Origin: Reyranella sp.
GTDB lineage: Bacteria; Pseudomonadota; Alphaproteobacteria; Reyranellales; Reyranellaceae
NCBI RefSeq assembly: GCF_004297265.1
Contig: NZ_SCUT01000024.1
Location: 248,001 to 312,000 of the forward strand
Length of the DNA: 64,000 nucleotides
Direction: 5' to 3'
Shown piece by piece: positions 1-64,000 of this stretch. The translations under genes were made by a program, and so were the position numbers. The notes under the pieces are model-generated. The model did no database searches. It was not told the origin of the DNA and worked only from the letters and a program-made list of their open reading frames with translations. How positions within the stretch are numbered: the stretch's first letter is position 1; each line of letters opens with the position of its first letter.

Positions 1-109
1 CGAGGCCGGCCGTGACCATGAGGAAGAGGGGTACCGTGGCGAACGGATCGAGGATCACGAACAGGGTGACGAACTCGTAGAAGAAGTCGTGGAGAAATAC
101 CGGGCCCAA
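1..109 (-). CDS. MarC family membrane protein, N-terminal fragment
   Basis: This is the 5' end of a gene that runs off the left edge. Reading leftward from a TTG at 109, the peptide includes FFYEFVTLFVILDPFATVPL, a hydrophobic stretch with the VxLFVILDP pattern typical of the first membrane helix of MarC/UPF0056 inner-membrane proteins. MarC members are poorly characterised multi-pass proteins. A weak GGGAAG lies just upstream of the TTG. The frame stays open further upstream, so the true start is uncertain. Only about 36 residues are visible, so the family call rests on one motif. Confidence 0.55.
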   Translation of the reverse strand, partial: MGPVFLHDFFYEFVTLFVILDPFATVPLFLMVTAGL

Positions 110-429
110 GCGAGACTTCCCTGACTGTTGGTTCCTCTCGGGAGAGTGCCGGACCTGCCCGCCGGCGTAAACAGATCGTCCCGTCGCCCAATGGCTCATC
201 CGGCTAGCCCCGGTTTGCCTTCCCTCTTGGGGGTGTCCAGTCGAGGCGTGTTTCGAGATCTGCCGCTCGTATCTGGCCAATAGGTGCTGGCCGGTTGGCC
301 TCTGTCGCTTTCGAATGGCGGCTCCATGTTTCGTGCGGCGGATGCGCGCCTCTGGCCAAGCGCGGCCACGATGCTCTAACAATTCTGTCGAACCACTCAA
401 GCCATCATATCCCGGGGGAATCATCGCTC
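110..429. other. intergenic region between marC-like gene and SDR gene
   Basis: About 320 bp without a convincing gene. It must hold the divergent promoters of the marC-like gene and the SDR-thiolase operon, but I see no good -35/-10 pair or palindrome. An in-frame extension of the SDR frame back to 295 exists but looks non-coding. The ATG at 430 has a GGGGGAA ribosome site and is preferred. Confidence 0.5.
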
Positions 430-1215
430 ATGCAACTCGACAAGACAGTGGCCGCGGTCGTCACGGGCGGCGCGTCCGGCCTCGGCGCCGCCACCTCGCG
501 CATGCTGGCCTCGCACGGCGTGAAGGTCGCGATCTTCGACCTCAACGAGGAACAGGGCGAGACGCTCGCCAGGGAAATCGGCGGCGTCTTCTGCAAGGTC
601 AACGTGACGTCGACCGAAGAGGTCGAGGCCGGGTTCGCGAAGGCGCGGGCGGCCAACGGGCAGGAGCGCATCCTGGTGAACTGCGCCGGCGTCGGCGGCG
701 GCGCCCAGAAGACCGCGTCGCTCGACCGGACGACCGGGGCTCCCAAGGAATATCCGCTGGAGAATTTCGAGCGCATCATCAACGTCAATCTCATCGGCAC
801 GTTTCGCTGCATCACCAAGTCGGCGGCGGGCATGCTGACGCTTGCACCGCAGGCCGACGGGGATCGCGGCGTGATCCTCAACACCGCATCGGTCGCGGCC
901 GAGGACGGCCAGATCGGCCAGGTCGCCTATACCGCCTCGAAGGCCGGCGTCGTCGGCATCACGCTCGTCGTGGCGCGCGACCTCTCCAATGACGGAATTC
1001 GCTGCAACACGATCCTGCCCGGCATCTTCGACACGCCGCTGCTCGCGCGGGCGCCGGACAACGTCAAGGCGGCGCTGGCCGCCTCGGTCCCGTTCCCCAA
1101 GCGCCTGGGACGCCCCGAGGAATACGCGCAGGTCGCCCATACGATGATCACCTGCGGCTACTTCAATGGCGAAGACGTCCGAATTGACGGCGCCATCCGC
1201 ATGGCGCCACGCTGA
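430..1215 (+). CDS. SDR family 3-hydroxyacyl-CoA dehydrogenase-like protein
   Basis: A 261-aa classical short-chain dehydrogenase. Visible motifs are the cofactor loop TGGASGLG (residues 12-19), NCAG near 84, the catalytic serine in NTAS near 151 and YTASK near 166. The order and length match the type-2 3-hydroxyacyl-CoA dehydrogenase branch (HSD17B10-like). These proteins oxidise 3-hydroxyacyl-CoA with NAD+ in the cytosol. The Asp after the second strand (IFDLN) favours NAD over NADP. A thiolase starts 25 bp downstream, so the pair probably performs the last two steps of a beta-oxidation-type or branched-chain degradation route. The start at 430 is chosen because GGGGGAA precedes it and the fold begins immediately. 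Substrate cannot be read from sequence. Confidence 0.88.
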   Translation: MQLDKTVAAVVTGGASGLGAATSRMLASHGVKVAIFDLNEEQGETLAREIGGVFCKVNVTSTEEVEAGFAKARAANGQERILVNCAGVGGGAQKTASLDRTTGAPKEYPLENFERIINVNLIGTFRCITKSAAGMLTLAPQADGDRGVILNTASVAAEDGQIGQVAYTASKAGVVGITLVVARDLSNDGIRCNTILPGIFDTPLLARAPDNVKAALAASVPFPKRLGRPEEYAQVAHTMITCGYFNGEDVRIDGAIRMAPR

Positions 1216-1240
1216 GCCGGGACCGGGAAAGGACCAAGCA

Positions 1241-2473
1241 ATGACCGAAGCATGGATCATCGATGCCTGCCGCACGCCCCGCGGCGTCGGCAAGGCGGGC
1301 AAGGGCGCGTTGTGGGAGGTTCATCCGCAACAGCTCGGTGCGACCGTTCTCAAGGCGATCGCCGAACGCAGCAAGATCGACACGAAGGAAGTCGGCGACG
1401 TGATCTGGGGGACGGCCGCCCAGGTCTCGAAGCAGAGCGGCGATCTCGGTCGCATGTCCGCCCTTGATGCCGGCTATGACGTGAAGGCGAGCGGGATCAC
1501 GATCGACCGTTTCTGCGGGTCGGGCATCAGCGCCGTGAGCCTCGCCGCCGCCTGCATCAAGTCGGGCATGGAAGACCTGGTGGTCGCCGGCGGCACCGAG
1601 ATGATGTCGATGGACCGCAGCCGCGGCAGCGGCCCGCCGGTCATGGACAATGGCAATCTGCGCCTGCGCCTGCATCACCCCCAGACGCACCAGGGCATCT
1701 GCGCCGACGCTATCGCCACGCTGGAGAAGATCCCGCGCCAGGCGCTGGACGAGGCCGGCTACATCAGCCAGCAGCGCGCGGCCATCGCCATCGCCGAGGG
1801 CCGCTTCGCCAAGTCCCTGATCCCCGTCTACAAGGAAGACGGCACGCTCGCCCTGGATCGCGAGGAATATCCGCGGCCGCAGACGACTCGCGAGGGACTG
1901 GCGAACCTCAAGGCCGCCTTCACGGCGATGGCCGACATCCCGCTCGACGACAAGGGCATGACCTATCGCTCGCTGATCCTGCAGGCCTATCCCGGCCTCG
2001 AGATCGAGCATGTCCATCATGCCGGCAATTCCTCCGGCGTCGTCGACGGCTCGGCCGCCGTGCTGCTCGCGTCGCCCGACTACGCGAAAGCCCACGGCCT
2101 CAAGCCGCGCGCCCGCGTCGTGGCCATGGCGAACATGGGCGACAGCCCCGAGCTGATGCTCAACGCGCCGGTGCCGGCGGCCCGCAAGGTCCTGGAGAAG
2201 GCCGGTCTCACGAAGAACGACATCGACCTCTGGGAGATCAACGAGGCCTTCGCCGTCGTCTCGGAGAAGTTCGTGCGCGACCTCGATCTCGATCGCGACA
2301 AGGTCAACGTCAACGGCGGCTCGATCGCGCTCGGCCACCCGATCGGAGCGACCGGTGCCATCCTGATCGGCACCGTCCTCGACGAGCTCGAGAGGCAGGA
2401 CAAGCAGTTCGGTCTCGTCACGATGTGCGCCGCCGGCGGCATGGCGCCGGCGATCATCATCGAGCGGATCTGA
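1241..2473 (+). CDS. acetyl-CoA C-acyltransferase (thiolase)
   Basis: A 410-aa thiolase of normal family length. The acyl-accepting Cys is C92 in RFCGSG, the catalytic His is H366 in GHPIGATGA, and the second Cys is C396 in MCAAGG. NEAF near 340 is the usual loop motif. It cleaves 3-ketoacyl-CoA with CoA, or condenses two acyl-CoA units, in the cytosol. The start has a strong GGGAAAGGA site. It follows the SDR gene by 25 bp and is probably co-transcribed. The degradative (FadA-like) role is inferred from the SDR neighbour; a biosynthetic PhaA-like role is not excluded. Nothing is broken. Confidence 0.92.
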   Translation: MTEAWIIDACRTPRGVGKAGKGALWEVHPQQLGATVLKAIAERSKIDTKEVGDVIWGTAAQVSKQSGDLGRMSALDAGYDVKASGITIDRFCGSGISAVSLAAACIKSGMEDLVVAGGTEMMSMDRSRGSGPPVMDNGNLRLRLHHPQTHQGICADAIATLEKIPRQALDEAGYISQQRAAIAIAEGRFAKSLIPVYKEDGTLALDREEYPRPQTTREGLANLKAAFTAMADIPLDDKGMTYRSLILQAYPGLEIEHVHHAGNSSGVVDGSAAVLLASPDYAKAHGLKPRARVVAMANMGDSPELMLNAPVPAARKVLEKAGLTKNDIDLWEINEAFAVVSEKFVRDLDLDRDKVNVNGGSIALGHPIGATGAILIGTVLDELERQDKQFGLVTMCAAGGMAPAIIIERI

Positions 2474-2482
2474 GAAGACCCA

Positions 2483-2533
2483 AGGGAGAAGTCCCTCGAC
2501 GATCCAGAGGGCGACGGGACATTTCCCCGTCGC
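2483..2533 (+). terminator. hairpins after the thiolase gene
   Basis: Two hairpins follow the thiolase stop: AGGGA/TCCCT with a 4-nt loop (2483-2496), and a perfect 8-bp stem GCGACGGG (2511-2518) with CCCGTCGC (2526-2533). There is no T-run, so intrinsic termination is only likely, not certain. Confidence 0.45.
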
Positions 2534-2648
2534 CGTCGACTCCGCCCGGGCCAGGGCTGCTTGCCATCGGAAAGTGCCTGGATCGTGATCGGCAACGGCC
2601 AGCCAGGCCGGGTGTCCGGAGAGTGTCCGCGGGCCTTGTGCGCGAATT

Positions 2649-2683
2649 GCGGACCCGGCGAGATTCGAACTCACGACCTCTGC
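2649..2683 (-). repeat. tRNA 3' fragment, copy A (old attachment-site scar)
   Basis: Read on the minus strand, this is the 3' half of a tRNA: T-stem GTGAG, loop TTCGAAT, stem CTCGC, then acceptor strand CGGGTCC and discriminator G. The 35-bp core is identical to 7668-7702. The D-arm and 5' acceptor are absent, because the preceding bases are the 3' end of the marR-like gene, so it is not a working tRNA. The CCA is degraded to CAA. Such partial tRNA copies are the signature left by tyrosine integrases that use tRNA 3' ends. Confidence 0.8.
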
Positions 2684-2728
2684 TTTCGGCAGCGCGATTC
2701 AGACCGTGCGAGGCGAAAGCCTGACGCT

Positions 2729-3208
2729 CTATCGGCCGGACAAGTCCCAGCCGCCGATACTGGCGTAGATCGCATCGCGCAGGTGTCGGACGTGCGTGTT
2801 GAGCGCAGCCAACTCTGCTGCGCTCTCCCCGGAGACCGACAGGAGTGCATCGCCGAGACACCCGGCGCGGGCGCGCAACGTCCGGCCCGGTTGGGTGAGT
2901 TCCACCAGGACCTGCCGCTCGTTCTCGGGGTTGCGCGTCCGGCGCACCAGCCCGGCCTCTTCGAGCCGTTTCAGCAGCGGCGTCAGTGTGCTCGACTCGA
3001 GCCCGAGCTGTTCGGCGATGATGCCGACGGTCCGGCGGTCCTCGGCCCAGAGGACGTTGAGCACGAGGTACTGGGGATAGGTCAGTCCCAGACCGTCCAG
3101 CAGCGGCCTGTAGGCGCGCTGGATCGCCATGTTCGCCGAATAGATGGAGTAACAGAGCTGATCCTCGAGAGGGACCGGCGTGCCGGATTCGCTCTTCGCC
3201 TTCTTCAC
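2729..3208 (-). CDS. MarR family regulator, OhrR-like peroxide sensor
   Basis: A 159-aa winged-helix regulator. The N-terminal EDQLCYSIYSAN with Cys19 matches the peroxide-sensing cysteine region of OhrR proteins. It is followed by YRPLLDGLGLTYPQYLVL and the recognition helix segment SSTLTPLLKRLEEAGLV, then the wing with NPENERQV. OhrR repressors leave DNA when this Cys is oxidised by organic peroxide. The start is set at GTG 3208, which has a perfect AGGAGG five bases upstream. An upstream in-frame start at 3307 would place an operator inside the gene. It is divergent from the GMC oxidoreductase, and ATCGCGAT-centred palindromes lie between them, so it probably controls both genes. No ohr gene is next to it, so the inducer may be another oxidant or substrate. 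Confidence 0.85.
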   Translation of the reverse strand: MKKAKSESGTPVPLEDQLCYSIYSANMAIQRAYRPLLDGLGLTYPQYLVLNVLWAEDRRTVGIIAEQLGLESSTLTPLLKRLEEAGLVRRTRNPENERQVLVELTQPGRTLRARAGCLGDALLSVSGESAAELAALNTHVRHLRDAIYASIGGWDLSGR

Positions 3209-3260
3209 CTTCGCCTCCTGCCCCCGATGAAACCGTCGGCCGGATTGTAGCGGAAAAACG

Positions 3261-3341
3261 ATATCGCGATAATTGTTTTCGTTGAAGTGGTCTGCCGTCG
3301 ACACCATCTTTGTATTATCGCGATAATAAATATTGCGATAT
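3261..3341. promoter_or_regulatory. operator cluster for the OhrR-like regulator
   Basis: Three related palindromes lie in the divergent promoter region: ATATCGCGATAA at 3261-3272, a perfect 16-bp palindrome TATTATCGCGATAATA at 3313-3328, and a weaker ATATTGCGATAT at 3330-3341. The last overlaps the region just upstream of the GMC gene's ribosome site, whose AGGAG is at 3349-3353. Shape and position fit MarR-type operators that repress both directions. Confidence 0.7.
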
Positions 3342-3359
3342 CACGCAAAGGAGCGATTC

Positions 3360-4967
3360 ATGGGCGACATCGATACATCGAACACCATCCAGCGTGGGCG
3401 TGAGAATCAGGCCCGGCTGACGGAAGCGCTTCGGCCCAGCTACGATTTCATCGTCTGCGGCGCTGGCTCTTCCGGGTCGGTGATCGCGCGGCGGCTGGCC
3501 GAGAACGTCGCCGTACAGGTCTTGCTGCTTGAGGCGGGCGGCAGCGACGATGCCGAATCCGTCCTGAATCCGGCCCTGTGGCCCACCAATCTCGGCAGCG
3601 AGCGTGACTGGGGATTCCAGGCTGAACCCAATCCCCATCTCAACGGCCGCAGGATCCCCATGTCGATGGGCAAAGGGCTGGGCGGCGGGTCTAGCGTCAA
3701 CGTGATGGTCTGGGCCCGTGGACACAAGAGCGACTGGGAGTTCTTCGCGTCGGAGGCGGGCGATGCGCGCTGGGGTTACGAGAGCGTGCTCGGGATCTAT
3801 CGCCGCATCGAGGACTGGCAGGGTACTCCCGACCCCGCGTATCGCGGCAGCGGAGGGCCGGTCTGGGTGCAGCCCGCTTCCGCGCCGAGTCCGCTCGCGC
3901 TCGCGATGCTCGATGCCGCCGGCGAACTCGATATCCCCGTCTTCGACCATCCGAACGGGCGCATGATGGAGCAGGCGGGCGGTGCCGCGATCACCGACAT
4001 GCTGGTGCGAGACGGGCGGCGTCATTCTCTGTACCGCGCCTACGTCCATCCGTGGCTCGATCGCCCGAACCTGACCGTGCTCACCGGGGCGCTCGTTCAA
4101 CGGGTGGTGTTCCAGGGCACTCGGGCGAGCGGGGTGGAACTGGTGCACGGCGGACGGACCATGACCATCGGTGCGCGGACGGAAGTCGTGCTGTCTCTCG
4201 GCGCCCTCCAGACTCCGAAGGTCCTGATGCATTCCGGGATCGGCGAGCGTCGCGAGCTTGAGCGCTTCGGCATCCCGGTCGTCCAGAACCTGCCGGGCGT
4301 CGGGCGCAACCTGCAGGACCATGTTTCCTTCGGCTGTACCTGGGCCCTCTCGGAGCCGCTGGCGCCCCGGAACAGCGGCAGCGAAGCGACGATGTACTGG
4401 AAGAGCCGGCCCGACCTGGACGCGCCCGACTTGCTATTCTGTCAGGTCGAGTTTCCGGTGCCGAGCGAACGCACTGCATTGCGTGGGGTGCCACAGCATG
4501 GCTGGACGATGTTCGCGGGCCTCGCCCACCCCGAGAGCCGAGGCCGCCTGCGACTGCAGAGCGCCGATCCGACCGCGGCGCTGGAGATCGACGCGAACTT
4601 CCTGTCCGACGCCCGGGACATGACCACAGCTTCGGCCTGCGTCGAACTCTGCCGCGCGCTGGGCAATGCAACGGCGTTCCGTCCCTTCGTCAGTGGCGAA
4701 GCCATGCCGGGCGAGGTGAAGGGCGAGGATCTCGACACCTACATCCGCGACGCGGCCGTCACCTACTGGCACCAGAGCGGCACCGCCAGGATGGGGCGGG
4801 ACGATATGTCGGTCGTGGATGCAACGCTGCGTGTCTATGGCACCAGCGGGCTGAGGGTGGCCGACGGCTCGATCATGCCCCGGGTCACCACCGGCAACAC
4901 CCAGGCCCCTTGCGCCATCATCGGCGAACGCGCCGCCGAGATGATGCGGGAAGACCACGGTCTCTGA
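3360..4967 (+). CDS. GMC family FAD-dependent oxidoreductase
   Basis: A 535-aa glucose-methanol-choline oxidoreductase of usual length. The FAD-binding GAGSSG is at residues 34-39, followed by the LLLEAG beta-strand, MGKGLGGGSSVNVM, and the second signature LSLGALQTPKVLMHSGIG. The C-terminal active-site pair is H471 (WHQSG) and N513 (TTGNTQ). Members oxidise alcohols, choline, polyethylene glycol or similar and pass electrons to O2 or a carrier. No signal peptide is seen, so it is cytosolic or membrane-associated. The ATG at 3360 has AGGAG six bases upstream; an earlier ATG at 3333 would sit in the operator region. Expression is probably controlled by the divergent OhrR-like regulator. Substrate unknown. 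Confidence 0.9.
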   Translation: MGDIDTSNTIQRGRENQARLTEALRPSYDFIVCGAGSSGSVIARRLAENVAVQVLLLEAGGSDDAESVLNPALWPTNLGSERDWGFQAEPNPHLNGRRIPMSMGKGLGGGSSVNVMVWARGHKSDWEFFASEAGDARWGYESVLGIYRRIEDWQGTPDPAYRGSGGPVWVQPASAPSPLALAMLDAAGELDIPVFDHPNGRMMEQAGGAAITDMLVRDGRRHSLYRAYVHPWLDRPNLTVLTGALVQRVVFQGTRASGVELVHGGRTMTIGARTEVVLSLGALQTPKVLMHSGIGERRELERFGIPVVQNLPGVGRNLQDHVSFGCTWALSEPLAPRNSGSEATMYWKSRPDLDAPDLLFCQVEFPVPSERTALRGVPQHGWTMFAGLAHPESRGRLRLQSADPTAALEIDANFLSDARDMTTASACVELCRALGNATAFRPFVSGEAMPGEVKGEDLDTYIRDAAVTYWHQSGTARMGRDDMSVVDATLRVYGTSGLRVADGSIMPRVTTGNTQAPCAIIGERAAEMMREDHGL

Positions 4968-4978
4968 TCCATCGATGT

Positions 4979-5002
4979 GCCGGGGTCCTTCGGGGCCCCG
5001 GC
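4979..5002. terminator. bidirectional terminator hairpin with TTCG loop
   Basis: A 10-bp stem GCCGGGGTCC/GGGCCCCGGC (one G-T wobble) closed by a TTCG tetraloop lies just after the GMC stop and faces the convergent MDR gene. A T-run is lacking, but the stem is very stable and correctly placed to separate the two convergent units. Confidence 0.65.
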
Positions 5003-5089
5003 GCCCTCCCGAAGTACGGGCCTCCCGGCTCGAAGCCTCTACCGCCGTCGCGCGAGGCGCGCCGAGCGGCAGCCGCCCATCCGACCCCG

Positions 5090-6091
5090 TCAGAGGCGAA
5101 TAAGGGGCTTCCCCGTAAAGCGCCCGGCAAAGAGGTCCTCGACGACCTGCGGAACGCAATCGAGTCCTTCGCGAACCGTTTGCCAGGGCCGGAACGTGCC
5201 GGCTTGTATCCACGACCACATCTGATCGCGATAGCGGCTCAGCCCATCGAGATGGTCGGTGAATGGCAAATAGCCCTCAACCCGGATGCGCTGCGTCACG
5301 ATCCGGTTGAGGTGATGCATCGTGTCGGAGGCGCGTTCCTGATTGTAGCTGCTTATCATGCCGCTGATGGCAAAGCGTGCATGTGGATTGGCCAAGGCCA
5401 GGGCAGCGTCGAGATGTTCGCCGCCGACATTGTCGAGGTAGATGTCGATCCCGCCGGGAGCGGCGGCGGCGAGTTTGTCGACGAGAAGGCCCGGCGTTTT
5501 ATAGTCGATGGCGACATCGGCACCGAGTTCGCGCAGAAGACGGCACTTGGCTTCTCCGCCGGCCGACCCGATGACATTCAGGCCCAGGGCTTTGCCGATC
5601 TGAATCGCCGTGCTGCCCACGGCTCCTGCGGCACCCGACACGAACAGGGTGTCGCCTGGCCGAGGTTTGCCTATTTCGACCAGACCGACATAGGCGGTGT
5701 AGCCGGTCGAGCCCAGCGCATTGAGATAGTGTTCGGGATCGGGTCCCGGTATGGGAATCTTCTCGAACTCCGTCGATGGTCCTTGGCCGACGTCGCGAAG
5801 GCCATACTGATGAACGGCCAGGTCACCTATCGCCCACTTGCCACACCTTGAATGGACCACCTCGCCGATCGCCCACCCGCTCAAGGGCGTCGCCAGATCA
5901 TAGGGGGGAAGATAACCCCGGCTCTCCGCCGACATCCTGACTCGCATAGCAGGCCCAACCGTGAGCCACAGGTTGCGCACGCGGATTTCGCCGTCAGCGA
6001 GCGGGGCGAGGTCGAATTCACCCAGCGCAAAGAGATCCCGTGTTGGCAGGCCGACGGGGCGACCGATGAGCGTCCAGGCTCTTGTCTTCAT
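5090..6091 (-). CDS. MDR family NADP-dependent oxidoreductase (CurA/leukotriene-B4-reductase type)
   Basis: A 333-aa zinc-free medium-chain reductase. The Rossmann loop GAAGAVG is at residues 153-159 and is followed by the YKT-containing strand typical of NADPH-binding MDR2 proteins. The order SGWAIGEVVHS, LGSTGYTAYVGL and DNVGGEHLDAAL matches NADPH-dependent curcumin/prostaglandin/2-alkenal reductases. These reduce the C=C of alpha,beta-unsaturated carbonyls in the cytosol, often as detoxification. It lies 106 bp downstream of the SDR on the same strand and is probably its operon partner under the TetR regulator. No conserved zinc ligands are seen. Substrate is not readable. Confidence 0.87.
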   Translation of the reverse strand: MKTRAWTLIGRPVGLPTRDLFALGEFDLAPLADGEIRVRNLWLTVGPAMRVRMSAESRGYLPPYDLATPLSGWAIGEVVHSRCGKWAIGDLAVHQYGLRDVGQGPSTEFEKIPIPGPDPEHYLNALGSTGYTAYVGLVEIGKPRPGDTLFVSGAAGAVGSTAIQIGKALGLNVIGSAGGEAKCRLLRELGADVAIDYKTPGLLVDKLAAAAPGGIDIYLDNVGGEHLDAALALANPHARFAISGMISSYNQERASDTMHHLNRIVTQRIRVEGYLPFTDHLDGLSRYRDQMWSWIQAGTFRPWQTVREGLDCVPQVVEDLFAGRFTGKPLIRL

Positions 6092-6197
6092 GTCTATCCA
6101 ACTCCCCCTTCAAAGGCATCAGCAGGATCGCAGCGGTACCGGATGAAAGACGCCACAGGCTGATGGATCTTCGGCAGCCCAGGACTCGGAAAGCGTC

Positions 6198-6941
6198 TCA
6201 AACCGCGACGAAGCCGCCATCGACGAACAGTTCCTCGCCTCCAACGAAGCTGCTCTCGTCCGAGGCCAGAAACAGAACCGCCTTGGCGATTTCCTCGGGC
6301 TCGGCGAGCCTGCCGAACGGGATGGTTTGCTGCATCCACGCCTCGGAGCCCGGGTTGTCCTGCAGATAGGTCTGCATGGCGGGCGTCAGCACCATTCCCG
6401 GCGAAACGACATTCACCCGGATGCCCCGACCCTTGAGATCGGTCGTCCAAGTGCGCGCGAGCGAACGTATCGCCGCCTTTGTCGCGCTGTAGACAGAGAG
6501 AGCTGGAAAACCCTTACTGCCGGCTCCCGAGCCGGCCAAAACCACGGTGCCACCGGCCGACATCAGCGGCAAAGCCTTTTGCACGGTGAAGACGGTCCCC
6601 TTCACATTAATGCCGAACACGCGATCGAAGTGATCTTCCTCAATGCCACCGATCGGTGCGGATTCCGAGACACCGGCATTGGCGAAGACCACATCCACGC
6701 GGCCTCTTGCTCTCTGGATCTCCCCGTACAGACGATCGAGGTCGGCAAGGTTGCTGACATCCCCTTGCATGCCCACGGCAGTAGGTCCGATTTCCTGCAA
6801 GGCCTCGTTCAGGCGCGCTTGCCGGCGGCCAGTGATGTGGACGTGAGCGCCCTCCCGGGCAAAGGACTTGGCCGTGGCCAAGCCGATGCCATCCGTGCCG
6901 CCCGTGACGACCACCACCTTGTTCTCGAACCGCTTCGTCAT
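6198..6941 (-). CDS. SDR family oxidoreductase
   Basis: A 247-aa short-chain dehydrogenase with TGGTDGIG (13-20), FANAG (87-90 region) and YSATK (151-155). The segment HITGRR after the second strand, with basic residues, suggests NADP(H). The start at 6941 is preferred over an in-frame ATG at 6962, because the latter sits only five bases from the first TetR operator. GGAAG lies upstream of 6941 but the spacing is long, so the choice is moderate. The MDR gene follows 106 bp downstream. The pair could reduce a carbonyl and the conjugated double bond of the same compound. Repression by the divergent TetR protein is inferred from the operators between them. Confidence 0.88.
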   Translation of the reverse strand: MTKRFENKVVVVTGGTDGIGLATAKSFAREGAHVHITGRRQARLNEALQEIGPTAVGMQGDVSNLADLDRLYGEIQRARGRVDVVFANAGVSESAPIGGIEEDHFDRVFGINVKGTVFTVQKALPLMSAGGTVVLAGSGAGSKGFPALSVYSATKAAIRSLARTWTTDLKGRGIRVNVVSPGMVLTPAMQTYLQDNPGSEAWMQQTIPFGRLAEPEEIAKAVLFLASDESSFVGGEELFVDGGFVAV

Positions 6942-6966
6942 GTCGTTCGATCGCTTCCGCATTAAA

Positions 6967-7005
6967 TGGAGGATTGCTCCACTTTATATATGGAGGCATC
7001 TTCCA
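6967..7005. promoter_or_regulatory. two operators for the TetR regulator
   Basis: Two 15-bp inverted repeats of the form TGGAG-N5-CTCCA lie in the divergent promoter: TGGAGGATTGCTCCA (6967-6981) and TGGAGGCATCTTCCA (6991-7005), with centres 24 bp apart. Between them is the AT-rich CTTTATATA. The spacing and symmetry fit two TetR dimers covering both promoters. Confidence 0.75.
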
Positions 7006-7030
7006 CTTAGCAAGCGGCAGTGGATTTCTT

Positions 7031-7597
7031 GTGACCGATGAACCCGCCTTGAGAGCCGATGCACGGCGAAACCGGGAGCGCATTCTCGCCGCAGCAGAAG
7101 AGGTCTTTCTGGAGCGCGGCGCCGCCGTGTCGCTGGACGATGTGGCGAAGCGCGCCGGCGTGGGGATCGGGACGCTTTACCGCCGCTTTCCCACCCGCGA
7201 GGCCCTGCTGGCGGCGGCTTACAGTGCGCGCTTCCTGAAATTCGCCGCAGCGAGCAGGCGCCGCGCGGAAAAGAGCGATCCGATGAGCGCCTTGCGCGCT
7301 TATCTCCAGGAACTCGTCCAGCACACGAATGTGTATCGCGGACTCGCGGCCTCTCTGGGGGCGGTTCTCCAGGTCGGAACGCCCGGATGCCTTGCAACCA
7401 GCGCAGAAGGCGCCCGGATTCTTCAGCTTGCGCAAACAGCGGGAATGGTGCGAGCCGATATTACCTTCGACGACATCGTCTGCGTCGCGACCGCGATTTC
7501 GCTGGCAACCCAGCAGAATGGATCATCGAAATCCCAGATCGCGCATCTGGTGGACGTGTTCGTCCACGGCATCGACAATTCTAAAGCCGCGCGGTGA
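7031..7597 (+). CDS. TetR/AcrR family transcriptional regulator
   Basis: A 188-aa TetR-type repressor. The N-terminal helix-turn-helix spans about residues 12-60 (RILAAAEEVFLERG, SLDDVAKRAGVGIGTLYRRF, REALLAA). The rest is the variable ligand-binding domain. The start is placed at GTG 7031, because an in-frame ATG at 6974 lies inside an operator and would add a tail before the usual first helix. It is divergent from the SDR-MDR pair and probably represses both itself and that operon until an electrophilic or aromatic inducer binds. The tRNA-fragment attachment site follows about 70 bp after its stop. Confidence 0.88.
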   Translation: MTDEPALRADARRNRERILAAAEEVFLERGAAVSLDDVAKRAGVGIGTLYRRFPTREALLAAAYSARFLKFAAASRRRAEKSDPMSALRAYLQELVQHTNVYRGLAASLGAVLQVGTPGCLATSAEGARILQLAQTAGMVRADITFDDIVCVATAISLATQQNGSSKSQIAHLVDVFVHGIDNSKAAR

Positions 7598-7665
7598 CCG
7601 CGTCAGGCGCGAAGCCTCCCGGAGGAATGCGGTCACCGGCGGGAGCATCGCGCGATAGGCGGGAA

Positions 7666-7711
7666 TGGCGGACCCGGCGAGATTCGAACTCACGACCTCT
7701 GCCTTCGGAGC
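7666..7711 (-). repeat. attachment site: tRNA-Arg(CCG)-like 3' fragment, copy B (ICE left end)
   Basis: On the minus strand this reads from an anticodon loop CTCCGAA through stem GGCAG, the T-arm GTGAG-TTCGAAT-CTCGC, acceptor CGGGTCC, G and CCA, about 45 nt. The bases before the anticodon loop do not continue as a tRNA, so the 5' half is missing. A CCG anticodon would make it tRNA-Arg. The integrase begins 180 bp away. Given the orientation, the element lies to the right and the intact tRNA should mark its other end outside this window. The core is identical to 2649-2683. Confidence 0.82.
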
Positions 7712-7840
7712 AATTTAAGCTGCCCATCCGAAAAGCGCGATAGGGCACGCTATGATACGATATCCGTCTGAAACCACTGGATATTCTGCATTTCAAAGGC
7801 GACGTTCCTATCCGACCATTCGCTCCGATTTTCTCCCGCC

Positions 7841-7859
7841 CGCTTACGTGGCGCTTACG
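7841..7859 (+). repeat. CGCTTACG direct repeats upstream of the integrase
   Basis: CGCTTACG occurs at 7841-7848 and 7852-7859, an 11-bp period, between the attachment site and the integrase start. They could be arm-type integrase or excisionase sites. With only two short copies this stays tentative. Confidence 0.35.
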
Positions 7860-7890
7860 CGAGAAAACGGCGCCGGGTCGGAGGACCGGC

Positions 7891-9249
7891 ATGCCTAAGA
7901 TTACAAAGAGGGTCGTCGACAGCGCTGGCGTTCGAGAGAAGGACTACGTCATCTGGGATGACGAGCTACCAGGTTTCGGGCTGCGCGTCTTCGCTTCTGG
8001 CAAGCGCAGCTACGTCCTTCAATACCGAGCATTGGGCCGCTCGCGCCGCTACACGATCGGCTTGCATGGCGTCTGGACCGCCGAAACCGCGAGGCAGGAG
8101 GCGAAGGTGCAGTTGGGCCGCGTTGCTCAGGGGGACAATCCCGCCGAGGAACGCCAGCTCGATCACAAGGCCATCACGGTCAAGGATCTCTGCACGCTCT
8201 ACCTCAATGACCTGAACGCAGGTCTTATCCTGGGGAAGGGCGGGCGGCCTAAGAAGCCAACGACGATCGTCACGGACACCGGGCGCATCGAGCGGCACAT
8301 CATCCCGCTCCTGGGGACGCGCCGCGTGAAGGACCTAACCAAGACCGACATCAACAAGGTCCTAAAGGACATCATGGCCGGCAAGACGCGAGTCTCGGTC
8401 AAGACGAAGAAGCTACGCGGCAAGGCCATTGTCCGCGGCGGGGCCGGAACGGCCACGCGAACGGTCGGGCTCCTCGGTGGCATCCTAACCTATGCCGTCG
8501 AGGCCGGGATCATAACGTCCAATCCGGCGCACGGTCTCCGCAAGCCAAAGGACAACGTGCGAAAGCGGCGACTGTCCGAAGCGGAGTATCGGACGCTGGG
8601 CGAGATGCTGCGCAAAGCCGCCGAGGAGGAGAAGTACGCGATGACGGTGGATATCATTCGCCAGATCGCGCTGACCGGCTGCCGTCGCAGCGAAATGATC
8701 CGCCTGAAGTGGACCGAGGCGGACACCGAAGCGAGCTGTCTGCGGCTCGAAGACAGCAAGGAAGGCGAATCCATCCGCCCGATCGGATTGCCGGTTGTCG
8801 AGTATCTGGAGCAACGACGCACCGACGACGTGGGCACATACGTCTTCCCCGGCCAGGGCGAGGACAACGCGTTCGGGAGCTTCCCCAACCATTGGGAGCA
8901 ACTCTTCAAGGACTCTCCGCTTTCCGATGTGACACCGCACGTCCTCCGCCACAGCTTCGCGAGCATCGCCAACGACCTCGGCTTCACCGAGGTGACTATC
9001 GCGGCGCTGGTCGGCCATGCCAAAGGTTCTGTCACCAGCAAGTATATCCACACGCTCGACACCGCCCTCATCATGGCCGCCGATACGATCTCCGGTTATA
9101 TTCAGGGGCTGCTTAAAGGCGTCGAGTTCAAGCAGACCGCTTACGCGCTGGACCGTGATTCGCGCAGAGCCGCGCTTGATCGGTTTCTGATCAAGGCTGT
9201 CGGGGAGCCGTCGAACGAGACCGAAGAGGAGGCACGGCTGGCTGCGTAA
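7891..9249 (+). CDS. int: tyrosine site-specific integrase (P4/DUF4102 type)
   Basis: A 452-aa tyrosine recombinase. The N-terminal 90 residues form the DUF4102-type arm-binding domain (WDDELPGFGLRV, YTIGLHG), then a core-binding SAM-like domain (about 95-215) and the catalytic domain. Catalytic residues are R265 (TGCRRSE), K290, H350 and R353 (HVLRHSF), H376 (GHAKG) and the nucleophile Y385 (SKYIH), so the enzyme appears intact. It should integrate and excise the ICE at the tRNA fragment 180 bp upstream. GGAGGA precedes the ATG. The C-terminus is about 60 residues longer than the catalytic core needs. Excision would also require the RdfS-like protein at 49.8 kb. Confidence 0.93.
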   Translation: MPKITKRVVDSAGVREKDYVIWDDELPGFGLRVFASGKRSYVLQYRALGRSRRYTIGLHGVWTAETARQEAKVQLGRVAQGDNPAEERQLDHKAITVKDLCTLYLNDLNAGLILGKGGRPKKPTTIVTDTGRIERHIIPLLGTRRVKDLTKTDINKVLKDIMAGKTRVSVKTKKLRGKAIVRGGAGTATRTVGLLGGILTYAVEAGIITSNPAHGLRKPKDNVRKRRLSEAEYRTLGEMLRKAAEEEKYAMTVDIIRQIALTGCRRSEMIRLKWTEADTEASCLRLEDSKEGESIRPIGLPVVEYLEQRRTDDVGTYVFPGQGEDNAFGSFPNHWEQLFKDSPLSDVTPHVLRHSFASIANDLGFTEVTIAALVGHAKGSVTSKYIHTLDTALIMAADTISGYIQGLLKGVEFKQTAYALDRDSRRAALDRFLIKAVGEPSNETEEEARLAA

Positions 9250-9296
9250 GGCCTTTGACGCCTTCGGCAAGACAGCGCCAGGATCGGATCGAGCGT

Positions 9297-9815
9297 ATGC
9301 CCTTCAAGTCACTCGATGACATTCTGCAGCCCGACCCGCGCTTCGCCGATCTGTGCATCGTTGAAGGTGGCGTCGCCCGGCGGATGACGCTTGCCGATCA
9401 TCATAGAGCGATCGCGAACATCAATCTCAGCGAGACCGCGCCAGGCGACGTCGACGCGGCCTTCGACCGCGCCCGCAACACCGTCATCTACGCCTTCTTC
9501 GACTATGACCTGTTCGTCGTCGGTGAGGTCCAGGCCTTCGGCGCGTTCGAGCTGGCGCTGAAACACCGCCTCAACGGCCATGGCGGCGCCTCGCGTGGCA
9601 CGCTGCGCAATCTCTTGGACAGGGCGAGGAAAGGCGGCTTCCTTCCAGCGATCACATCCGGCGCCAACGCTCTTTCCGACCCGATCGAAGCCCTCATCGC
9701 CCTGCGCAATGGCCTATCCCACGGCACCTCGGACATCCACTCGCCCGGCATGGCGCTGGAGGTAGTGGAGGCGTGCGCGTTTTGGATCACCCACCTTTAT
9801 CCGTCTCCGCCTTGA
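9297..9815 (+). CDS. small HEPN-like protein of unknown function
   Basis: A 172-aa protein I do not recognise by family. The second half is helical, and near the end it has LRNGLSHG (R137 to H142). This is the R-x4-6-H motif of HEPN ribonucleases. An upstream conserved-looking helix FGAFELALKHRL resembles the first HEPN helix. HEPN proteins often act as RNA-cutting effectors in defence or toxin systems. The gene starts 47 bp after the integrase and converges on the HamB-like helicase with 27 bp between stops. ATG 9297 is preferred over an upstream TTG at 9255. It may be a defence accessory or a cargo toxin; no antitoxin is adjacent. The HEPN call rests on one motif. Confidence 0.6.
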   Translation: MPFKSLDDILQPDPRFADLCIVEGGVARRMTLADHHRAIANINLSETAPGDVDAAFDRARNTVIYAFFDYDLFVVGEVQAFGAFELALKHRLNGHGGASRGTLRNLLDRARKGGFLPAITSGANALSDPIEALIALRNGLSHGTSDIHSPGMALEVVEACAFWITHLYPSPP

Positions 9816-9842
9816 CCATCCGAGACGAAAGCTCTCTCGCGC

Positions 9843-12800
9843 TCAAGCGTCTGCGCGAGGCCATCGCAACTTGCCCCGTCCCACCCTCAGCGCATCCACG
9901 ACCGCCGTCGCCCCGGGCAGCCTTCCCGAGAACAAGCTCGGCTTCGGATCTACCGCCGGCTTTTTGAAGGGGACCACCCGTCGATAGTCCGGGGTCGCCA
10001 GCCATGTGCGCCCATCACCTTCGTCCGTGATGACCCGATAAAGTCCGGCCGGCGGCGCCGAGTGCGCAGGAGCGTCGAGCAGCCGCTTGTAGCGTTCGAT
10101 CGACCACTTCTGGATTCCGCCGCTGAGAGCCTCTGTCCTGAAGCGAGCCCACAAAGCGGCCGTATCCGGCGTCGGCCAATCGCCTGCATCCGTGAATGCA
10201 GTGATTTCATCGGACTCAAGCCATGCGCGCATTTCCGCCGGCGTCACGAACACCGGGTTTGTGCTTTTAATAGCCGCTATTGCTGCCCGCCTCGATGGAA
10301 GTCCAGCGCGGATCAACATAGACATCATGAACTGCGGCACCCCTGTCTCCAGAGACGCAGCGCCGCCGCCTGGAATGATGTCCGACGACCAACCCAGAGT
10401 CATACGTCTGGTTCTGATCGCTTCCAGCGCCCAGACCAGTCGATAGGTGAAAGCCTCTTCGACTAACCGCATGTTGTGCGGCCCAATCTCGGAAACCTCC
10501 GCTCCCGACACCCACTGCTTGAGGATGGCCTTCCAGTTTGCAGGCAGAGCATTCTTCTTGTCCGGAATGAACGGCCTCATCACGAGAAGGCGTTCGCCGA
10601 GACCCGCCAAGGTATCCGCCAGTTCGCCGACGTCGCCTGGAAGGGACGCGGCGTCGGCTCGATCGATGAGATCGCCCAGATCTTCCGCCATCGCGTCGAT
10701 CGTCAGCCCGGCTTCCAGGCCGACGCCCATCGCGAAATGGCCCCGGCGGGCCTGGGGTGTCGTCACCGACCAGATGAGATTGGCGCGCGCCTCGAAGACC
10801 TTGCGGTGTCGCGCTTCTACGCCTTCTCCCTCGCGCGCTATCTGACGCGCCCAGAGCGATCCTTTGAGCGCTTCGTCGAGAAGCTTGGGCAAATCGGCGC
10901 GATCGGCATCGAGCGCCTCCACCAAGCCAAAGACCGTTGCGTCAAGACGCTCGACGAGTTCCGAGAGCGGTTCCTCCTCGATGCTTTCCTCCTCGTCTCC
11001 TCCCGCCTCGTCGTCCTCTTCATCATCATCGGGCTCGGCTTCGGGGGGCGCCGCGGGCTGAGCGGCGAGCGCCGCTTCTTCTGCCGGCGACTTCCAGGCC
11101 TCGCGCGCGTTAGCGAGATATTCCCACGCGTCTGCGCGCGCCAGCACGCCCTCACGAGCCAGGCGCTCAAGAATCTCCGCGACGATCTGGATCAGTCCGC
11201 TCTTCAGCGTTCGGGCTTTGGAAGAGGCCACCAATCCCCGCCATTCTCCGCTTCGCCAATCGACGCGATCGAACATGACGTGGACGATGAGCCCTTCCAC
11301 GTCGACAAACGCACGCCCGGCGCGGCCAGCGACATTGGCGAACTCCTCGCCGGTGATCGGTTTGCCAGCTCGGTACAGCGCCGGGACGAGCAAAACTGCG
11401 GCGTTGAGATTGAGCCCCTGCGACAGCGTCGGCGATGCGACGATGACCTTGAGGACGCCCTCCGACAGCAGAACCTCCAACTCTCGCAGGAACGGGCTGG
11501 GCAGGCGCCCGTGGTGAATGGCGACGCCGGCCTTCAGGCTCGCCACCGCCGGATGGTCTTCGCCGAGCCATTCCTTGCCGACCTCGAGCGCGCGAGCGAT
11601 CGATGCTTCGTCATCCAGAAGCGAGTCCAGATAGCCGCGTTTGCAAAGGTCGACGACTTGCTTTCCGTACCCCTCAACCCAGTTCGCTTGCGTCGAGAAG
11701 ATGAGTGTCCGCTTGCCCTGCGCCGCAAACTCCCAGGCCGCGAACAGGGCCAGATGTGACGTCTTTCGAGGATAGGGCTTCTTCTCACGGCCGCGGGGCG
11801 GTTTTTGAACGACGAATCGATCCAGGAACGGGCCGTTGTTGGTTAGATCCAGGGTCAGGCGCGCATCGCGCGCGCGCCACGCCAGCATTCCAAACCGCTG
11901 GCGTGTCGGCCGCCAGTCGGACCGCACGGCTTCGCCCGGCTCGTCCGCCCGTATCCACGCCGTCAGATCGTCGAGCTCGTCGCCACTCGGGAGGATCGCC
12001 GAGAGGCAGACGATACGCCGGTCGGCCGAGTCCGCGCGGCGCAACAAGCGCTGCACCAGCGTCTCGTAGCGGATCTCACGCTCACTCGGCCCGATCATAT
12101 GGCCTTCGTCGAGCACGATCAGCCCGACGTCGTCGATCAGGCTCGGATCGCTTCTCAGCGCGAAGTCGAGTTTCTCCGGCGTCGCGATGATGATCTCCCG
12201 CGAGCGGAGCGCATCCTCGTCACCGGCCGAGAGCCCACTCGCGCCGTACAGCGACGACACGGTGAACCCGAGCGGCGCGAAGGTCTTGCGAAACGATCGT
12301 TCCGTCTGGGCCGAGAGCGCGCGCAACGGCGTCACGATGAGAACCCGCTTTGCCGAAGACAACGTCATCAGCGCGGCGATCTCGGCGACGCGCGTCTTCC
12401 CGGCGCTGGTGGGCAGGGCGACAACGAGGTCGTCCTTGACGTCCGTCGAGCGGCGCGCCGCCTCGCGCTGCGACGGCCACAGCTCAACCTCCGAGTTCTT
12501 GCGGGCATAGAGCGATCCAATGAACAGCCGCCGCAGGTCGGGATACTTCTCCGCGGCGCCCTCAGGCGGCTCCGTCGGAAGGTTCTGGTGCAACGAATGT
12601 TGCCAGAGGTCGTCAATCAGATGACGGCAGATATTGGTGATCCACCACAGCGGCACGTTCTCCGCATTGTCGGCCAGGCTGACGGCCGTTGTGAGAAGCG
12701 AACGCGCCACCTCGAGCGGTTCCTCTTCGCCGGTCTCCAGCGCGAAGTCGAAGAAGGCCAACGCTCGACAGATGGTGGTGTTGAGGACAGTCGCCAGGAT

Positions 12801-13355
12801 CTCGTCGACATCGGCATCCTCGCCGGACAGCCCCGCAGCGATCCGGTCGTCACCATGGGCCTCGTCGTTGAGCCAGCCGCGCACGAAGGCTCGAAGCCCA
12901 TCGAGGTCGCGGAGCACCAACCGCATCACCGCCATCTCGCCCGGCGTCAAATTCAAGTCGCCCAACGCCTCATTGAAAAGCGAATAGGCGACGGCCGAGA
13001 AGCCGGCCAGATGGTAGGCCGTCGCGGCGATCGTCCTGCGGAAGCCACGGTCGGCGGCCTCGGGATCGGCATTCCGGACCAACGCTTCGAACGCGTTGCC
13101 GGCGCGCTCGAACGCCTTGTTCGTCAGGTCGGAGGAACCAGCCTGCGCGCGAAGAGCCATTGCCGCACGGAGCAGCGCGAATCCATGTTCTGCGAGGTCG
13201 GTATCAATTGTCGCGCCAAGCGGTGGGGCGTTTTCAGGCAGAACGCCATCGCTTCGCATCAGTGACCATGCCGCCCCACGATAAAGCAGTCGGCCCTGCA
13301 CGCCGTCCTGGGTCGCGCGCGTCAAGAATGCCTGCAGTTCGTCAGTCGTCTCCAA
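9843..13355 (-). CDS. hamB: HamB-like Ski2-type DEAD/DEAH helicase (Hachiman)
   Basis: A 1,170-aa superfamily 2 helicase. An N-terminal helical region of about 290 residues is followed by LWPSQ, Walker A PTSAGKT (315-321), ATPEKLD, motif II DEGH (416-419), LSAIL as motif III, SPTLSQGLN and the motif VI stretch NVAGRAGRA. An acidic linker lies near 770-795, with a long helical C-terminus after it. The gene overlaps the HamA-like nuclease by 14 bp and starts with TTG preceded by GGCGGAAG. In Hachiman, HamB is a DNA-damage-sensing helicase that holds and then releases HamA. The identity here rests on the neighbour and on overall architecture. It is the last gene of the seven-gene operon. No broken motif is seen. 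Confidence 0.75.
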   Translation of the reverse strand: METTDELQAFLTRATQDGVQGRLLYRGAAWSLMRSDGVLPENAPPLGATIDTDLAEHGFALLRAAMALRAQAGSSDLTNKAFERAGNAFEALVRNADPEAADRGFRRTIAATAYHLAGFSAVAYSLFNEALGDLNLTPGEMAVMRLVLRDLDGLRAFVRGWLNDEAHGDDRIAAGLSGEDADVDEILATVLNTTICRALAFFDFALETGEEEPLEVARSLLTTAVSLADNAENVPLWWITNICRHLIDDLWQHSLHQNLPTEPPEGAAEKYPDLRRLFIGSLYARKNSEVELWPSQREAARRSTDVKDDLVVALPTSAGKTRVAEIAALMTLSSAKRVLIVTPLRALSAQTERSFRKTFAPLGFTVSSLYGASGLSAGDEDALRSREIIIATPEKLDFALRSDPSLIDDVGLIVLDEGHMIGPSEREIRYETLVQRLLRRADSADRRIVCLSAILPSGDELDDLTAWIRADEPGEAVRSDWRPTRQRFGMLAWRARDARLTLDLTNNGPFLDRFVVQKPPRGREKKPYPRKTSHLALFAAWEFAAQGKRTLIFSTQANWVEGYGKQVVDLCKRGYLDSLLDDEASIARALEVGKEWLGEDHPAVASLKAGVAIHHGRLPSPFLRELEVLLSEGVLKVIVASPTLSQGLNLNAAVLLVPALYRAGKPITGEEFANVAGRAGRAFVDVEGLIVHVMFDRVDWRSGEWRGLVASSKARTLKSGLIQIVAEILERLAREGVLARADAWEYLANAREAWKSPAEEAALAAQPAAPPEAEPDDDEEDDEAGGDEEESIEEEPLSELVERLDATVFGLVEALDADRADLPKLLDEALKGSLWARQIAREGEGVEARHRKVFEARANLIWSVTTPQARRGHFAMGVGLEAGLTIDAMAEDLGDLIDRADAASLPGDVGELADTLAGLGERLLVMRPFIPDKKNALPANWKAILKQWVSGAEVSEIGPHNMRLVEEAFTYRLVWALEAIRTRRMTLGWSSDIIPGGGAASLETGVPQFMMSMLIRAGLPSRRAAIAAIKSTNPVFVTPAEMRAWLESDEITAFTDAGDWPTPDTAALWARFRTEALSGGIQKWSIERYKRLLDAPAHSAPPAGLYRVITDEGDGRTWLATPDYRRVVPFKKPAVDPKPSLFSGRLPGATAVVDALRVGRGKLRWPRADA

Positions 13356-14124
13356 GGTCTTCCGCCTTCTGGTACATCTCCTTGATGAAGTCCTGGTGGT
13401 CTTCGATGTGGAGATTCACGACATACTGATCCCGGTTGGTCCCCGCGCCTTCGAGATCGCCCTTCAACGACGCGTGTGGACCGTTGCCCGACACCGTGAA
13501 GAGCATGTGGTCGATGCGATCAGCACGCAGAGCCTTCAGGCCAACTTCGTCGCGAAGGTCGCGGCCGAGTTGGACATCGTCGTCGTCGTTGCTTTCGAGC
13601 AAGCGGTTCGCGACAAATGCTAGTGAGTCCGGCGTGCATCTGCCATTGTCGCGATTGAGCACCTTGCGGGCGCTCGTGACAGTGGCTTTCCCAAGAACCT
13701 TGTTGCTCTTGGCTTCGCCCTTCAGCAGCCAAAGCTTTGAGTCCTCGCCTCCATAACCCGCCCCGATAAAGTCGTCACCGCGCATGGCCATGTTGCGGCC
13801 GTCCTTGTAGCGCAGGCGGCGAACGGGAACGCGTAGGCCGATTTCTTCCTCGACCAGCTCGGTCGCCAATATCTCGCCGAGATCACCTGAGCGGCCCTTG
13901 TCGGTCTGAGGGAGCTGCGCGCGCAGGATTTCCGCGGCAACCTTGTAGCCGAGCCGCTGAACGTCATCGGCTATACGCTCAAGCCGATCATAGTGGGAGC
14001 GCATCGTTTCGGCGAGCGCATCACGAATTTCGTCACGTCCCCCGTCCTTTTCAACGTAGGTCCAGTATCGCTTGCGTTTGTCCTTTTCCTTGGTGGCGTC
14101 GCACCACTTTTTATAAAGCACCAC
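13342..14124 (-). CDS. hamA: HamA-like DUF1837 nuclease (Hachiman effector)
   Basis: A 260-aa protein whose middle reads SGDLGEILATEL (E84), then GDDF (116-119), then LWLLKGEAKS with E137 and K139. This E...D...ExK layout is the PD-(D/E)XK nuclease pattern of the DUF1837/HamA family. In Hachiman it degrades DNA when freed by HamB. It begins with GTG and a GGGAGGGAA site inside the end of the HNH gene (14-bp overlap) and overlaps the helicase by 14 bp. The overlaps suggest translational coupling and fixed stoichiometry. Residues 1-60 are basic and may bind DNA. Being read from the same mRNA as the upstream methylase and helicases is unusual for a two-gene system. Confidence 0.72.
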   Translation of the reverse strand: MVLYKKWCDATKEKDKRKRYWTYVEKDGGRDEIRDALAETMRSHYDRLERIADDVQRLGYKVAAEILRAQLPQTDKGRSGDLGEILATELVEEEIGLRVPVRRLRYKDGRNMAMRGDDFIGAGYGGEDSKLWLLKGEAKSNKVLGKATVTSARKVLNRDNGRCTPDSLAFVANRLLESNDDDDVQLGRDLRDEVGLKALRADRIDHMLFTVSGNGPHASLKGDLEGAGTNRDQYVVNLHIEDHQDFIKEMYQKAEDLGDD

Positions 14125-14899
14125 TTGGCGATTCCCTCCCGGCCGACGCCCCTCGCGCCCGCTCGCGATGACGGGTAAGCCGCCGGCGATGCTCGTCCGT
14201 CAGGGAAATCGGGGAACTCCAACGGAGTTCGGCGCGCGCTTGCTCGCTGAGACTGGGCGAGATTTCGGGCGTTCCCTCGTCATCGAAAGTCACGAGCGCG
14301 CGGTCGAATGCGGCGTCCCACAGCGCCGAAAGGAGGAGGCCGTTATGCACGTCGAGCCGCTCGGCATCGCTTTCGCAGTCCGCCCATGGGATGATGTGCG
14401 AGGCGCGTAGCAAGGCCGCGTCGGAGATGCCGGTGAGGGGGCAGCGTCCCCGCCAGTAATCCATTAGGCGGGCCCGAAATATGTCCTGCCCAATCCTCTG
14501 CACCACCAGCCGCTCGGCCTCGGTTGTCCGGGGCAGGTCTGCGACGCGAAGCTCAAATTCCCGCAGCGGCGCGTCGGGCAGGCTGACTCCCAACTCATAG
14601 ACGCGGCGTAGCACTGCGTAGAGCGCGCCGAGAGTGTTGAAGGCGAAGCGGGCATGGCCCGGACCGGACATATCGGCTGCGGGCAATCCGAATTCCTGGA
14701 TGATGCCGAGATGGTCGAGGGCTAGATACCACGGCCCTGACGATCCTGTGGCGGCCAGGTAGATCAGGCCCTTGGCAGTGGTCGACGCGAAGGCCAACCA
14801 GCCGGCCTCTTCTGCCAGAATGCGGCGAAAGCCGTTCTGCGATGCAGCCTTCTGGCATTCCTCGCGGACGACAAAGGACTGGGGCGCTTCAATCATCAT
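14111..14899 (-). CDS. HNH endonuclease (HNH_2 type)
   Basis: A 262-aa protein with a C-terminal HNH domain: RCPLTG (about 152-157), SHIIPWAD with H168, and VHNGLLLSALWDAAFD with N186 and D199. This matches the HNH_2 nuclease class found in McrA-like and other restriction proteins. The position often held by a later His is Trp here. The first 130 residues form an unrecognised domain that may sense or bind a partner. It lies 11 bp after the SMC-like ATPase, so the two resemble an ATPase-plus-HNH defence pair such as Septu (PtuA/PtuB). It overlaps the HamA-like gene. A role in cutting invading DNA is inferred. Confidence 0.8.
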   Translation of the reverse strand: MMIEAPQSFVVREECQKAASQNGFRRILAEEAGWLAFASTTAKGLIYLAATGSSGPWYLALDHLGIIQEFGLPAADMSGPGHARFAFNTLGALYAVLRRVYELGVSLPDAPLREFELRVADLPRTTEAERLVVQRIGQDIFRARLMDYWRGRCPLTGISDAALLRASHIIPWADCESDAERLDVHNGLLLSALWDAAFDRALVTFDDEGTPEISPSLSEQARAELRWSSPISLTDEHRRRLTRHRERARGASAGRESPSGAL

Positions 14900-14910
14900 A
14901 TCTTTCAGGA

Positions 14911-16884
14911 TCAGATGTCCATTCCAAACAGACGTTCCTCCGCCGGCGTCGAACTCATCCGAAGTCTAATGAGACTGTCGTTCTGCAGCTCAGGCGGCGG
15001 AGCGGTAGTGGTCGTAACGATGTATTGGAAGCAAGGCGTTGCCACCTCTTTCTCCCACTGATGCACAAGGCTGAAGAGACGAGCGTAGAGCTGCCCGTCC
15101 AAGTCCGCCTCACGCGGACTGTCGTGAATGAGGAAGGCTGGCAGGTCGGCTCTCTCCTCAACAGCCATGTGCAAGGCCGCAAGGTCGAAGGCCACAATCT
15201 TGAGGGAGTCCAAGGCCGCCGTTGACACCTCGCCTCGTCCTGAGAATTCGGCATCGACCTTCAAGCCGTGGCCATCTAGCTTGATGGTGCCCGCCACCCC
15301 GTCCGGGAGCCAGGCGGCCATGACCCCTTGATACCTCTCCTCCAAAGTCCTGATGGCTGCTCGCGCCCGCGAGCGCCCGGACTCCAACTGTGCCCGAACT
15401 GCTTCCAGCGCTGCAGTCCCCGGCGGCGTGGGTTTAGCGGCTGCTTCGCTTGCGTGCAGCGATCGCGCATCATCGAGTATGCGCCTTGCTCGATAGATGC
15501 GGTCTTGCACCTCCTTCGCGGTCGCCTGCGCGGCGCGGCTGGCGACGTCAGCGGCCTTGGCCTCCGCCTCAAGGGCTTCCTGTCGGGGACCGAGCTGCTG
15601 AATCTGAACCTCGACGCGCTTGGCCTGCTGCTCCGCGCCATTCGCCTCTGCGTCCAGTTCAGCGGCCTTCTTCTGCTTGTCCGCAATTGCGGCCTTCAGC
15701 GCAGACAGGTCACAGGCTTCGAGCGAAATGCTGCACCCTTTCGCTTTGACCTCATCTATGCTGACTCTACAGACGGGGCAGACCCTGATCCGTCCCTGGG
15801 TGATGTCGATCTCACCCAAATTCGCTTCGGATCGGTAGCGTCCGGCTTCGTCTCGCTTGAAGCGCGCCTCGTTCTGGAACTGCTGTTGTTTCGCAACGAA
15901 TGCTCCGCGCTCTTCATTGAGCGTGTTCAGACGCGCGAAGATCGACGCAACGTCCGGCGCCTTCGGTAGATCGGTTCGCATGGCGTCAGCCAAAGCCGCC
16001 TCTGCGAGTGAGACCAATCCCCTCTGGTCAATCGTGTCGTCAAAACCAACCTCGTCGCCAACGCCCAGTGTGAGTCTCACAGCCCTCACGCCGTCGACGT
16101 ATCGCTGTTGCTGATAAGCTTGGCGTCGCCGTTCATCCTCGACAGCAGCCACGAGTTCCCGCTCGCGGGCGGCGGCGGCGCGCTCTTCCGCGTCGAGAGC
16201 ACGCAAAGCCAGGCGCACCATGGTTAACTTGGCCGTTTCGCCCAGCACCTGCGCGCGCGAGTGGGTTTGAGTTTGCGATGACCGCCACGCCAGAATGTCG
16301 GCTAGACGGCACTCCTGATCGCGCGTCAGCCAGGCTCGTAGGACATCCCAGACCTGGTCATGGTTGACTTCGGGCGGCGTAGCTCCTGCGATCGTCGAGA
16401 AGAAGGTGTCGATCAGGACAGGGTCGATGAATGTTTGATCGCCATCGCGACGGCCGCGCGCGATAGCCTCCTCGACGGAATCGGCTCGAATAGCGAACTC
16501 GCCGCCTGGAAGGCCCAACGGCCGCACAATAACCCAGCACAAGCTATCAATCAGAACTTCCGCCGCTATGACCCCGTTCGGAAGCCTTGCCATGATCCGT
16601 GATCGCTGGGGGTCGGTGGCATAAGCTGGCTCCCCCAGACAAGCCCGAAGCAAACGACAGAAGGTTGTTTTGCCGCTGCCGTGGGCCAGGGCGCGGCTGC
16701 CGCTGCTCGACATATCCGGCGTCCAGATGATGTTGAGACCGGGCTTCAACGTCACGTCCCGGATGATGGTCTGTGGATCGCTAAAGATGGCCAGCCGACG
16801 GACCCAGAGCCGAGGCCCGGTCCGGCTTTCAGGCGCCGCCGGCGGACCGATTGCCGGGGCGAACAGATCAGCCTGATTGGCCAC
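14911..16884 (-). CDS. SMC/RecN-like ATPase with CxxC hook
   Basis: A 657-aa SMC-like protein. Walker A GSGKTT is at 69-74. Two coiled-coil arms (about 225-360 and 395-470) flank a hook-like tip with CPVC (369-372) and Cys384 and Cys391. The C-terminal ATPase lobe has FLIHDSP near 585 as Walker B. The plan resembles Rad50/RecN and the SMC-like defence ATPases (LmuB of Lamassu, PtuA-type, DUF2326). It would sense or hold DNA ends and activate a nuclease; the HNH gene follows by 11 bp. The start overlaps the methylase by 17 bp. I cannot assign it to a named system. The long spacer inside the P-loop region is unusual. Confidence 0.7.
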   Translation of the reverse strand: MANQADLFAPAIGPPAAPESRTGPRLWVRRLAIFSDPQTIIRDVTLKPGLNIIWTPDMSSSGSRALAHGSGKTTFCRLLRACLGEPAYATDPQRSRIMARLPNGVIAAEVLIDSLCWVIVRPLGLPGGEFAIRADSVEEAIARGRRDGDQTFIDPVLIDTFFSTIAGATPPEVNHDQVWDVLRAWLTRDQECRLADILAWRSSQTQTHSRAQVLGETAKLTMVRLALRALDAEERAAAARERELVAAVEDERRRQAYQQQRYVDGVRAVRLTLGVGDEVGFDDTIDQRGLVSLAEAALADAMRTDLPKAPDVASIFARLNTLNEERGAFVAKQQQFQNEARFKRDEAGRYRSEANLGEIDITQGRIRVCPVCRVSIDEVKAKGCSISLEACDLSALKAAIADKQKKAAELDAEANGAEQQAKRVEVQIQQLGPRQEALEAEAKAADVASRAAQATAKEVQDRIYRARRILDDARSLHASEAAAKPTPPGTAALEAVRAQLESGRSRARAAIRTLEERYQGVMAAWLPDGVAGTIKLDGHGLKVDAEFSGRGEVSTAALDSLKIVAFDLAALHMAVEERADLPAFLIHDSPREADLDGQLYARLFSLVHQWEKEVATPCFQYIVTTTTAPPPELQNDSLIRLRMSSTPAEERLFGMDI

Positions 16885-19800
16885 TGCCGAACCTCGCCCA
16901 GATCACATTGTCTTCCGGTGCAACGGCAGCGGTGAGGCTGCCTACGTCGATGCTCCGGGCCGCACGGATCGCGAAAGCGGCCCGTTGGGCGTCGGCGGAA
17001 ACGGCTTGCAGTCCCGCCGAACCAAAATGCTGACCCCGTGTCCACGCCCCGTCGGCGCGCTCCTCCAATTGGCCTGAGGTGAGCAGCGTCTCGAACATCG
17101 ATCGCCACGCCGCATTGATGGCCGGGCTTAGCCGGACCGCGCCTTGTGCGGGCTGCGCCTCTGGGCCGACGAGCCTGATCCACTGACTCCGGTCGCTGGT
17201 CGTCAGCAGAGGCGTAAGCAGTGCGGGCTCCGCAAGGCTGGCGATAACGAAGCGCGCGCGTAAACCATCATTCGCCTGATCCATCTGCCAAAGAGCGTGT
17301 TGCGCCGCGTAGCGGAGACGGTCTCGGGCCTGGACGCTTGCCGACCACGTCCATGCGCCGTCTGGCAGACCATCGAGAGGCGGCAATTCGACGGAGATAG
17401 GAAGCGTGTCGGCCGGCCGGCCTACCTCCATCCGGTTCCACGCCTCTATGACCAGTCGTTCGGTGCGGTACTCCCCGAACTGGCGGATTTCCTTTTCCTT
17501 CAGAACGCGGAAGGTTTCTGACGGATAGCCCGCGCCCTTAGCCTTGGCAGGGTCGAGGACGTATTGCAGATCCTCCTCAGCCAGGCCGTATTTCCTGGCA
17601 AACAAAACATCGAGTTCGGCGCGCAATTGGGCGCGGCGGTCTTCGTTCCAATCGAAGGGCAAACCGGAATATCCCAGATCCTCCGCCCAGAGCTTCATGG
17701 CGTGGCTGGTATAGGTCAGCTCCAGCATGCGTGAGCGGATGAAGTCCAGCTCATGGGTTGAGTAGGTGGACGGAGGAAGAATGGGAAACTGCTTCAAGTA
17801 GAAATACGTAAGAGAAGACCCGCCGATTTTTTGTCGGGCTATATAGTCAAACGGCAAAGCCGTCATATTTGCCAGAAACGCAGCCGCAAGGTGAGGCGAA
17901 TGGGATAAATAAAACAGTGGAACTTTGTGATTGGTACCCACCTTGGGAAACACACTCGCAATCACCGTCCGCTCCACGCTCCGGAGTGCAATATCCCGCC
18001 ACCCCATGAACCAGCGCGGCTGTTTGGCCTCAATCAGCAGTTCGGCAAGTGCCAGCGCATCCTTCGGCCCCTCGGTGATGAGGGTAAGATCATCCGACGT
18101 CAGCGGCGTCTCGCGCTGCATCTCCGCGCCGCCAGTTAGCGTTTTCGGGTCGATGAGGAAACGCTCGGGTGACGCCTTCAGCACCCCGCGCCAGTCCTGT
18201 GCGCGGCCGAGAAGGCGGAAGATGTCGGCCTCCCGCGCCGGGTGGCCTTCAAATGCGGCAATGGCCCCGGCAAGCCAGGTGACAAGCGCCTTGAGTGCAG
18301 CGGCGCGGGCGGATCCCTCCAAACCAGCATCCGCCTCGCGGCGTCCCTTTCGACCTTCGCCACGCGCTAGTTTGACAGCGCTTTTCAATGCCGACGGAAC
18401 GCGAGCGGCTCGTAAAATGACCTCTTCCTCAGGCACCCAATAACGCGGCGACGGCTCGAAGGCCGGGTTCTGCTTTTCGGCAAGGGTGCAATCGCGGGCG
18501 CCTTCTTCGTCGTCGCTCGCACCGCCGTTGTAGGTCGCCCACCGATGATCGAAGTGATGGATCATCTTAGCTTCGTAGAGAGGCACGCGACGCTCGACGG
18601 CCGCCGCCGTCTCGCGCAGCCAGTCTTCCCCCTGGCGCTGCCAGCCCTCAGGCTCCAACTGCGCCGGCGTGCGGAAGAAGCCGGAGTCGCCCGACATGTG
18701 GAACATCGTCTGGAACGTGATGCCCCAGGGGTTGACGTCTCCCCCTTCGTCCTGTGACCGTTCTTCGATCAGGACCGGCGCGCTCGCATAGAGCTTTGCG
18801 GTCAGTTCTGCGTCGGCGCGAGAGCGGAAGACTGGCGCCGTTCTTGTATTGGGGTTGATGCGAGCGATTTCGTCTTCTGTTAGCTCGAATCGGCGTTCTG
18901 GGTGATCTATTTCACCGACGTTCTTTATGTCAAAGCAGAACTGCGCCGCTTTGGCTTGGCCGCCCATGCAAATGATGCAAAATGATTTTCTATCGTCTGT
19001 TCCTTTGAACCATCCCCTAATTTCATAAAAACTAAACAATGATTGCAGCTTACGACTTTGGACAAGATACCCGAAAAACTCGGATGTGAAGGAGTCGGTT
19101 GCTATCCCTGTCGGCACGATCACTCCCGCTCGACCAGTCGGCTTTGCGAGGCGCGAAAACAGCTCCGCAAAAAGAGCATAGGTGTTGACATCGCCACGGC
19201 CCGTTAGCGGGTAGCGGTCGGATGATCGCGCAAATTCGCTGGCTGCTTCCGCTGTGCGCTTGGCGAAGACGAAATCCCGCCACAGGCGGCCATCTGCGCT
19301 GTCGGGATCGGCCTTCTCGAGGGCGTTGATCAGTTTTTGGCGTTCTGCCTTGTTGGGCGCGCTAGCGATTGCCGGGGAGCGCGCCGCGAAGAACTCCTGC
19401 TCCTGAAGCTTGATGCGCTCCCATGGCGGATTGCCGATGACGACATCGAAACCGCCATCACGCTCCACAATCTCGGGAAATTCGATGAACCAGTGGAAGG
19501 CGCTCACCTTCTCGGAAGTCAGCTTGGCGCCTTGGCGCAGATGCTCGGCAGGCGCTTCGCCACCTGCCGCTTGCCACACATGCTCGGTCAGCGGCATGGC
19601 GTCTGTGCCTGCCGCATTGGAAGCTTTCGGCATGAAAAAAGCAGCCATATAGAAATTGGCCGAGATATAGAGGTCACTGGCTGTCTTCAGGCGCTGCCAA
19701 TCGTTCGATGCGCGGATCTCGGCAAAGCCACGGGCCTTTGCTTCGACACTTGCAAGATCGTCCTGCGCCATCTCCTTCAGCTTGTGATCCCGCTCAGCCA

Positions 19801-21703
19801 GAATTTCGGGCGGCGACCAATTCTTGAACAGTTGCGGATGACCCTTCGCCCGATCGCGCTGTTCTTTGTTGAGACGGGCGTAGCGGCGGGAGAGTTCCTT
19901 GTCGTCGCCGGTCAGTGGCTTGTAGGCTTCATCAGGCAATCCCTCCCGCAGCATCGTGCGGTTAAGGACGCCAATCAGGCTGTCGCCGCAGCGAATCTGC
20001 GCATCGAAGAAGGCGAGTGGACGGCCCGGCTCCAGCGCTTCGATCCAGAGCGCCACCTTGGTCAGCTCAACCGCCATGGGGTTGCGGTCCACGCCGTAGA
20101 GGCAGCGGCATGCGACTTCACGCAGCGCATGGCGGAAGTCGGCGGCCGAAGGAATTCCACCGGCGCGGTGACGGGCAACGCGGGTGGCGATGCGACGCGC
20201 CGCCGCGAGCAGGAAATGCCCAGAGCCGCAGGCGGGATCGATAACAGTGAGCTTCAGGAGCTCTTCGGCGGGATCGGAAGCTTGGGCTTCCCGATCATCA
20301 AGCACCGGATTGAGTGTGGTGTCGAGCAGGAGCTGCACTAGGCTGTCGGGCGTATAATAGGAGCCGGTTGTCTTGCGCTGGTTGCCCCGCTGCTCTGCGA
20401 CTTCAGAGGCGAAAAGCAGAGTCTTGCCGTCGTCGCCCAGTTGCGGTTGGAGTTCGAGCAGAGTTTCATAGACCGAGCCCAACTCCTCGGTCTCCATCGC
20501 GCGCCAGTTCACCGGGACGATTCCGGTTTTGTCGGAGAGCCACGAAAGGCGGTAGAGTGCTTCCATGAAGGCGCGATTGCGCAGGCGCGCGGTTTCCAGA
20601 TGCGGCAGCATGTCGGTGCCGAAGAGCCCGCCAAGGGCTGGGAGGCCGAGCGCCTGCTGACCGTGGGCAAGAGCTTGGAAGACTACCTTGATGCCCTCGT
20701 AGCGGTCGTAGTGCTTGTCCCAAGTGGCCGCGCGAACGCATTGCGCGCGCAGCGCCGTGAGGCTGTAGCCTTCAACATAAAGCTTGCGGGACTCTGGCTT
20801 CGCCGTTTCGGGGTGAAGGAGGTTCCGATCCTCAGCCACCATCAGGAAGATCAGGCGGTAGACGAGGCGTAGAAGCTCATTGAACCATTTGGTCAGGTTC
20901 ACCTCGCCGGATTTTAGCCGGGCGGCGAGATCGGGGTTGGCTTCCAGGAAACCGGAGCCGAGCACTTTGAGCGCTGTTTCGACCTGGGCCGCCAGCCGGT
21001 CGCGGGCAGCCTCGCCTTCACGTGAGCCGGCCTCGCGCCAGCGCTCGAGCGTACAGTCGGTTACGGGTGTGTCGGCAACGCCGAACCGCGTCCGGTGAAT
21101 CAGCGACCAGAGAACGGCGAAAGAGGCTGCGTCCTCGTTCGTGAAGATTTGAGTAAGGTCGGCTTCGACGTACGCCGGCCGGGTCAACGACGCGTTGTCG
21201 CGCATGAGGCGGATCACGGCCCCGTTTGTCACCATGCCCCAGAGCGCGTCGTCGCTGTCGTTAAGATAGTCCTGAAGCGCGAAAGCCGGCGAGCGCGAAC
21301 GATCGGTGGAGAGCGTCGGGCTGCGCCTATCGAGCTTTTCGTCGGAGGGCGGCACGACGACAATGGGGACGCGGCCGCCCGCAAGGAACGAGACAACACC
21401 ATCGGCTGGGCCCAGATCGTCGAAACCAAAAGTCTCTTTGAGGAAGTCACGCACGAAACGACGGGTCGCTTCGAGGGATGGTTTTTCAAACTTTGCGAAC
21501 GCGTCGAAATGGGACTGGCCGACGCGGAAGGCGGTCGAGATCTCCTCGCGGATCGTCAGTCCCTTGCGGATCCGGTAGTCTTCCTCCGTCTGCTCGGAGG
21601 CTTGTCTGCGGTCGATGCTCGCGACCATAGCCGGTGCGATGAGGTTGCCCTCGAGCGTGAGCGACGACCAGGCAGACACATCGGTGACGGGCTTGCGCGC
21701 CAT
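16868..21703 (-). CDS. class I adenine DNA methyltransferase, Eco57I/PglX/DrmMI-like
   Basis: A 1,611-aa protein. The SAM motif DPACGSG is at 489-495, CLYGVDRNPMAVELTK follows, and the catalytic NPPW is at 758-761. TGSYYTP before motif I is typical of Eco57I-type methylases. The 450-aa N-terminal region resembles the helical part of BREX PglX and DISARM DrmMI. The second half (about 950-1,450) should hold target recognition. It would methylate one adenine per site to mark self DNA. No PD-(D/E)XK nuclease motif was noticed, so cutting is probably done by partners. The gene sits 3 bp after the SNF2 helicase. Two AT-rich patches in the C-terminal half (about 17.79-17.94 and 18.95-19.06 kb) suggest recombination in the specificity region. 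Confidence 0.85.
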   Translation of the reverse strand: MARKPVTDVSAWSSLTLEGNLIAPAMVASIDRRQASEQTEEDYRIRKGLTIREEISTAFRVGQSHFDAFAKFEKPSLEATRRFVRDFLKETFGFDDLGPADGVVSFLAGGRVPIVVVPPSDEKLDRRSPTLSTDRSRSPAFALQDYLNDSDDALWGMVTNGAVIRLMRDNASLTRPAYVEADLTQIFTNEDAASFAVLWSLIHRTRFGVADTPVTDCTLERWREAGSREGEAARDRLAAQVETALKVLGSGFLEANPDLAARLKSGEVNLTKWFNELLRLVYRLIFLMVAEDRNLLHPETAKPESRKLYVEGYSLTALRAQCVRAATWDKHYDRYEGIKVVFQALAHGQQALGLPALGGLFGTDMLPHLETARLRNRAFMEALYRLSWLSDKTGIVPVNWRAMETEELGSVYETLLELQPQLGDDGKTLLFASEVAEQRGNQRKTTGSYYTPDSLVQLLLDTTLNPVLDDREAQASDPAEELLKLTVIDPACGSGHFLLAAARRIATRVARHRAGGIPSAADFRHALREVACRCLYGVDRNPMAVELTKVALWIEALEPGRPLAFFDAQIRCGDSLIGVLNRTMLREGLPDEAYKPLTGDDKELSRRYARLNKEQRDRAKGHPQLFKNWSPPEILAERDHKLKEMAQDDLASVEAKARGFAEIRASNDWQRLKTASDLYISANFYMAAFFMPKASNAAGTDAMPLTEHVWQAAGGEAPAEHLRQGAKLTSEKVSAFHWFIEFPEIVERDGGFDVVIGNPPWERIKLQEQEFFAARSPAIASAPNKAERQKLINALEKADPDSADGRLWRDFVFAKRTAEAASEFARSSDRYPLTGRGDVNTYALFAELFSRLAKPTGRAGVIVPTGIATDSFTSEFFGYLVQSRKLQSLFSFYEIRGWFKGTDDRKSFCIICMGGQAKAAQFCFDIKNVGEIDHPERRFELTEDEIARINPNTRTAPVFRSRADAELTAKLYASAPVLIEERSQDEGGDVNPWGITFQTMFHMSGDSGFFRTPAQLEPEGWQRQGEDWLRETAAAVERRVPLYEAKMIHHFDHRWATYNGGASDDEEGARDCTLAEKQNPAFEPSPRYWVPEEEVILRAARVPSALKSAVKLARGEGRKGRREADAGLEGSARAAALKALVTWLAGAIAAFEGHPAREADIFRLLGRAQDWRGVLKASPERFLIDPKTLTGGAEMQRETPLTSDDLTLITEGPKDALALAELLIEAKQPRWFMGWRDIALRSVERTVIASVFPKVGTNHKVPLFYLSHSPHLAAAFLANMTALPFDYIARQKIGGSSLTYFYLKQFPILPPSTYSTHELDFIRSRMLELTYTSHAMKLWAEDLGYSGLPFDWNEDRRAQLRAELDVLFARKYGLAEEDLQYVLDPAKAKGAGYPSETFRVLKEKEIRQFGEYRTERLVIEAWNRMEVGRPADTLPISVELPPLDGLPDGAWTWSASVQARDRLRYAAQHALWQMDQANDGLRARFVIASLAEPALLTPLLTTSDRSQWIRLVGPEAQPAQGAVRLSPAINAAWRSMFETLLTSGQLEERADGAWTRGQHFGSAGLQAVSADAQRAAFAIRAARSIDVGSLTAAVAPEDNVIWARFGSGQSG

Positions 21704-21706
21704 GGC

Positions 21707-24472
21707 TCAGGCCTCACCCGGCATCAACACGAACAGGCCGATCACGTCCGGCGGAAGCACGGCCTCTACTGTGACGCGCGATGCAGAGCCCGATGCAGCG
21801 CGGAGCCGTGCATGGTCCCTCATCAGCTCTTGCGCGCGCGAGCGGACGAATTCGGCGATTTGTCCTTCCAGCAGGCCGGGCAGATCCTCCTTCGCCTTCG
21901 CGATGAACCTGTCGCGTGCGACGGGCGCCAAATCGGCCATCGCCGGTGCATTCAGCAGTTCCCGGGCGGCCTCGCCAACCGCCACGATCCGAACGCCCTC
22001 GATCGCCACGAGCGCCGCCTCCTCGGCTAGCAGCAACCGTTCCTTGCGGGCATGGACGGTCAGCTTGAAGCGGACACGGAGCAGGGCAACGCGAGTCATT
22101 TGCTGCGCGGCGGCGGTCGGCCAGGCGCCGACCCGGCCTATGCCGAGACCTGACAGGGTCTCGGGATCAAGCGAAGCCTCGACCAGCGCTTCGGCAAGCG
22201 TGGCCGTCAGGGGATGAGTCCTGGTCAGCAGCGCCGTGCCCGAGGGCGCTGGCTCAGCCGTCGCCAGACGCACCGATCCGGTCAAATCGTGCCCAGCCAA
22301 ACGCTCGCGCAAGCCGGCTTCGAGCGCATCGACATGAGCCAAGAGCACCGCTTTCCGAGCTTCAAGGGGCACACCGAAGCGCGACATCGCTCTTTCTACG
22401 AAAAGTCTCGCATCCGCCGGAGAACCGAGCAGCGTCCGGACCTTCTCCCATTCGGGGGCGACTTCTTGCGGCTTCATCGCGTTCTGAGCGAAACGCGCTC
22501 GGGATTTCTTCTCGTTCTCGGCGGCGTCGCGCCACCGGGCCTCCATGACCTTGGCGCCGTCATCGAGGCGCAGATCGAGCGTGAGTTGGCGGGGCACGCC
22601 TCGGCGCAACATCACCGACGCCATCAGTGCGTCCGTCACTGGCCCCCGTTCTTCGGGGAGCGGTACGGTCACACCGGTCGCCTTGCGGATCTCTTCGGCC
22701 TTGCGAAGGATGACATCGAGTACGGCGCCGTCGATCGCGCTGTCCGGCGAGAACATCATGATCGACCAGACAAGCTCTGCTGGCTGACCGAAGCGATCGA
22801 CCCGTCCCTCGCGTTGCTGATGCCGGGTCGGATTCCACGACAAATCGTAGTGGACGACTGTGTCGAAGAGCTGCTGCAGGTTGATCCCTTCGGACAGGCA
22901 GTCGGTAGCGACGAGGATGCGCTGGACCTGTTTTTCCTCGTCCGCCGGCGCCATGTCGGCCACGCGGTCGCGGCGCTCGTCGGGCGTAAGAACACCCGTC
23001 ACGGCTTCAACGATTAGCTTTGGGAAGGCCTTGCGCAGGCCATCACGGACATGTTCAGCCGTCGCCAGATAGCGACAGAAAACGACGGGATTGGCGCCCT
23101 TCTTGATGAGAGGGGTCAAAGCATCGACCAAAGCGGTCAGCTTTGGATCGGGTTTGCCGGCCAGTTCCTGGGCGCGCTCGACCAGGGCAAGAAGCTCCGG
23201 ATCGACGTCGAAGGCTGTACCCGGTTCGATATCGACGGCGTCCTCGTCGTCGCTGTCCTCGTCATAGATTTGCGGCTCGAGGCGGTCGCTCTCGCTCGAC
23301 ATACGGTTCCGCAGCGCGCTCATAGCCGCGGCCGGCGAAGAACCAACACAACGCATCAGGGCCAGCGTGCCCCAGAAGGCCAAGCGTCGCTCCCGCTGTC
23401 CGGATCCCGCTCGGGAAACGATGCCGAGGCAGTAATCGAGCACGGCTTCCTGGAATTCGAGGTGGGCCTGAGAAAGACGATAGGGAAATTCCGTCGTCTC
23501 ATGCTTCGGGAAAGCGCGATCTTCGTCCCAATCCCCCGAGACGAGATCGATCCGGCGCCGCTGCACGAAGTGCCGCGCCAGACGATCCCGGTAGCGAGCG
23601 TCCTCGAAGTTCATCGATGTAAATGATGGCTCGACCAGGGAGAGAAGGCGCCCGAAGGCTTCTTCATCCCCGGAATGCGGCGTCGCGGTCAGAAGGATCA
23701 TCCGCCGATCCGGATTCCGGGCCAGCCCTAACAGAAGCTCAAAGCGCTGCTGCCGACCCTGGTGCGTGCCTACGCAGGCATGCGCCTCATCGACGATAAC
23801 GAAATCCGGGCAAGCGCGTGCGAAACTCTCCCGGCGCTTCTCTGCCTTGATGTAGTCGAGGCTGACGACCGTGAAGGGATAAGCATTGAACAAGGTCTGA
23901 GCGAGTGGCAGGCCGCGTTCCAGCCTGCTCGCCGTACCCGACGTGACCGCGACAGCTTCGATCCCGAAGCGCGCTTTCAGCTCTCCCACCCACTGTTCGA
24001 CGAGATGTGGCGGGCAGAGCACCGAGAACGCATCCGCCTCGCCCCGATCCATCAGCTCGCGCAAGATCAGGCCAGCCTCGATCGTCTTACCGATACCAAC
24101 ATCGTCCGCGATGAGCAGGCGCGGCACTGCCAGGCGAAGGGCCATCAGCAAGGGGACAAGCTGGTATGTCCGAGGTTCGAAGGCGAGTTGCGCGGCGGAC
24201 CGGAAAGGACCTGCGCCGCGGCGCAGTGTCAGACCCATCGCATCTGCAAGGAGCGCGGCCTTCGCCTGAACGGTCGCGGCGGCGTCGGCAGGCAGATCGA
24301 ACCGTGCAGGCTCGACCGGGAGGATCTCAAGCTCCGGATCGAGGACAATCGCGTCGTTCTCGCCGCCCGAGAGTGGGCGGAGCGCCAGAACGCCATCTTG
24401 AGGGGACGGCAGCGCGACCCATTCACGCCCACGGGCACGGACCAGATCTCCGGGAGCGAAATTCACTGTCAT
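21707..24472 (-). CDS. SNF2-family helicase (DrmD-like)
   Basis: A 921-aa SNF2/RapA-type translocase. An N-terminal beta-rich part (about 1-90) precedes Walker A DVGIGKT (124-130), CPPHLVEQW, DEAH (228-231), TATPHSG, and the helicase C lobe with ATDCLSEGINLQ and QREGRVDRFGQ. An acidic stretch lies between the lobes. SNF2 proteins with this layout next to an Eco57I-type methylase and a DUF1998 helicase are the hallmark of class 1 DISARM, where the SNF2 gene is drmD. It is separated by 4 bp from the DUF1998 helicase and by 3 bp from the methylase. It would translocate on double-stranded DNA using ATP. Function in defence is inferred from context. Confidence 0.85.
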   Translation of the reverse strand: MTVNFAPGDLVRARGREWVALPSPQDGVLALRPLSGGENDAIVLDPELEILPVEPARFDLPADAAATVQAKAALLADAMGLTLRRGAGPFRSAAQLAFEPRTYQLVPLLMALRLAVPRLLIADDVGIGKTIEAGLILRELMDRGEADAFSVLCPPHLVEQWVGELKARFGIEAVAVTSGTASRLERGLPLAQTLFNAYPFTVVSLDYIKAEKRRESFARACPDFVIVDEAHACVGTHQGRQQRFELLLGLARNPDRRMILLTATPHSGDEEAFGRLLSLVEPSFTSMNFEDARYRDRLARHFVQRRRIDLVSGDWDEDRAFPKHETTEFPYRLSQAHLEFQEAVLDYCLGIVSRAGSGQRERRLAFWGTLALMRCVGSSPAAAMSALRNRMSSESDRLEPQIYDEDSDDEDAVDIEPGTAFDVDPELLALVERAQELAGKPDPKLTALVDALTPLIKKGANPVVFCRYLATAEHVRDGLRKAFPKLIVEAVTGVLTPDERRDRVADMAPADEEKQVQRILVATDCLSEGINLQQLFDTVVHYDLSWNPTRHQQREGRVDRFGQPAELVWSIMMFSPDSAIDGAVLDVILRKAEEIRKATGVTVPLPEERGPVTDALMASVMLRRGVPRQLTLDLRLDDGAKVMEARWRDAAENEKKSRARFAQNAMKPQEVAPEWEKVRTLLGSPADARLFVERAMSRFGVPLEARKAVLLAHVDALEAGLRERLAGHDLTGSVRLATAEPAPSGTALLTRTHPLTATLAEALVEASLDPETLSGLGIGRVGAWPTAAAQQMTRVALLRVRFKLTVHARKERLLLAEEAALVAIEGVRIVAVGEAARELLNAPAMADLAPVARDRFIAKAKEDLPGLLEGQIAEFVRSRAQELMRDHARLRAASGSASRVTVEAVLPPDVIGLFVLMPGEA

Positions 24473-24476
24473 CAGG

Positions 24477-27400
24477 TCATCCCCCGAACATCGAGATCAT
24501 CGAATCGGGCACGCCCGCCGCAACCGCCTCCGGCAACTCGAACAACGTCCAGCCCTTGGCTTCCGCCGCCTCGCGCGTTGCCTCGGTCAGAGGTGTGATG
24601 CAAGCGGCGACGAAATGACTGCGCCAGGCGAAGCTCATCTCCTGATTAGAGAAGCTGACAGTGGAGGTGTCGGGAGCTGGAAGCCCCATCTCCTTGAAGG
24701 CGCTCGCCCATCCACCACCATCAGCCGACTGGCCCGGCGCGACCGCGAGCACCACCTCGCCCCGCGCTAGATCGATCAGCATCTGCTTTGCTTCGTCGCT
24801 CGTTCGGTCGATCAGCTCGTGATCAGGCTGGTTGAAATAGGAGAGCAGACAGCGATAGCACCCGCGGACGCAGGCCTCCCCATCGTGACTGCTGAGCAGT
24901 TTGGCATCGCCCGCTGCGATCGCTTCATCGACCTTCTCAAAGTGCATGAGGATCAACGCTTCTCGGGCGACTTTGCCGAGGGCCTGCGGATCCTCGATCA
25001 GACGGCTCAACACCCCGGCGCCGCCCTCTGCAGCTTCGTAGGCCAGGACGGCACGGCGATTGTCGCGGGCAGGCAATGGCTCGCCAAGGATCTCGCCCTC
25101 TTCCAATTGGAAGACGACCGCAATCCCCCTCATGAGGGCATGCTGAACCGTCGCGATTGTCTTTGGCGCGTAGGCCGTAGGCTCGTTGAAACGGAAAAGC
25201 AGCGCGTTCTTGTGGTCGCGGACGATGGGGACGATCCGAACCGGCCTCACGACATCCGGCGGCACATCGACATCTGGATCTTCGTCTTCAGACTTCGACC
25301 AGTAGCCGCTGCGCGGGTCGATATAAAAACCGAACTTGGTCTGTTGCGCCCGGCGTTTCAGTCCTTTGTTGATCCGGCTGATTTCGGCGCTGTTGGCATA
25401 TTGCAGATTGAGGATCGAGGTATCCTCGCAACGGAAGTCGGCCTCGGTGATCTGGACCCGGCCGTCCCGCTTCGGCCAGGAGAAGACGGTCTGAATCTCA
25501 AAGCCCTGCCGGACGCGCTCTTCATCATTTGCCGTGATCCGCTCGGTGGGCGCGGCTTCCACATTGTCGATCCGGAGCGTCCTCTGCACCGGCATTTCGC
25601 CCGCCATCGGGGCATTGCAGGCGTGGCAGCGCTCGACCTCGCCGTCATGACAGGCGCCGCAGTTCGAGCAGATGAAGATGTCTCGGGTGGCGAGCTCCGA
25701 ACCGTCTCCCGTTCGGACTTCCGGCGGCAACTTCGCCTTCATGACTCTGTAAGCGCGGCCTTCGTGATAGATCAGGCTGCGCGGACCAAATTCGGAGATT
25801 GCCAGGAAACGGGCGCGCTGGAGGAACGAGCCTGTTTTTCCATCTCCAGGAATGAAGGCATAGAGCGGCAGCCGGGGGAAATTATATCCCGGCAGGAAGC
25901 CCTCGGTCGCGAGATAGCGGTAGGAATAAAAGTCCGAGCCGTTCGAGGCCTTGCCCTGTTCAAGAATGGTGATCTGGTCGCTCGCCTGCATCTGTGCAGC
26001 TTTGATTCGGCGACGGTCGGCTCCCGAGAGGCCTGTGATCTCGGAGCGGGCATTGGCCTCCATCAGCTGCGTCCGGGCTGAATTATAGAGTTCCCGCCAA
26101 CGATCAAAGGCGCGATCGAATTCCTGCGGCGCCCGCAGGGCGACTGCGGAGACGAAATCATCCGGCTCGCTCATCCAGACCGGCTTTCGGCCATCCACCG
26201 AAGCGAGAATTTGGTCGAGAACGCGTTTCATCGGGGAATGCGCCGCGATCGCCAGTTCAGGCCGGTCGATGACGTCGTGGATATCCTGCTTCAGCGGGTA
26301 GCCCGTCTGAGTCAGGTCGAGGATCTCCGGGATGTCCGGAGACAGGGCGAGCTTCGTTTCGGCAAGCCAAACGGCATGCAGGTGCGAGCGCACGAGCTCT
26401 TCATTGGTGATGTCGAGCGCTGGAGGGCGAACGACGCCAGCCACCATCTCATTGCGCCGTTCGAAGAAGTACTGGTCGTGCGGGGATTGAGCGGCGCAAT
26501 AAGTCACAATGACGGCGGCCTGTCCGGAACGCCCTGCACGACCGGCGCGCTGGGCATAGTTCGCCGGCGTCGGCGGTACGTTTCTCAGATAGACGGCATT
26601 GAGCGCCGAGATGTCGACGCCAAGCTCCATGGTCGGCGAACAGAACAAGGCCGGCAGAAACTGCTCCGACTCGCCTGTCGCTTTAAGCTCGGCGGCATTC
26701 TTCGTGAGATTTTCCCGGTCTTCTTTTTCAAATCGGAAGCGCCACTCGCGCCATTCGCGCTGTCTCTGGGACACCTGGGCCGTGTGTTCGCGACCCTCAA
26801 GGCCCCAAAAACTGCTCTGGCCAGCTTTCAGATTGGAAGCGATCTCATTGTAGAGCTCATGGAAGTAACGATTTCCCTGCGCCGTGCCCGTCCGGATGGC
26901 TTCGCCGGGCACAATACGAACTGCAGACGGTGACAGACGCCAACCCTGCAGATCCGTCTCTATGTCGACGCGCGACACCAACCCTTCACGAGCCAGAAGC
27001 TCCATCAGGCCCGTCATCGCCGTCAGGTAGTCTGTCTTGCCAAGCTTGGTCCCGATGACGCTCTTGCGATTGATGAGACGTCCGATACGGGAATTGTGTC
27101 CGGCCCGGATGATCGTCTGTTCTTCCCGTAGCCCCACCCGGTCTTTGCCCGGAGCTTGCAGAAACAAGGTCGTGCGGCTTCTCGGTGTCTCCTTTGCGTC
27201 GATGGCCCAGGGGGTACGCAGGAGATTTCGAGACTTTTGAGCGACAGCATCGAGGACAGTCAGATCGAGCGCTTCGGTTCCAACGGCCAGGCCATCGAGC
27301 ATGGCGCCAAGGAGCAGCTTCAGCATCGCCTTTCGCGCGAGCACATCGAGCGTGCCGAATTCCGGCAAGATAGCCGTGAGGCGCTCTATATCTTCCGCGA

Positions 27401-29648
27401 TGTCATCGAGCCCAATAAATGTAACGTCGATGAGCTTGAGCACGGAGAGGCTTGGGTTGGTGTAGCGCCACCCCCGACGCAGATCTGTCCAGAGCCGATG
27501 GGCGAGCACCTTCGCGAGGGAGCGCTGGGCGTCCTCGCGAACTACGGCGCCTGCCTCGGGGTCCAACATCCAGTGGATACGTGCGTCCTTGTTGGCCGCA
27601 GTGAACCCGAGCGCCTTCACCACCCGAAGACCGAATTCGTCCTCGGCCATGCCATCGTCGCCGGCGTCCAGAACGGCCCGCAGGATCGCGCCGCGCAGGA
27701 GGCTGACGAACAGGAAATCATTGAAGTGACCCGCCTGGAGGGCGGCGTCCTGCCGGTTGTCGGTGAAGCCGAGCAGCTTGCGTTTCTCTTTGGGAACGCT
27801 GCTGTTGCTCCAGTTCATCCATTCCAGGGCGGTCGAAACGAGTAGTGTCGTGGCCGAGCTGCGGCCCTCACCCGATAGGGCGGCGAGCTTGGTGCGTTCG
27901 CGCATGTTGGGATGCGGCTGGTCGAGGCAGCACGGGCAGAAGCCAAACTTGCCCGGTATGAACCAAAATCTCTTCCCCGAAGGATTGTAGCGACCATCCG
28001 GGGCCACCGTGATCAGCTGGGGCAGTCTGCGTTTCCTGTTCGCCCGGAGTCGCTCGACGCCATTGCGCTCCTCGCGCCAGTCCTCGGGGTACGTTTCGAT
28101 CTCGCCTGTAAAGGCGTACTCGGGATCGCCATCGCCTGCGGGGGTCAGGTAGCCGGCGGTCTCTCCCTCTTGATCATCGAGTGGCGCATCATCGATGCCC
28201 CTGGGTAGAAACAGAATGCCCTCAGCATCCTCGCTCTTCGTAATGACGTGGACCTCATATCCGCATTCCCGACAAAAGCGGGTAGGATAGAGGCGATGGC
28301 CCGGCGCACTGGGATCTTCGAGTTGGCCTTCGAACAGCACGTTCCTCGGCTTTCCAGTCAGCGTGGTGAAAATCTCACCTGCGCCCGAGATGAACTGATG
28401 GAGCTTGAACGCCAGGAATGCGCCGGTTCCCGAGCCGCCCCGCTCCGTTTCCGGAAGGCTGATGCGGGTCAGGAATGTCTCAAGGCCGTTTCGACAGGTT
28501 TCTACGTCGACGCCGCTATCCTTTGACAGCAGCGCGACTGCCTCTTCAAAAGGGATCGGCTTCTTGCGCTTGAGTTCCTGCGCGTCCTCCAGGCCAATCG
28601 CCAGTTCGGTCCACACCGCCAGCGGGTGTTCTTTCAGAACCTCGTCTGTCAGACTATCCGGAAGTGCAGATCTCAGGACCGGCGCAAGCTTCGGCCGCAC
28701 CTCGTCGAGTTTCAGCAGATCATCCGTCGCCCGTCGAAGCGACTCGTCGATAACCGACTCCGACCCGATAGGCGTGCCGAAAAGGCGCGACGCAACGTCC
28801 GCCACAGCCCGCGCACGGTTGGCATCGGATCCTTCGCTCGCCATGGTTGCCGAGGTTCCGATGCAGATTGGCGCCTTGTCCGGCGTGCAGCGATTGCGAA
28901 GACGACGAACGAGAATGGCGACATCAGCGCCCTGGCGGCCGCGATAGGTGTGCAGTTCGTCGAGAACAATGAAATCCAGACCGCTTGCGTTCTCTATGAC
29001 CTTCGTGTCGAGGCTGTCCTGCCGCGTCAGAAGCAGCTCAGCCATCATGAAGTTGGTCAGCAGAATGTCCGGCGGGTCATCAGCAATTCGCTGCCGGTCC
29101 CCCTGGCTTTCTTGCCCCGTGTAGCGCCGCACGATCGGCTTGATCTCACTGGGTAGGCCGGATTGGGAGATGAACCTTTCGATCTCCTTGATCTGGCTGT
29201 TGGCCAGTGCGTTCATCGGATAAACGATGATGGCGCTGGTTCTGCGCGGCCTCCCCGCCTTCCGTGCGCGGACGATTGCATCGACGACCGGCACAAAGAA
29301 GCAGAGCGACTTGCCCGAGCCGGTTCCTGTGGTGACCACATAACTCTGGCCTGCCCGAGCCTTTGCGATCGACTGCGCCTGGTGGCGGTGAAATTGCACG
29401 GGCGTCGTTCCAAACCGGAATATTCTCCCAGTCGCTTCGTCAAGATCGCCGGAGGCGACGAGAGCATCGACAGTCGGGCCCTTGAGATATTGAGGGTTTA
29501 GGGACAGAAGCGCGCCCGGCCAGAAACGCCCCGCATCGTACTGGCTATTGATCTCGGTCTTCAGGTCATCAGATCGAATGGTGCTGAATGACCGAGAGAA
29601 ACGGGCATAGGAATCGATAAGACGATGGTCAAATTCGAACGCCTTCAT
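24477..29648 (-). CDS. large DEAD-like helicase with DUF1998 domain (DrmA/DrmB- or DruE-like)
   Basis: A 1,723-aa protein. Walker A TGTGSGKS is at 107-114, the DEAH-box variant DELH at 230-233, GTSATM is motif III and QRAGRAGRSG is motif VI. Cysteine clusters RFCREC, FCPCC and a CxxC...CxxC finger (DIFICSNCG...CHACN) follow. The C-terminal CVRGCYRC (C1593, C1597, C1600) plus LLSYFNQ is the DUF1998/MZB signature. DISARM splits helicase and DUF1998 between DrmA and DrmB, while Druantia DruE carries both in one chain, so this is a fusion-like or DruE-like form. It probably unwinds or remodels incoming DNA. It is the first long gene of the operon. GAGG precedes its ATG, which overlaps the end of a short upstream frame. 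Confidence 0.85.
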   Translation of the reverse strand: MKAFEFDHRLIDSYARFSRSFSTIRSDDLKTEINSQYDAGRFWPGALLSLNPQYLKGPTVDALVASGDLDEATGRIFRFGTTPVQFHRHQAQSIAKARAGQSYVVTTGTGSGKSLCFFVPVVDAIVRARKAGRPRRTSAIIVYPMNALANSQIKEIERFISQSGLPSEIKPIVRRYTGQESQGDRQRIADDPPDILLTNFMMAELLLTRQDSLDTKVIENASGLDFIVLDELHTYRGRQGADVAILVRRLRNRCTPDKAPICIGTSATMASEGSDANRARAVADVASRLFGTPIGSESVIDESLRRATDDLLKLDEVRPKLAPVLRSALPDSLTDEVLKEHPLAVWTELAIGLEDAQELKRKKPIPFEEAVALLSKDSGVDVETCRNGLETFLTRISLPETERGGSGTGAFLAFKLHQFISGAGEIFTTLTGKPRNVLFEGQLEDPSAPGHRLYPTRFCRECGYEVHVITKSEDAEGILFLPRGIDDAPLDDQEGETAGYLTPAGDGDPEYAFTGEIETYPEDWREERNGVERLRANRKRRLPQLITVAPDGRYNPSGKRFWFIPGKFGFCPCCLDQPHPNMRERTKLAALSGEGRSSATTLLVSTALEWMNWSNSSVPKEKRKLLGFTDNRQDAALQAGHFNDFLFVSLLRGAILRAVLDAGDDGMAEDEFGLRVVKALGFTAANKDARIHWMLDPEAGAVVREDAQRSLAKVLAHRLWTDLRRGWRYTNPSLSVLKLIDVTFIGLDDIAEDIERLTAILPEFGTLDVLARKAMLKLLLGAMLDGLAVGTEALDLTVLDAVAQKSRNLLRTPWAIDAKETPRSRTTLFLQAPGKDRVGLREEQTIIRAGHNSRIGRLINRKSVIGTKLGKTDYLTAMTGLMELLAREGLVSRVDIETDLQGWRLSPSAVRIVPGEAIRTGTAQGNRYFHELYNEIASNLKAGQSSFWGLEGREHTAQVSQRQREWREWRFRFEKEDRENLTKNAAELKATGESEQFLPALFCSPTMELGVDISALNAVYLRNVPPTPANYAQRAGRAGRSGQAAVIVTYCAAQSPHDQYFFERRNEMVAGVVRPPALDITNEELVRSHLHAVWLAETKLALSPDIPEILDLTQTGYPLKQDIHDVIDRPELAIAAHSPMKRVLDQILASVDGRKPVWMSEPDDFVSAVALRAPQEFDRAFDRWRELYNSARTQLMEANARSEITGLSGADRRRIKAAQMQASDQITILEQGKASNGSDFYSYRYLATEGFLPGYNFPRLPLYAFIPGDGKTGSFLQRARFLAISEFGPRSLIYHEGRAYRVMKAKLPPEVRTGDGSELATRDIFICSNCGACHDGEVERCHACNAPMAGEMPVQRTLRIDNVEAAPTERITANDEERVRQGFEIQTVFSWPKRDGRVQITEADFRCEDTSILNLQYANSAEISRINKGLKRRAQQTKFGFYIDPRSGYWSKSEDEDPDVDVPPDVVRPVRIVPIVRDHKNALLFRFNEPTAYAPKTIATVQHALMRGIAVVFQLEEGEILGEPLPARDNRRAVLAYEAAEGGAGVLSRLIEDPQALGKVAREALILMHFEKVDEAIAAGDAKLLSSHDGEACVRGCYRCLLSYFNQPDHELIDRTSDEAKQMLIDLARGEVVLAVAPGQSADGGGWASAFKEMGLPAPDTSTVSFSNQEMSFAWRSHFVAACITPLTEATREAAEAKGWTLFELPEAVAAGVPDSMISMFGG

Positions 29649-29821
29649 TGCCAGCCTCGCCCCCCAATACTTCTTATTATGCCATAATTGCCATCCCGGC
29701 CGGCCTCAGCAATTTGTCGCCCTAAAGGCACAAGAACGCTCTTGGCGAGGGATCGCCGCTCTGAATTGAACTCTGTTGCCAACCGGCTCGTCATTCGCAG
29801 TGGATTTTCGGATCGCCCCAT
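29645..29821 (-). CDS. possible small protein upstream of the defence operon
   Basis: A 58-codon frame from ATG 29821 whose TGA overlaps the helicase ATG (ATGA). A GTG at 29842 would extend it to 65 aa and overlap the DUF4143 gene. The peptide is basic and mostly helical in appearance, and I do not recognise it. Rare codons (ATA twice, TTA, ACA) and a weak ribosome site argue against it. The four-base stop/start overlap argues for translational coupling. It may be only a leader. Confidence 0.3.
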   Translation of the reverse strand: MGRSENPLRMTSRLATEFNSERRSLAKSVLVPLGRQIAEAGRDGNYGIIRSIGGRGWQ

Positions 29822-29826
29822 GGCGC

Positions 29827-31047
29827 TCACGCCCACAAACACGACAGGGGTGCCGCCGCTAGCCTATCGCCGAACGGAACGACGTCTGCGCTGTCATAGA
29901 GCACGACGCCGAAGGCAAAGCGGTCCCTACACGCCTCGGCGAGCGCCTTTAGGCCCGCGAAATCCCCGGCCTTGACCGTTGCGCTCGCCTTCACTTCGAT
30001 GCCTGCGATCATCCCGTCATCGCGCTCCAGCACGATGTCCACCTCGCGCATGTCCCGATCCCGAAAATGATGCGGCGTCAGCCGCAGGTCCGAGGCCGTT
30101 ATGAGCTTCAGCACCTCGGAGAACACGAAGCTCTCCAACAGCGCGCCGAATGTCCCGCGATCCGCCTTCACTCTGTCGAAGGTGAGTCCGCGCACGCTGG
30201 CCAGCAGACCGGAATCGAGGAAATGCAGCTTAGGTGTCTTGACGATGCGCTTCAGCGCGTTCGTGAACCAGGGCTGCACAGTCGCGATAAGGAACACCTG
30301 CTCAAGCAGCCCGACATAACGCTGTCCCGTCTTATGGCTGACGTCGATGCTGCCACCGAACTGCGAATAATTGACCAACTGGCCGGAGTGCTCGGCCAGC
30401 AACCGTACGAATTTAGGAAGCTCCGTCAGCTTCTCGACGTCAGCGATATCCCGCAGATCGCGCGTGAGGACCGACGTGAGATAGGACCTCGACCAGTCCT
30501 GCCGCCGCCGCTCGCTATCGCGGCTGATCGCTTCGGGAAAGCCTCCGAGCAGGACGAGTTGGACAAGATCGTCGCCCACGATCGCATCCTGCTGGCTCTG
30601 CAGCTTCCCGTCGAAGAGGCGCTCCAGGAAGGTCGGTGTCCGGCCTTCGACCTCGGCCTTCGCCAGCGGTAGCATCTGGATGGTTTCCATCCGGCCGGCC
30701 AGGCTGTCGGCGATCCGCGGCAGGGTCAGCACATTCGCCGAGCCGGTGAGCAGAAACCGGCCCGGACGATAGTCCTCGTCGACCGTCTTCTTGATCGCCA
30801 ACAACAGGTCCGGTGCGCGCTGGATCTCGTCGATAATGGCACGGTCGAGTCCCCGGATGAAACCGGCCGGATCCGACTGGGCGGCCTCGAGCACCGTCTG
30901 ATCGTCGAGCGTGATATAGGTCCGGCCGATCTCTCCCATCTTCCTGACGAGCGTTGTTTTGCCGGCCCTGCGCGGTCCGACGATCAAGACCACCGGGGTA
31001 TCCGAAAGGGCTTCCTTTGCCCGCCGCTCCACAAACCGTTCGAACAT
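29827..31047 (-). CDS. AAA-family ATP-binding protein with DUF4143 domain
   Basis: A 406-aa protein. The P-loop GPRRAGKT is at 24-31, IIDEIQ is Walker B near 85-90, LLTGSAN is sensor 1, and a DUF4143 C-terminal half ends with VDIVLER...AGIEVKAS, a D...ExK pattern like a PD-(D/E)XK fold. These proteins are widespread on mobile elements and have been proposed as toxins, nuclease-ATPases or defence accessories; the function is unsettled. The start is moved to ATG 31047, just before the P-loop domain, because the 48 upstream residues look non-coding. It lies 178 bp upstream of the DUF1998 helicase on the same strand. It could be the first gene of the defence transcription unit or an independent cargo gene. 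Confidence 0.82.
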   Translation of the reverse strand: MFERFVERRAKEALSDTPVVLIVGPRRAGKTTLVRKMGEIGRTYITLDDQTVLEAAQSDPAGFIRGLDRAIIDEIQRAPDLLLAIKKTVDEDYRPGRFLLTGSANVLTLPRIADSLAGRMETIQMLPLAKAEVEGRTPTFLERLFDGKLQSQQDAIVGDDLVQLVLLGGFPEAISRDSERRRQDWSRSYLTSVLTRDLRDIADVEKLTELPKFVRLLAEHSGQLVNYSQFGGSIDVSHKTGQRYVGLLEQVFLIATVQPWFTNALKRIVKTPKLHFLDSGLLASVRGLTFDRVKADRGTFGALLESFVFSEVLKLITASDLRLTPHHFRDRDMREVDIVLERDDGMIAGIEVKASATVKAGDFAGLKALAEACRDRFAFGVVLYDSADVVPFGDRLAAAPLSCLWA

Positions 31048-31228
31048 GCCCACCCCGATCCCCGGACGATTGGAACTATCGCTATCGGCTAATTGGAAGT
31101 CAATAGACCGCTGATTGGGAATTAGTGGGCGCGATCTGGAAGGGTACGAGGGGAAAGCCTTCCCCCTGGCCGGCGCCTTGGTCGCCGACACACCCCCTTC
31201 TGCGGGGAGGTCCCCACAACGCCCCCTT

Positions 31229-31310
31229 AGAGTGAGAGTGCGGACCGGGTTCGCCGTGACGGGTTGAGGGCTGGAGGAGAGGCCTCCGGCGCCCGTCGCG
31301 GAGACCCGCG
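31229..31310 (+). promoter_or_regulatory. structured leader of ardC, radC-motif-like RNA
   Basis: The 5' leader begins with AGAGTGAGAG (31229-31238). An outer 10-bp stem CCGTGACGGG (31254-31263) pairs with CCCGTCGCGG (31292-31301). Inside it is a 7-bp hairpin CTGGAGG/CCTCCGG around the loop AGAGG (31271-31289). The outer 3' strand runs into the ribosome site GCGGAGAC, so the fold could hide it. The parB leader has the same fold with different paired bases. The radC RNA motif is known upstream of antirestriction and DNA-binding genes; this assignment is inferred. Confidence 0.68.
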
Positions 31311-32270
31311 ATGTCCAGAAAGACCGCTTCAGCGCGCCCCGGCCACGACCGGGCGAGCCTCTATGATGAAATCACCGGCAAGATCATCGCCGAGCTGGAC
31401 GCCGGCCGCGTCCCTTGGGTCCAGCCCTGGGGGACGGCGGCGGCGAAGGCGCCGCTCGCCATGCCGAAGAACGCCGCCACCGACCGGCGGTATTCGGGGA
31501 TCAACGTCCTGATCCTCTGGGGCGCGGTGATCGAGCACGGCTTCCCCACCCAGAGCTGGCTCACCTTTCGCCAGGCGCTCTCGCTCGGCGGCCACGTCCG
31601 CAAAGGCGAGCGTGGCACGACCGTCGTCTATGCCGACCGCTTCGTACCCGACGATGAAAAGCGACGCGCCCGCGACACCGGCGAGGAAGCCGCCGCGATT
31701 CCGTTCCTGAAGCGGTTCACCGTCTTCAACGCCGCCCAGTGCGAGAATCTGCCCGCCGACGTGGCGGCCGTCGCACCACCGCCGCCGCCAGACCTGATCG
31801 AGCCGAGGGTCGAGGCGCTGATCCGGGCGATCGGCGTCGACTTCCGCATCGGCGGCAACCGCGCCTTCTACGCGCCGGGCCCGGACTTCGTGATGGTCCC
31901 GCCGCCGCAGGCCTATTTCGAGCCGATCAACTGGCACCGCACGGCCCTGCACGAGCTGGGGCACGCCAGCGGCCATCCGTCCCGTCTCGGCCGGGATCTC
32001 GGCGGCACGTTCGGCAGCAAGAAATATGCGTTCGAGGAGCTGGTCGCGGAGATGAACGCCGCCTTCTGCTGCGCCTCGCTCGGCATCGTCCCGACCGTGC
32101 GCCATGCGGATTATATCGGCTCCTGGCTCGACGTGCTGCGCGAGGACAACCGCGCCGTCGTGCGCGCTGCCTCCCAGGCCAGCAAGGCGGCCGACTGGAT
32201 TCTCGGCTTCCTCCCTCAGACCGAGAACGCCGCCGCCCAAGCTGCCCCGACAGCGCAGGAGGCGGCGTGA
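31311..32270 (+). CDS. ardC: ArdC family antirestriction protein
   Basis: A 319-aa protein. An N-terminal single-strand-DNA-binding domain (DUF1738; about 10-145, with GRVPWVQPW, YSGINVLILW and RKGERGTTVVY) is joined to a zincin metallopeptidase domain with HELGH at 214-218 and a downstream FEELVAEM. ArdC proteins protect incoming conjugative DNA from restriction during entry. The ATG is preceded by a structured leader that could delay translation until needed. The next gene starts on the A of its TGA (TGATG). On an element carrying its own methylase and nucleases, ArdC could also protect the element from resident systems in a new host. Confidence 0.92.
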   Translation: MSRKTASARPGHDRASLYDEITGKIIAELDAGRVPWVQPWGTAAAKAPLAMPKNAATDRRYSGINVLILWGAVIEHGFPTQSWLTFRQALSLGGHVRKGERGTTVVYADRFVPDDEKRRARDTGEEAAAIPFLKRFTVFNAAQCENLPADVAAVAPPPPPDLIEPRVEALIRAIGVDFRIGGNRAFYAPGPDFVMVPPPQAYFEPINWHRTALHELGHASGHPSRLGRDLGGTFGSKKYAFEELVAEMNAAFCCASLGIVPTVRHADYIGSWLDVLREDNRAVVRAASQASKAADWILGFLPQTENAAAQAAPTAQEAA

Positions 32271-33217
32271 TGCTGGACCTCCTCCCATCCGCGGCCGTCA
32301 GCGACACGCCTGCGTCAGAGTCGATCCGGCTCCGTGTGCTCAGCCTCGGCGCCGGCGTGCAGTCGACCACGCTCGCGCTAATGGCCGCCCACGGCGAGGT
32401 CGGGCCGATGCCCAACTGCGCCATCTTCTCCGACACCGGCTGGGAGCCTGACGCCGTTTACGAGCACCTGACCTGGCTCATGTCGCCCAACGTGCTGCCG
32501 TTCCCCATCCACATCGTCTCGGCCGGCAACATCCGCGACAACCTGATCGCCGGAGCACAGGGTGCGCGCTGGGCGTCGATCCCGGCTTTCACCCGCAACG
32601 TCACGCCGGCCGGCACGGCCATGCCCGTGTTCGACGAGGGCGACGACGGCGAGATGGTGGCGATCGGCGAGCGCATCCTGCCGACCGATCGCGTCGATGT
32701 CGGGATGATCCGCCGCCAATGCACCAAGGACTACAAGATCGTCCCGATCCGGCGGAAGGTACGCGAGCTCGTCGGCCTCACGGGGCGGCGCTCGCCCAAG
32801 ACGCCGATCGTCGAACAGTGGATCGGCATCTCGCTCGACGAGGCGATCCGCATGAAGCCCTCGTTCGAGGACTGGCAGGTCAATCGCTGGCCGCTGATCG
32901 AACAGCGTCTGTCCCGGCGCGACTGCCTGCGCTGGCTCAAACAGCATGATTATCCCATCCCGCCGAAGAGCGCCTGCATCGGCTGTCCCTTTCACTCAGA
33001 CGCCCATTGGCGCCGGATGCGGGAGGACGACCCCGAGGCCTGGGCCGACGCCATCGCGGTCGATCGCGCCATTCGCACCGGCTTCCGCGGCATTCGCGGC
33101 CAACTCTTCCTTCATCGTTCCGCCGTGCCGCTCGATCAGGCCGATCTCTCCAACGCGAACGATCGCGGCCAGCTCGATCTCTGGCCCAACGAATGCGAGG
33201 GCATGTGTGGGGTGTGA
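32270..33217 (+). CDS. phosphoadenosine phosphosulfate reductase-like PP-loop protein
   Basis: A 315-aa member of the PAPS-reductase/adenine-hydrolase superfamily. The PP-loop is LSLGAGVQSTT (residues 24-34), followed by CAIFSDTGWEP. Near the C-terminus the cysteine-rich SACIGCPFHS recalls a metal- or cluster-binding site. Sulfate assimilation is unlikely, because the family's mobile-element branch is always next to ArdC/ParB-type genes and is related to DndC-like proteins that modify DNA. The exact reaction is unknown. AGGAGG lies eight bases upstream of an ATG that overlaps the ardC stop, so the two are coupled. It could modify nucleic acid or support antirestriction. Confidence 0.8.
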   Translation: MLDLLPSAAVSDTPASESIRLRVLSLGAGVQSTTLALMAAHGEVGPMPNCAIFSDTGWEPDAVYEHLTWLMSPNVLPFPIHIVSAGNIRDNLIAGAQGARWASIPAFTRNVTPAGTAMPVFDEGDDGEMVAIGERILPTDRVDVGMIRRQCTKDYKIVPIRRKVRELVGLTGRRSPKTPIVEQWIGISLDEAIRMKPSFEDWQVNRWPLIEQRLSRRDCLRWLKQHDYPIPPKSACIGCPFHSDAHWRRMREDDPEAWADAIAVDRAIRTGFRGIRGQLFLHRSAVPLDQADLSNANDRGQLDLWPNECEGMCGV

Positions 33218-33301
33218 TCTGCCTGAAATCCGGAAAAGCGGGAAGGCGGGCTTCCGCCTCCGGGTCTTTCCGGTTCCTCGGCTTGGCGGCGCGGCTCTCC
33301 A

Positions 33302-33384
33302 AGAGTGAGAGGGCTGCGCCGGTTTTCGTGACGGGTTTCAGTCCGAGAGAGAGGCTCTCGGCGCCCGTTGCGGAGACTACTCCA
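33302..33384 (+). promoter_or_regulatory. structured leader of parB, second radC-motif-like RNA
   Basis: It has the same layout as the ardC leader: AGAGTGAGAG (33302-33311), outer stem TCGTGACGGG (33326-33335) with CCCGTTGCGG (33364-33373), and an inner perfect hairpin CCGAGAG/CTCTCGG around the identical loop AGAGG (33343-33361). Differences between the two copies preserve pairing. GGAG at 33372-33375 overlaps the outer stem, so the fold can mask the ribosome site of parB. Confidence 0.68.
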
Positions 33385-35517
33385 ATGGCTACTGCCGTTC
33401 AGAAGATCACCCTGTCGTCCTCGCGCGACATTCCCTTCAACAAGCTGGTGCTGAGCCAGTCCAACGTCCGGCGCGTGAAGGCCGGCGTCTCGATCGAGGA
33501 GCTGGCCGAGGACATCGCCCGACGCACGTTGCTCCAGGGCCTCAACGTCCGGCCGGTCCTCGACGCCGAGGGCGGGGAGACCGGCATGTTCGAAATCCCG
33601 GCCGGCGGCCGGCGCTACCGGGCGCTCGAGCTGCTGGTGAAGCAGAAGCGCCTGGCCAAGACCGCGCCCGTCCCATGCGTGGTCCGCGATCCCGGCACCG
33701 ACATCCTCGGCGAGGACGACTCGCTGGCTGAGAACATCCAGCGCGCGCCGCTGCATCCGCTCGACCAGTTCCGCGCTTTCCAGGCTCTGCGTGAGAAGGG
33801 GCACTCCGAGGAGGACATCGCCGCCGCCTTCTTCGTCGGCGTGAACGTGGTGAAGCAGCGCCTGCGCCTGGCGTCGGTCTCGCCGACCCTGCTCGACGTC
33901 TATGCCGAGGACGGCATGTCGCTCGAGCAGCTCATGGCCTTCACCGTCACCGCCGACCATGCCCGCCAGGAGCAGGTCTGGCAGGCGATCACCGGGTCCT
34001 GGTCGAAGGAGCCCTATCAGATCCGCCGCATGCTGACGGAGAAGGCGGTGCGCGCCTCCGACCGGCGGGCAGTGTTCGTCGGGCTTGACGCCTACGAGGC
34101 AGCGGGCGGCGTGGTGCTGCGCGACCTGTTCCAGTCCGACGATGGCGGCTGGCTCGAGGACATCGCACTGCTCGACGGCCTGGTCGCCGAGAAGCTGAAG
34201 GCCGAGGCCGAAACGATCGCCGCCGAGGGCTGGAGGTGGATCGAGGTCGCCATCGACTTCCCCTATGGCCGCACCCACGGGCTGCGCGCGCTGGAGGGTG
34301 TCGCCGCCGATCTCACCACCGAGGAGCAGGCGACGATCGACGCGCTGAACGCCGAATACGCCAAGCTCGAAGCCGAGTATGACGGCGCCGACGAGCTGCC
34401 CGACGAGGTGGACGAACGCCTCGGCGAGATCGAAGCGGCGCTCGCCGCCTTCGACCATCGGCCCGTCACCTATGACCTGACCGACATCGCCCGCGCCGGC
34501 GTCTTCATCAGCATCGATGCCGAAGGCGCGCTGTCAGTCGACCGCGGCTACGTCCGGCCGGAGGACGAGTCGCCTGTGGGCGAACCGGAGCAGGATGGCG
34601 AGGCCGATCCCGCAACGGCCGGGCCGACCCACGCCGATCCCGACACACCCGTGGTTCAGCGCGCCGTCATCACCATCGGCGGCCAGGTCGCCGGGCCGGA
34701 GGATGAAGACGACGAGGACCTGAACCCGCTACCGGATCGCTTGGTCACCGAGCTGACGGCCGAGCGGACGCTGGCGCTCCGCGACAAGCTCGCGAACACG
34801 CCCGCCGTGGCGTTCCAGGCCGTGCTGCACAAGTTCTGCCTCGACGTCTTCTCCCGCTATTTCTCCCACGGGACTGCGATGGAGGTGTTGGTGCGCAGCG
34901 CCAGCTTCCCGGTGCAGGCGCAGGGACTAAAGGACACGCCCGCGGCGAAGGCGATCGACGCGCGCCACAAGAGCTGGGAGGAGCGGCTGCCCAAGGACAA
35001 GGCCGATCTCTGGGACTGGCTCACCACCCTCACGGGCGACGAGCAGGCAGTGCTCTTTGCCCATTGCGCCTCCTTCGGGGTCAATGCGCTCTACGAAAAG
35101 GGCGACCGGTACGGCGCGGGTGTCTCGTCGCACACCGTCGGGCAGCGCATCGCCGAGGCCGATCGCCTGGCCCAGGCCGTCGATCTCGACATGGTGCAGG
35201 CCGGATGGCGTCCGACCGTCGAGAACTATCTCGGCCGGGTGCCCAAGCGCCGCATCCTCGAGGCGGTGCAGGAAGGCGCCGGAGAACGGGCGGCGCAGCT
35301 CATCGACCATCTGAAGAAGGGCGACATGGCCAAGGAGGCCGAGCGGCTACTGGCCGACACCGGCTGGCTGCCGGAGCCGCTGCGGATCGCCGCTACGGAG
35401 GACACGCCCGTCGAGACCGCTCAAGCCGAAGACGACGGCGAGGCGCTCCCCGAATTCCTCGCCGGCGACGACGAGGAAGCGGAGGCCGAGGCGCTGCAGG
35501 TGATCGCGGCCGAGTAG
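33385..35517 (+). CDS. parB: ParB/RepB/Spo0J-type partition protein
   Basis: A 710-aa protein, about twice the usual ParB length. The N-terminal ParB/Srx-like nucleotide-binding domain holds PAGGRRYRALELL (about 70-83) and ENIQRAPLHPLDQ (about 117-129). The HTH segment EEDIAAAFFVGVNVVKQRLRLASV follows. A helical middle with acidic stretches and a 200-residue C-terminal extension complete it. ParB proteins bind centromere-like sites and load with CTP; this large branch is typical of plasmids and ICEs and is not adjacent to its ParA (here at 50.1 kb). The leader RNA suggests translational control. Two hairpins follow the stop. Confidence 0.88.
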   Translation: MATAVQKITLSSSRDIPFNKLVLSQSNVRRVKAGVSIEELAEDIARRTLLQGLNVRPVLDAEGGETGMFEIPAGGRRYRALELLVKQKRLAKTAPVPCVVRDPGTDILGEDDSLAENIQRAPLHPLDQFRAFQALREKGHSEEDIAAAFFVGVNVVKQRLRLASVSPTLLDVYAEDGMSLEQLMAFTVTADHARQEQVWQAITGSWSKEPYQIRRMLTEKAVRASDRRAVFVGLDAYEAAGGVVLRDLFQSDDGGWLEDIALLDGLVAEKLKAEAETIAAEGWRWIEVAIDFPYGRTHGLRALEGVAADLTTEEQATIDALNAEYAKLEAEYDGADELPDEVDERLGEIEAALAAFDHRPVTYDLTDIARAGVFISIDAEGALSVDRGYVRPEDESPVGEPEQDGEADPATAGPTHADPDTPVVQRAVITIGGQVAGPEDEDDEDLNPLPDRLVTELTAERTLALRDKLANTPAVAFQAVLHKFCLDVFSRYFSHGTAMEVLVRSASFPVQAQGLKDTPAAKAIDARHKSWEERLPKDKADLWDWLTTLTGDEQAVLFAHCASFGVNALYEKGDRYGAGVSSHTVGQRIAEADRLAQAVDLDMVQAGWRPTVENYLGRVPKRRILEAVQEGAGERAAQLIDHLKKGDMAKEAERLLADTGWLPEPLRIAATEDTPVETAQAEDDGEALPEFLAGDDEEAEAEALQVIAAE

Positions 35518-35523
35518 CTCGCG

Positions 35524-35549
35524 CGCGGGGCGGCTTCGGCCGTCCCGCG
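35524..35549 (+). terminator. terminator hairpin after parB
   Basis: An 11-bp stem CGCGGGGCGGC/GCCGTCCCGCG with a TTCG tetraloop begins 7 bp after the parB stop and is followed by a pyrimidine-rich TCTCTTTCCCTT. It probably ends the ardC-parB unit. Confidence 0.65.
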
Positions 35550-35574
35550 TCTCTTTCCCTTCAACCGCCCCGAC

Positions 35575-35600
35575 AGCCCGGCCTTTGCGCCGGGCTTTTT
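35575..35600 (+). terminator. hairpin cassette 1 before the DUF6878 gene
   Basis: AGCCCGGC (35575-35582) pairs with GCCGGGCT (35589-35596), then TTTTTCGTTT, then AGGAGAC and the ATG at 35618. It has intrinsic-terminator form yet sits only 18 bases before a start codon. The same stem recurs at 36572 and 37325. Confidence 0.6.
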
Positions 35601-35617
35601 CGTTTCAGGAGACCGTC

Positions 35618-36097
35618 ATGACCGACACATCCGACACCACGCGTCAGCCCGCCGCGCCGCTTTCCGATTGGGAGATGAAGGCGGCTACCCAAGCCAAGCT
35701 CGAGGCCGAGCTTTTCACCCTCAACAAGGCCGCGCTGCTTAACGCACTAGCGCTCGCCGGCGTCACCCGCGTCGTCGTCAGCTTCGACGGCTATGGCGAT
35801 TCCGGCCAGATCGAGAATGTCGAAGCTCAGGCTGGCGACGATCCCGTCATCATGCCGGCCGCAACCATCGAAATCGCCGAGGCCGTCTGGGAGCAAGCCG
35901 AACCGAAGCGTTCGTCCGTCAGCATCGCCGAAGCCGTCGAGAGCCTGGCTTATGACGTTCTCGAAAAGACCCATTGCGGCTGGGAAAACAACGACGGCGC
36001 TTACGGCGACGTCATCTTCGACGTCGCGGAGGAGACGATCACGCTCGACTACAACGGGCGCTACACCGCCTCCGAAAACCACACTCACACCTTCTGA
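35618..36097 (+). CDS. DUF6878 family protein
   Basis: A 159-aa acidic soluble protein. The segment VVSFDGYGDSGQIENV and the later HCGWENNDGAYGDVIFDV match the DUF6878 family of ICE and plasmid genes as I recall it. Function is unknown. The ATG is preceded by AGGAGAC directly after a terminator-like hairpin. It opens a run of five small genes (35.6-38.4 kb) that always accompany ParB and ArdC in this type of element. A role in establishment in the new host is plausible but unproven. No membrane segment or signal peptide is seen. Confidence 0.75.
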   Translation: MTDTSDTTRQPAAPLSDWEMKAATQAKLEAELFTLNKAALLNALALAGVTRVVVSFDGYGDSGQIENVEAQAGDDPVIMPAATIEIAEAVWEQAEPKRSSVSIAEAVESLAYDVLEKTHCGWENNDGAYGDVIFDVAEETITLDYNGRYTASENHTHTF

Positions 36098-36106
36098 GAG
36101 GCGGCC

Positions 36107-36526
36107 ATGGGACATTGCTATCACCACGCCCTTTCCTCAGTCAGAAAATGGGGCGGCGTCGCGGAAGATTATCTGCCGCTGCACCAATGGTTCGACGAGT
36201 CGAAGGCGATCACCGCCGACTTCCGGCATCGGGCGCTGCGGCATCACGCCGAAGGCATCTTCATGCTAGAGCGGTTCTTCGGCCCGACGATCACCATCTT
36301 GACGGGCCGCGTCGTGCCTGTGCGCCTGATAGGCGAGCAGCATGTCATCGAGGATCTCGGATTCATTCCGAGCTTCGCCGACTGGGTGCGCTGCATTCGC
36401 CCCCAGCCCTGGATGGGTCGCGCGCAGCCGATCCACAAGCTGGTCGATCCCTTCGCCGTGACGTCCGGCGCGAGCACCGACCACGCGTGCGTCGCACTGC
36501 CTTCTTTGGATGCCAGCGCCGCCTAG
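36107..36526 (+). CDS. DUF6915 family protein
   Basis: A 139-aa protein beginning MGHCYHHALSS. It contains DYLPLHQWFDESKA, HRALRHHAEGIFMLE and RLIGEQHVIEDLGFIPSFADW, a pattern I associate with DUF6915 proteins of alphaproteobacterial elements. The N-terminal half is rich in His, suggesting metal binding, but no known enzyme motif is seen. It starts 9 bp after the DUF6878 stop and is surely co-translated with it. The last 20 residues diverge from the family's usual end, which may reflect a small frame change near the stop. Function unknown. Confidence 0.75.
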   Translation: MGHCYHHALSSVRKWGGVAEDYLPLHQWFDESKAITADFRHRALRHHAEGIFMLERFFGPTITILTGRVVPVRLIGEQHVIEDLGFIPSFADWVRCIRPQPWMGRAQPIHKLVDPFAVTSGASTDHACVALPSLDASAA

Positions 36527-36571
36527 ATGCCCCAGCGTCCCTAAGCGGCAACCACCTTCAAACCCCACCCG

Positions 36572-36590
36572 AGCCCGGCCTTGCCGGGCT
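36572..36590 (+). terminator. hairpin cassette 2
   Basis: AGCCCGGC (36572-36579) pairs with GCCGGGCT (36583-36590) around a three-base CTT loop, followed by TTCGCATGTC, GGAGAC and the ATG at 36612. It has the same stem as at 35575 and 37325. Confidence 0.6.
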
Positions 36591-36611
36591 TTCGCATGTC
36601 TGGAGACCATC

Positions 36612-37028
36612 ATGTCCACGTTCACCATCGAATCCACCTACCGCATTCCGATCTACCGCCAGCGCAGCTACCAAGCCGACACGCTGGCCGAAGCCTGCCG
36701 CCTCGCCATCGAAGACGATGACTGGGAGGGGCAGAAGGAGGACTACGAATCCGCCGGTGAGACTTATGTCACAGGTGCCTGGGCGGGCGACGTCCCGCCC
36801 TACAGCCTGCCGGCGCTTCCGATCCCTTCGCACTTCACCGAGGAACTACAGCGTAAGGCCGAGCACTTCGAGGTTCTGCTCGGCCTCCTCAAAATCTTTG
36901 CGCTCCCTCCCGACGCTGGTCTGGCTGACGAACCGTTCTGGCGTCAGCGGGTCCACGCTGCCATCGCGAAAGCCGAAGCGATCCTCGCCGGAGCGCGAGA
37001 CCCCGACGGTGATGGAGGCGCGTCATGA
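36612..37028 (+). CDS. hypothetical small ICE backbone protein
   Basis: A 138-aa protein I cannot place in a named family. The first 60 residues (YRIPIYRQRSYQADTLAEAC, then LAIEDDDWEGQKEDYESAGETYVTGAW) look like a small beta-rich fold that other proteins in this block share. The C-terminal helix is EPFWRQRVHAAIAKAEAIL. The start has GGAGAC at the standard distance after hairpin cassette 2. It overlaps the next gene by four bases (ATGA), so the two are coupled. No catalytic motif is visible. Confidence 0.72.
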   Translation: MSTFTIESTYRIPIYRQRSYQADTLAEACRLAIEDDDWEGQKEDYESAGETYVTGAWAGDVPPYSLPALPIPSHFTEELQRKAEHFEVLLGLLKIFALPPDAGLADEPFWRQRVHAAIAKAEAILAGARDPDGDGGAS

Positions 37029-37297
37029 CCGAATACATCGTCAAGATCGCCTTCTGGCTACGCGCCTTCGATAGCGTCACGCTCGAAGCCGCGACCGACG
37101 CCGAAGCTATCGAGAAGGCGAAGGCCGCCGCGCGGACTGCGATGGAATCCATCGCTCACCCCGAGCACATCGACACGGACGAACGGCGCGAGGGCGTCAT
37201 CGCCTACATCGACCGGCTGATACCAGACGGTCGGGAGGAGGTCATCGAGGACGTCGAATTCGACGACGACCGAATCCGCGATGCGCCCGCCGCCTGA
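37025..37297 (+). CDS. hypothetical small protein
   Basis: A 90-aa acidic protein of unknown function. It starts TEYIVKIAFWLRAFDSVTLEAATDAEAIEKAKAAA, with the beta strand then helix (T/S-D-A-E-A-x-x-K-A) look also seen at the start of the gene upstream, so the two may be distant paralogues. The ATG overlaps the previous stop as ATGA, which indicates translational coupling. The C-terminus is Asp/Glu-rich. No membrane or DNA-binding motif is seen. Confidence 0.68.
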   Translation: MTEYIVKIAFWLRAFDSVTLEAATDAEAIEKAKAAARTAMESIAHPEHIDTDERREGVIAYIDRLIPDGREEVIEDVEFDDDRIRDAPAA

Positions 37298-37324
37298 CAA
37301 TCGCTCTCACAATCCACCCCTCGA

Positions 37325-37356
37325 AGCCCGGCCATCGCGCCGGGCTTTCGCATTTT
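37325..37356 (+). terminator. hairpin cassette 3
   Basis: AGCCCGGC (37325-37332) pairs with GCCGGGCT (37339-37346), followed by TTCGCATTTTT, AGGAGAC and the ATG at 37369. It is the third copy of the same stem placed directly before a ribosome site. Confidence 0.6.
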
Positions 37357-37368
37357 TAGGAGACTGAC

Positions 37369-37779
37369 ATGGCCGACTACTTCACCCATTTCTCGTGCCT
37401 TCTCGATGTCGGCACACCCGAGAAAGCAGCTCGCGCTCTCGAACTCTACAACGACGCGCCAGCGGACGATGTCGGGTTCTCCTCGTCCGACGGCTTCCTT
37501 CTCTCGTTGGACAACGAGGGCGGATCGCAGCTCTGGATTCGCGACGACGCCACCGGTGATCCCGAACGGGTGATCGAGTTCGTCCTGCTGTGCGCGGAGC
37601 AATTCGACCTCAAAGGCTTTTGGGGCTTCGAGTATGCCAACACCTGCTCGAAGCCGCGCCTCGACGCCTTCGGCGGCGGCGCACACGTCATTGATCTCGG
37701 CGCCCGCAAAAGCATCGGCTGGGTCAGCACCAACGAATGGCTCGTCGTCGCCCTCGATGGAGGCGACCTCGATGCCTGA
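37369..37779 (+). CDS. hypothetical protein, ICE backbone
   Basis: A 136-aa protein that I do not recognise. It reads MADYFTHFSCLLDVGT followed by a helix (EKAARALELYNDA), an acidic beta region (SLDNEGGSQLWIRDD) and FGGGAHVIDLGARKSIGWVSTNEWL. The alternation of short strands and one helix suggests a compact alpha/beta fold. It is preceded by AGGAGAC after hairpin cassette 3 and overlaps the next gene by eight bases. It has no Cys/His cluster, signal peptide or membrane segment. Confidence 0.7.
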   Translation: MADYFTHFSCLLDVGTPEKAARALELYNDAPADDVGFSSSDGFLLSLDNEGGSQLWIRDDATGDPERVIEFVLLCAEQFDLKGFWGFEYANTCSKPRLDAFGGGAHVIDLGARKSIGWVSTNEWLVVALDGGDLDA

Positions 37780-38416
37780 GATCGTCGAAATCACCGTCTA
37801 TCGTCTCGATGAACTCGACGACGCGGCGAAGGATAGGGCACGCGCCTGGTATCGGCACGCCGACTTCGACCATGACTGGTTCGAGTTCGTCTATGACGAC
37901 TTCGAGCGCGTCTGCGCAATCATCGGCGTCGAGCTTAGAACCAACCCGGTTCGCCTTTACGGCGGCGGCACACGGCAGAAGCCCTGCATTTGGTTTTCCG
38001 GCTTCTGGAGTCAGGGCGACGGCGCTTGTTTCGAGGGGCGCTACGGCCATGCGACGGGCGCGCCGAGAGCGATCCGCGATCATGCGCCGAAGGACAATGA
38101 GCTTCATCGGATTGCCGATGTCCTGCAGGCGATCCAGCGGCGGAACTTCTACCAGCTCCACGCCACCGTGACGCATCGCGACCGCCATCACCACGAATAC
38201 AGCATGGCGATCTTGGTCGAACGCGACAGCCCGACCTGGCAGGACATAACCGCCGACGCCGAGGAAACCGTCATCGAGGCGCTGCGCGATCTCGCCCGTT
38301 GGCTCTATCGCCAGCTCGAGCGCGAATACGACTACCTGACCTCGGACGAGATCGTCGACGAGGCCATCACCGCCAACGCTTACACCTTCACCGCAGCCGG
38401 CCGCCGTTTCGGCTGA
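37772..38416 (+). CDS. conserved hypothetical protein (phage/plasmid type)
   Basis: A 214-aa protein. It begins with EITVYRLDELDDAAKDRARAWYR, a pattern seen in hypothetical phage and plasmid proteins, then WFEFVYDDFERVCAIIGVEL and WFSGFWSQGDGACFEGRY. The aromatic, Gly-rich central segment is conserved in that group. Near the C-terminus, LYRQLEREYDYLTSDEIVDEAI forms a long helix. The ATG at 37772 lies inside the end of the previous gene, so translation is coupled. Function is unknown; some homologues are labelled antitoxin-like without evidence. Confidence 0.7.
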   Translation: MPEIVEITVYRLDELDDAAKDRARAWYRHADFDHDWFEFVYDDFERVCAIIGVELRTNPVRLYGGGTRQKPCIWFSGFWSQGDGACFEGRYGHATGAPRAIRDHAPKDNELHRIADVLQAIQRRNFYQLHATVTHRDRHHHEYSMAILVERDSPTWQDITADAEETVIEALRDLARWLYRQLEREYDYLTSDEIVDEAITANAYTFTAAGRRFG

Positions 38417-38593
38417 CGGGTCAGTACCTCGCTCTCCGAACCCTTGTGAGCCGCCCACGATCCTCGGGCGTGTCTTGTCTGGACGCCGCGCGGCGCCGGT
38501 CAACGGGCAAGCCGTTTCCGCGCCGGGCGCGTGACCGTCGCCGCTTCACGCCGTCCTTCGCCGAGACCGCCTAACGGATCGGAGGCGGAGCAA

Positions 38594-38902
38594 ATGTGCA
38601 AGGTTCTCAACAAGCGGGTGACTGGCGTCCCAGCCGGAGCCATCTATGTCGGCCGCGGCAGCAAATGGGGCAATCCGTTCCGGATCGGCCCCGACGGCGA
38701 CCGGGCCGCCGTCATCGCAAAGCACGAACGCTGGCTCGCGGATCAGCACCATCTGCTGCGCGCGCTCGACGAGCTGCGCGGTCGCGACCTCGTCTGCTTC
38801 TGCGCACCGCTCTCCTGCCACGGCGATCTCCTACGTCGACTGGCTAACGCCAGCCGCGACGAGCGGATTGCGTGGTGGCGCGCCGTGAAGGCGGCGGCGT
38901 GA
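38594..38902 (+). CDS. DUF4326 domain protein
   Basis: A 102-aa protein matching DUF4326: YVGRGSKWGNPFRIG near the N-terminus, IAKHERWLADQ in the middle and DLVCFCAPLSCHGDLL with two Cys and one His at the end. The family is common on phages and mobile elements and has no known role; the Cys/His set suggests metal binding. The start has GGAGG upstream. A 177-bp gap separates it from the gene before, and no terminator is obvious there. It precedes the strawberry-notch-like gene by about 100 bp. Confidence 0.82.
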   Translation: MCKVLNKRVTGVPAGAIYVGRGSKWGNPFRIGPDGDRAAVIAKHERWLADQHHLLRALDELRGRDLVCFCAPLSCHGDLLRRLANASRDERIAWWRAVKAAA

Positions 38903-38999
38903 TGAGAGGAAGAGGGCGGCCAGGAGGGGTTTGAGCCGGTGCGGTCCGAGAGAGAGCGCCGGCCGGCTCGCCCGTTCCCGCTCTCCCGAGGCTCCCTTC

Positions 39000-41900
39000 A
39001 TGAACGACCTTTCTCCGATCGCGGCCGACCAGGCTGCGCCGCTGTCGCCTGTCCCTCATCCTGACGCTGCCGGCGCGATCCTCGCCGCCGCGGAGCGACT
39101 CCTTCCGCATCTCGAGCGCGGCCAGCGGGTCGATGCTGCGATCCTTCGCAGCGCCATGGAGGCCGCTTTCGGCGCCTCCGACTCCGCCGGCGCTTGGGAC
39201 TGGAAGACGGCCTATGACGCCTGCGAGGCTGCGACCGTCCTCTTCCTCCGCAAATATGGAAAGGCGCTGTTCCGCAAAGCCGACTCTCCGGCATTGCGTC
39301 TTGCCGCCTTGGCCAAGATCGCGGCCCTTCTTCCCACCCACACGCGCCGCTCGACCGAGAGCGAGGCCTTCCAGCAGTTCTCGACACCGACCCCGCTCGG
39401 CCTGGCGGCCTTGTCCGCCGCCGCCATCGCGTCAGCGGACCGCGTCCTGGAGCCTTCGGCGGGAACCGGCCTCCTCGCCATCCTGGCCGAGATCGCCGGC
39501 GGCGCGCTTGTCCTGAACGAGTTGGCCGAGGCCCGGGCGACGCTGCTTTCCTCCCTCTTTCCGGCCGTCACCGTCACGCGCTTTGACGCCGCCCAGATCG
39601 ACGATCACCTCGATACCGCCATCGTCCCGAGCGTCGTCCTGATGAACCCGCCCTTCTCGGCGATGGCCAACGTCGCCGGCCGCGTGGCCGACACCGCCTA
39701 TCGCCACATCGCCTCGGCCCTGGCCCGCCTCGCCGACGGCGGGCGGCTGGTGGCGATCACCGGCGCGAATTTTTCGCCCGAAGCTCCGGCCTGGCGCGAC
39801 GCCTTCCTCCGGCTGCAGGAATGCGGCCGCATCGTCTTCACCGCCGCGATCGACGGGGCGGTCTATGCCAAGCACGGCACAACGATCGACACGCGGCTGA
39901 TCGTCATCGACAAGTCGCCCGCTGAGGATCCGGCGGCGCTGCCGGCATCGCGGGGCATCGCGCCCGACGTGGCGACCTTGCTCGGCTGGATCGCGGAACA
40001 TGTTCCGGCGCGTCTGGCACTTGCGCCGAGCCTCGCGATCCCCGTGTCGGCCGCCGCACCGCGAACGGTGCGGGGCTATCTCGCCCGCGCCGCTGCGGCG
40101 GAGCCGGCCAAGCCGTCCGTCGTCGATCCGGAGGCGGTCGATCTCGCCTATGAGACGATCGAATGGACGCCGCCCGAGGGCGCGCGTCTCAGCGATGCGA
40201 TCTATGAGGAGTACCGGCTCCAATCAATCCGGATTCCCGGAGCCCGGGCGCACCCGACCAAACTGGTGCAGTCCGCCGCCATGGCCTCGGTCGCGTCGCC
40301 GAAGCCGAGCTATCGGCCGCGGTTGCCGGTCGACCTCGTCGCCGACAACCTCCTGTCCGACGCCCAGCTCGAGACGGTCATCTACGCCGGCGAGGCGCAT
40401 GGCGACTATCTCGCCGGCGCCTGGACGGTGGACGAGACCTTCGATCTCGTCACCGCCGCCCGCGACGATGTGCCGAGCGCCGTCCGCTTTCGCCGCGGCT
40501 TCATGCTGGGCGACGGCACCGGCGCGGGCAAAGGCCGCCAGTCTGCCGGCATCATCCTCGACAACTGGCTGAAGGGCCGGCGCAAGGCGGTCTGGATCTC
40601 CAAGTCCGACAAGCTACTCGAGGACGCCCAGCGCGACTGGTCTGCCCTCGGCATGGAGCGGCTGCTCATCACGCCGCTCTCGCGCTTCGCGCAGGGCAAA
40701 CCGATCCGGCTGGCTGAAGGCGTCCTATTCTTAACCTACGCTACGCTGCGGTCCGACGACCGCGGCGAGAAGCTTTCGCGCGTCCGGCAGATCGTCGAAT
40801 GGTTGGGCTCCGACTTCGACGGAGTGATCATTTTCGACGAGAGCCACGCCATGCAGAACGCCGGTGGCGGCAAGGGCGAACGCGGCGACGTCGCCCCATC
40901 GCAGCAGGGCCGCGCTGGCTTGCGCTTGCAGCACGCCCTGCCGGACGCCCGCGTGGTCTATGTCTCGGCCACCGGCGCAACGACCGTCCACAATCTCGCC
41001 TACGCGCAGCGGCTCGGCCTCTGGGGCGGCGAGGACTTCCCCTTCGCCACGCGTGCCGAATTCGTCGAGGCGATCGAGGATGGCGGTGTCGCGGCGATGG
41101 AGGTTCTGGCCCGCGACCTGCGTTCGCTCGGGCTCTATACCGCTCGGTCGCTCTCCTATGACGGTGTCGAATACGAGTTGATCGAACACCAGCTCACCGC
41201 AGAGCAGCGGCGCGTCTACGACGCCTATGCCGGCGCCTTCGCCATCATCCACAACCATCTCGACGCTGCGATGCAGGCGGCGAACATCACCGGCGAGACC
41301 GGCACGTTGAACCGGCAGGCGAAGTCGGCGGCCCGCTCAGCGTTCGAAAGCGCCAAGCAGCGTTTCTTCGGCCACCTGCTCACCAGCATGAAGACGCCGA
41401 CGCTGATCCGCTCGATCGAGCAGAACCTGGCCGACGGCCATGCCGCCGTCATCCAGATCGTCTCGACCGGCGAGGCGCTGATGGAGCGCCGGCTTGCCGA
41501 GATCCCGACCGAGGAATGGAACGACGTCCGCGTCGACATCACGCCGCGCGAGTATGTTCTTGACTACCTCGCCCATTCCTTCCCGGTGCAGCTCTACGAG
41601 CCGTTCACCGACAGCGAAGGCAACCTCTCGTCCCGGCCTGTCTTTCGCGACGGCCAGCCGGTCGAGAGCCGCGAGGCCGTCGCGCGCCGCAATGAGCTGA
41701 TCGAGCGCCTCGCTTCGCTCCCGCCGGTGCCCGGCGCGCTCGACCAGATCGTCCAGCGCTTCGGCGCGGACCTTGTGGCCGAAGTGACCGGACGCTCGCG
41801 CCGCGTGGTGCGCAAGGGCGACCGCCTGGTCGTGGAGAACCGCGCGGCCTCCGCCAACCTCGCCGAGACCGCCGCCTTCATGGACGACCTGAAGCGCATC

Positions 41901-43331
41901 CTGGTGTTCTCGGAGGCGGGCGGCACCGGGCGCAGCTATCACGCCGAACTCTCGGCGCGGAACCGCCGGCTGCGCGTCCACTATCTGCTCGAACCCGGCT
42001 GGAAGGCCGACGCCGCGATCCAGGGCCTCGGGCGGACGAACCGCACCAACCAGGCGCAGCCGCCGCTCTTCCGGCCTATCGCGACGGACGTGAAGGCCGA
42101 GAAGCGCTTCCTTTCGACCATCGCCCGCCGCTTGGACACGCTGGGCGCCATCACCCGCGGCCAGCGTCAGACCGGGGGGCAGGGACTCTTCAGGCCCGAG
42201 GACAATCTCGAATCGCACTACGCCCGCGACGCACTGCGCCAGCTCTACACGCTGCTCGTGCGCGGCAAGATCGAAGGCTGCTCGCTCCAGATGTTCGAGG
42301 CCTCAACGGGCCTCAAGCTCATGGACGCGAACGGCATCAGGGACGAGCTGCCGCCGATCACGACATTCCTCAACCGCCTCTTGGCGCTCACCATCGAACT
42401 TCAGGGGGTGCTGTTCATGGCGTTCGAGCAATTGCTGAACGCCAAGGTAGAGGGTGCCATCGCCAGCGGCGTCTATGACGTCGGCCTGGAGACGCTGCGG
42501 GCCGAAAGCTTCGTCGTCACGGACCGCCGGGCGATCTACACCCATCCCGCGACGGGCGCGGAGACCCGGCTGCTCACCATCACCGAGCGCCGGCGCAATC
42601 GCCCCGTGACGCTCGATGAGGCGCTGGGTCATCTCGCCGATTCCCGCGCCGCGCTGCTGGTCAACGAGCGCTCGGGCCGTGCCGCCGTGCAGATCCCGGC
42701 GCCGAGCCTGATGCTCGACGACGGCGAGATCGAACGCCGCGTTCGACTGATCCGGCCGATGGAGCACCATCACGCCTCGCTGAAGATGATGGACGAGAGC
42801 CACTGGCAGGCGGCGGAGCAGGAGGCATTCGCCACTGCGTGGGCTCGCGAAGCGGCCGAGGTGCCGGAGTTCGCCGACAGCACGCTCCATATCGTCGCCG
42901 GCTTGCTGCTGCCGATCTGGAAGCGCCTGCCGAACGAGTCAACACGGGTCTATCGGCTCCAGACCGACGCGGGCGAGCGCATCATCGGCCGTAGGGTCCC
43001 TCCGGCCTGGGCGGCGAACGCCTCCGTGACCGGAGCTGCCGCCCTGACGCCGGATGCGGCCTTCGCCGCGCTGATGGAGGGCCGGACCGTCCTCGACCTC
43101 GCCGAGGGCCTGCAGCTCCATCGGGTGCGCGTCATGGGCGCTCACCGCATCGAGCTGTCGGGGTTCGCCGACACCATGCGCGACCGGCTGCGCGCCTACG
43201 GCCTCTTCAGCGAGATCATCTCCTGGAAGCTGCGCATGTTCGTGCCGACCGATGCGAACGGCGCCGGCGTGCTGGCAAAACTGCTCGACCACTATCCCGT
43301 CGAGCGTATTGGCGAGCGGGAGGCCGCGTGA
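39000..43331 (+). CDS. strawberry-notch-like helicase fused to an N6-adenine methylase domain
   Basis: A 1,443-aa protein. The N-terminal methylase has EPSAGTG (151-157) and the catalytic NPPF (216-219). The helicase part begins near 470, with Walker A GDGTGAGKGR (504-513), DESHA (about 613-617), YVSATGATT and GLGRTNRTNQ as motif VI. The C-terminal SNO-type domain follows (about 1,000-1,350). Such fusions are widespread on plasmids and ICEs of Alphaproteobacteria and probably mark and remodel incoming element DNA, acting with ArdC in antirestriction. The start is ATG 39000, and its leader may be a diverged copy of the ardC/parB leader. The stop overlaps the Toprim gene (TGATG). Confidence 0.9.
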   Translation: MNDLSPIAADQAAPLSPVPHPDAAGAILAAAERLLPHLERGQRVDAAILRSAMEAAFGASDSAGAWDWKTAYDACEAATVLFLRKYGKALFRKADSPALRLAALAKIAALLPTHTRRSTESEAFQQFSTPTPLGLAALSAAAIASADRVLEPSAGTGLLAILAEIAGGALVLNELAEARATLLSSLFPAVTVTRFDAAQIDDHLDTAIVPSVVLMNPPFSAMANVAGRVADTAYRHIASALARLADGGRLVAITGANFSPEAPAWRDAFLRLQECGRIVFTAAIDGAVYAKHGTTIDTRLIVIDKSPAEDPAALPASRGIAPDVATLLGWIAEHVPARLALAPSLAIPVSAAAPRTVRGYLARAAAAEPAKPSVVDPEAVDLAYETIEWTPPEGARLSDAIYEEYRLQSIRIPGARAHPTKLVQSAAMASVASPKPSYRPRLPVDLVADNLLSDAQLETVIYAGEAHGDYLAGAWTVDETFDLVTAARDDVPSAVRFRRGFMLGDGTGAGKGRQSAGIILDNWLKGRRKAVWISKSDKLLEDAQRDWSALGMERLLITPLSRFAQGKPIRLAEGVLFLTYATLRSDDRGEKLSRVRQIVEWLGSDFDGVIIFDESHAMQNAGGGKGERGDVAPSQQGRAGLRLQHALPDARVVYVSATGATTVHNLAYAQRLGLWGGEDFPFATRAEFVEAIEDGGVAAMEVLARDLRSLGLYTARSLSYDGVEYELIEHQLTAEQRRVYDAYAGAFAIIHNHLDAAMQAANITGETGTLNRQAKSAARSAFESAKQRFFGHLLTSMKTPTLIRSIEQNLADGHAAVIQIVSTGEALMERRLAEIPTEEWNDVRVDITPREYVLDYLAHSFPVQLYEPFTDSEGNLSSRPVFRDGQPVESREAVARRNELIERLASLPPVPGALDQIVQRFGADLVAEVTGRSRRVVRKGDRLVVENRAASANLAETAAFMDDLKRILVFSEAGGTGRSYHAELSARNRRLRVHYLLEPGWKADAAIQGLGRTNRTNQAQPPLFRPIATDVKAEKRFLSTIARRLDTLGAITRGQRQTGGQGLFRPEDNLESHYARDALRQLYTLLVRGKIEGCSLQMFEASTGLKLMDANGIRDELPPITTFLNRLLALTIELQGVLFMAFEQLLNAKVEGAIASGVYDVGLETLRAESFVVTDRRAIYTHPATGAETRLLTITERRRNRPVTLDEALGHLADSRAALLVNERSGRAAVQIPAPSLMLDDGEIERRVRLIRPMEHHHASLKMMDESHWQAAEQEAFATAWAREAAEVPEFADSTLHIVAGLLLPIWKRLPNESTRVYRLQTDAGERIIGRRVPPAWAANASVTGAAALTPDAAFAALMEGRTVLDLAEGLQLHRVRVMGAHRIELSGFADTMRDRLRAYGLFSEIISWKLRMFVPTDANGAGVLAKLLDHYPVERIGEREAA

Positions 43332-44386
43332 TGGCCCGCCACGACGCGTCCGAACTGGCCCACCTTCTCGCGCGCGATGCCGAGGCGGTGTGCCGCCACT
43401 ACCTCTCGGCCGGACGGCGGGAGGGCCGGTACTGGCTGGTGGGCGACGTTCGCAACACGCCGGGCCGCTCCATGTTCGTCAGGCTCAAGGAGTCGGTGAA
43501 AGGTCCTGCTGGCAAATGGACCGACGCCGCCACTGGCGAGCATGGCGACCTGCTCGACGTAATCCGGGAAAGCTGCGGACTGGTCGACTTCAAGGACGTC
43601 GCCGATGAGGCGCATTCGTTCCTCAGTCTGCCGCATCCCGAGCCGGAGCCGGATCGTCCCCGATCGCGCGCACCAAGCGCCCCTACCGGATCGCCGGAGG
43701 CGGCACGGCGACTGTTCGGCATGTCGCAGCCGATTTCTCGCACTCTCGTAGAAACGTATCTCCGCAATCGCGGCGTTACGGCTTTGCACGGCACCGGAAG
43801 CCTGCGCTTCCACCCGCGCTGCTACTATCGGCCCGACGACCACAGCCCGACCGAGACCTGGCCGGCGATGATCGCTTCAGTCACCGATCTCGCGGGGCAT
43901 CCGACCGGGGCGCATCGCACCTGGCTCGATCCCGGCGGCTTCACCGAGGCGACGCTCGGCAAGGCGCCGATCGACACGCCGAGACGGGCGATGGGCGACC
44001 TTCTCGGTCATGCCGTTCGATTTGGTGTGGCGGGCGAAGTCATGGCGGCCGGCGAAGGCATTGAGACGATGCTATCGCTCAGATGCGTTCTGCCCACCCT
44101 GCCGATGGTCGCGGCGCTCTCGGCAGCGCATCTCTCCGCCATCCTGTTCCCGGGCACGCTGCGGCGACTCTACATCGCCCGCGACGACGATCCCGCCGGT
44201 GACGGCGCGATGGTGACGTTGATCGAGCGAGCGCAGGAGGCCGGGATCGAAGCGATCGTGATCTCGCCACGGCTCGGAGACTTCAACGAGGATCTCCGCC
44301 TGCTCGGTAGCGACGCGCTTCGGGCGGCGAGCCGCGTGCAGATCGCGGCGCAGGACGTCGCCCGTTTCATGGAACTGGCGGCATAG
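43331..44386 (+). CDS. Toprim domain protein (DUF7146/primase-like)
   Basis: A 351-aa protein. The N-terminal DUF7146-like region includes RYWLVGDVRNTPGRSMFVRL, where a zinc-finger primase domain is usually found; the cysteines are missing here, so it may not bind zinc. The Toprim fold follows with AGEGIETMLSL (the acidic Glu) and IARDDDPAGDGA (the DxD). Toprim-only proteins of this type act as primase-helicase relatives in plasmid and ICE replication. The ATG overlaps the stop of the SNO-like gene, so the two are translated together and probably act together on element DNA. Confidence 0.87.
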   Translation: MARHDASELAHLLARDAEAVCRHYLSAGRREGRYWLVGDVRNTPGRSMFVRLKESVKGPAGKWTDAATGEHGDLLDVIRESCGLVDFKDVADEAHSFLSLPHPEPEPDRPRSRAPSAPTGSPEAARRLFGMSQPISRTLVETYLRNRGVTALHGTGSLRFHPRCYYRPDDHSPTETWPAMIASVTDLAGHPTGAHRTWLDPGGFTEATLGKAPIDTPRRAMGDLLGHAVRFGVAGEVMAAGEGIETMLSLRCVLPTLPMVAALSAAHLSAILFPGTLRRLYIARDDDPAGDGAMVTLIERAQEAGIEAIVISPRLGDFNEDLRLLGSDALRAASRVQIAAQDVARFMELAA

Positions 44387-44524
44387 CCGGAACAGGGATG
44401 GGGCGCGGCAGCGTCGTCGTCACTGGGTCGGCGGTCATGCTTTCCATCAGCGTCGGAGAGGACTGCGCCCACGGCCTTCTGAGAGGGCGATCGGGCAGCA
44501 AGCGGCCCGGACCGGCAACCTTGT

Positions 44525-44587
44525 GGGCCGACTATTTTCCGTCGGCGGCGGAGCCGCCTTTACATCGCGAACCAAAATAGTCGGCCC
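44525..44587. repeat. 14-bp perfect inverted repeat with nested hairpin
   Basis: GGGCCGACTATTTT (44525-44538) is mirrored exactly by AAAATAGTCGGCCC (44574-44587). Inside lies a second perfect stem GGCGGC-gga-GCCGCC (44544-44558). The rest of the 324-bp gap between the Toprim and DUF2493 genes holds a direct repeat CTTCGGCCCTCCGC (about 44589 and 44608). It could be a terminator, a protein-binding cruciform or a miniature mobile remnant. No gene is visible here. Confidence 0.65.
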
Positions 44588-44710
44588 CCTTCGGCCCTCC
44601 GCCGAGGCTTCGGCCCTCCGCTGCGCTGCGGGTGCAGGTCCGTTCCGCCCGCTGCCTTCGTCGCCATGAAGGCCGCGATGGGCGCGGCCGATCCGACAAG
44701 GAAAGCCGCG

Positions 44711-45640
44711 ATGACCACCGACCATGACGACGATTTCGAGCCGCACCACAGCTCATCCCCGACCGACCAGGTCCTCCACGAACTCCAGCTCTATGGCTAC
44801 CGTCCCTTCCACGACGAGCCCGATCCCAGGCCGCTTCCCGAAGCGCAGGTCCTTGCCGCCAGCATCTCTGACATCTTCGACGCCCTCGTGGTAGCGCTGG
44901 CCGACACTCGCCTCGAACCCGACCTCGAGGACCTGCTCTGGTCGACAGTGAACGTCTTCCACCGGGCCATCGACCGGACCGAGCGCGAACTCGACGACAA
45001 CGAGCTGGCGCAGCGGCGCTCCCAGCGGGAACAGGACGGCAGCGAGGTCAAATCCGTCGAGCTGGAACGCCTGACAGCGGAAGGCCAGACGCTGATCGAA
45101 CGCCGCAACGCCTTCGAGCTGATGCGCGACCAGGCCGCCGACCAATTCGAGCACCACACCCATTCAACCTGGCGGCCGCGCAACGGGTCGAAGGTCAACC
45201 ATCGCAATCTCACCTCCGCGATGATCGACAGCCGCGACTTCCTGGCCGCGAAGAAGCGCGCCGACAACCAGGTGCTCCTGCCCCCGGGTCCGAAGGTCGC
45301 ACTCACCGGCGGCCTCGACTTCAACGATCACCGTCTGGTCTGGGCGAAGCTCGACCAGGTCCACGCCAAACATCCCGACATGGTGCTGCTGCACGGCGGC
45401 TCGCCCAAGGGCGCCGAGCTGATCGCCGCTAAATGGGCCGACAACCGCAAGATCCCGCAGATCGCCTTCAAGCCGGACTGGACGAAATACGCCAAGGCCG
45501 CGCCGTTCAAGCGCAACGACGCTATGTTGGACGTGCTGCCGATCGGCGTGATGCACTTCCCCGGCACCGGCATCCAGGACAACCTCGCCGACAAGGCGAA
45601 GAAGCTCGGCATCCCGGTCTGGAAGTTCGGCGGCGCGTGA
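44711..45640 (+). CDS. DUF2493 domain protein
   Basis: A 309-aa protein. The N-terminal 190 residues are helical and charged (IDRTERELDDNELAQRR, DQAADQFEHHTH). The C-terminal DUF2493 domain has VALTGGLDFNDHRLVWAKLD, HGGSPKGAELIAAKWA and DVLPIGVMHFPGTGIQDNL. DUF2493 belongs to the SLOG/YspA-like Rossmann superfamily that binds nucleotide-derived ligands. Its role on ICEs is unknown, but it is a constant backbone gene of this family. The ATG is preceded by AAGGAAAG. An extended frame upstream to 44666 exists but lacks a ribosome site. Confidence 0.85.
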   Translation: MTTDHDDDFEPHHSSSPTDQVLHELQLYGYRPFHDEPDPRPLPEAQVLAASISDIFDALVVALADTRLEPDLEDLLWSTVNVFHRAIDRTERELDDNELAQRRSQREQDGSEVKSVELERLTAEGQTLIERRNAFELMRDQAADQFEHHTHSTWRPRNGSKVNHRNLTSAMIDSRDFLAAKKRADNQVLLPPGPKVALTGGLDFNDHRLVWAKLDQVHAKHPDMVLLHGGSPKGAELIAAKWADNRKIPQIAFKPDWTKYAKAAPFKRNDAMLDVLPIGVMHFPGTGIQDNLADKAKKLGIPVWKFGGA

Positions 45641-45679
45641 GCGCCGCCTTGCTCTTCATGCGTAGTGACGTGAACCCGC

Positions 45680-45715
45680 AAAGGCGGATCACCGGCTTTC
45701 CGCAAAACCGCCTTT
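45680..45715. terminator. bidirectional terminator between DUF2493 and a convergent small gene
   Basis: AAAGGCGG (45680-45687) and CCGCCTTT (45708-45715) form a perfect 8-bp stem with A-tract and T-tract ends on both sides, placed between the DUF2493 stop and a convergent minus-strand frame. Confidence 0.55.
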
Positions 45716-45924
45716 CAGTCCGGTTCACCCGTCACGGCGATCCGGGCCGCACGAGCATAGTGCGCCAATTCCGTATCGTTCTCGATCAGGCTGTCGAGCA
45801 GCGCCTTCATGTCGCTTTGATCGGACGCCGATTGAAACGGCCCCGGCTGTCGCTCGATTGCCAGCACCCCAATGGCGAGTGCCTTCTTCACCAGGTGCAG
45901 GTCGCGTCCCGTGAATTCCGCCAT
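45715..45924 (-). CDS. small conserved-looking helical protein
   Basis: A 69-aa protein: MAEFTGRDLHLVKKALAIGV, then AIERQPGPFQS, then DMKALLDSLIENDTELAHYARAARIAV. The amphipathic helices and codon use look real, and I recall near-identical small proteins beside DUF2493 in related elements, but I cannot name a family. GAGG lies eight bases before ATG 45924; an ATG at 45942 is a possible alternative. It is isolated and convergent with DUF2493. Confidence 0.5.
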   Translation of the reverse strand: MAEFTGRDLHLVKKALAIGVLAIERQPGPFQSASDQSDMKALLDSLIENDTELAHYARAARIAVTGEPD

Positions 45925-46246
45925 GCCGCATGCCTCAACCATCAGGTCGACTCGTAAGCACACCTTAGCCGATCGGTCAGCGCACCGTGAGGATAACGAG
46001 GTTTCACGCATTGTCGGCGACGGCCTTTGAGTGGCGGCTCCTGCCGGCGGGCGCCACCCCGCGTCTATAGGCGCTGATCCTTGGTCCGCCCGAGAGGCCT
46101 GACGCCATCAACCCACAAGGGGTCGGCTTACGCTGAAGCGTGCCGCCGCTCTGTCTTCGCCTACGCGGTGATTGCGGCCCTCGGCCGGACACATCGGGCG
46201 CCTGTCGCGCGGGGATGGCCCCCGCCTCTGCACAGGAGCCGGATCA
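45925..46246. other. intergenic region without a supported gene
   Basis: About 320 bp between the small minus-strand gene and the next plus-strand frame. Short open frames on both strands have no ribosome site or recognisable sequence. I see no clear promoter, repeat or RNA. Confidence 0.4.
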
Positions 46247-46567
46247 ATGTCTCAAGCCCTCGCATTCGCCAACGGCTGGAACCTAGCCACCACCCTCATG
46301 GTCTGCGTCGTCGTCTTTCATGCTGACGCTGGCAACTACGGCGTCATGCTGGCCGCCGAATATGACGGCGATCCCGGTGCCGTCATCCACGAATTCGACC
46401 CCTTCCAAAACCATGAAGGGGCGAATCGCCAGGCAAGCTGCACCGCAGAAGGCCAGCGGGATTTCCGCTCCCGCTGGCGCCTGTTTGCGGCTATACTTAT
46501 GGTCGCGCCGTGGTGGTGGTGGTGGAAGGCGCGACCGTCAGACCTTTATCTCACGGAGCGCACCGCC
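46247..46567 (+). other. in-frame 5' extension: probable decayed or fused small gene
   Basis: The reading frame of the membrane protein downstream is open from ATG 46247. Its first 55 codons (NGWNLATTLMVCVVVFHADAGNYGVMLAAEYDGD and HEFDPF) look like a conserved small protein. The following 50 codons look non-coding and contain a 10-bp hairpin, ending in a run of Trp codons. A lost stop joining two cistrons explains this best. A true 253-aa fusion from 46247 to 47008 is possible. Confidence 0.45.
46452..46478 (+). terminator. perfect 10-bp hairpin inside the fused frame
   Basis: GCCAGCGGGA (46452-46461) and TCCCGCTGGC (46469-46478) pair perfectly around a seven-base loop. It lies between the conserved small segment and the membrane protein, as an intergenic hairpin would. 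There is no T-run. Confidence 0.5.
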
Positions 46568-47008
46568 ATGATTATCCTTGGACCTCTGCTCGTCATCCTC
46601 GGCATCGGCTTCTTCTGCTGGCTGCTGTTCACGCTTGCTGTCTTTGCGCTGCCCTTTTTCGTCGGTCTGACGATTGGCATCTGGGCCTTCCACACGGGGG
46701 CCGGCGTGCTCGGTGGGATTGCCGTGGGCCTCGTGGCAGGCGGCGTAACCTTTGGCATTGGTCAGCTCGCGCTTGCCTTTGTGCCATGGACGTGGCTTCG
46801 CCTCCTGATCATTCTCCTCTATGTCGCGCCCGCCACCATCGCCGGTTATAGCGCCACGCATGGAATCGCCCAGATGGCGATGCCTTCACCCACTTGGCAG
46901 TCGATCTTCGCCGTCATCGGCGCTATCGCCGTCAGCATCACGGCGTTCGTCCGCTTCACCGGAATGGCCGCGCCCGGACCAGCCGGACAGGGCTTGGCGC
47001 GGGGCTGA
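46568..47008 (+). CDS. small multi-pass membrane protein
   Basis: A 146-aa hydrophobic protein with about five membrane helices (IILGPLLVILGIGFFCWLLF, LAVFALPFFVGLTIGIWAF, the Gly-rich GVLGGIAVGLVAGGV, LLIILLYVAPATIAG and the final helix near FAVIGAIAVSITAF). The start at 46568 has CGGAG ten bases upstream; the frame remains open to 46247 (see that entry). Proteins of this look occur between DUF2493 and DUF736 in related elements. A role in mating-pair stability or exclusion is possible but nothing in the sequence shows it. Confidence 0.7.
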   Translation: MIILGPLLVILGIGFFCWLLFTLAVFALPFFVGLTIGIWAFHTGAGVLGGIAVGLVAGGVTFGIGQLALAFVPWTWLRLLIILLYVAPATIAGYSATHGIAQMAMPSPTWQSIFAVIGAIAVSITAFVRFTGMAAPGPAGQGLARG

Positions 47009-47601
47009 CACCGCCGCATCGTTGGGGCGGGACTGGACCAAGCTGCCAGGGCGCCCGCGGCCCTCATCATCGAATCTGGAGTGAACGCGGCCTGGGCATC
47101 GAGGCGCAACCCATCATCGCAGAGTGGCCGGAGCCGTCGCGGCCGTTGAGACGGTATGGACCAAATGGCGACGCCGATCTCAACGCGGCCAACGAGTCGT
47201 GTGAACGGGCGTGCAGCCGAAGCTTGGTCTCCGAAGCACGAGATCCGTTGGTTGCCGGACAGGACCCGCATCACCGTCGAATTCATTGACCGGACCCTGC
47301 AGTGACTCGAAAATCGCCACGTTCCCCTTGATGTCAGCTCTGTCACGCAGAGCGCACCGAACGGCCTCTTCGATGGACTGATCTGGCCGAAGGCCGGCTA
47401 AAGCCTCGACCGCCTATGGCGCAACAGCGGCGTCACAACTTTCTTCCCCTGCCGGCTGCGCCGTCATTCCTCGCGAAACAAGAAAGTTCCTCCTTTGCTG
47501 TCGAGCCCCTTCGGGGTGCGCCGTCGATCGCCTCCGGCCAACCGATCACCATCGAGGCCGCAATGGTGCGGGCTCGGAAACAGAGATCAAGGAGAACTAC
47601 C
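47009..47601 (+). other. long intergenic region with an inverted repeat
   Basis: About 590 bp without a firm gene. A 46-codon frame from ATG 47165 to 47305 ends HEIRWLPDRTRITVEFIDRT and could be a remnant. At 47437-47445 and 47480-47488, AACTTTCTT and AAGAAAGTT form a 9-bp inverted repeat with a 34-base GC-rich spacer, similar in plan to the repeat at 44525. GAGCCCCTTCGGGGTGC near 47502 is another hairpin. The DUF736 promoter should be here. Confidence 0.5.
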
Positions 47602-47928
47602 ATGGCGACCATCGGCACCTTCAAGAAGACCGGCTCGAACGAATTCACCGGCGAAATCGTCACCCTCTCGGTCCAGGCTAAGAACGTCCGCATCGTCCCC
47701 GAGGCAAACCGCTCCGGCGACAACAGCCCCAGCCACCGCGTCTTCGTGGGCCGCGTCGAGATCGGCGCCGCCTGGGCCAAGCGCTCCACCGAGGGCCGCG
47801 ACTATCTGGGCCTCAAGCTCGACGACCCGAGCTTCACCGCCCCGATCTACGCCAATCTCTTCGACGACGAGGAGGGCGAGGGCTTCAGCCTCATCTGGTC
47901 CCGCCCCAGCCGTCGCAACGGCGACTGA
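47602..47928 (+). CDS. DUF736 family protein, copy 1
   Basis: A 108-aa protein of the DUF736 family: MATIGTFKKTGSNEFTGEIVTLSV, then RVFVGRVEIGAAWAK, YLGLKLDDPSF and IYANLFDDEEGEGFSLIWSR. The fold is predicted all-beta. DUF736 genes accompany transfer and excision genes on alphaproteobacterial ICEs and plasmids, but their role is unknown. The ATG has AAGGAGA at ideal spacing, implying high expression. A second, diverged copy lies at 52104. A very strong GC hairpin follows the stop. Confidence 0.88.
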   Translation: MATIGTFKKTGSNEFTGEIVTLSVQAKNVRIVPEANRSGDNSPSHRVFVGRVEIGAAWAKRSTEGRDYLGLKLDDPSFTAPIYANLFDDEEGEGFSLIWSRPSRRNGD

Positions 47929-47941
47929 CAAGCGCGCCAAA

Positions 47942-47968
47942 GCCCCGCCCGGACGGTCCGGGCGGGGC
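47942..47968 (+). terminator. 12-bp GC hairpin after DUF736 copy 1
   Basis: GCCCCGCCCGGA (47942-47953) pairs perfectly with TCCGGGCGGGGC (47957-47968) around a CGG loop. No T-run follows, but the stem is extremely stable and sits 14 bp after the stop. Confidence 0.6.
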
Positions 47969-48099
47969 AAGGCCTTCGAGGCCGGTGATCCGGTTTTCCG
48001 TTTTGTCGGTTTTCCGCGTTGACGGCTTTGCACGTTTCCGCCGGTACGGCTGCGCGGATCGCGTGCTCGAGTCGGATCGCAACCCCGACCCGCCGAGAC

Positions 48100-48327
48100 T
48101 CATGTCTCAGCTTCCTCCACCGCCTCATCGAGAAGGTCGACGGGTCTCACGCCCAACGCTTCCGCCAAATGCCACATCGTCAGCAATGTCACATTCTGCT
48201 GGCCTCGCTCCATGCCGCTCACATAGGCGCGGTCCACACCCATCTTCACGGCGACCGCTTCCTGGCTCAGGCCGGCCGCGACGCGATACCTCCTGACGTT
48301 GGCTCCAAATATTCTGCGAATGTCCAT
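48100..48327 (-). CDS. qseC: XRE-family repressor, QseC-like
   Basis: A 75-aa single-domain helix-turn-helix protein: FGANVRRYRVAAGLSQEAVAVKMGVDRAYVSGMERGQQNVTL, then HLAEALGVRPVDLLDE. It is divergent from the small DUF2285 gene, with the FseA-like and RdfS-like genes just beyond. This matches the qseC-qseM arrangement of Mesorhizobium ICEMlSym, where QseC controls the antiactivator qseM from paired operators. ATG 48327 is chosen over an in-frame TTG at 48345. A TATAAT for this gene and a CGTGT-N6-ACACG palindrome lie between the two genes. The symbol is assigned by context and similarity of plan, not by alignment. Confidence 0.75.
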   Translation of the reverse strand: MDIRRIFGANVRRYRVAAGLSQEAVAVKMGVDRAYVSGMERGQQNVTLLTMWHLAEALGVRPVDLLDEAVEEAET

Positions 48328-48351
48328 CCGCAGGATAGGAGGCAATCGTGC

Positions 48352-48379
48352 ATTATATCGCTACGTGTTATAATACACG
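48352..48379. promoter_or_regulatory. qseC/qseM-type divergent operator and -10 element
   Basis: CGTGTTATAATACACG (48364-48379) is a palindrome with CGTGT/ACACG arms around TATAAT. A second TATAAT, read on the minus strand, is at 48352-48357 and is well placed as the -10 of the XRE gene. A single repressor covering both would switch the divergent genes against each other. Confidence 0.55.
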
Positions 48380-48513
48380 GGCGTGAAGCCAATGCGCGAT
48401 GCCGCCACTGGGCTGGCGCGATGCATGAAAAGCATCGGGAAATTTCACTTGTCGGTCTGGCGTGCGCTGGCGAAGCGGATACGATCAATTAACCAAGAAA
48501 GATCGACTCGCCG

Positions 48514-48777
48514 ATGACTATCGTGGCCTTCCAGGATTGTCCGCCCGAGAGCGGCCGTCTCACGGCCTACGATGAAAGCCATCTTGCTCTCTATATTCGG
48601 CTCCTTGACGCCGCCGCCGAAGGCGCCGACTGGCGTGAGGCAGTGCAGGTTCTTTTCGGGCTCGATCCCGACCGCGATCCCGACCGCGCCCGCATGGTTC
48701 ATGACAGCCATCTCGCCCGCGCTCGCTGGATGACCACCACGGGCTATCGCGAGCTCCTCCGTCCCCGCGTGTCGTAA
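48514..48777 (+). CDS. qseM: small DUF2285 protein, QseM-like antiactivator
   Basis: An 87-aa single DUF2285 domain: LTAYDESHLALYIRLLDAAA, then GADWREAVQVLFGLDPDRDP, then HLARARWMTTTGYRELLR. DUF2285 is a helix-turn-helix variant. In Mesorhizobium ICEs the stand-alone form QseM binds and blocks the activators FseA and TraR, keeping the element integrated in most cells. Here it lies between the divergent QseC-like gene and the FseA-like frames, exactly as expected. The ribosome site (AAGAAAG) is weak. Whether the element retains a TraR-type quorum regulator cannot be seen in this window. Confidence 0.72.
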   Translation: MTIVAFQDCPPESGRLTAYDESHLALYIRLLDAAAEGADWREAVQVLFGLDPDRDPDRARMVHDSHLARARWMTTTGYRELLRPRVS

Positions 48778-48901
48778 AGTAGAACACTCCTCCCGGTTGT
48801 GAGAGGCATCACGCCGCGCAGTTTCGGGGACTTCCGTCGCGCCTCGTCGGCGGCGAGGCTCAGGTGTAGGGGGCCACTCAAGCGCGGACGAGGAGACGCG
48901 T

Positions 48902-49129
48902 ATGGCCGAGCCGCCCGATTGGCGATTGCAGAAAACCGAACGCGCGCTGAACCGGCTGGAGCGGCAAGGGTTCGCGTGGGAGTTTCTGCGCCGCAATCCC
49001 GACTATCGCAGCGACTATGACCGCCTGCGCAGCATGCCGGCCACCCGGCCAAGCGCCTCATTGCCCCATGGGAGCGCAGCCCAGCAATGGGGCCTGCGCT
49101 TTCCTGCTCGATCCCGACCGCTCCGCTAA
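48902..49129 (+). CDS. fseA: FseA-like activator, N-terminal (zero-frame) part
   Basis: The first 67 codons encode a DUF6499-like N-terminus (PPDWRLQKTERALNRLERQGFAWEFLRRNPDYRSDYDRL). The frame then runs nine more codons to a stop at 49127-49129. The natural continuation of the protein lies in the +1 frame (49017-49682). In Mesorhizobium the excision activator FseA is made from two overlapping frames by programmed +1 frameshifting. GAGGAGA precedes the ATG, giving strong initiation. The unshifted product would be a 75-aa peptide of no clear use. A decayed gene is the alternative explanation. Confidence 0.78.
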   Translation: MAEPPDWRLQKTERALNRLERQGFAWEFLRRNPDYRSDYDRLRSMPATRPSASLPHGSAAQQWGLRFPARSRPLR

Positions 49130-49682
49130 CGAGACCGCGATCTTCTGGCGGCCCGAGCTTGTCGCCAGCGTTCTGATGCTTGAGGCTGCGCCGGCAGTCT
49201 TTCGCGCGGCCCGGCGGCTCGAACAGCTCGACCTGACCCACGCCGCACTGCACGCGCAGCCCGGCGGGGAACGTGCGATCAATTTGGCGGATCCCGACGG
49301 TGATCATCATTTAGTCGCCGGCGCCATCGACCCGGCTCAGCCGCTCGCCGTCCTGCTGCCGCTCGACGACAACTTCCACATCCGCGCCCAAGCGGCGTTG
49401 CGATTCCAACGCCGTCTGCTCGGACGCGCCGCCGGTCCGCTACCGCGCGCGCTCACGCTCACTCCGCGTCACCGCCTGCGGCTGGTGCGTATGGTTCGTG
49501 CCCTGGACGGCCGATCCTCCGGCGCCACGTATCGCGAAATCGCCGCGGTGCTCTTCGAAGCGCACCAGCGATCCGCAACCGAATGGAAAACGTCGTCCAT
49601 CCGCGCCCAGACAATCCGCTTGGTCAAAGACGCCGAGACGATGGTGCGCGGCGGCTATCTCCGCTTGCTGGCCGGCCACTGA
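49017..49682 (+). CDS. fseA: FseA-like activator, C-terminal DUF2285 (+1 frame) part
   Basis: The open frame continues the protein from codon 49104 as LLDPDRSANETAIFWRPELVAS and ends in a DUF2285/RovC-type DNA-binding domain (LTPRHRLRLVRMVRALDGRS, GATYREIAAVLFE, and RAQTIRLVKDAETMVRGGYLRLL). It has no ribosome site of its own near a plausible start, so it is expressed only as the frameshifted fusion of about 259 aa. FseA activates the excisionase gene; the RdfS-like gene begins 152 bp downstream. Integrity of the whole C-terminal domain argues that the +1 shift is functional rather than a mutation. Confidence 0.78.
   Translation: MTACAACRPPGQAPHCPMGAQPSNGACAFLLDPDRSANETAIFWRPELVASVLMLEAAPAVFRAARRLEQLDLTHAALHAQPGGERAINLADPDGDHHLVAGAIDPAQPLAVLLPLDDNFHIRAQAALRFQRRLLGRAAGPLPRALTLTPRHRLRLVRMVRALDGRSSGATYREIAAVLFEAHQRSATEWKTSSIRAQTIRLVKDAETMVRGGYLRLLAGH
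49097..49106 (+). other. +1 frameshift site CGC-TTT-C-CTG
   Basis: Zero-frame codons CGC (49097) and TTT (49100) are followed by C then CTG. A Phe tRNA on TTT can slip one base to pair with TTC (49101-49103), after which CTG CTC GAT continues the conserved DUF2285 protein. A single extra T relative to an uninterrupted gene gives the same picture, so the site fits both programmed shifting and a point insertion. Confidence 0.65.
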
Positions 49683-49834
49683 CTCCCCGCGGTCACAATC
49701 GAACAATGGATACAAGGGGGTACGCGCACAGACGGGTCTCACTCCGTCATCCACCCTGACGCCGCCGGTTCGCCATCGTGGTCGCCGCTTCGCCACTGCA
49801 CGCCGGCGGGGCAGCCGATGCACCGGAGGCCCCA

Positions 49835-50125
49835 ATGTCAGCAGCGCGACCCGACTCCCCGCCACGCTATCTCCGCACACCCGAGGCGGCGCGCTTCCTC
49901 GGCCTGTCTGGTCGCACGCTGGAGAAGCACCGCACCTACGGCACGGGACCGGTCTATCGCAAGCTGGGTGGCCGCATTGTCTATGCCCTCGACGATCTTC
50001 AGGCTTGGGCCGATCGCGGCACACGGCAGTCGACGTCGGATCCGGGCCACGGTGTTGTCCACCCCGCGAAGCGACAGACGACGCCCGCCGCGGGAATGCG
50101 CGTGCCACGCGGCGGCGCATCATGA
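49835..50125 (+). CDS. rdfS: AlpA/MerR-like excisionase, RdfS-like
   Basis: A 96-aa winged-helix protein: YLRTPEAARFLGLSGRTLEKHR, then GTGPVYRKLGGRIVYALDDLQAWADR. This is the AlpA/excisionase fold. Its place directly after the FseA-like gene matches rdfS, the recombination directionality factor that drives ICE excision with the integrase. GGAGG lies upstream of ATG 49835. The stop overlaps the parA start (ATGA), so excision and the downstream transfer genes are coupled in one operon. The C-terminal 35 residues are disordered and basic. Assignment rests on fold and context. Confidence 0.78.
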   Translation: MSAARPDSPPRYLRTPEAARFLGLSGRTLEKHRTYGTGPVYRKLGGRIVYALDDLQAWADRGTRQSTSDPGHGVVHPAKRQTTPAAGMRVPRGGAS

Positions 50126-50760
50126 TCGTCGCGCTCCTCAATCAGAAGGGTGGCGTCGGCAAGACGACGCTCGCATTGCACCTCGCCGGTGAATGGGCTC
50201 GACGAGGAAAGCGCGTCGTTCTCATCGACGCCGACCCCCAAGGCTCGGCGCTCGACTGGTCGCAGCAGCGAGCGCGCGAAGGCCTGGCACGCCTGTTTGG
50301 TGTCGTCGGCCTGGCGCGAGATACGCTTCATAGCGAAGCGCCGGAACTGGCGCGAAGCGCCGACCATGTGGTGATCGACGGGCCACCGCGTGTCGCCAGC
50401 CTGATGCGGTCCGCGCTGCTCGCTGCCGACTTGGTGCTGATCCCCGTGCAGCCATCGCCTTTCGATGGCTGGGCCTCCGCGGAGATGCTGTCGCTGCTCG
50501 GCGAGGCGCGGATCTACCGCCCCCAGCTCGCCGCCCGCTTCGCGCTGAATCGCTGTGGAGCGCGCACGGTCATTGCCCGCGAGACGGCCGAGACACTCGC
50601 CGATCACGATCCGCCGGTGCTCACCAGCACCATCGGCCAGCGCGTTACCTTCGCCGACGCGGCACGCTCCGGCCGTCTGGTTTCCGAGATCAACGAACGC
50701 AGCCCCGCCGCTCGCGAGATCACCGCGCTCTGCACCGAGGTCGGGAGGATCGCACCATGA
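50122..50760 (+). CDS. parA: ParA-family partition ATPase
   Basis: A 212-aa Walker-type ATPase. NQKGGVGKTTLALHL begins at residue 7 with the deviant Walker A lysines (KGGVGKT, 9-15); IDADPQGSALDW is the next motif and VVIDGPPR the Walker B. It lacks an N-terminal DNA-binding domain, as in small plasmid ParA/VirC1-like proteins. It may position the excised element or, like VirC1, bring relaxosome DNA to the secretion channel. It overlaps both neighbours by four bases (ATGA). The adjacent RHH protein is the likely partner rather than the distant ParB. Confidence 0.9.
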   Translation: MIVALLNQKGGVGKTTLALHLAGEWARRGKRVVLIDADPQGSALDWSQQRAREGLARLFGVVGLARDTLHSEAPELARSADHVVIDGPPRVASLMRSALLAADLVLIPVQPSPFDGWASAEMLSLLGEARIYRPQLAARFALNRCGARTVIARETAETLADHDPPVLTSTIGQRVTFADAARSGRLVSEINERSPAAREITALCTEVGRIAP

Positions 50761-51011
50761 CGGAGCGACCCCACAAACGTGCCTTCACTGCACGTCCAGC
50801 CGATCCTGAGAGTTGGGTGAAAGCCCCCGATCCGCGCTTCCCGCGCCACGGCGACGCCGCGAATTTCACCGCGCGCCTCACCATCGACGTCACGCCCGAC
50901 ATGCGCGGCCAGATCAAGATCGCCGCGTTTCAGCGCGGCATCACCGTCGCCGACATGCTGCGCGAGTTGCTCGCCCGCGAGTTTCCCCCAACCGAAGGAG
51001 ACACGCCATGA
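50757..51011 (+). CDS. ribbon-helix-helix-like protein, ParA partner
   Basis: An 84-aa protein. The disordered first 35 residues precede NFTARLTIDVTPDMRGQIKIAAFQRGITVADMLRELLAREF, a beta strand plus two helices that fits the RHH/ParG fold. Small RHH proteins serve as DNA-binding partners and repressors of ParA genes. It overlaps parA and the DUF2840 gene by ATGA junctions, so the three are coupled. The fold call is from pattern only. Confidence 0.75.
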   Translation: MTERPHKRAFTARPADPESWVKAPDPRFPRHGDAANFTARLTIDVTPDMRGQIKIAAFQRGITVADMLRELLAREFPPTEGDTP

Positions 51012-51517
51012 ACGGCGCTCCTCATTTGCGCCGCGTGCCGACGGCGCTCCTCTTCGACGGTCTGACCCGCGTCGAGCTGACGTGGATGGAGAAGAAGATC
51101 GAATACTGGATTCGGTTCGGCCAGGACGTCCAGGAACAGATTCTCGACCGACGCCGGCGTGTGGTCAGCTTCCCGCCGCATAGTGTCTTCGCCTTTGTCC
51201 GTTGGGCGGCAAACGACTTCGGCACGATCATCTCACGTATCGACATCGTGCGCGCGATCTCGCCAGGCGAACACTACCAGACTCTGCCTTTCGTGCGCCC
51301 TGGCGGCGACATCCTGCTGAGGATGGACGGCTGGCCGAAGGTTGAGCGCGTTCTGCAGATCGTCGACGCCATCGAGGCGATCGGCATCAATCCAGCCGAG
51401 GTCTCGCCGCATCATTGGCGGCATGTTCACAACCGTCTCGCTGCCGGCCAGGAGCCGCGCAGCTACACGGCCGAGCAGCATCGGGCCATCCTTCTGCGTC
51501 GGAGGGTCGAGCCATGA
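51008..51517 (+). CDS. DUF2840 family protein
   Basis: A 169-aa protein with the DUF2840 pattern: TRVELTWMEKKIEYWIRFG, then FAFVRWAANDFGTIISRIDIVRA, then VRPGGDILLRMDGWPKVERVLQ and DAIEAIGINPAEVSPHHWRHVHNR. The family lies between ParA and TraF in this class of element and has no known function. The mix of basic helices suggests DNA binding. It overlaps the previous gene by four bases and the TraF gene by four bases. Confidence 0.87.
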   Translation: MNGAPHLRRVPTALLFDGLTRVELTWMEKKIEYWIRFGQDVQEQILDRRRRVVSFPPHSVFAFVRWAANDFGTIISRIDIVRAISPGEHYQTLPFVRPGGDILLRMDGWPKVERVLQIVDAIEAIGINPAEVSPHHWRHVHNRLAAGQEPRSYTAEQHRAILLRRRVEP

Positions 51518-52059
51518 CGCGATTCGGCTACGTCATGACGACGTACTTCACCGTGATGCTGATCGGGGGCCTATCCTTCATCCATGTCACGCCCAGGCTG
51601 ATCTGGAACGCGTCGGCCAGCACGCCGGTCGGCCTCTATTCAATCGATCGGTCGCCACAGATCGAAGTGACCGACTTGGTCGCCGTGAATGCTCCGGAGC
51701 CGCTCGCCTCGTTCCTCGCCGAGCGCGGCTACCTCCCGCGCGGCGTCCCGCTCATGAAGCGCGTCGCCGCTCTGCCGGGGCAACAGGTCTGCCGCGCCGG
51801 CGTACACGTCAGCGTCGACGGCATCGCGATGGCCGAAGCGCTGACGCGCGACCGTCTCGGCCGCGATCTCCCTATTTGGCAGGGCTGCCGGCGCATCGCC
51901 ACTGACGAGATATTCCTCATGAACTGGTCTGTCGGGGACAGCCTCGACGGTCGCTACTTCGGTCCAGTTTCCCGCGGCTCGGTCATCGGACGAGCAACCC
52001 CTCTCTACACCGACGAGGACGGCAACGGCCGCTTCGAATGGCGCGCCGCGACGCGGTGA
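51514..52059 (+). CDS. traF: TraF-like S26 signal peptidase
   Basis: A 181-aa inner-membrane serine peptidase. A single membrane helix spans about 8-25. The catalytic Ser is S36 in NASASTPVGLY and the catalytic Lys is K82 in LMKRVAALPG, both standard for S26 enzymes. The C-terminal GDSLDGRYFGPV is box E. TraF processes and cyclises the TrbC pilin in IncP-type transfer; the trbC gene is at 58.8 kb. The ATG overlaps the DUF2840 stop. Confidence 0.92.
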   Translation: MTRFGYVMTTYFTVMLIGGLSFIHVTPRLIWNASASTPVGLYSIDRSPQIEVTDLVAVNAPEPLASFLAERGYLPRGVPLMKRVAALPGQQVCRAGVHVSVDGIAMAEALTRDRLGRDLPIWQGCRRIATDEIFLMNWSVGDSLDGRYFGPVSRGSVIGRATPLYTDEDGNGRFEWRAATR

Positions 52060-52103
52060 CGATGCGCTCATTTCCGTTTCACCGCACCACACAGGAGTCT
52101 TCC

Positions 52104-52439
52104 ATGCCGCAGATCGGAGAGTTCACGCGCACCAAGACCGGCTATGCCGGCCGCATCCGGACGGTCTCTCTCGACATCGAGATGGTGCTTGTCCCTGCCG
52201 AGCATTCCGACACCGAGAACGCGCCGGACTATCGCATTCACCTTCGCGACGACGGCGGTCCGGAGATCGGCGCCGGATGGAAGCGAACCGGCGAAAAGGC
52301 CGGCGACTACGTTTCCTTGCAGATCGACGACCCGTCATTCCGCCAACCGATCCGCGCCAACCTGTTCCAGTCAGGCGACGACAGGTCCGCCTGGGGCCTG
52401 CACTGGAACCGTCCGCCGAAGCGCAGTGAGCGGGACTGA
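52104..52439 (+). CDS. DUF736 family protein, copy 2
   Basis: A 111-aa DUF736 protein: MPQIGEFTRTKTGYAGRIRTVSL, then YRIHLRDDGGPEIGAGWKR, YVSLQIDDPSFRQPIRANLF and WGLHWNRP. It aligns along its length with copy 1 at 47602 but is clearly diverged, so the two are old paralogues rather than a recent duplication. CAGGAG precedes the ATG. It sits between the pilin peptidase and the transglycosylase, which suggests a link to transfer. Function unknown. Confidence 0.87.
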   Translation: MPQIGEFTRTKTGYAGRIRTVSLDIEMVLVPAEHSDTENAPDYRIHLRDDGGPEIGAGWKRTGEKAGDYVSLQIDDPSFRQPIRANLFQSGDDRSAWGLHWNRPPKRSERD

Positions 52440-52443
52440 CGGC

Positions 52444-53217
52444 ATGCCGACGCGCCGCCCATCGCGCAGGCATCCGGCGGAGACCGGGCGGACACGCGCC
52501 GCCCGGCATCTCTCTGCCCTTCTCCTTTTCGGCCTGCTGATCGTCGGCGGATCACCTTCCACCGCACTGGCGCAGAACGCACCCATCCCGCGTGCGACTG
52601 CAGCCGATCCGATCGCCGGCTTCGTCGCCGAGGCCTCGCAACGCTTCGGCATTCCGGAGCGCTGGATTCGCGCCGTCATGCGCGTCGAAAGTGCGGGCGA
52701 CGTGCGCGCGATCTCGTCCGCGGGCGCGATGGGTCTGATGCAGATCATGCCTGATACATGGACGGAGCTACGCACTCGCCACCGACTTGGAAGCGATCCG
52801 TACAATCCGCGCGACAATATCCTCGCGGGCGCCGCCTACCTCCGCGAGATGCATGATCGCTATGGTTCGCCAGGCTTTCTCGCCGCCTATAATGCGGGAC
52901 CGGGGCGCTATGAGGAGTATCTCGCCGGCCGCCCGCTTCCGGCCGAGACCCGCGCCTATGTCGCCGCGTTGTTTCCTTTATTCGGCGGCGGTGAACTCTC
53001 CAGTCCAGTCACCGTCGCCGCAACCGATCCGAAGGCCTGGACCCGCGCATCGCTGTTCGTCGCGCGCATCGAGCGCATCTCGGCTGCCGATCCAGTGCAA
53101 ACCGAGCGCCATCCAAACGAGGCTCCCGCGGCAGTTCCGGTGCGCGAGACTTCCGCGATCGTGCCGCAATCCACCGGCCTGTTCGTCGCGCGATCCGGCA
53201 GTGGAGACCCGCGATGA
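52444..53217 (+). CDS. lytic transglycosylase (VirB1-like)
   Basis: A 257-aa secreted SLT-type enzyme. A basic start, a hydrophobic segment (LSALLLFGLLIVGG) and ALA-Q (41-44) form a signal peptide. The catalytic Glu is E82 in VMRVESAGD, then AGAMGLMQIMPDTW, NPRDNILAGAAYL and FLAAYNAGPG, all hallmarks of family 1 transglycosylases. It opens peptidoglycan locally for the mating channel. The C-terminal 80 residues are low-complexity. It begins 4 bp after the DUF736 stop. The oriT region follows. Confidence 0.92.
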   Translation: MPTRRPSRRHPAETGRTRAARHLSALLLFGLLIVGGSPSTALAQNAPIPRATAADPIAGFVAEASQRFGIPERWIRAVMRVESAGDVRAISSAGAMGLMQIMPDTWTELRTRHRLGSDPYNPRDNILAGAAYLREMHDRYGSPGFLAAYNAGPGRYEEYLAGRPLPAETRAYVAALFPLFGGGELSSPVTVAATDPKAWTRASLFVARIERISAADPVQTERHPNEAPAAVPVRETSAIVPQSTGLFVARSGSGDPR

Positions 53218-53290
53218 CGTGCCTGCGCCTCTTTCGCAGTATGGAGCGCCCCGTCGCGTCATGGAGTGCGCAGAGGGGGAAGCAGGGCAA

Positions 53291-53346
53291 CACAACCGCA
53301 CGATGGCAGGATAAAGGGGCGCGATGTGCGCCTCGGTTCGGTTGTG
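53291..53346 (-). other. oriT: putative IncP-like oriT with nic site
   Basis: In the 244-bp gap before the relaxase, the minus strand reads TATCCTG (complement of 53307-53313) followed by C, the IncP/MOBP nic consensus YATCCTG|Y. An 8-bp inverted repeat, CACAACCG (53291-53298) and CGGTTGTG (53339-53346), brackets it. Position, motif and repeat together support the origin of transfer. No long gene crosses it convincingly. Confidence 0.72.
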
Positions 53347-53461
53347 CTTTTTCAAGGACTTACGCAGCGATTTCGCGAGGTGCGCCTGACTGGCGCAGCC
53401 TGCGGCTTCGGCGATTTCATAAGCAAATCAGCGCTATCGCGCGATGTGCGGTCCTGCCGCC

Positions 53462-55201
53462 ATGAGCGACGAGAACGATTTCCGCATCCGACCAGGCCAC
53501 ATCCGCTCGACGCGCGTGCAGCGCGCCAGACCCTTCATCGCCCAGGCGCTCGCCGCCGCCCAACGGGCCGGCGGATCGGTTTCCCGCAAGGGGACGATCG
53601 GGCCGGGCCACCGCTCCCGTTTCGGCCGGGGTCAGCGAGCGTCGGTGCAGGCCAACCGGCTCATCACCTCCCGCTCACGCGGCGCCGTCGTCAAGGCGCG
53701 CGTCGTCCGCCACGCCGGACGCCGCGCGCCGCTCGCCACCCATCTCAGTTATCTGAGCCGCGAGGGCGTCACCCGAGATGGAGAGAAGGCGCGGCTGTTC
53801 GGCCCCGCCGCGGACGATGCCGATACGAAGGCGTTCGCGGATCGATGCGAGGAGGACCGGCATCATTTCCGGTTCATCATCTCGCCGGACGACGCCGTGG
53901 AGATGTCGGACCTCAAGACCTTCGCCCGCGATTTGGCCGGCCAGATGGAGAGGGACCTCGGCACCAAGCTCGATTGGGTCGCGGTCGATCACTGGAACAC
54001 CGAACATCCCCACGTCCACCTGATCGTCCGCGGCGTGCGCGAGGATGGTGAGAACCTCGTCATCTCCCGCGACTACATCAAGGAGGGGATGCGGGATCGG
54101 GCGCGGGATCTGATCACGCAGGAATTGGGCCCGCGCACGGATCACGAAATCCGTCGCACGTTGGAACGTCAGATCGACGCCGAGCGCTGGACCAGCCTCG
54201 ACCGGCAGCTCGCGCGCGACGGATACCGCGCCGGCGTCATCGACCTCGCGCCGCATCCGAATCGACAGCCCGACGAATTCCACGCGCTCAAGGTCGGACG
54301 CCTCCGCAAGCTCGAATCGCTCGGGCTTGCCGACCAGGTCGGTCCCGGCCAGTGGACTCTGTCCGAGAACGCCGAGACGACGCTGCGCCAGCTCGGCGAA
54401 CGCGGCGACATCATCAAGCGCATCCATCGCGGCCTGACCGAACACGGCATCGAGCGGGGTGTGTCCAACTATGTGCTGGCCGGGGAAAGTCTGGACGATC
54501 CTGTCGTCGGCCGGCTGGTCGCCCGCGGTCTCGACGATGAGCTGAAGGGTACGGCCTATGCCGTGGTCGACGGCACAGACGGCCGCACCCATCACATCAA
54601 GCTGCCCGACCTCGACGCCGCCGGCGACAGCGCGCCCGGTTCGATCGTCGAACTGCGCAGGTTCGCCGACGCGAAGGGGCAGCGTCGCGTCGCGATGGCG
54701 GTCCGGTCAGACCTCACCATCGAGCAGCAGATCACCGCGAAAGGTGCGACTTGGCTTGACCGGCAGGCGATCGCCCGCGAGCCGATTGCGCTTGGCGGGG
54801 GAGGCTTCGGCGCAGAGGTACGCGAAGCCCTGGACCGGCGCGCCGAACACCTGATTGGGCAAGGTCTGGCCGAACGTCAGAACCGCGGCGTCAGCTTCAG
54901 CCGGAACCTGATCAAGACGCTGCGCCGGCGCGAGCTGGACGCCGTGGGCGCCAAGCTCGCGGCAGAGAGCGGCCGACCATTCAACAAGGCCGCGGCAGGA
55001 GAATACGTCGCTGGCGCCTACCAGCGGCGCATCGCGCTCGCCTCCGGCCGCTTCGCAATGATCGATGACGGCCTTGGCTTCCAGCTCGTGCCCTGGTCGC
55101 CATCACTCGAAAAACAGCTCGGGCGTCATGTCTCCGGCCTCGCCCGAAGCGATGGCGGCGTCGACTGGAGCTTCGGCCGCAAGCGGGGGCTCGGCCTGTG
55201 A
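53462..55201 (+). CDS. MOBP-type relaxase (VirD2/TraI-like, DUF3363)
   Basis: A 579-aa relaxase. Motif I is THLSYLSREG (93-102) with the nucleophile candidate Y97. Motif III is HPHVHLIVR with H182, H184 and H186 binding the metal. The DUF3363 C-terminal half runs from about 230. The N-terminal 85 residues are highly basic. It nicks oriT and leads the strand through the coupling protein. No strong ribosome site precedes ATG 53462, so expression may be low or coupled. The coupling protein gene starts 31 bp after its stop. Confidence 0.92.
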   Translation: MSDENDFRIRPGHIRSTRVQRARPFIAQALAAAQRAGGSVSRKGTIGPGHRSRFGRGQRASVQANRLITSRSRGAVVKARVVRHAGRRAPLATHLSYLSREGVTRDGEKARLFGPAADDADTKAFADRCEEDRHHFRFIISPDDAVEMSDLKTFARDLAGQMERDLGTKLDWVAVDHWNTEHPHVHLIVRGVREDGENLVISRDYIKEGMRDRARDLITQELGPRTDHEIRRTLERQIDAERWTSLDRQLARDGYRAGVIDLAPHPNRQPDEFHALKVGRLRKLESLGLADQVGPGQWTLSENAETTLRQLGERGDIIKRIHRGLTEHGIERGVSNYVLAGESLDDPVVGRLVARGLDDELKGTAYAVVDGTDGRTHHIKLPDLDAAGDSAPGSIVELRRFADAKGQRRVAMAVRSDLTIEQQITAKGATWLDRQAIAREPIALGGGGFGAEVREALDRRAEHLIGQGLAERQNRGVSFSRNLIKTLRRRELDAVGAKLAAESGRPFNKAAAGEYVAGAYQRRIALASGRFAMIDDGLGFQLVPWSPSLEKQLGRHVSGLARSDGGVDWSFGRKRGLGL

Positions 55202-55232
55202 ACACTGCCCCTCTTCAAGAAAGGACTCCAAC

Positions 55233-57215
55233 ATGTCGGCCACCAAGATTCTCTGGGGGCAGATCCTCGTCGTCTTCGTGATCGTGCTGACCACGACCTG
55301 GACCGCGACCCAATGGACGGCATGGCAGCTAGGCTTCCAGCCGCAACTCGGCCGGCCATGGTTCGAGGCATTTGGCTGGCCAGTCTACCATCCGCCGGCC
55401 TTCTTCTGGTGGTGGTACTTCTACGACGCCTATGCGCCTTCGGTCTTCGTCGAGGGCGCCTACATCGCCGCATCCGGCGGCTTCATTGCCATCGCGGTCG
55501 CCATCGGCATGTCGGTGTGGCGAACCCGCGAGGCCAAAAATGTCGAGACCTATGGTTCGGCGCGCTGGGCGCGAGCCGACGAGGTGCGCGCCGCCGGCCT
55601 GCTTGGGCCCGATGGCGTGGTGCTCGGCAGGTTCGATCGCGCCTATCTTCGCCATGACGGGCCAGAGCATGTGCTGTGCTTCGCGCCGACCCGCTCCGGC
55701 AAGGGCGTCGGCCTGGTCGTGCCCTCGCTGCTGACCTGGCCGGGCTCCGCCATCGTTCACGACATCAAGGGCGAGAACTGGCAGCTCACTTCCGGCTTCC
55801 GCGCCCACCATGGCCGCGTGCTGCTGTTCGATCCCACCAATGCGAAGTCGTCCGCTTACAACCCGCTGCTCGAAGTCCGCCGCGGCGAATGGGAGGTCCG
55901 CGACGTCCAGAACATCGCCGACATCCTGGTCGATCCCGAAGGGAGTTTGGAACGCCGCAATCATTGGGAGAAGACGTCCCACGCACTCCTCGTCGGCGCC
56001 ATCCTGCACGTTCTCTACGCCGAGACCGACAAGACACTCGCCGGCGTCGCCGCCTTCCTTTCCGATCCCAAGCGGCCGATCGAGTCGACGCTCGCCGCCA
56101 TGATGAAGACCGCGCATCTCGGCGAAGCGGGACCGCACCCCGTCATCGCGTCGGCCGCGCGCGAGTTGCTGAATAAGTCCGACAATGAGCGGTCGGGTGT
56201 CTTGTCGACCGCGATGTCGTTTCTCGGACTCTATCGCGATCCCGTGGTGGCGGATGTTACGCGCCGTTGCGACTGGCGCATCACAGACATTGTTGGCGGA
56301 GCGCGACCGTCGACGCTCTACCTGGTCGTGCCGCCCTCAGACATCGCGCGGACCAAGCCGCTGATCCGGCTTATCCTCAACCAGATCGGACGCCGATTGA
56401 CGGAGGATCTCAACGCCAAAGGCAGGCGGCATCGGCTGCTGCTCATGCTCGACGAGTTTCTCGCGCTCGGGCGCCTCGACTTCTTCGAGAGCGCCTTGGC
56501 GTTCATGGCGGGCTATGGACTGAAGAGCTTCCTGATCGCGCAGTCGCTCAATCAGATCGAGAAAGCGTATGGGCCGAACAACTCGATCCTCGACAACTGC
56601 CATGTCCGCGTCAGTTTCGCCACCAATGATGAGCGGACGGCCAAGCGCGTGTCGGATGCTTTAGGGACGGCGACCGAGATGCGCGCGATGCGCAACTATG
56701 CCGGACACCGGCTCAGCCCGTGGCTCGGCCATCTGATGGTGTCGCGATCGGAGACCGCGCGCCCGCTGCTGACGCCGGGCGAGGTGATGCAGCTCCCGGC
56801 CGCCGACGAGATCGTCATGGTCGCCGGCACGCCGCCGATCCGCGCGAAGAAGGCGCGCTACTTCGAGGATCGCCGCTTCCAGGAGCGCGTGCTGCCGCCG
56901 GCGCTCGTGAAGCCAGCCGCGGGAAAGCCGGACGACTGGAGCGCTCTGCCTCTGCCATCGCGGCCGCAACCCGATGCAGCCGCGCGGCAGGACGGTACAG
57001 GCGACGACGACTCGACCGGCTCGGAGCGGCGTCAGCAACCGGAGCTGACCGCGGTGAAGCCTGTCGAGAGGAAGGCGCCGATCGACAACGAGTTCGACCT
57101 CGATGGCCCCGATGACGCCGATGACGATGCCGCGCGCGCGGGCCGGCTGAACCAGGTGATGCAAGGCGTCGCGCGGCAGGTCTCGCTCGATCCCAATGAC
57201 GGGATGGACCTCTGA
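55233..57215 (+). CDS. traG: type IV coupling protein (VirD4/TraG)
   Basis: A 660-aa coupling ATPase. Two N-terminal membrane segments (about 7-26 and 75-95) precede Walker A APTRSGKG (151-158). Walker B LLLMLDEF is near 403-410, then SLNQIEKAYG and NCHVRVSFATND, typical of TraG/VirD4. An acidic tail ends the protein. It docks relaxase-DNA at the Trb channel in the inner membrane. AAAGGA lies seven bases before the ATG. The CopG-type regulator starts right after the stop. Confidence 0.94.
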   Translation: MSATKILWGQILVVFVIVLTTTWTATQWTAWQLGFQPQLGRPWFEAFGWPVYHPPAFFWWWYFYDAYAPSVFVEGAYIAASGGFIAIAVAIGMSVWRTREAKNVETYGSARWARADEVRAAGLLGPDGVVLGRFDRAYLRHDGPEHVLCFAPTRSGKGVGLVVPSLLTWPGSAIVHDIKGENWQLTSGFRAHHGRVLLFDPTNAKSSAYNPLLEVRRGEWEVRDVQNIADILVDPEGSLERRNHWEKTSHALLVGAILHVLYAETDKTLAGVAAFLSDPKRPIESTLAAMMKTAHLGEAGPHPVIASAARELLNKSDNERSGVLSTAMSFLGLYRDPVVADVTRRCDWRITDIVGGARPSTLYLVVPPSDIARTKPLIRLILNQIGRRLTEDLNAKGRRHRLLLMLDEFLALGRLDFFESALAFMAGYGLKSFLIAQSLNQIEKAYGPNNSILDNCHVRVSFATNDERTAKRVSDALGTATEMRAMRNYAGHRLSPWLGHLMVSRSETARPLLTPGEVMQLPAADEIVMVAGTPPIRAKKARYFEDRRFQERVLPPALVKPAAGKPDDWSALPLPSRPQPDAAARQDGTGDDDSTGSERRQQPELTAVKPVERKAPIDNEFDLDGPDDADDDAARAGRLNQVMQGVARQVSLDPNDGMDL

Positions 57216-57217
57216 GC

Positions 57218-57658
57218 GTGGCGATCATGAAGATTCCGAAGAAGCAGCGCCTCTCGGTCTATCTCGATCCCGACATCATGAAGGCGCTCGCCGTTTATGC
57301 CGCGCGCCGCGATCAATCGCGATCGCTGGTCGCGGAAGCGGCGATCGCATCCTTCCTGTCGCCGGACGCGGCCGAGCGCCAGGAAGCCGCGACCACCAAG
57401 CGATTGGACCAGCTCGACCGGCGCATGACGCGTATGGAACGCGACCTCGGCATTTCCGTGGAAATGCTGGCCGTTTTCGTCCGCCACTGGCTCACCACGA
57501 ATCCGCCACTGCCGGAGTCAGCGCAGGCGGCCGCACGCGCAAAGGCAGGCGAACGGTACGACGCCTTCGTCGCCGCACTCGGGCGGCGACTCGCGAAGGG
57601 ACCGAAAGTGCGTGAGGAGATTTCCGAAGACGTCGCAGGTGTCCCAGGCGCGGAATAA
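57218..57658 (+). CDS. CopG/RHH family protein
   Basis: A 146-aa protein. The N-terminal KQRLSVYLDPDIMKALAVYAARRDQSRSLVAEAAIASFL is a ribbon-helix-helix DNA-binding domain. A coiled-coil-like stretch (TTKRLDQLDRRMTRMERDL) and a helical C-terminus follow. It lies two bases after traG and is followed by a 170-bp gap before trbB. It probably represses the trb operon or acts at oriT, as TraK/MobC-like accessory proteins do. The start may be GTG 57218 or ATG 57227. Confidence 0.85.
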   Translation: MAIMKIPKKQRLSVYLDPDIMKALAVYAARRDQSRSLVAEAAIASFLSPDAAERQEAATTKRLDQLDRRMTRMERDLGISVEMLAVFVRHWLTTNPPLPESAQAAARAKAGERYDAFVAALGRRLAKGPKVREEISEDVAGVPGAE

Positions 57659-57827
57659 TCATCGCTCGGGGCATCGCAAGAGTTTGGCAGTTCCGCCGTC
57701 GCCCTGTCTTTGTACGCCAGAGCACTACGACCCCATCCTGCTTGTTGTCATGACCTGATTTCTGCCTCTTCTACTCATCCCCGATCCAGGGCCGCTTGTT
57801 TGCGGTCCCGCGCAGAACGGGGACGAT

Positions 57828-58811
57828 ATGGCGGTTTCTCACCAGCAATCAGAGGCGACCCTTCGAGGCGCGCGCATGTTGCGCACTGCCCTCGGCCCCG
57901 CCATCGCCGGATTCCTGGAAGACCCGTCCGTCGTCGAGGTGATGCTCAATCCCGATGGGCGGCTCTGGATCGACCGGCTGTCCGAGGGACTCTCCGATAC
58001 CGGAGCGCGCCTCTCGCCCGCGGATGGCGAGCGCATCGTCCGCCTGGTCGCGCACCATGTCGGCGCCGAGGTTCATTCCGGTTCACCGCGGGTTTCGGCC
58101 GAGCTTCCCGAGACGGGAGGGCGGTTCGAAGGCCTTCTGCCTCCCGTCGTCGCCGCGCCGGCGTTCGCGATCCGCAAGCCTGCCGTCGCCGTCTTCACGC
58201 TGGCTGACTACGTCGCCGCCGAGATCATGTCGGCTGAACAGGCTGAGATCCTCCGCCGCGCCGTCGCGGACCGCCGCAACATTCTCGTCGCCGGCGGCAC
58301 ATCGACCGGCAAGACCACGCTCACCAACGCGCTGCTCGCCGAGGTCTCCAAGTCCTCCGATCGCGTTGTCCTGATCGAGGATACGCGCGAGCTGCAATGC
58401 GCCGCGCCCAACCTCGTAGCCATGCGCACCAAGGACGGCGTCGCGTCGCTGTCCGAACTCGTCCGTTCCTCGCTTCGCCTGCGCCCCGATCGCATTCCGA
58501 TCGGCGAAGTCCGCGGCGCCGAGGCGCTGGATTTGCTCAAGGCGTGGGGGACGGGCCACCCCGGCGGCATCGGCACCATCCATGCCGGCACCGCGCTCGG
58601 CGCGCTGCGCCGCCTCGAACAGCTCATCCAGGAAGCCGTCATCACGGTCCCGCGCGCGCTGATCGCCGAGACCATCGATCTCGTCGCGGTGCTGAGCGGT
58701 CGCGGCGCAAGCCGCCGCCTCGCCGAGCTCGCCCGTGTCGAGGGCCTTCAGCCAGACGGCGACTACCGCGTCATCCCCGCAACCCAGCCCGCCTCAGGAG
58801 ATTCCGCATGA
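57828..58811 (+). CDS. trbB: TrbB secretion ATPase
   Basis: A 327-aa VirB11-type ATPase. Walker A GGTSTGKT is at 156-163, then [10 protein letters not shown], and the Asp/His boxes [15 protein letters not shown] and [13 protein letters not shown]. It powers pilus assembly and DNA transfer from the cytoplasmic side of the inner membrane. The ATG follows GGGGACGAT. A promoter probably lies in the 169-bp gap before it. The stop overlaps trbC by ATGA. Confidence 0.95.
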
Positions 58812-59140
58812 TCCGCCATGCCTTGCGTGTTCGCCGTTATATCGCGACGGCCGTGTCCGTCACCGTCGTCAGCATGATGCTGGCCCCGGCCGCCTATGCT
58901 TCCGGCTCCTCGATGCCGTGGGAAGCGCCGCTACAATCGATACTCGAATCCATCGAGGGGCCGGTCGCCAAGATCGTCGCGGTGATCATCATCATCATCA
59001 CCGGCCTGACCCTCGCCTTCGGCGACACCAGCGGCGGCTTCCGGCGCCTGATCCAGATCGTCTTCGGGCTGAGCATCGCCTTCGCCGCGTCGAGCTTCTT
59101 CCTCTCGTTCTTCTCTTTTGGCGGCGGAGCGCTCGTCTGA
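58808..59140 (+). CDS. trbC: TrbC pilin precursor
   Basis: A 110-aa pilin of the VirB2/TrbC family. An N-terminal signal (RRYIATAVSVTVVSMMLAPAAYA) is followed by a mature part with two membrane helices (IVAVIIIIITGLTLAFG and LIQIVFGLSIAFAASSFFLSFF). TraF should trim and cyclise it. It overlaps trbB by four bases and trbD by one (TGATG). Confidence 0.93.
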   Translation: MIRHALRVRRYIATAVSVTVVSMMLAPAAYASGSSMPWEAPLQSILESIEGPVAKIVAVIIIIITGLTLAFGDTSGGFRRLIQIVFGLSIAFAASSFFLSFFSFGGGALV

Positions 59141-59421
59141 TGGCGAGCCTGATCGACAGCGCCAGCGAAGTGCCAGGCTACGCCGTCCCAGTCCATCGGG
59201 CGCTCACTGAGCACATCCTGCTCGGCGGCGCGCCGCGCTCCATCGCGATCCTCAACGGCACGCTGGCGGCGGCGCTCGGCCTTGGGCTGCGCCTCTGGTT
59301 GGTCGGCCTCGGGCTCTGGGCGATCGGGCATTTCGCGGCCGTGTGGGCGGCCAAACGCGATCCGCAATTCGTCGACGTGGTGCGCCGTCACCTGCGCATC
59401 CCCGGCCACCTGAGCGCGTGA
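59140..59421 (+). CDS. trbD: TrbD, VirB3-like protein
   Basis: A 93-aa VirB3-type inner-membrane protein. It reads GYAVPVHRALTEHILLGGAPR, then a Leu/Gly-rich membrane helix (about 37-60) and a basic tail ending RRHLRIPGHL. VirB3 proteins work with the VirB4/TrbE ATPase, whose gene starts 8 bp after this stop. The ATG uses the last base of the trbC stop. Confidence 0.92.
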   Translation: MASLIDSASEVPGYAVPVHRALTEHILLGGAPRSIAILNGTLAAALGLGLRLWLVGLGLWAIGHFAAVWAAKRDPQFVDVVRRHLRIPGHLSA

Positions 59422-59429
59422 GGCCCCCA

Positions 59430-61868
59430 ATGATGAACCTTACCGAATATCGCCGGACCTCAACACGCCTCGCGGATTTCCTGCCCTGGGCCGCGCTCGC
59501 GGGCGAGGGCATCGTCCTCAACAAGGACGGCAGCTTCCAGCGCACCGCCCGCTTTCGCGGTCCCGACCTGGATTCCGCGGTGCCGGCCGAACTCGTCGCC
59601 GTCGCTGGCCGCCTCAACAACGCCTTCCGCCGCCTCGGCTCGGGATGGGCGCTATTCGTCGAGGCGCAACGGCATGGCGCCGGCGCCTATCCGTCGAGCG
59701 GCTTTCCCGAGGCCGCATCGGCCCTGGTCGACGCCGAGCGCAAGGCCGATTTCGAAGAAGACGCCTCGCACTTCGAGTCCAGCTACTTCCTGACCTTCGT
59801 CTATCTGCCGCCAGCCGAAGACGCCGCCCGCGCCGAGAGCTGGCTCTATGAAGGCAAGGCCGAGAACGGCATCGACCCTCATGAGGCGTTGCGCGGCTTC
59901 GCCGATCGCACCGACCGCGTGCTCCAGCTCATCGAGAATTTCATGCCGGAATGCGCATGGCTCGATGACGGCGAGACGCTGACCTATCTCCATTCGACCG
60001 TCTCGACCAAACGCCATCGCGTGCGCGTGCCCGAGACGCCGATGTATCTCGACGCGTTGCTGGCCGATCAACCGCTCACTGGCGGACTGGAGCCGCGTCT
60101 GGGCAACACGCATCTCCGCATCCTCACCATTGTCGGTTTTCCGACCGCGACCACGCCCGGGCTCCTCGACGACCTCAATCGGCTGGCCTTTCCATATCGC
60201 TGGTCAACGCGAGCCATCCTTCTCGACAAGACCGACGCCACCAAGCTGCTCACCAAGATCCGACGGCAATGGTTCGCCAAGCGCAAGAGCATTATGGCGA
60301 TCCTCAAGGAGGTGATGACCAACGAGGCATCGGTGCTCGTCGACACCGATGCGGCGAACAAGGCGGCTGATGCCGACCTCGCGCTCCAGGAACTCGGTGC
60401 GGACTATGCCGGTCAGGCCTATGTCACCGCGACGGTCGCCGTCTGGGACGCCGATCCACGCATCGCAGCCGAGAAGCTGCGCCTGGTGGAGAAGATCGTT
60501 CAGGGCCGCGACTTCACGGCGATGACGGAGACGATCAACGCCGCCGACGCCTGGCTTGGCTCGCTGCCAGGCCATGTCTACGCCAACGTCCGGCAACCGC
60601 CGATCTCGACGCTCAATCTCGCCCACATGATTCCGCTATCGGCGGTGTGGGCGGGGCCGGAACGGGACGAGCATTTCGGGCAACCCCCCTTGCTTTATGG
60701 CAGGACCGAAGGGTCGACCCCGTTCCGGTTTTCCCTTCATGTTGGCGATGTCGGCCACACGCTCGTCGTCGGACCGACCGGCGCCGGCAAGTCCGTGCTG
60801 CTGGCGCTGATGGCGCTGCAGTTCCGGCGCTATCCCAACTCACAGGTCTTCGCCTTCGACTTCGGCGGAAGCATCCGAGCCGCGGCGCTCGCGATGGGTG
60901 GTGACTGGCACGATCTCGGCGGCGGCCTGACAGAAGGCGCGGCTGACAGCGTCTCGCTGCAACCGCTCGCCGGCATCCACCATGTGCCGGAACGCGCGTG
61001 GGCGGCGGATTGGATTGTCGCGATCCTGCAGCGCGAGGGCGTGACGATCGCGCCGGAGGTGAAGGAATACATCTGGACGGCGCTGACCTCGCTGGCCAGC
61101 GCGCCTGCAGGCGAACGCACGCTCACCGGACTCGCCGTCCTCCTTCAATCGAACGACCTCAAACAGGCGCTTCGGCCCTATTGCGTCGGCGGCGCCTATG
61201 GCCGGCTGCTCGACGCCGAGAGCGAGCATCTTGGCGAAGCCTTTGTGCAGGCGTTTGAGACCGAGGGCCTTATCGGCACGGGCGCCGCGCCGGCGGTGCT
61301 CGCCTATCTCTTCCACCGCATCGAGGATCGCCTCGACGGCAGTCCCACACTGCTCATCGTCGACGAAGGCTGGCTGGCGCTCGATGACGAGGATTTCGCT
61401 GGCCAGCTCCGCGAGTGGCTGAAGACCCTTCGCAAGAAGAACGCCTCCGTCGTCTTCGCCACCCAGTCGCTGTCCGACATCGACAGCTCGGCGATCGCGC
61501 CCGCCATTGTCGAGAGCTGCCAGACCCGGCTGCTATTGCCGAACGAGCGCGCGATCGAGCCGCAGATCACCGCGATCTACCGCCGCTTCGGCCTCAATGA
61601 CCGCCAGATCGAGATCCTCGCCCGCGCGATGCCGAAGCGCGACTACTACTGCCAATCCCGGCGGGGCAACCGGCTCTTCGAACTCGGTCTGTCCGACGTG
61701 GCGCTGGCACTCTGCGCCGCTTCCTCGAAGACCGATCAGGCCGCGATCGAGCGCGTCGTGGCGGAGCACGGCCGCGAGGGATTCCTGTCGGCCTGGCTGC
61801 GTCTGCGCGGCGTCGGCTGGGCCGCCGACCTCATCCCCAACCTCAATAACCTGGAGACACAGCCATGA
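59430..61868 (+). CDS. trbE: TrbE, VirB4-type ATPase
   Basis: An 812-aa transport ATPase. The N-terminal CagE/VirB4 domain runs to about 430. Walker A GPTGAGKS is near 449-456, Walker B TLLIVDEGWLAL near 645, then FATQSLSDI. It drives pilus biogenesis at the inner membrane. Two adjacent ATG codons (59430 and 59433) are possible starts, with AGG just upstream. The stop overlaps trbJ by ATGA. The gene is complete. Confidence 0.95.
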   Translation: MMNLTEYRRTSTRLADFLPWAALAGEGIVLNKDGSFQRTARFRGPDLDSAVPAELVAVAGRLNNAFRRLGSGWALFVEAQRHGAGAYPSSGFPEAASALVDAERKADFEEDASHFESSYFLTFVYLPPAEDAARAESWLYEGKAENGIDPHEALRGFADRTDRVLQLIENFMPECAWLDDGETLTYLHSTVSTKRHRVRVPETPMYLDALLADQPLTGGLEPRLGNTHLRILTIVGFPTATTPGLLDDLNRLAFPYRWSTRAILLDKTDATKLLTKIRRQWFAKRKSIMAILKEVMTNEASVLVDTDAANKAADADLALQELGADYAGQAYVTATVAVWDADPRIAAEKLRLVEKIVQGRDFTAMTETINAADAWLGSLPGHVYANVRQPPISTLNLAHMIPLSAVWAGPERDEHFGQPPLLYGRTEGSTPFRFSLHVGDVGHTLVVGPTGAGKSVLLALMALQFRRYPNSQVFAFDFGGSIRAAALAMGGDWHDLGGGLTEGAADSVSLQPLAGIHHVPERAWAADWIVAILQREGVTIAPEVKEYIWTALTSLASAPAGERTLTGLAVLLQSNDLKQALRPYCVGGAYGRLLDAESEHLGEAFVQAFETEGLIGTGAAPAVLAYLFHRIEDRLDGSPTLLIVDEGWLALDDEDFAGQLREWLKTLRKKNASVVFATQSLSDIDSSAIAPAIVESCQTRLLLPNERAIEPQITAIYRRFGLNDRQIEILARAMPKRDYYCQSRRGNRLFELGLSDVALALCAASSKTDQAAIERVVAEHGREGFLSAWLRLRGVGWAADLIPNLNNLETQP

Positions 61869-62626
61869 TCTTCCGTCGCTCGCGCGCGGTGCTTCTTGCC
61901 GCATCCATTCTTTCGATCCCCGTGGCGATGTCGCCCGTGATGGTCCAGCCGGCGTCCGCGCAATGGATCGTCTACGATCCGACGAACTACGTGCAGAATG
62001 TGCTCTCAGCGGCTCGCGCGCTGGAGCAGATCAATAATCAGATCACCTCGCTTCAGAACGAAGCGACGATGCTGATCAACCAGGCGCGCAACCTCGCGAG
62101 CCTCCCTTACTCCTCGCTTCAGCGCCTGCAGCAGTCCGTGCAGCGGACGCAACAGCTCCTCGGTCAGGCGCAGCGCGTCGCCTACGACGTCCAGCAAATC
62201 GACCAGGCCTTCACCTCCACCTACGGCAATGCATCGATGTCGGCGTCCGACCAGCAGCTCGTGGCGCAGGCGCGCGAGCGCTGGCAGAACACAGTCGGCG
62301 GTTTGCAGGACGCCATGCGGGTGCAGGCTGGCGTCGTCGGCAATATCGATACCAACCGCGCCGAGATGTCGGCACTCATCGGCCAAAGCCAGGGCGCGAC
62401 CGGCGCGTTGCAGGCGGCGCAGGCCGGCAATCAGCTCCTCGCGCTCCAGGCCCAGCAGCTCGCCGATCTCACGGCCGTCGTCGCTGCGAACGGACGAGCT
62501 CAAGCGCTGACCGAAGCGGAGCGTGCGGCGGCTGCCGAGCAGGGCCGTGAGCAGCGCCGCCGCTTCCTGACGCCCGGCGTCGGCTATCAGCCCGGCAACG
62601 CCCGCATGTTCCCGAATGGCAACTAA
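61865..62626 (+). CDS. trbJ: TrbJ, VirB5-like protein
   Basis: A 253-aa periplasmic protein. The signal peptide ends near QPASAQ (about 28-33). The mature part is a long helical bundle rich in Gln (ALEQINNQITSLQNEATMLI, LQQSVQRTQQLLGQAQRVAY). TrbJ is the VirB5-like minor pilin or adhesin subunit. It overlaps trbE by four bases. The C-terminus is basic and Gly/Pro-rich. Confidence 0.92.
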   Translation: MIFRRSRAVLLAASILSIPVAMSPVMVQPASAQWIVYDPTNYVQNVLSAARALEQINNQITSLQNEATMLINQARNLASLPYSSLQRLQQSVQRTQQLLGQAQRVAYDVQQIDQAFTSTYGNASMSASDQQLVAQARERWQNTVGGLQDAMRVQAGVVGNIDTNRAEMSALIGQSQGATGALQAAQAGNQLLALQAQQLADLTAVVAANGRAQALTEAERAAAAEQGREQRRRFLTPGVGYQPGNARMFPNGN

Positions 62627-62648
62627 GGCCCCCCAAGAGGATCGTGTC

Positions 62649-62939
62649 ATGGACGGCAAGCTCCTGGCGCGCCTCGGCGCCGTCGTCTTCGTCGCCGTCG
62701 CCATCACCGCGACGGCGATCGAGATGACCCGGAAAGAGGAAGACCCCGCCGGCCAAGCGCTGCAGCCGGTTGAAGTCACGCCGGCTGATCCGCTGCGCGA
62801 GGCGCAACGGCGCTGCCAACTGCTCGGCGAGGCCGCCGCGCGGGATGCCGAATGTCTGCGCACCTGGGCCGAAACTCGCGACCGCTTCCTTGGCGCTACG
62901 CCCGCGCCAGCATCGCCCCAGCCGCAGGACGGACGGTGA
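62649..62939 (+). CDS. TrbK-alt type entry-exclusion candidate
   Basis: A 96-aa protein with one N-terminal membrane helix (LARLGAVVFVAVAITATAIEM) and a small mature domain with two Cys (RRCQLLGEAAARDAECLRTW), as in the alternative TrbK proteins between trbJ and trbL. These are thought to block entry of the same element. AAGAGGA precedes ATG 62649. There is no lipobox Cys, unlike RP4 TrbK. Confidence 0.82.
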   Translation: MDGKLLARLGAVVFVAVAITATAIEMTRKEEDPAGQALQPVEVTPADPLREAQRRCQLLGEAAARDAECLRTWAETRDRFLGATPAPASPQPQDGR

Positions 62940-62942
62940 ACC

Positions 62943-64000
62943 ATGGGCGGCACCGGCGTCATCGACCAGTTCCTCGGCGTATTCACCAGCTACATCGATA
63001 ACGGCTTCGGCCTGCTCGGCGGCGAGGTGGCGTTCATCGCCACCACGCTGATCGTCATCGACGTGACATTGGCCGCGCTGTTCTGGAGCTGGGGCGCCGA
63101 CGACGACATCATGGCGCGCCTGGTCAAGAAGACGCTGTTCGTCGGCGTCTTCGCCTACATCATCGGCAACTGGAACAACCTCGCGCGCATCGTGTTCGAG
63201 AGCTTCGCGGGGCTCGGCCTGAAGGCGTCGGGCACGGGATTTACCGTCGACGATCTCATGCGTCCCGGCCGTGTTGCGCAGACCGGCCTCGACGCCGGCC
63301 GGCCGCTGCTCGATTCCATCTCCAACCTGATGGGCTGGATCGCCTTCTTCGAGAACTTCATCCAGATCGCCTGTCTGTTGTTCGCCTGGGCGTTGGTGCT
63401 GCTCGCCTTCTTCATTCTCGCCGTCCAGCTCTTCGTCACGCTGATCGAGTTCAAGCTGACGACGCTCGCCGGCTTCGTGCTGATCCCGTTCGGCCTGTTC
63501 GGCAAATCCGCGTTCATGGCCGAGCGCGTCCTCGGCAACGTCATCTCGAGCGGCATCAAGGTGCTGGTCCTCGCCGTCATCATCGGCATCGGCTCGACGT
63601 TGTTCTCTCAATTCACCGCCGGGTTCGCTGGCCAGACGCCCACGATCGACCAGGCCATGGCGATCGTACTCGCCGCGCTGTCGCTGCTGGGTCTCGGCAT
63701 CTTCGGTCCCGGTATCGCCAACGGCCTCGTCTCGGGTGGTCCGCAGCTCGGCGCCGGCGCCGCGGTCGGCACCGGGCTCGCGGCGGGCGGCATAGTGGCG
63801 GCGGGCGCTGCGACTGTTGGGGCCGTGGCATCTGGCGGCGGCGCCCTTGCTGGAGGAGCCGCCGCTGCCGCCCGTGGCGGTGCGGCGATGGCGGGCGGCG
63901 CTTCGACCGCTTACAGCCTTGGCGCCGCTGGCCAGTCGGGCGCCGCAGGCGTGGCGTCAGGGTTGGGCGGGGTCGCACGCGCAGCCGGCGGCGCGGCGGC
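62943..64000 (+). CDS. trbL: TrbL, VirB6-like membrane protein (partial, cut by window edge)
   Basis: The gene starts 3 bp after the trbK-like stop and is open to the window edge (352 codons). It has five to six membrane helices (for example FIATTLIVIDVTLAALFW, LVLLAFFILAVQLFVTLIEF and LAVIIGIGSTLFSQF), then a Gly/Ala-rich low-complexity stretch from about residue 270, typical of TrbL. It forms part of the inner-membrane channel. trbF, trbG and trbI are expected beyond the edge. Confidence 0.93.
   Translation, partial: MGGTGVIDQFLGVFTSYIDNGFGLLGGEVAFIATTLIVIDVTLAALFWSWGADDDIMARLVKKTLFVGVFAYIIGNWNNLARIVFESFAGLGLKASGTGFTVDDLMRPGRVAQTGLDAGRPLLDSISNLMGWIAFFENFIQIACLLFAWALVLLAFFILAVQLFVTLIEFKLTTLAGFVLIPFGLFGKSAFMAERVLGNVISSGIKVLVLAVIIGIGSTLFSQFTAGFAGQTPTIDQAMAIVLAALSLLGLGIFGPGIANGLVSGGPQLGAGAAVGTGLAAGGIVAAGAATVGAVASGGGALAGGAAAAARGGAAMAGGASTAYSLGAAGQSGAAGVASGLGGVARAAGGAA

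Follow-up and report, generated by a model that had tools for sequence, protein, structure and literature searches.

The window analysed here, 64,000 nt of Reyranella sp. DNA, carries an ardC gene and a parB-like gene, each preceded by a leader that a first-pass annotation had read as a covarying RNA, fitting the radC motif, that hides the ribosome site. Are these leaders conserved RNA structures, to which family do they belong, and what might they do for the genes they precede? The two are copies of one structured RNA of 74-75 nt (type I), both on the plus strand. The ardC leader (31229-31303) opens with an AGAG box, AGAGNNAGAG (31229-31238, here with the letters AGAGTGAGAG), and has an outer stem of ten pairs, one of them G.U (31254-31263 with 31292-31301), an inner hairpin (stem 31271-31277 with 31283-31289; loop AGAGG, 31278-31282) and a GGAG ribosome site (31300-31303); ardC itself (31311-32270, ATG at 31311) encodes 319 aa with ArdcN and MPTase-PolyVal domains (Pfam PF08401 and PF18818). 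The second leader (33302-33375) has an outer stem (33326-33335 with 33364-33373) enclosing an inner hairpin at 33343-33361 (stem 33343-33349 with 33355-33361; loop AGAGG, 33350-33354) and a GGAG site at 33372-33375; the gene behind it (33385-35517, ATG at 33385) encodes a protein of 710 aa that we call ParB-like on the strength of two matches, both below cut-off: PF02195 (E 9.7e-6; 26.0 bits, the cut-off being 26.3) and TIGR00180 (E 1.9e-12). The box, the 10-bp outer stem, the 7-bp inner hairpin and the identical loop are all present in both leaders, as had been claimed.

When model R2 was trained on 54 other copies, each window leader scored 82.2 bits (E 6.6e-19) and the next match in the window 16.8 bits; the type II leader described below apart, no further type I copy rose above background on either strand. 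The box alone, with one mismatch allowed, is found four times in the window against 3.37 expected, which is not significant. Single-sequence folding gives modest z-scores (-2.27 for the ardC leader, -2.30 for the parB leader), and the strength of the case therefore lies in comparison across copies.

Of 385 genomes of the class, 27 (the leader's own among them) hold relatives, as do 128 of 72,556 plasmid records; the plasmid count is redundant, with Pseudosulfitobacter supplying 31 records. Searches spanning more than 40 genomes were run with stricter filters, at the cost of weak matches; a pattern scan requiring the box and CGTGACGGGTT gave at least 119 loci. Most of the 280 distinct copies (271) stop 5-10 nt short of a start codon, under an assignment rule that prefers an ATG at 5-10 nt among same-frame starts. 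The genes downstream (parB-like, ardC, DUF932-like and an uncharacterised family, in a tally that excludes 3 of 262 distinct motif sequences that were not located) are unrelated among themselves. Every one of the 26 ParB homologues that share 49% identity or more, N-terminus covered, has the leader immediately ahead of its gene (places matched up manually, with no more than two ParB candidates scored per genome); among more distant homologues (34-47% identity, N-terminus covered) 13 of 14 are without a leader at the model threshold, and at eight loci of distant or truncated ParB matches, searched with filters off, no leader was found, the best score being 15.5 bits on the opposite strand. Conservation was recounted on 130 copies found by BLAST or by model R1, from which pattern-picked copies were dropped and in which the seed copy L060 remains: each of the eight fixed bases of the box is present in 118-129 of these 130, R1 having been trained on box-bearing copies, and the loop reads AGAGG in 84. 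These comparisons show a nearly invariant box and the same predicted leader ahead of non-homologous genes.

Across 54 diverse copies, paired cells make up 94.0%, where shuffles give 87.1% and slid controls 36.5-49.9%; changes on both sides are seen at 13 of 17 pairs (6.9 in shuffles), and none of 500 shuffles reaches either the paired share or the double-change count. The compensatory change that had been proposed from the two window copies is thus borne out; in a first set of 14 sequences, by contrast, none of the outer-stem pairs had changed on both sides. (Alignment A4 comprises the best 150 of 161 matches, and one set of shuffle scores covers 90 of 150 type I sequences.) At fixed positions of the outer stem the 130 copies hold 186 G.U and 15 A.C cells, and this excess points to RNA of the sense strand; the outer-stem counts are unbiased, whereas those for the inner stem are biased, the best stem having been picked. 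Together the alignments show that the predicted structure, in which both stems covary, is constrained on the strand of the gene and ends just ahead of its start codon.

A quite different reading is that the leader works as DNA, as an Frpo-like single-strand promoter or an operator acting on the entering strand. The genes are of the leading-region kind: plasmid leading regions carry anti-restriction genes, single-stranded DNA promoters and early expression (PMC11541004, in the part available), and the available text of PMC7213743 has ArdC of R388 required in the recipient. Frpo/ssi elements, like the leaders, are hairpins before anti-defence genes on entering elements (PMC11541004, same part); they carry -35 and -10 boxes, whereas the hairpin here carries a ribosome site and the upstream sequence is unconserved across the family. 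In many cases a palindromic DNA block lies immediately ahead of the ardC or DUF932 leader (61 copies); it could itself be such an element, and it is without the bias of G.U over A.C. The leader, however, contains the ribosome site and ends 5-10 nt ahead of the start codon, so that any promoter driving that gene could only sit further upstream, where no column exceeds 0.24 bits over 60 nt (100 distinct copies, all gene classes); moreover, one arm of the leader co-evolves with the Shine-Dalgarno spacer, as set out below. We regard a DNA element as quite unlikely.

As the first-pass annotation held, the outer stem runs into the GGAG site, and the predicted pairing extends even beyond the ten pairs it had noted, into the Shine-Dalgarno site. 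GGAG is largely paired in the predicted ensemble. In the ardC leader of the window the two first bases lie in the outer stem, the A is free and the last G is predicted to pair with the upstream arm (predicted unpaired probabilities 0.0002, 0.006, 0.999 and 0.047, base by base); in the parB leader the site lies entirely within the extended stem, all four bases being at most 0.3% unpaired. Across the family the ensemble predictions have the site mostly covered in parB leaders, and the third GGAG base unpaired at a mean of 46% in ardC, 42% in DUF932 and 66% in the uncharacterised family; the box is predicted to be about half unpaired (means of 0.38 to 0.61 by gene class). The arm that would close this extension is variable. 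Exchanging arms between copies gave native-minus-swapped energies of -1.09 (parB), -0.81 (DUF932) and -0.56 kcal/mol (ardC), values reached by 0, 0 and 2 of 60 permuted controls, respectively, and under stricter redundancy by 0, 2 and 1 of 60; in another run the ardC signal was weak (5 of 60 controls reach it), and in the uncharacterised family (11 copies) it is absent, with 25 of 60 reaching. The variable 5' arm is thus shown, at the level of predicted pairing, to co-evolve with the flank of the Shine-Dalgarno site, clearly for parB and DUF932 and more weakly for ardC.

An alternative hairpin, P0, in which the variable arm would pair with the outer stem's base, was dropped in favor of the extended stem: its ensemble class means are at most 0.09, and column shuffles reach it in 0 of 100 cases with classes pooled and in 1 to 26 of 100 within classes. 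Two further candidates were judged by eye. Pairing of the type I box with the inner stem was rejected because the box stays constant and its would-be partner does not, and a short upstream reading frame in the ardC leader (GTG ACG GGT TGA) is not conserved, since its counterpart runs open into parB. Many arms place three or four U opposite GGAGA, as would a fourU-like RNA thermometer whose U-rich arm melts away from the ribosome site with temperature; other arms are without a U run, the ten-pair stem is GC-rich, the leaders with their first codons fold at -54 (ardC) and -47.9 kcal/mol (parB), and no Rfam thermometer matches, all of which make a thermometer highly improbable.

To which family, then, do the leaders belong? 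radC RNAs are placed upstream of DNA-handling genes, and the present family likewise precedes such genes (ardC, ParB-like, DUF932-like, helicase). The mobile-element setting is common to both, and a table in Weinberg 2010 places radC among the likely cis-regulatory RNAs of Proteobacteria, its switch function marked there as unknown; the leader family is a cis-regulatory candidate too. Yet no match to the radC model RF01754 (gathering score 40 bits) was found in the window or in the leaders' own genome, and with E relaxed to 10 none appeared on the leaders or at six further loci. True radC RNAs occur in 4 of 299 genomes of the phylum, all in one genus outside this class. In the reverse direction R1 scored at best 7.8 bits (E 1.3) against seven radC loci, and R2 gave one match of 18.4 bits (E 0.007), at L229 on the minus strand and away from the radC place. 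RF01754 has 149 positions and the leader family 74, with no sequence or structure match either way. The absence of a radC match, one of the two outcomes that the first-pass annotation had named in advance as refuting its reading, removes the radC name and leaves the structure standing; on these model tests, membership of the radC motif is refuted and we give it next to no credence.

More broadly, none of the 4227 families of Rfam 15 reaches its gathering score in the 64-kb window. The STAXI motif (RF01728), likewise structured, is found close to genes for antirestriction, SSB and integrase (PMC2864571, in its available portion) and consists of tandem pseudoknots, whereas the leader is one nested hairpin fused to the start codon; the leader has no Rfam match, and the nested two-helix structure fits 94.0% of its cells, as given above. 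Titles and abstract openings of the papers listed yielded no report of the leader family, the phrase 'radC RNA motif' occurs in none of the papers searched, the Weinberg 2017 motifs were compared through Rfam only, and the available portions of two genome-wide ncRNA papers (PMC11109978, PMC8632094) do not name ardC, antirestriction, parB or DUF932. As regards riboswitches, the target genes have no evident common metabolic theme.

A third, longer leader, absent from the first-pass annotation, lies at 38905-38999 (plus strand) and directly precedes a strawberry-notch-like helicase gene (39000-43331, ATG at 39000; PF13872, E 5e-121; PF13871, E 1.2e-95). This type II leader has the same AGAGNNAGAG box and an AGAG-rich loop (homologue extraction, inner-arm swap test, alignment A8). 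It could be extracted at 55 of 61 helicase homologues; the exact box is present in 50 of the 55, with the ATG 90-102 nt further on, and a CUC-type stretch lies ahead of the ribosome site in 53. Native inner arms scored 3.66 against 2.99 when swapped, none of 500 controls reaching the native value, in a comparison uncontrolled for relatedness (31 different arm pairs, the loop pattern fitting 43 of 55 sequences). From the MAFFT-aligned type II sequences RNAalifold derived no structure, the window's copy folds no better than its own shuffles (z -0.37), and no Rfam family matches it near any cut-off. Comparison of the homologues nevertheless shows a second, longer candidate architecture, with the same box, ahead of the helicase gene.

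In type I the ribosome site lies within a conserved, covarying stem at a fixed distance from the start codon, as is required of a cis-regulatory leader. Ribosomal-protein and other protein-binding translational leaders are likewise structured, hold the ribosome site and have conserved bases in a loop or box; here, by contrast, one leader is common to several unrelated mobile-element genes. From these sequence comparisons we consider the leaders to be, probably, cis-acting translation-control RNAs, one family spread across establishment genes of alphaproteobacterial conjugative elements. By default the extended stem would hold the ribosome site; the AGAGNNAGAG box and the AGAGG loop would be the docking site of one shared, putative trans factor that would open or tighten the lock; an RNA-binding protein, from element or host, is its likeliest identity. 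ArdC (or its DUF932-like replacement), the ParB-like protein and the helicase would then be made together, perhaps just after entry; expression upon entry of the element is plausible.

The leader might instead be constitutive, protecting the mRNA or offering ribosomes a standby site at its purine-rich box, and the stable stem could leak at all times instead of acting as a switch. In favour of such a leader are the lack of a known factor or ligand and a box predicted to be about half unpaired, as expected of a standby site; moreover, ribosomes arriving from the upstream gene could open the stem. An unregulated leader, however, needs neither a near-constant loop nor an arm that tracks the spacer, and the helicase genes have a different architecture with the same box; we hold such a leader to be unlikely. 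Under translational control, one RNA family together with its longer relative at the helicase suggests that several genes which an invading element uses may be governed by a common RNA control. Tentatively, and with more doubt than confidence, we extend this to a single putative trans factor that would read the AGAGNNAGAG box and AGAG-rich loop in both architectures and open the whole establishment operon (ArdC or DUF932-like, ParB-like, strawberry-notch helicase and others) right after entry, with translation, instead of a single-strand promoter, setting the timing.

Without a match in Rfam 15, this widespread family of structured RNAs links anti-restriction, partition-like and helicase genes of alphaproteobacterial conjugative elements. 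It may be a translational answer to the timing of early genes, for which the answer described in plasmid leading regions is single-strand promoters (PMC11541004, as far as its available text goes). The shared box and loop make a convenient bait in the search for the putative factor, and little-known genes that the leader precedes (DUF932-like, and the family of 172-185 aa) stand out as likely to take part in early establishment or anti-defence. The ardC leader had no blastn match among 20,395 E. coli records, and a phage origin was rejected, none of 50,697 phage records matching the ardC leader by blastn; in IMG/VR the motif pattern occurs on four contigs, of which three were confirmed by R1 and the fourth, weakly, by R2 (30.0 bits).

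Both window leaders, which the first-pass annotation had placed before ardC and parB, show on inspection of the sequence the layout claimed for them. Each (31229-31303 for ardC; 33302-33375 for the parB-like gene) contains a ten-base purine box, AGAGTGAGAG, an outer stem of ten pairs, a variable arm, some 14-15 bases long, between the two, and an inner hairpin of seven pairs with the loop AGAGG; GGAG, the ribosome site, forms the 3' edge. The ardC start codon (ATG at 31311) lies 7 bases past its leader and that of parB (ATG at 33385) 9 bases past. Pfam identifies the ardC product as ArdC, with ArdcN and MPTase-PolyVal domains; at 26.0 bits for ParB_N, the parB-like product (710 aa) falls just short of Pfam's 26.3-bit cut-off. 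Between ardC and the parB leader stands a gene of 315 aa (32270-33217) without a leader of its own, for which searches of Pfam and NCBIfam gave no match and PADLOC only a weak match to SspD (E 9.5e-10).

Because the first covariance model of the leader (R1, built from 14 pattern-found copies) contained window sequences, a second (R2) was built without them. No two of its 54 training copies reach an alignment score of 0.80 of their length, and the nearest training copy scores 0.84 and 0.80 against the two window leaders. Under R2 both window leaders score 82.2 bits (E 6.6e-19), and the third-best place in the window 16.8 bits. That the stems covary is confirmed: across the 54 copies 13 of the 17 pairs change on both sides (7 of 10 in the outer stem, 6 of 7 in the inner), compared to 6.9 in shuffles and 7 to 9 in slid controls. 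Double-change cells number 71 (20.6 in shuffles, 14 to 25 in slid controls), and 94.0% of 906 cells are paired (87.1% in shuffles; 36.5 to 49.9% when the partner is slid by 1 to 3 columns). None of 500 shuffles reached the observed value for any of these three measures. In the first 14 copies double changes were found in five inner-stem pairs and in none of the outer stem: the two window sequences could thus show inner covariation only. In the 130 copies remaining once pattern-picked ones were removed, outer-stem cells comprise 1045 Watson-Crick, 186 G.U, 15 A.C and 54 other combinations. Since A.C would read G.U on the opposite strand, these counts identify the sense (gene's) strand as the strand under constraint.

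Assignment of the leaders to the radC RNA motif (RF01754) did not survive: its covariance model gives no match to them, yet detects matches in 4 of 299 genomes of the phylum, and this candidate was rejected. Within the 64-kb window no family of Rfam scores up to its gathering threshold, and no report of the leader appeared in the titles and abstract openings searched; it may yet coincide with a motif never entered in Rfam.

Predicted ensembles indicate that the proposed lock on translation extends beyond the pairs named at first pass: the variable arm, upstream of the outer stem, is predicted to pair with the remaining Shine-Dalgarno site and the spacer. The four GGAG bases are on average unpaired in 4, 4, 9 and 19% (105 parB leaders), 0, 3, 46 and 26% (74 ardC leaders), 4, 3, 42 and 26% (42 DUF932 leaders) and 1, 1, 66 and 63% (20 leaders of an unannotated family of 172-185 aa) of the ensemble. 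As arm and spacer both lack sequence conservation, their co-evolution was tested by comparing the pairing energy of each arm with its own partner to that with partners swapped within the gene class, the null being the same difference after permuting arm columns alike in all sequences. The difference was -1.09 kcal/mol for parB (70 copies; null mean -0.15; reached by 0 of 60 permutations), -0.81 for DUF932 (36 copies; -0.21; 0 of 60) and -0.56 for ardC (29 copies; -0.11; 2 of 60). At 70% redundancy the corresponding values were reached by 0 (parB, 30 copies), 2 (DUF932, 22) and 1 (ardC, 11) of 60 permutations. In the plain swap test 5 of 60 controls reached the ardC value, and 25 of 60 that of the 172-185 aa family (11 copies).

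The position of the leader ties it to translation initiation. A start codon follows the motif by 5-10 bases in 271 of 280 distinct copies, 265 of them at 7-9 (a frame counted if it had 60 aa or more or was cut by the contig end, ATG at 5-10 being preferred); among the nine exceptions seven have ATG at 7-9 but no qualifying frame, one runs off the contig end and one lacks ATG. By best BLAST match the target genes are parB-like (121), ardC (75), DUF932-like (43; a label taken from plasmid annotation and from a sub-threshold Pfam match, E 0.0029), the 172-185 aa family (23), a small family (4) and others (5), with none for 9. In four loci (L062, L071, L079, L087) the leader-bearing gene before parB is DUF932-like, not ArdC. 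Members of the 172-185 aa family (L050 15874-16389, L051 8611-9132, L047 12885-13430) are annotated 'DNA repair protein RadC' in two roseobacter plasmids (L050, L051); no match was found in Pfam (L050, L047, L096) or NCBIfam (L050, L096). One further copy (L086 2610-2682) precedes a gene for an AlpA-family regulator (PF05930), which may offer a way into the control circuit.

The association with parB was examined by comparing, by hand, the places of ParB homologues and of R1 matches, each over 385 genomes of the class. At most two ParB candidates were scored per genome, giving 45 matches in 35 genomes; five of these matches lack the N-terminus and were left out. Among homologues in which the N-terminus is covered, the leader stands directly upstream of all 26 whose identity is 49% or more, and of 1 of 14 with 34-47% (in G221). 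An unfiltered search of eight loci with distant or truncated matches gave at best 15.5 bits, on the opposite strand. The window's own genome holds a second ParB-like fragment (G000:C55:4915-6498; 66% identity, query residues 165-700); it lacks the N-terminus, and its contig has no leader match.

Copies turned up by pattern search in 10 of 75 genomes from the window's taxonomic family; the reversed control pattern matched once (G069). With R1, matches occur in 27 of 385 genomes sampled within the class and in 33 of 398 sampled across the phylum (own genome counted in each), all 33 belonging to the window's class. In a further phylum sample of 200 genomes, centred on a different class, R2 matches 15, every one of them from the window's class. 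A scan of one genome per species gave at least 119 stretches with the pattern: among the 119 listed, R1 confirmed 118 (E up to 0.001), the exception being titled Akkermansia, and the remaining titles, apart from six unresolved ones, name genera of Alphaproteobacteria. By BLAST (E up to 0.01), 128 of 72,556 plasmid records match the ardC leader and 66 the parB leader; the ardC leader had no match among 50,697 phage records or among 20,395 E. coli records. A 6.5-kb plasmid (NZ_CP155764.1, L049) carries a single leader (3345-3418) with an unannotated DUF932-like frame; its annotation holds no conjugation genes, so leader and gene can travel alone.

A 15.1-bit R2 match before the strawberry-notch helicase gene (39000..43331), with a similar weak match in L048, was the clue to a longer, type II leader (38905-38999). 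It has the type I box, AGAGNNAGAG, and a core, GACGGGTTTGAG, resembling type I, followed by an AGAG-rich apical loop, a CUCUC stretch and the ribosome site. Such leaders were extracted at 55 of 61 helicase N-terminus homologues among the loci collected, with ATG 90-102 bases from the box start and the exact box in 50. Three more are visible by eye (L198; L132 and L169 with altered boxes), L218 retains only the 3' end, and L115 and L258 have none. Inner arms (31 distinct pairs) score 3.66 natively vs 2.99 when swapped (sd 0.16; 0 of 500) in a comparison uncorrected for relatedness. Folding z averages -2.34 over the 55 type II sequences and -3.64 over 90 of type I; at -0.37 the window's own type II leader is unremarkable.

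Comparison across copies thus shows a conserved sense-strand structure that encloses the ribosome site, is kept by compensatory change, and precedes several unrelated genes of one region. Such leaders would keep translation low by default. A shared factor may act at box and loop: outside the stems nothing is as constant as these two, and both architectures have them.

Genes to the right of the leaders – strawberry-notch helicase, toprim protein, DUF736, relaxase with DUF3363, coupling protein and TrbB/TrbE-like ATPases – look like those of an integrative and conjugative element. The left-hand side holds a defence island (9846-31191), the examined genes of which are all on the minus strand: Hachiman-like HamA and HamB (HamB 1622 bits), HNH-nuclease-like and LmuB-like proteins, a DrmMI-like methylase, a DpdE/DrmD-like helicase, an MZB helicase and a PDC-S01 ATPase. 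One element would carry both defence and anti-restriction genes.

Directly 5' of the ardC leader are about 80 nt of three palindromes (31150-31228), namely GGGGAAAGCCTTCCCC, a GGCG/CGCC-type arm pair and TGCGGGG..CCCCGCA. Similarity to the copy in the window identifies the block in 61 of 275 regions upstream of leaders, nearly all before ardC or DUF932-like genes; in most, the block ends sharply on its left near 80 nt, at which point variable cargo starts. In contrast to the leader's outer stem, its three arm pairs show no bias of G.U over A.C (0/1, 2/15 and 7/7): the block is therefore probably a DNA element, for example one that resembles a promoter or marks a boundary of recombination or insertion.
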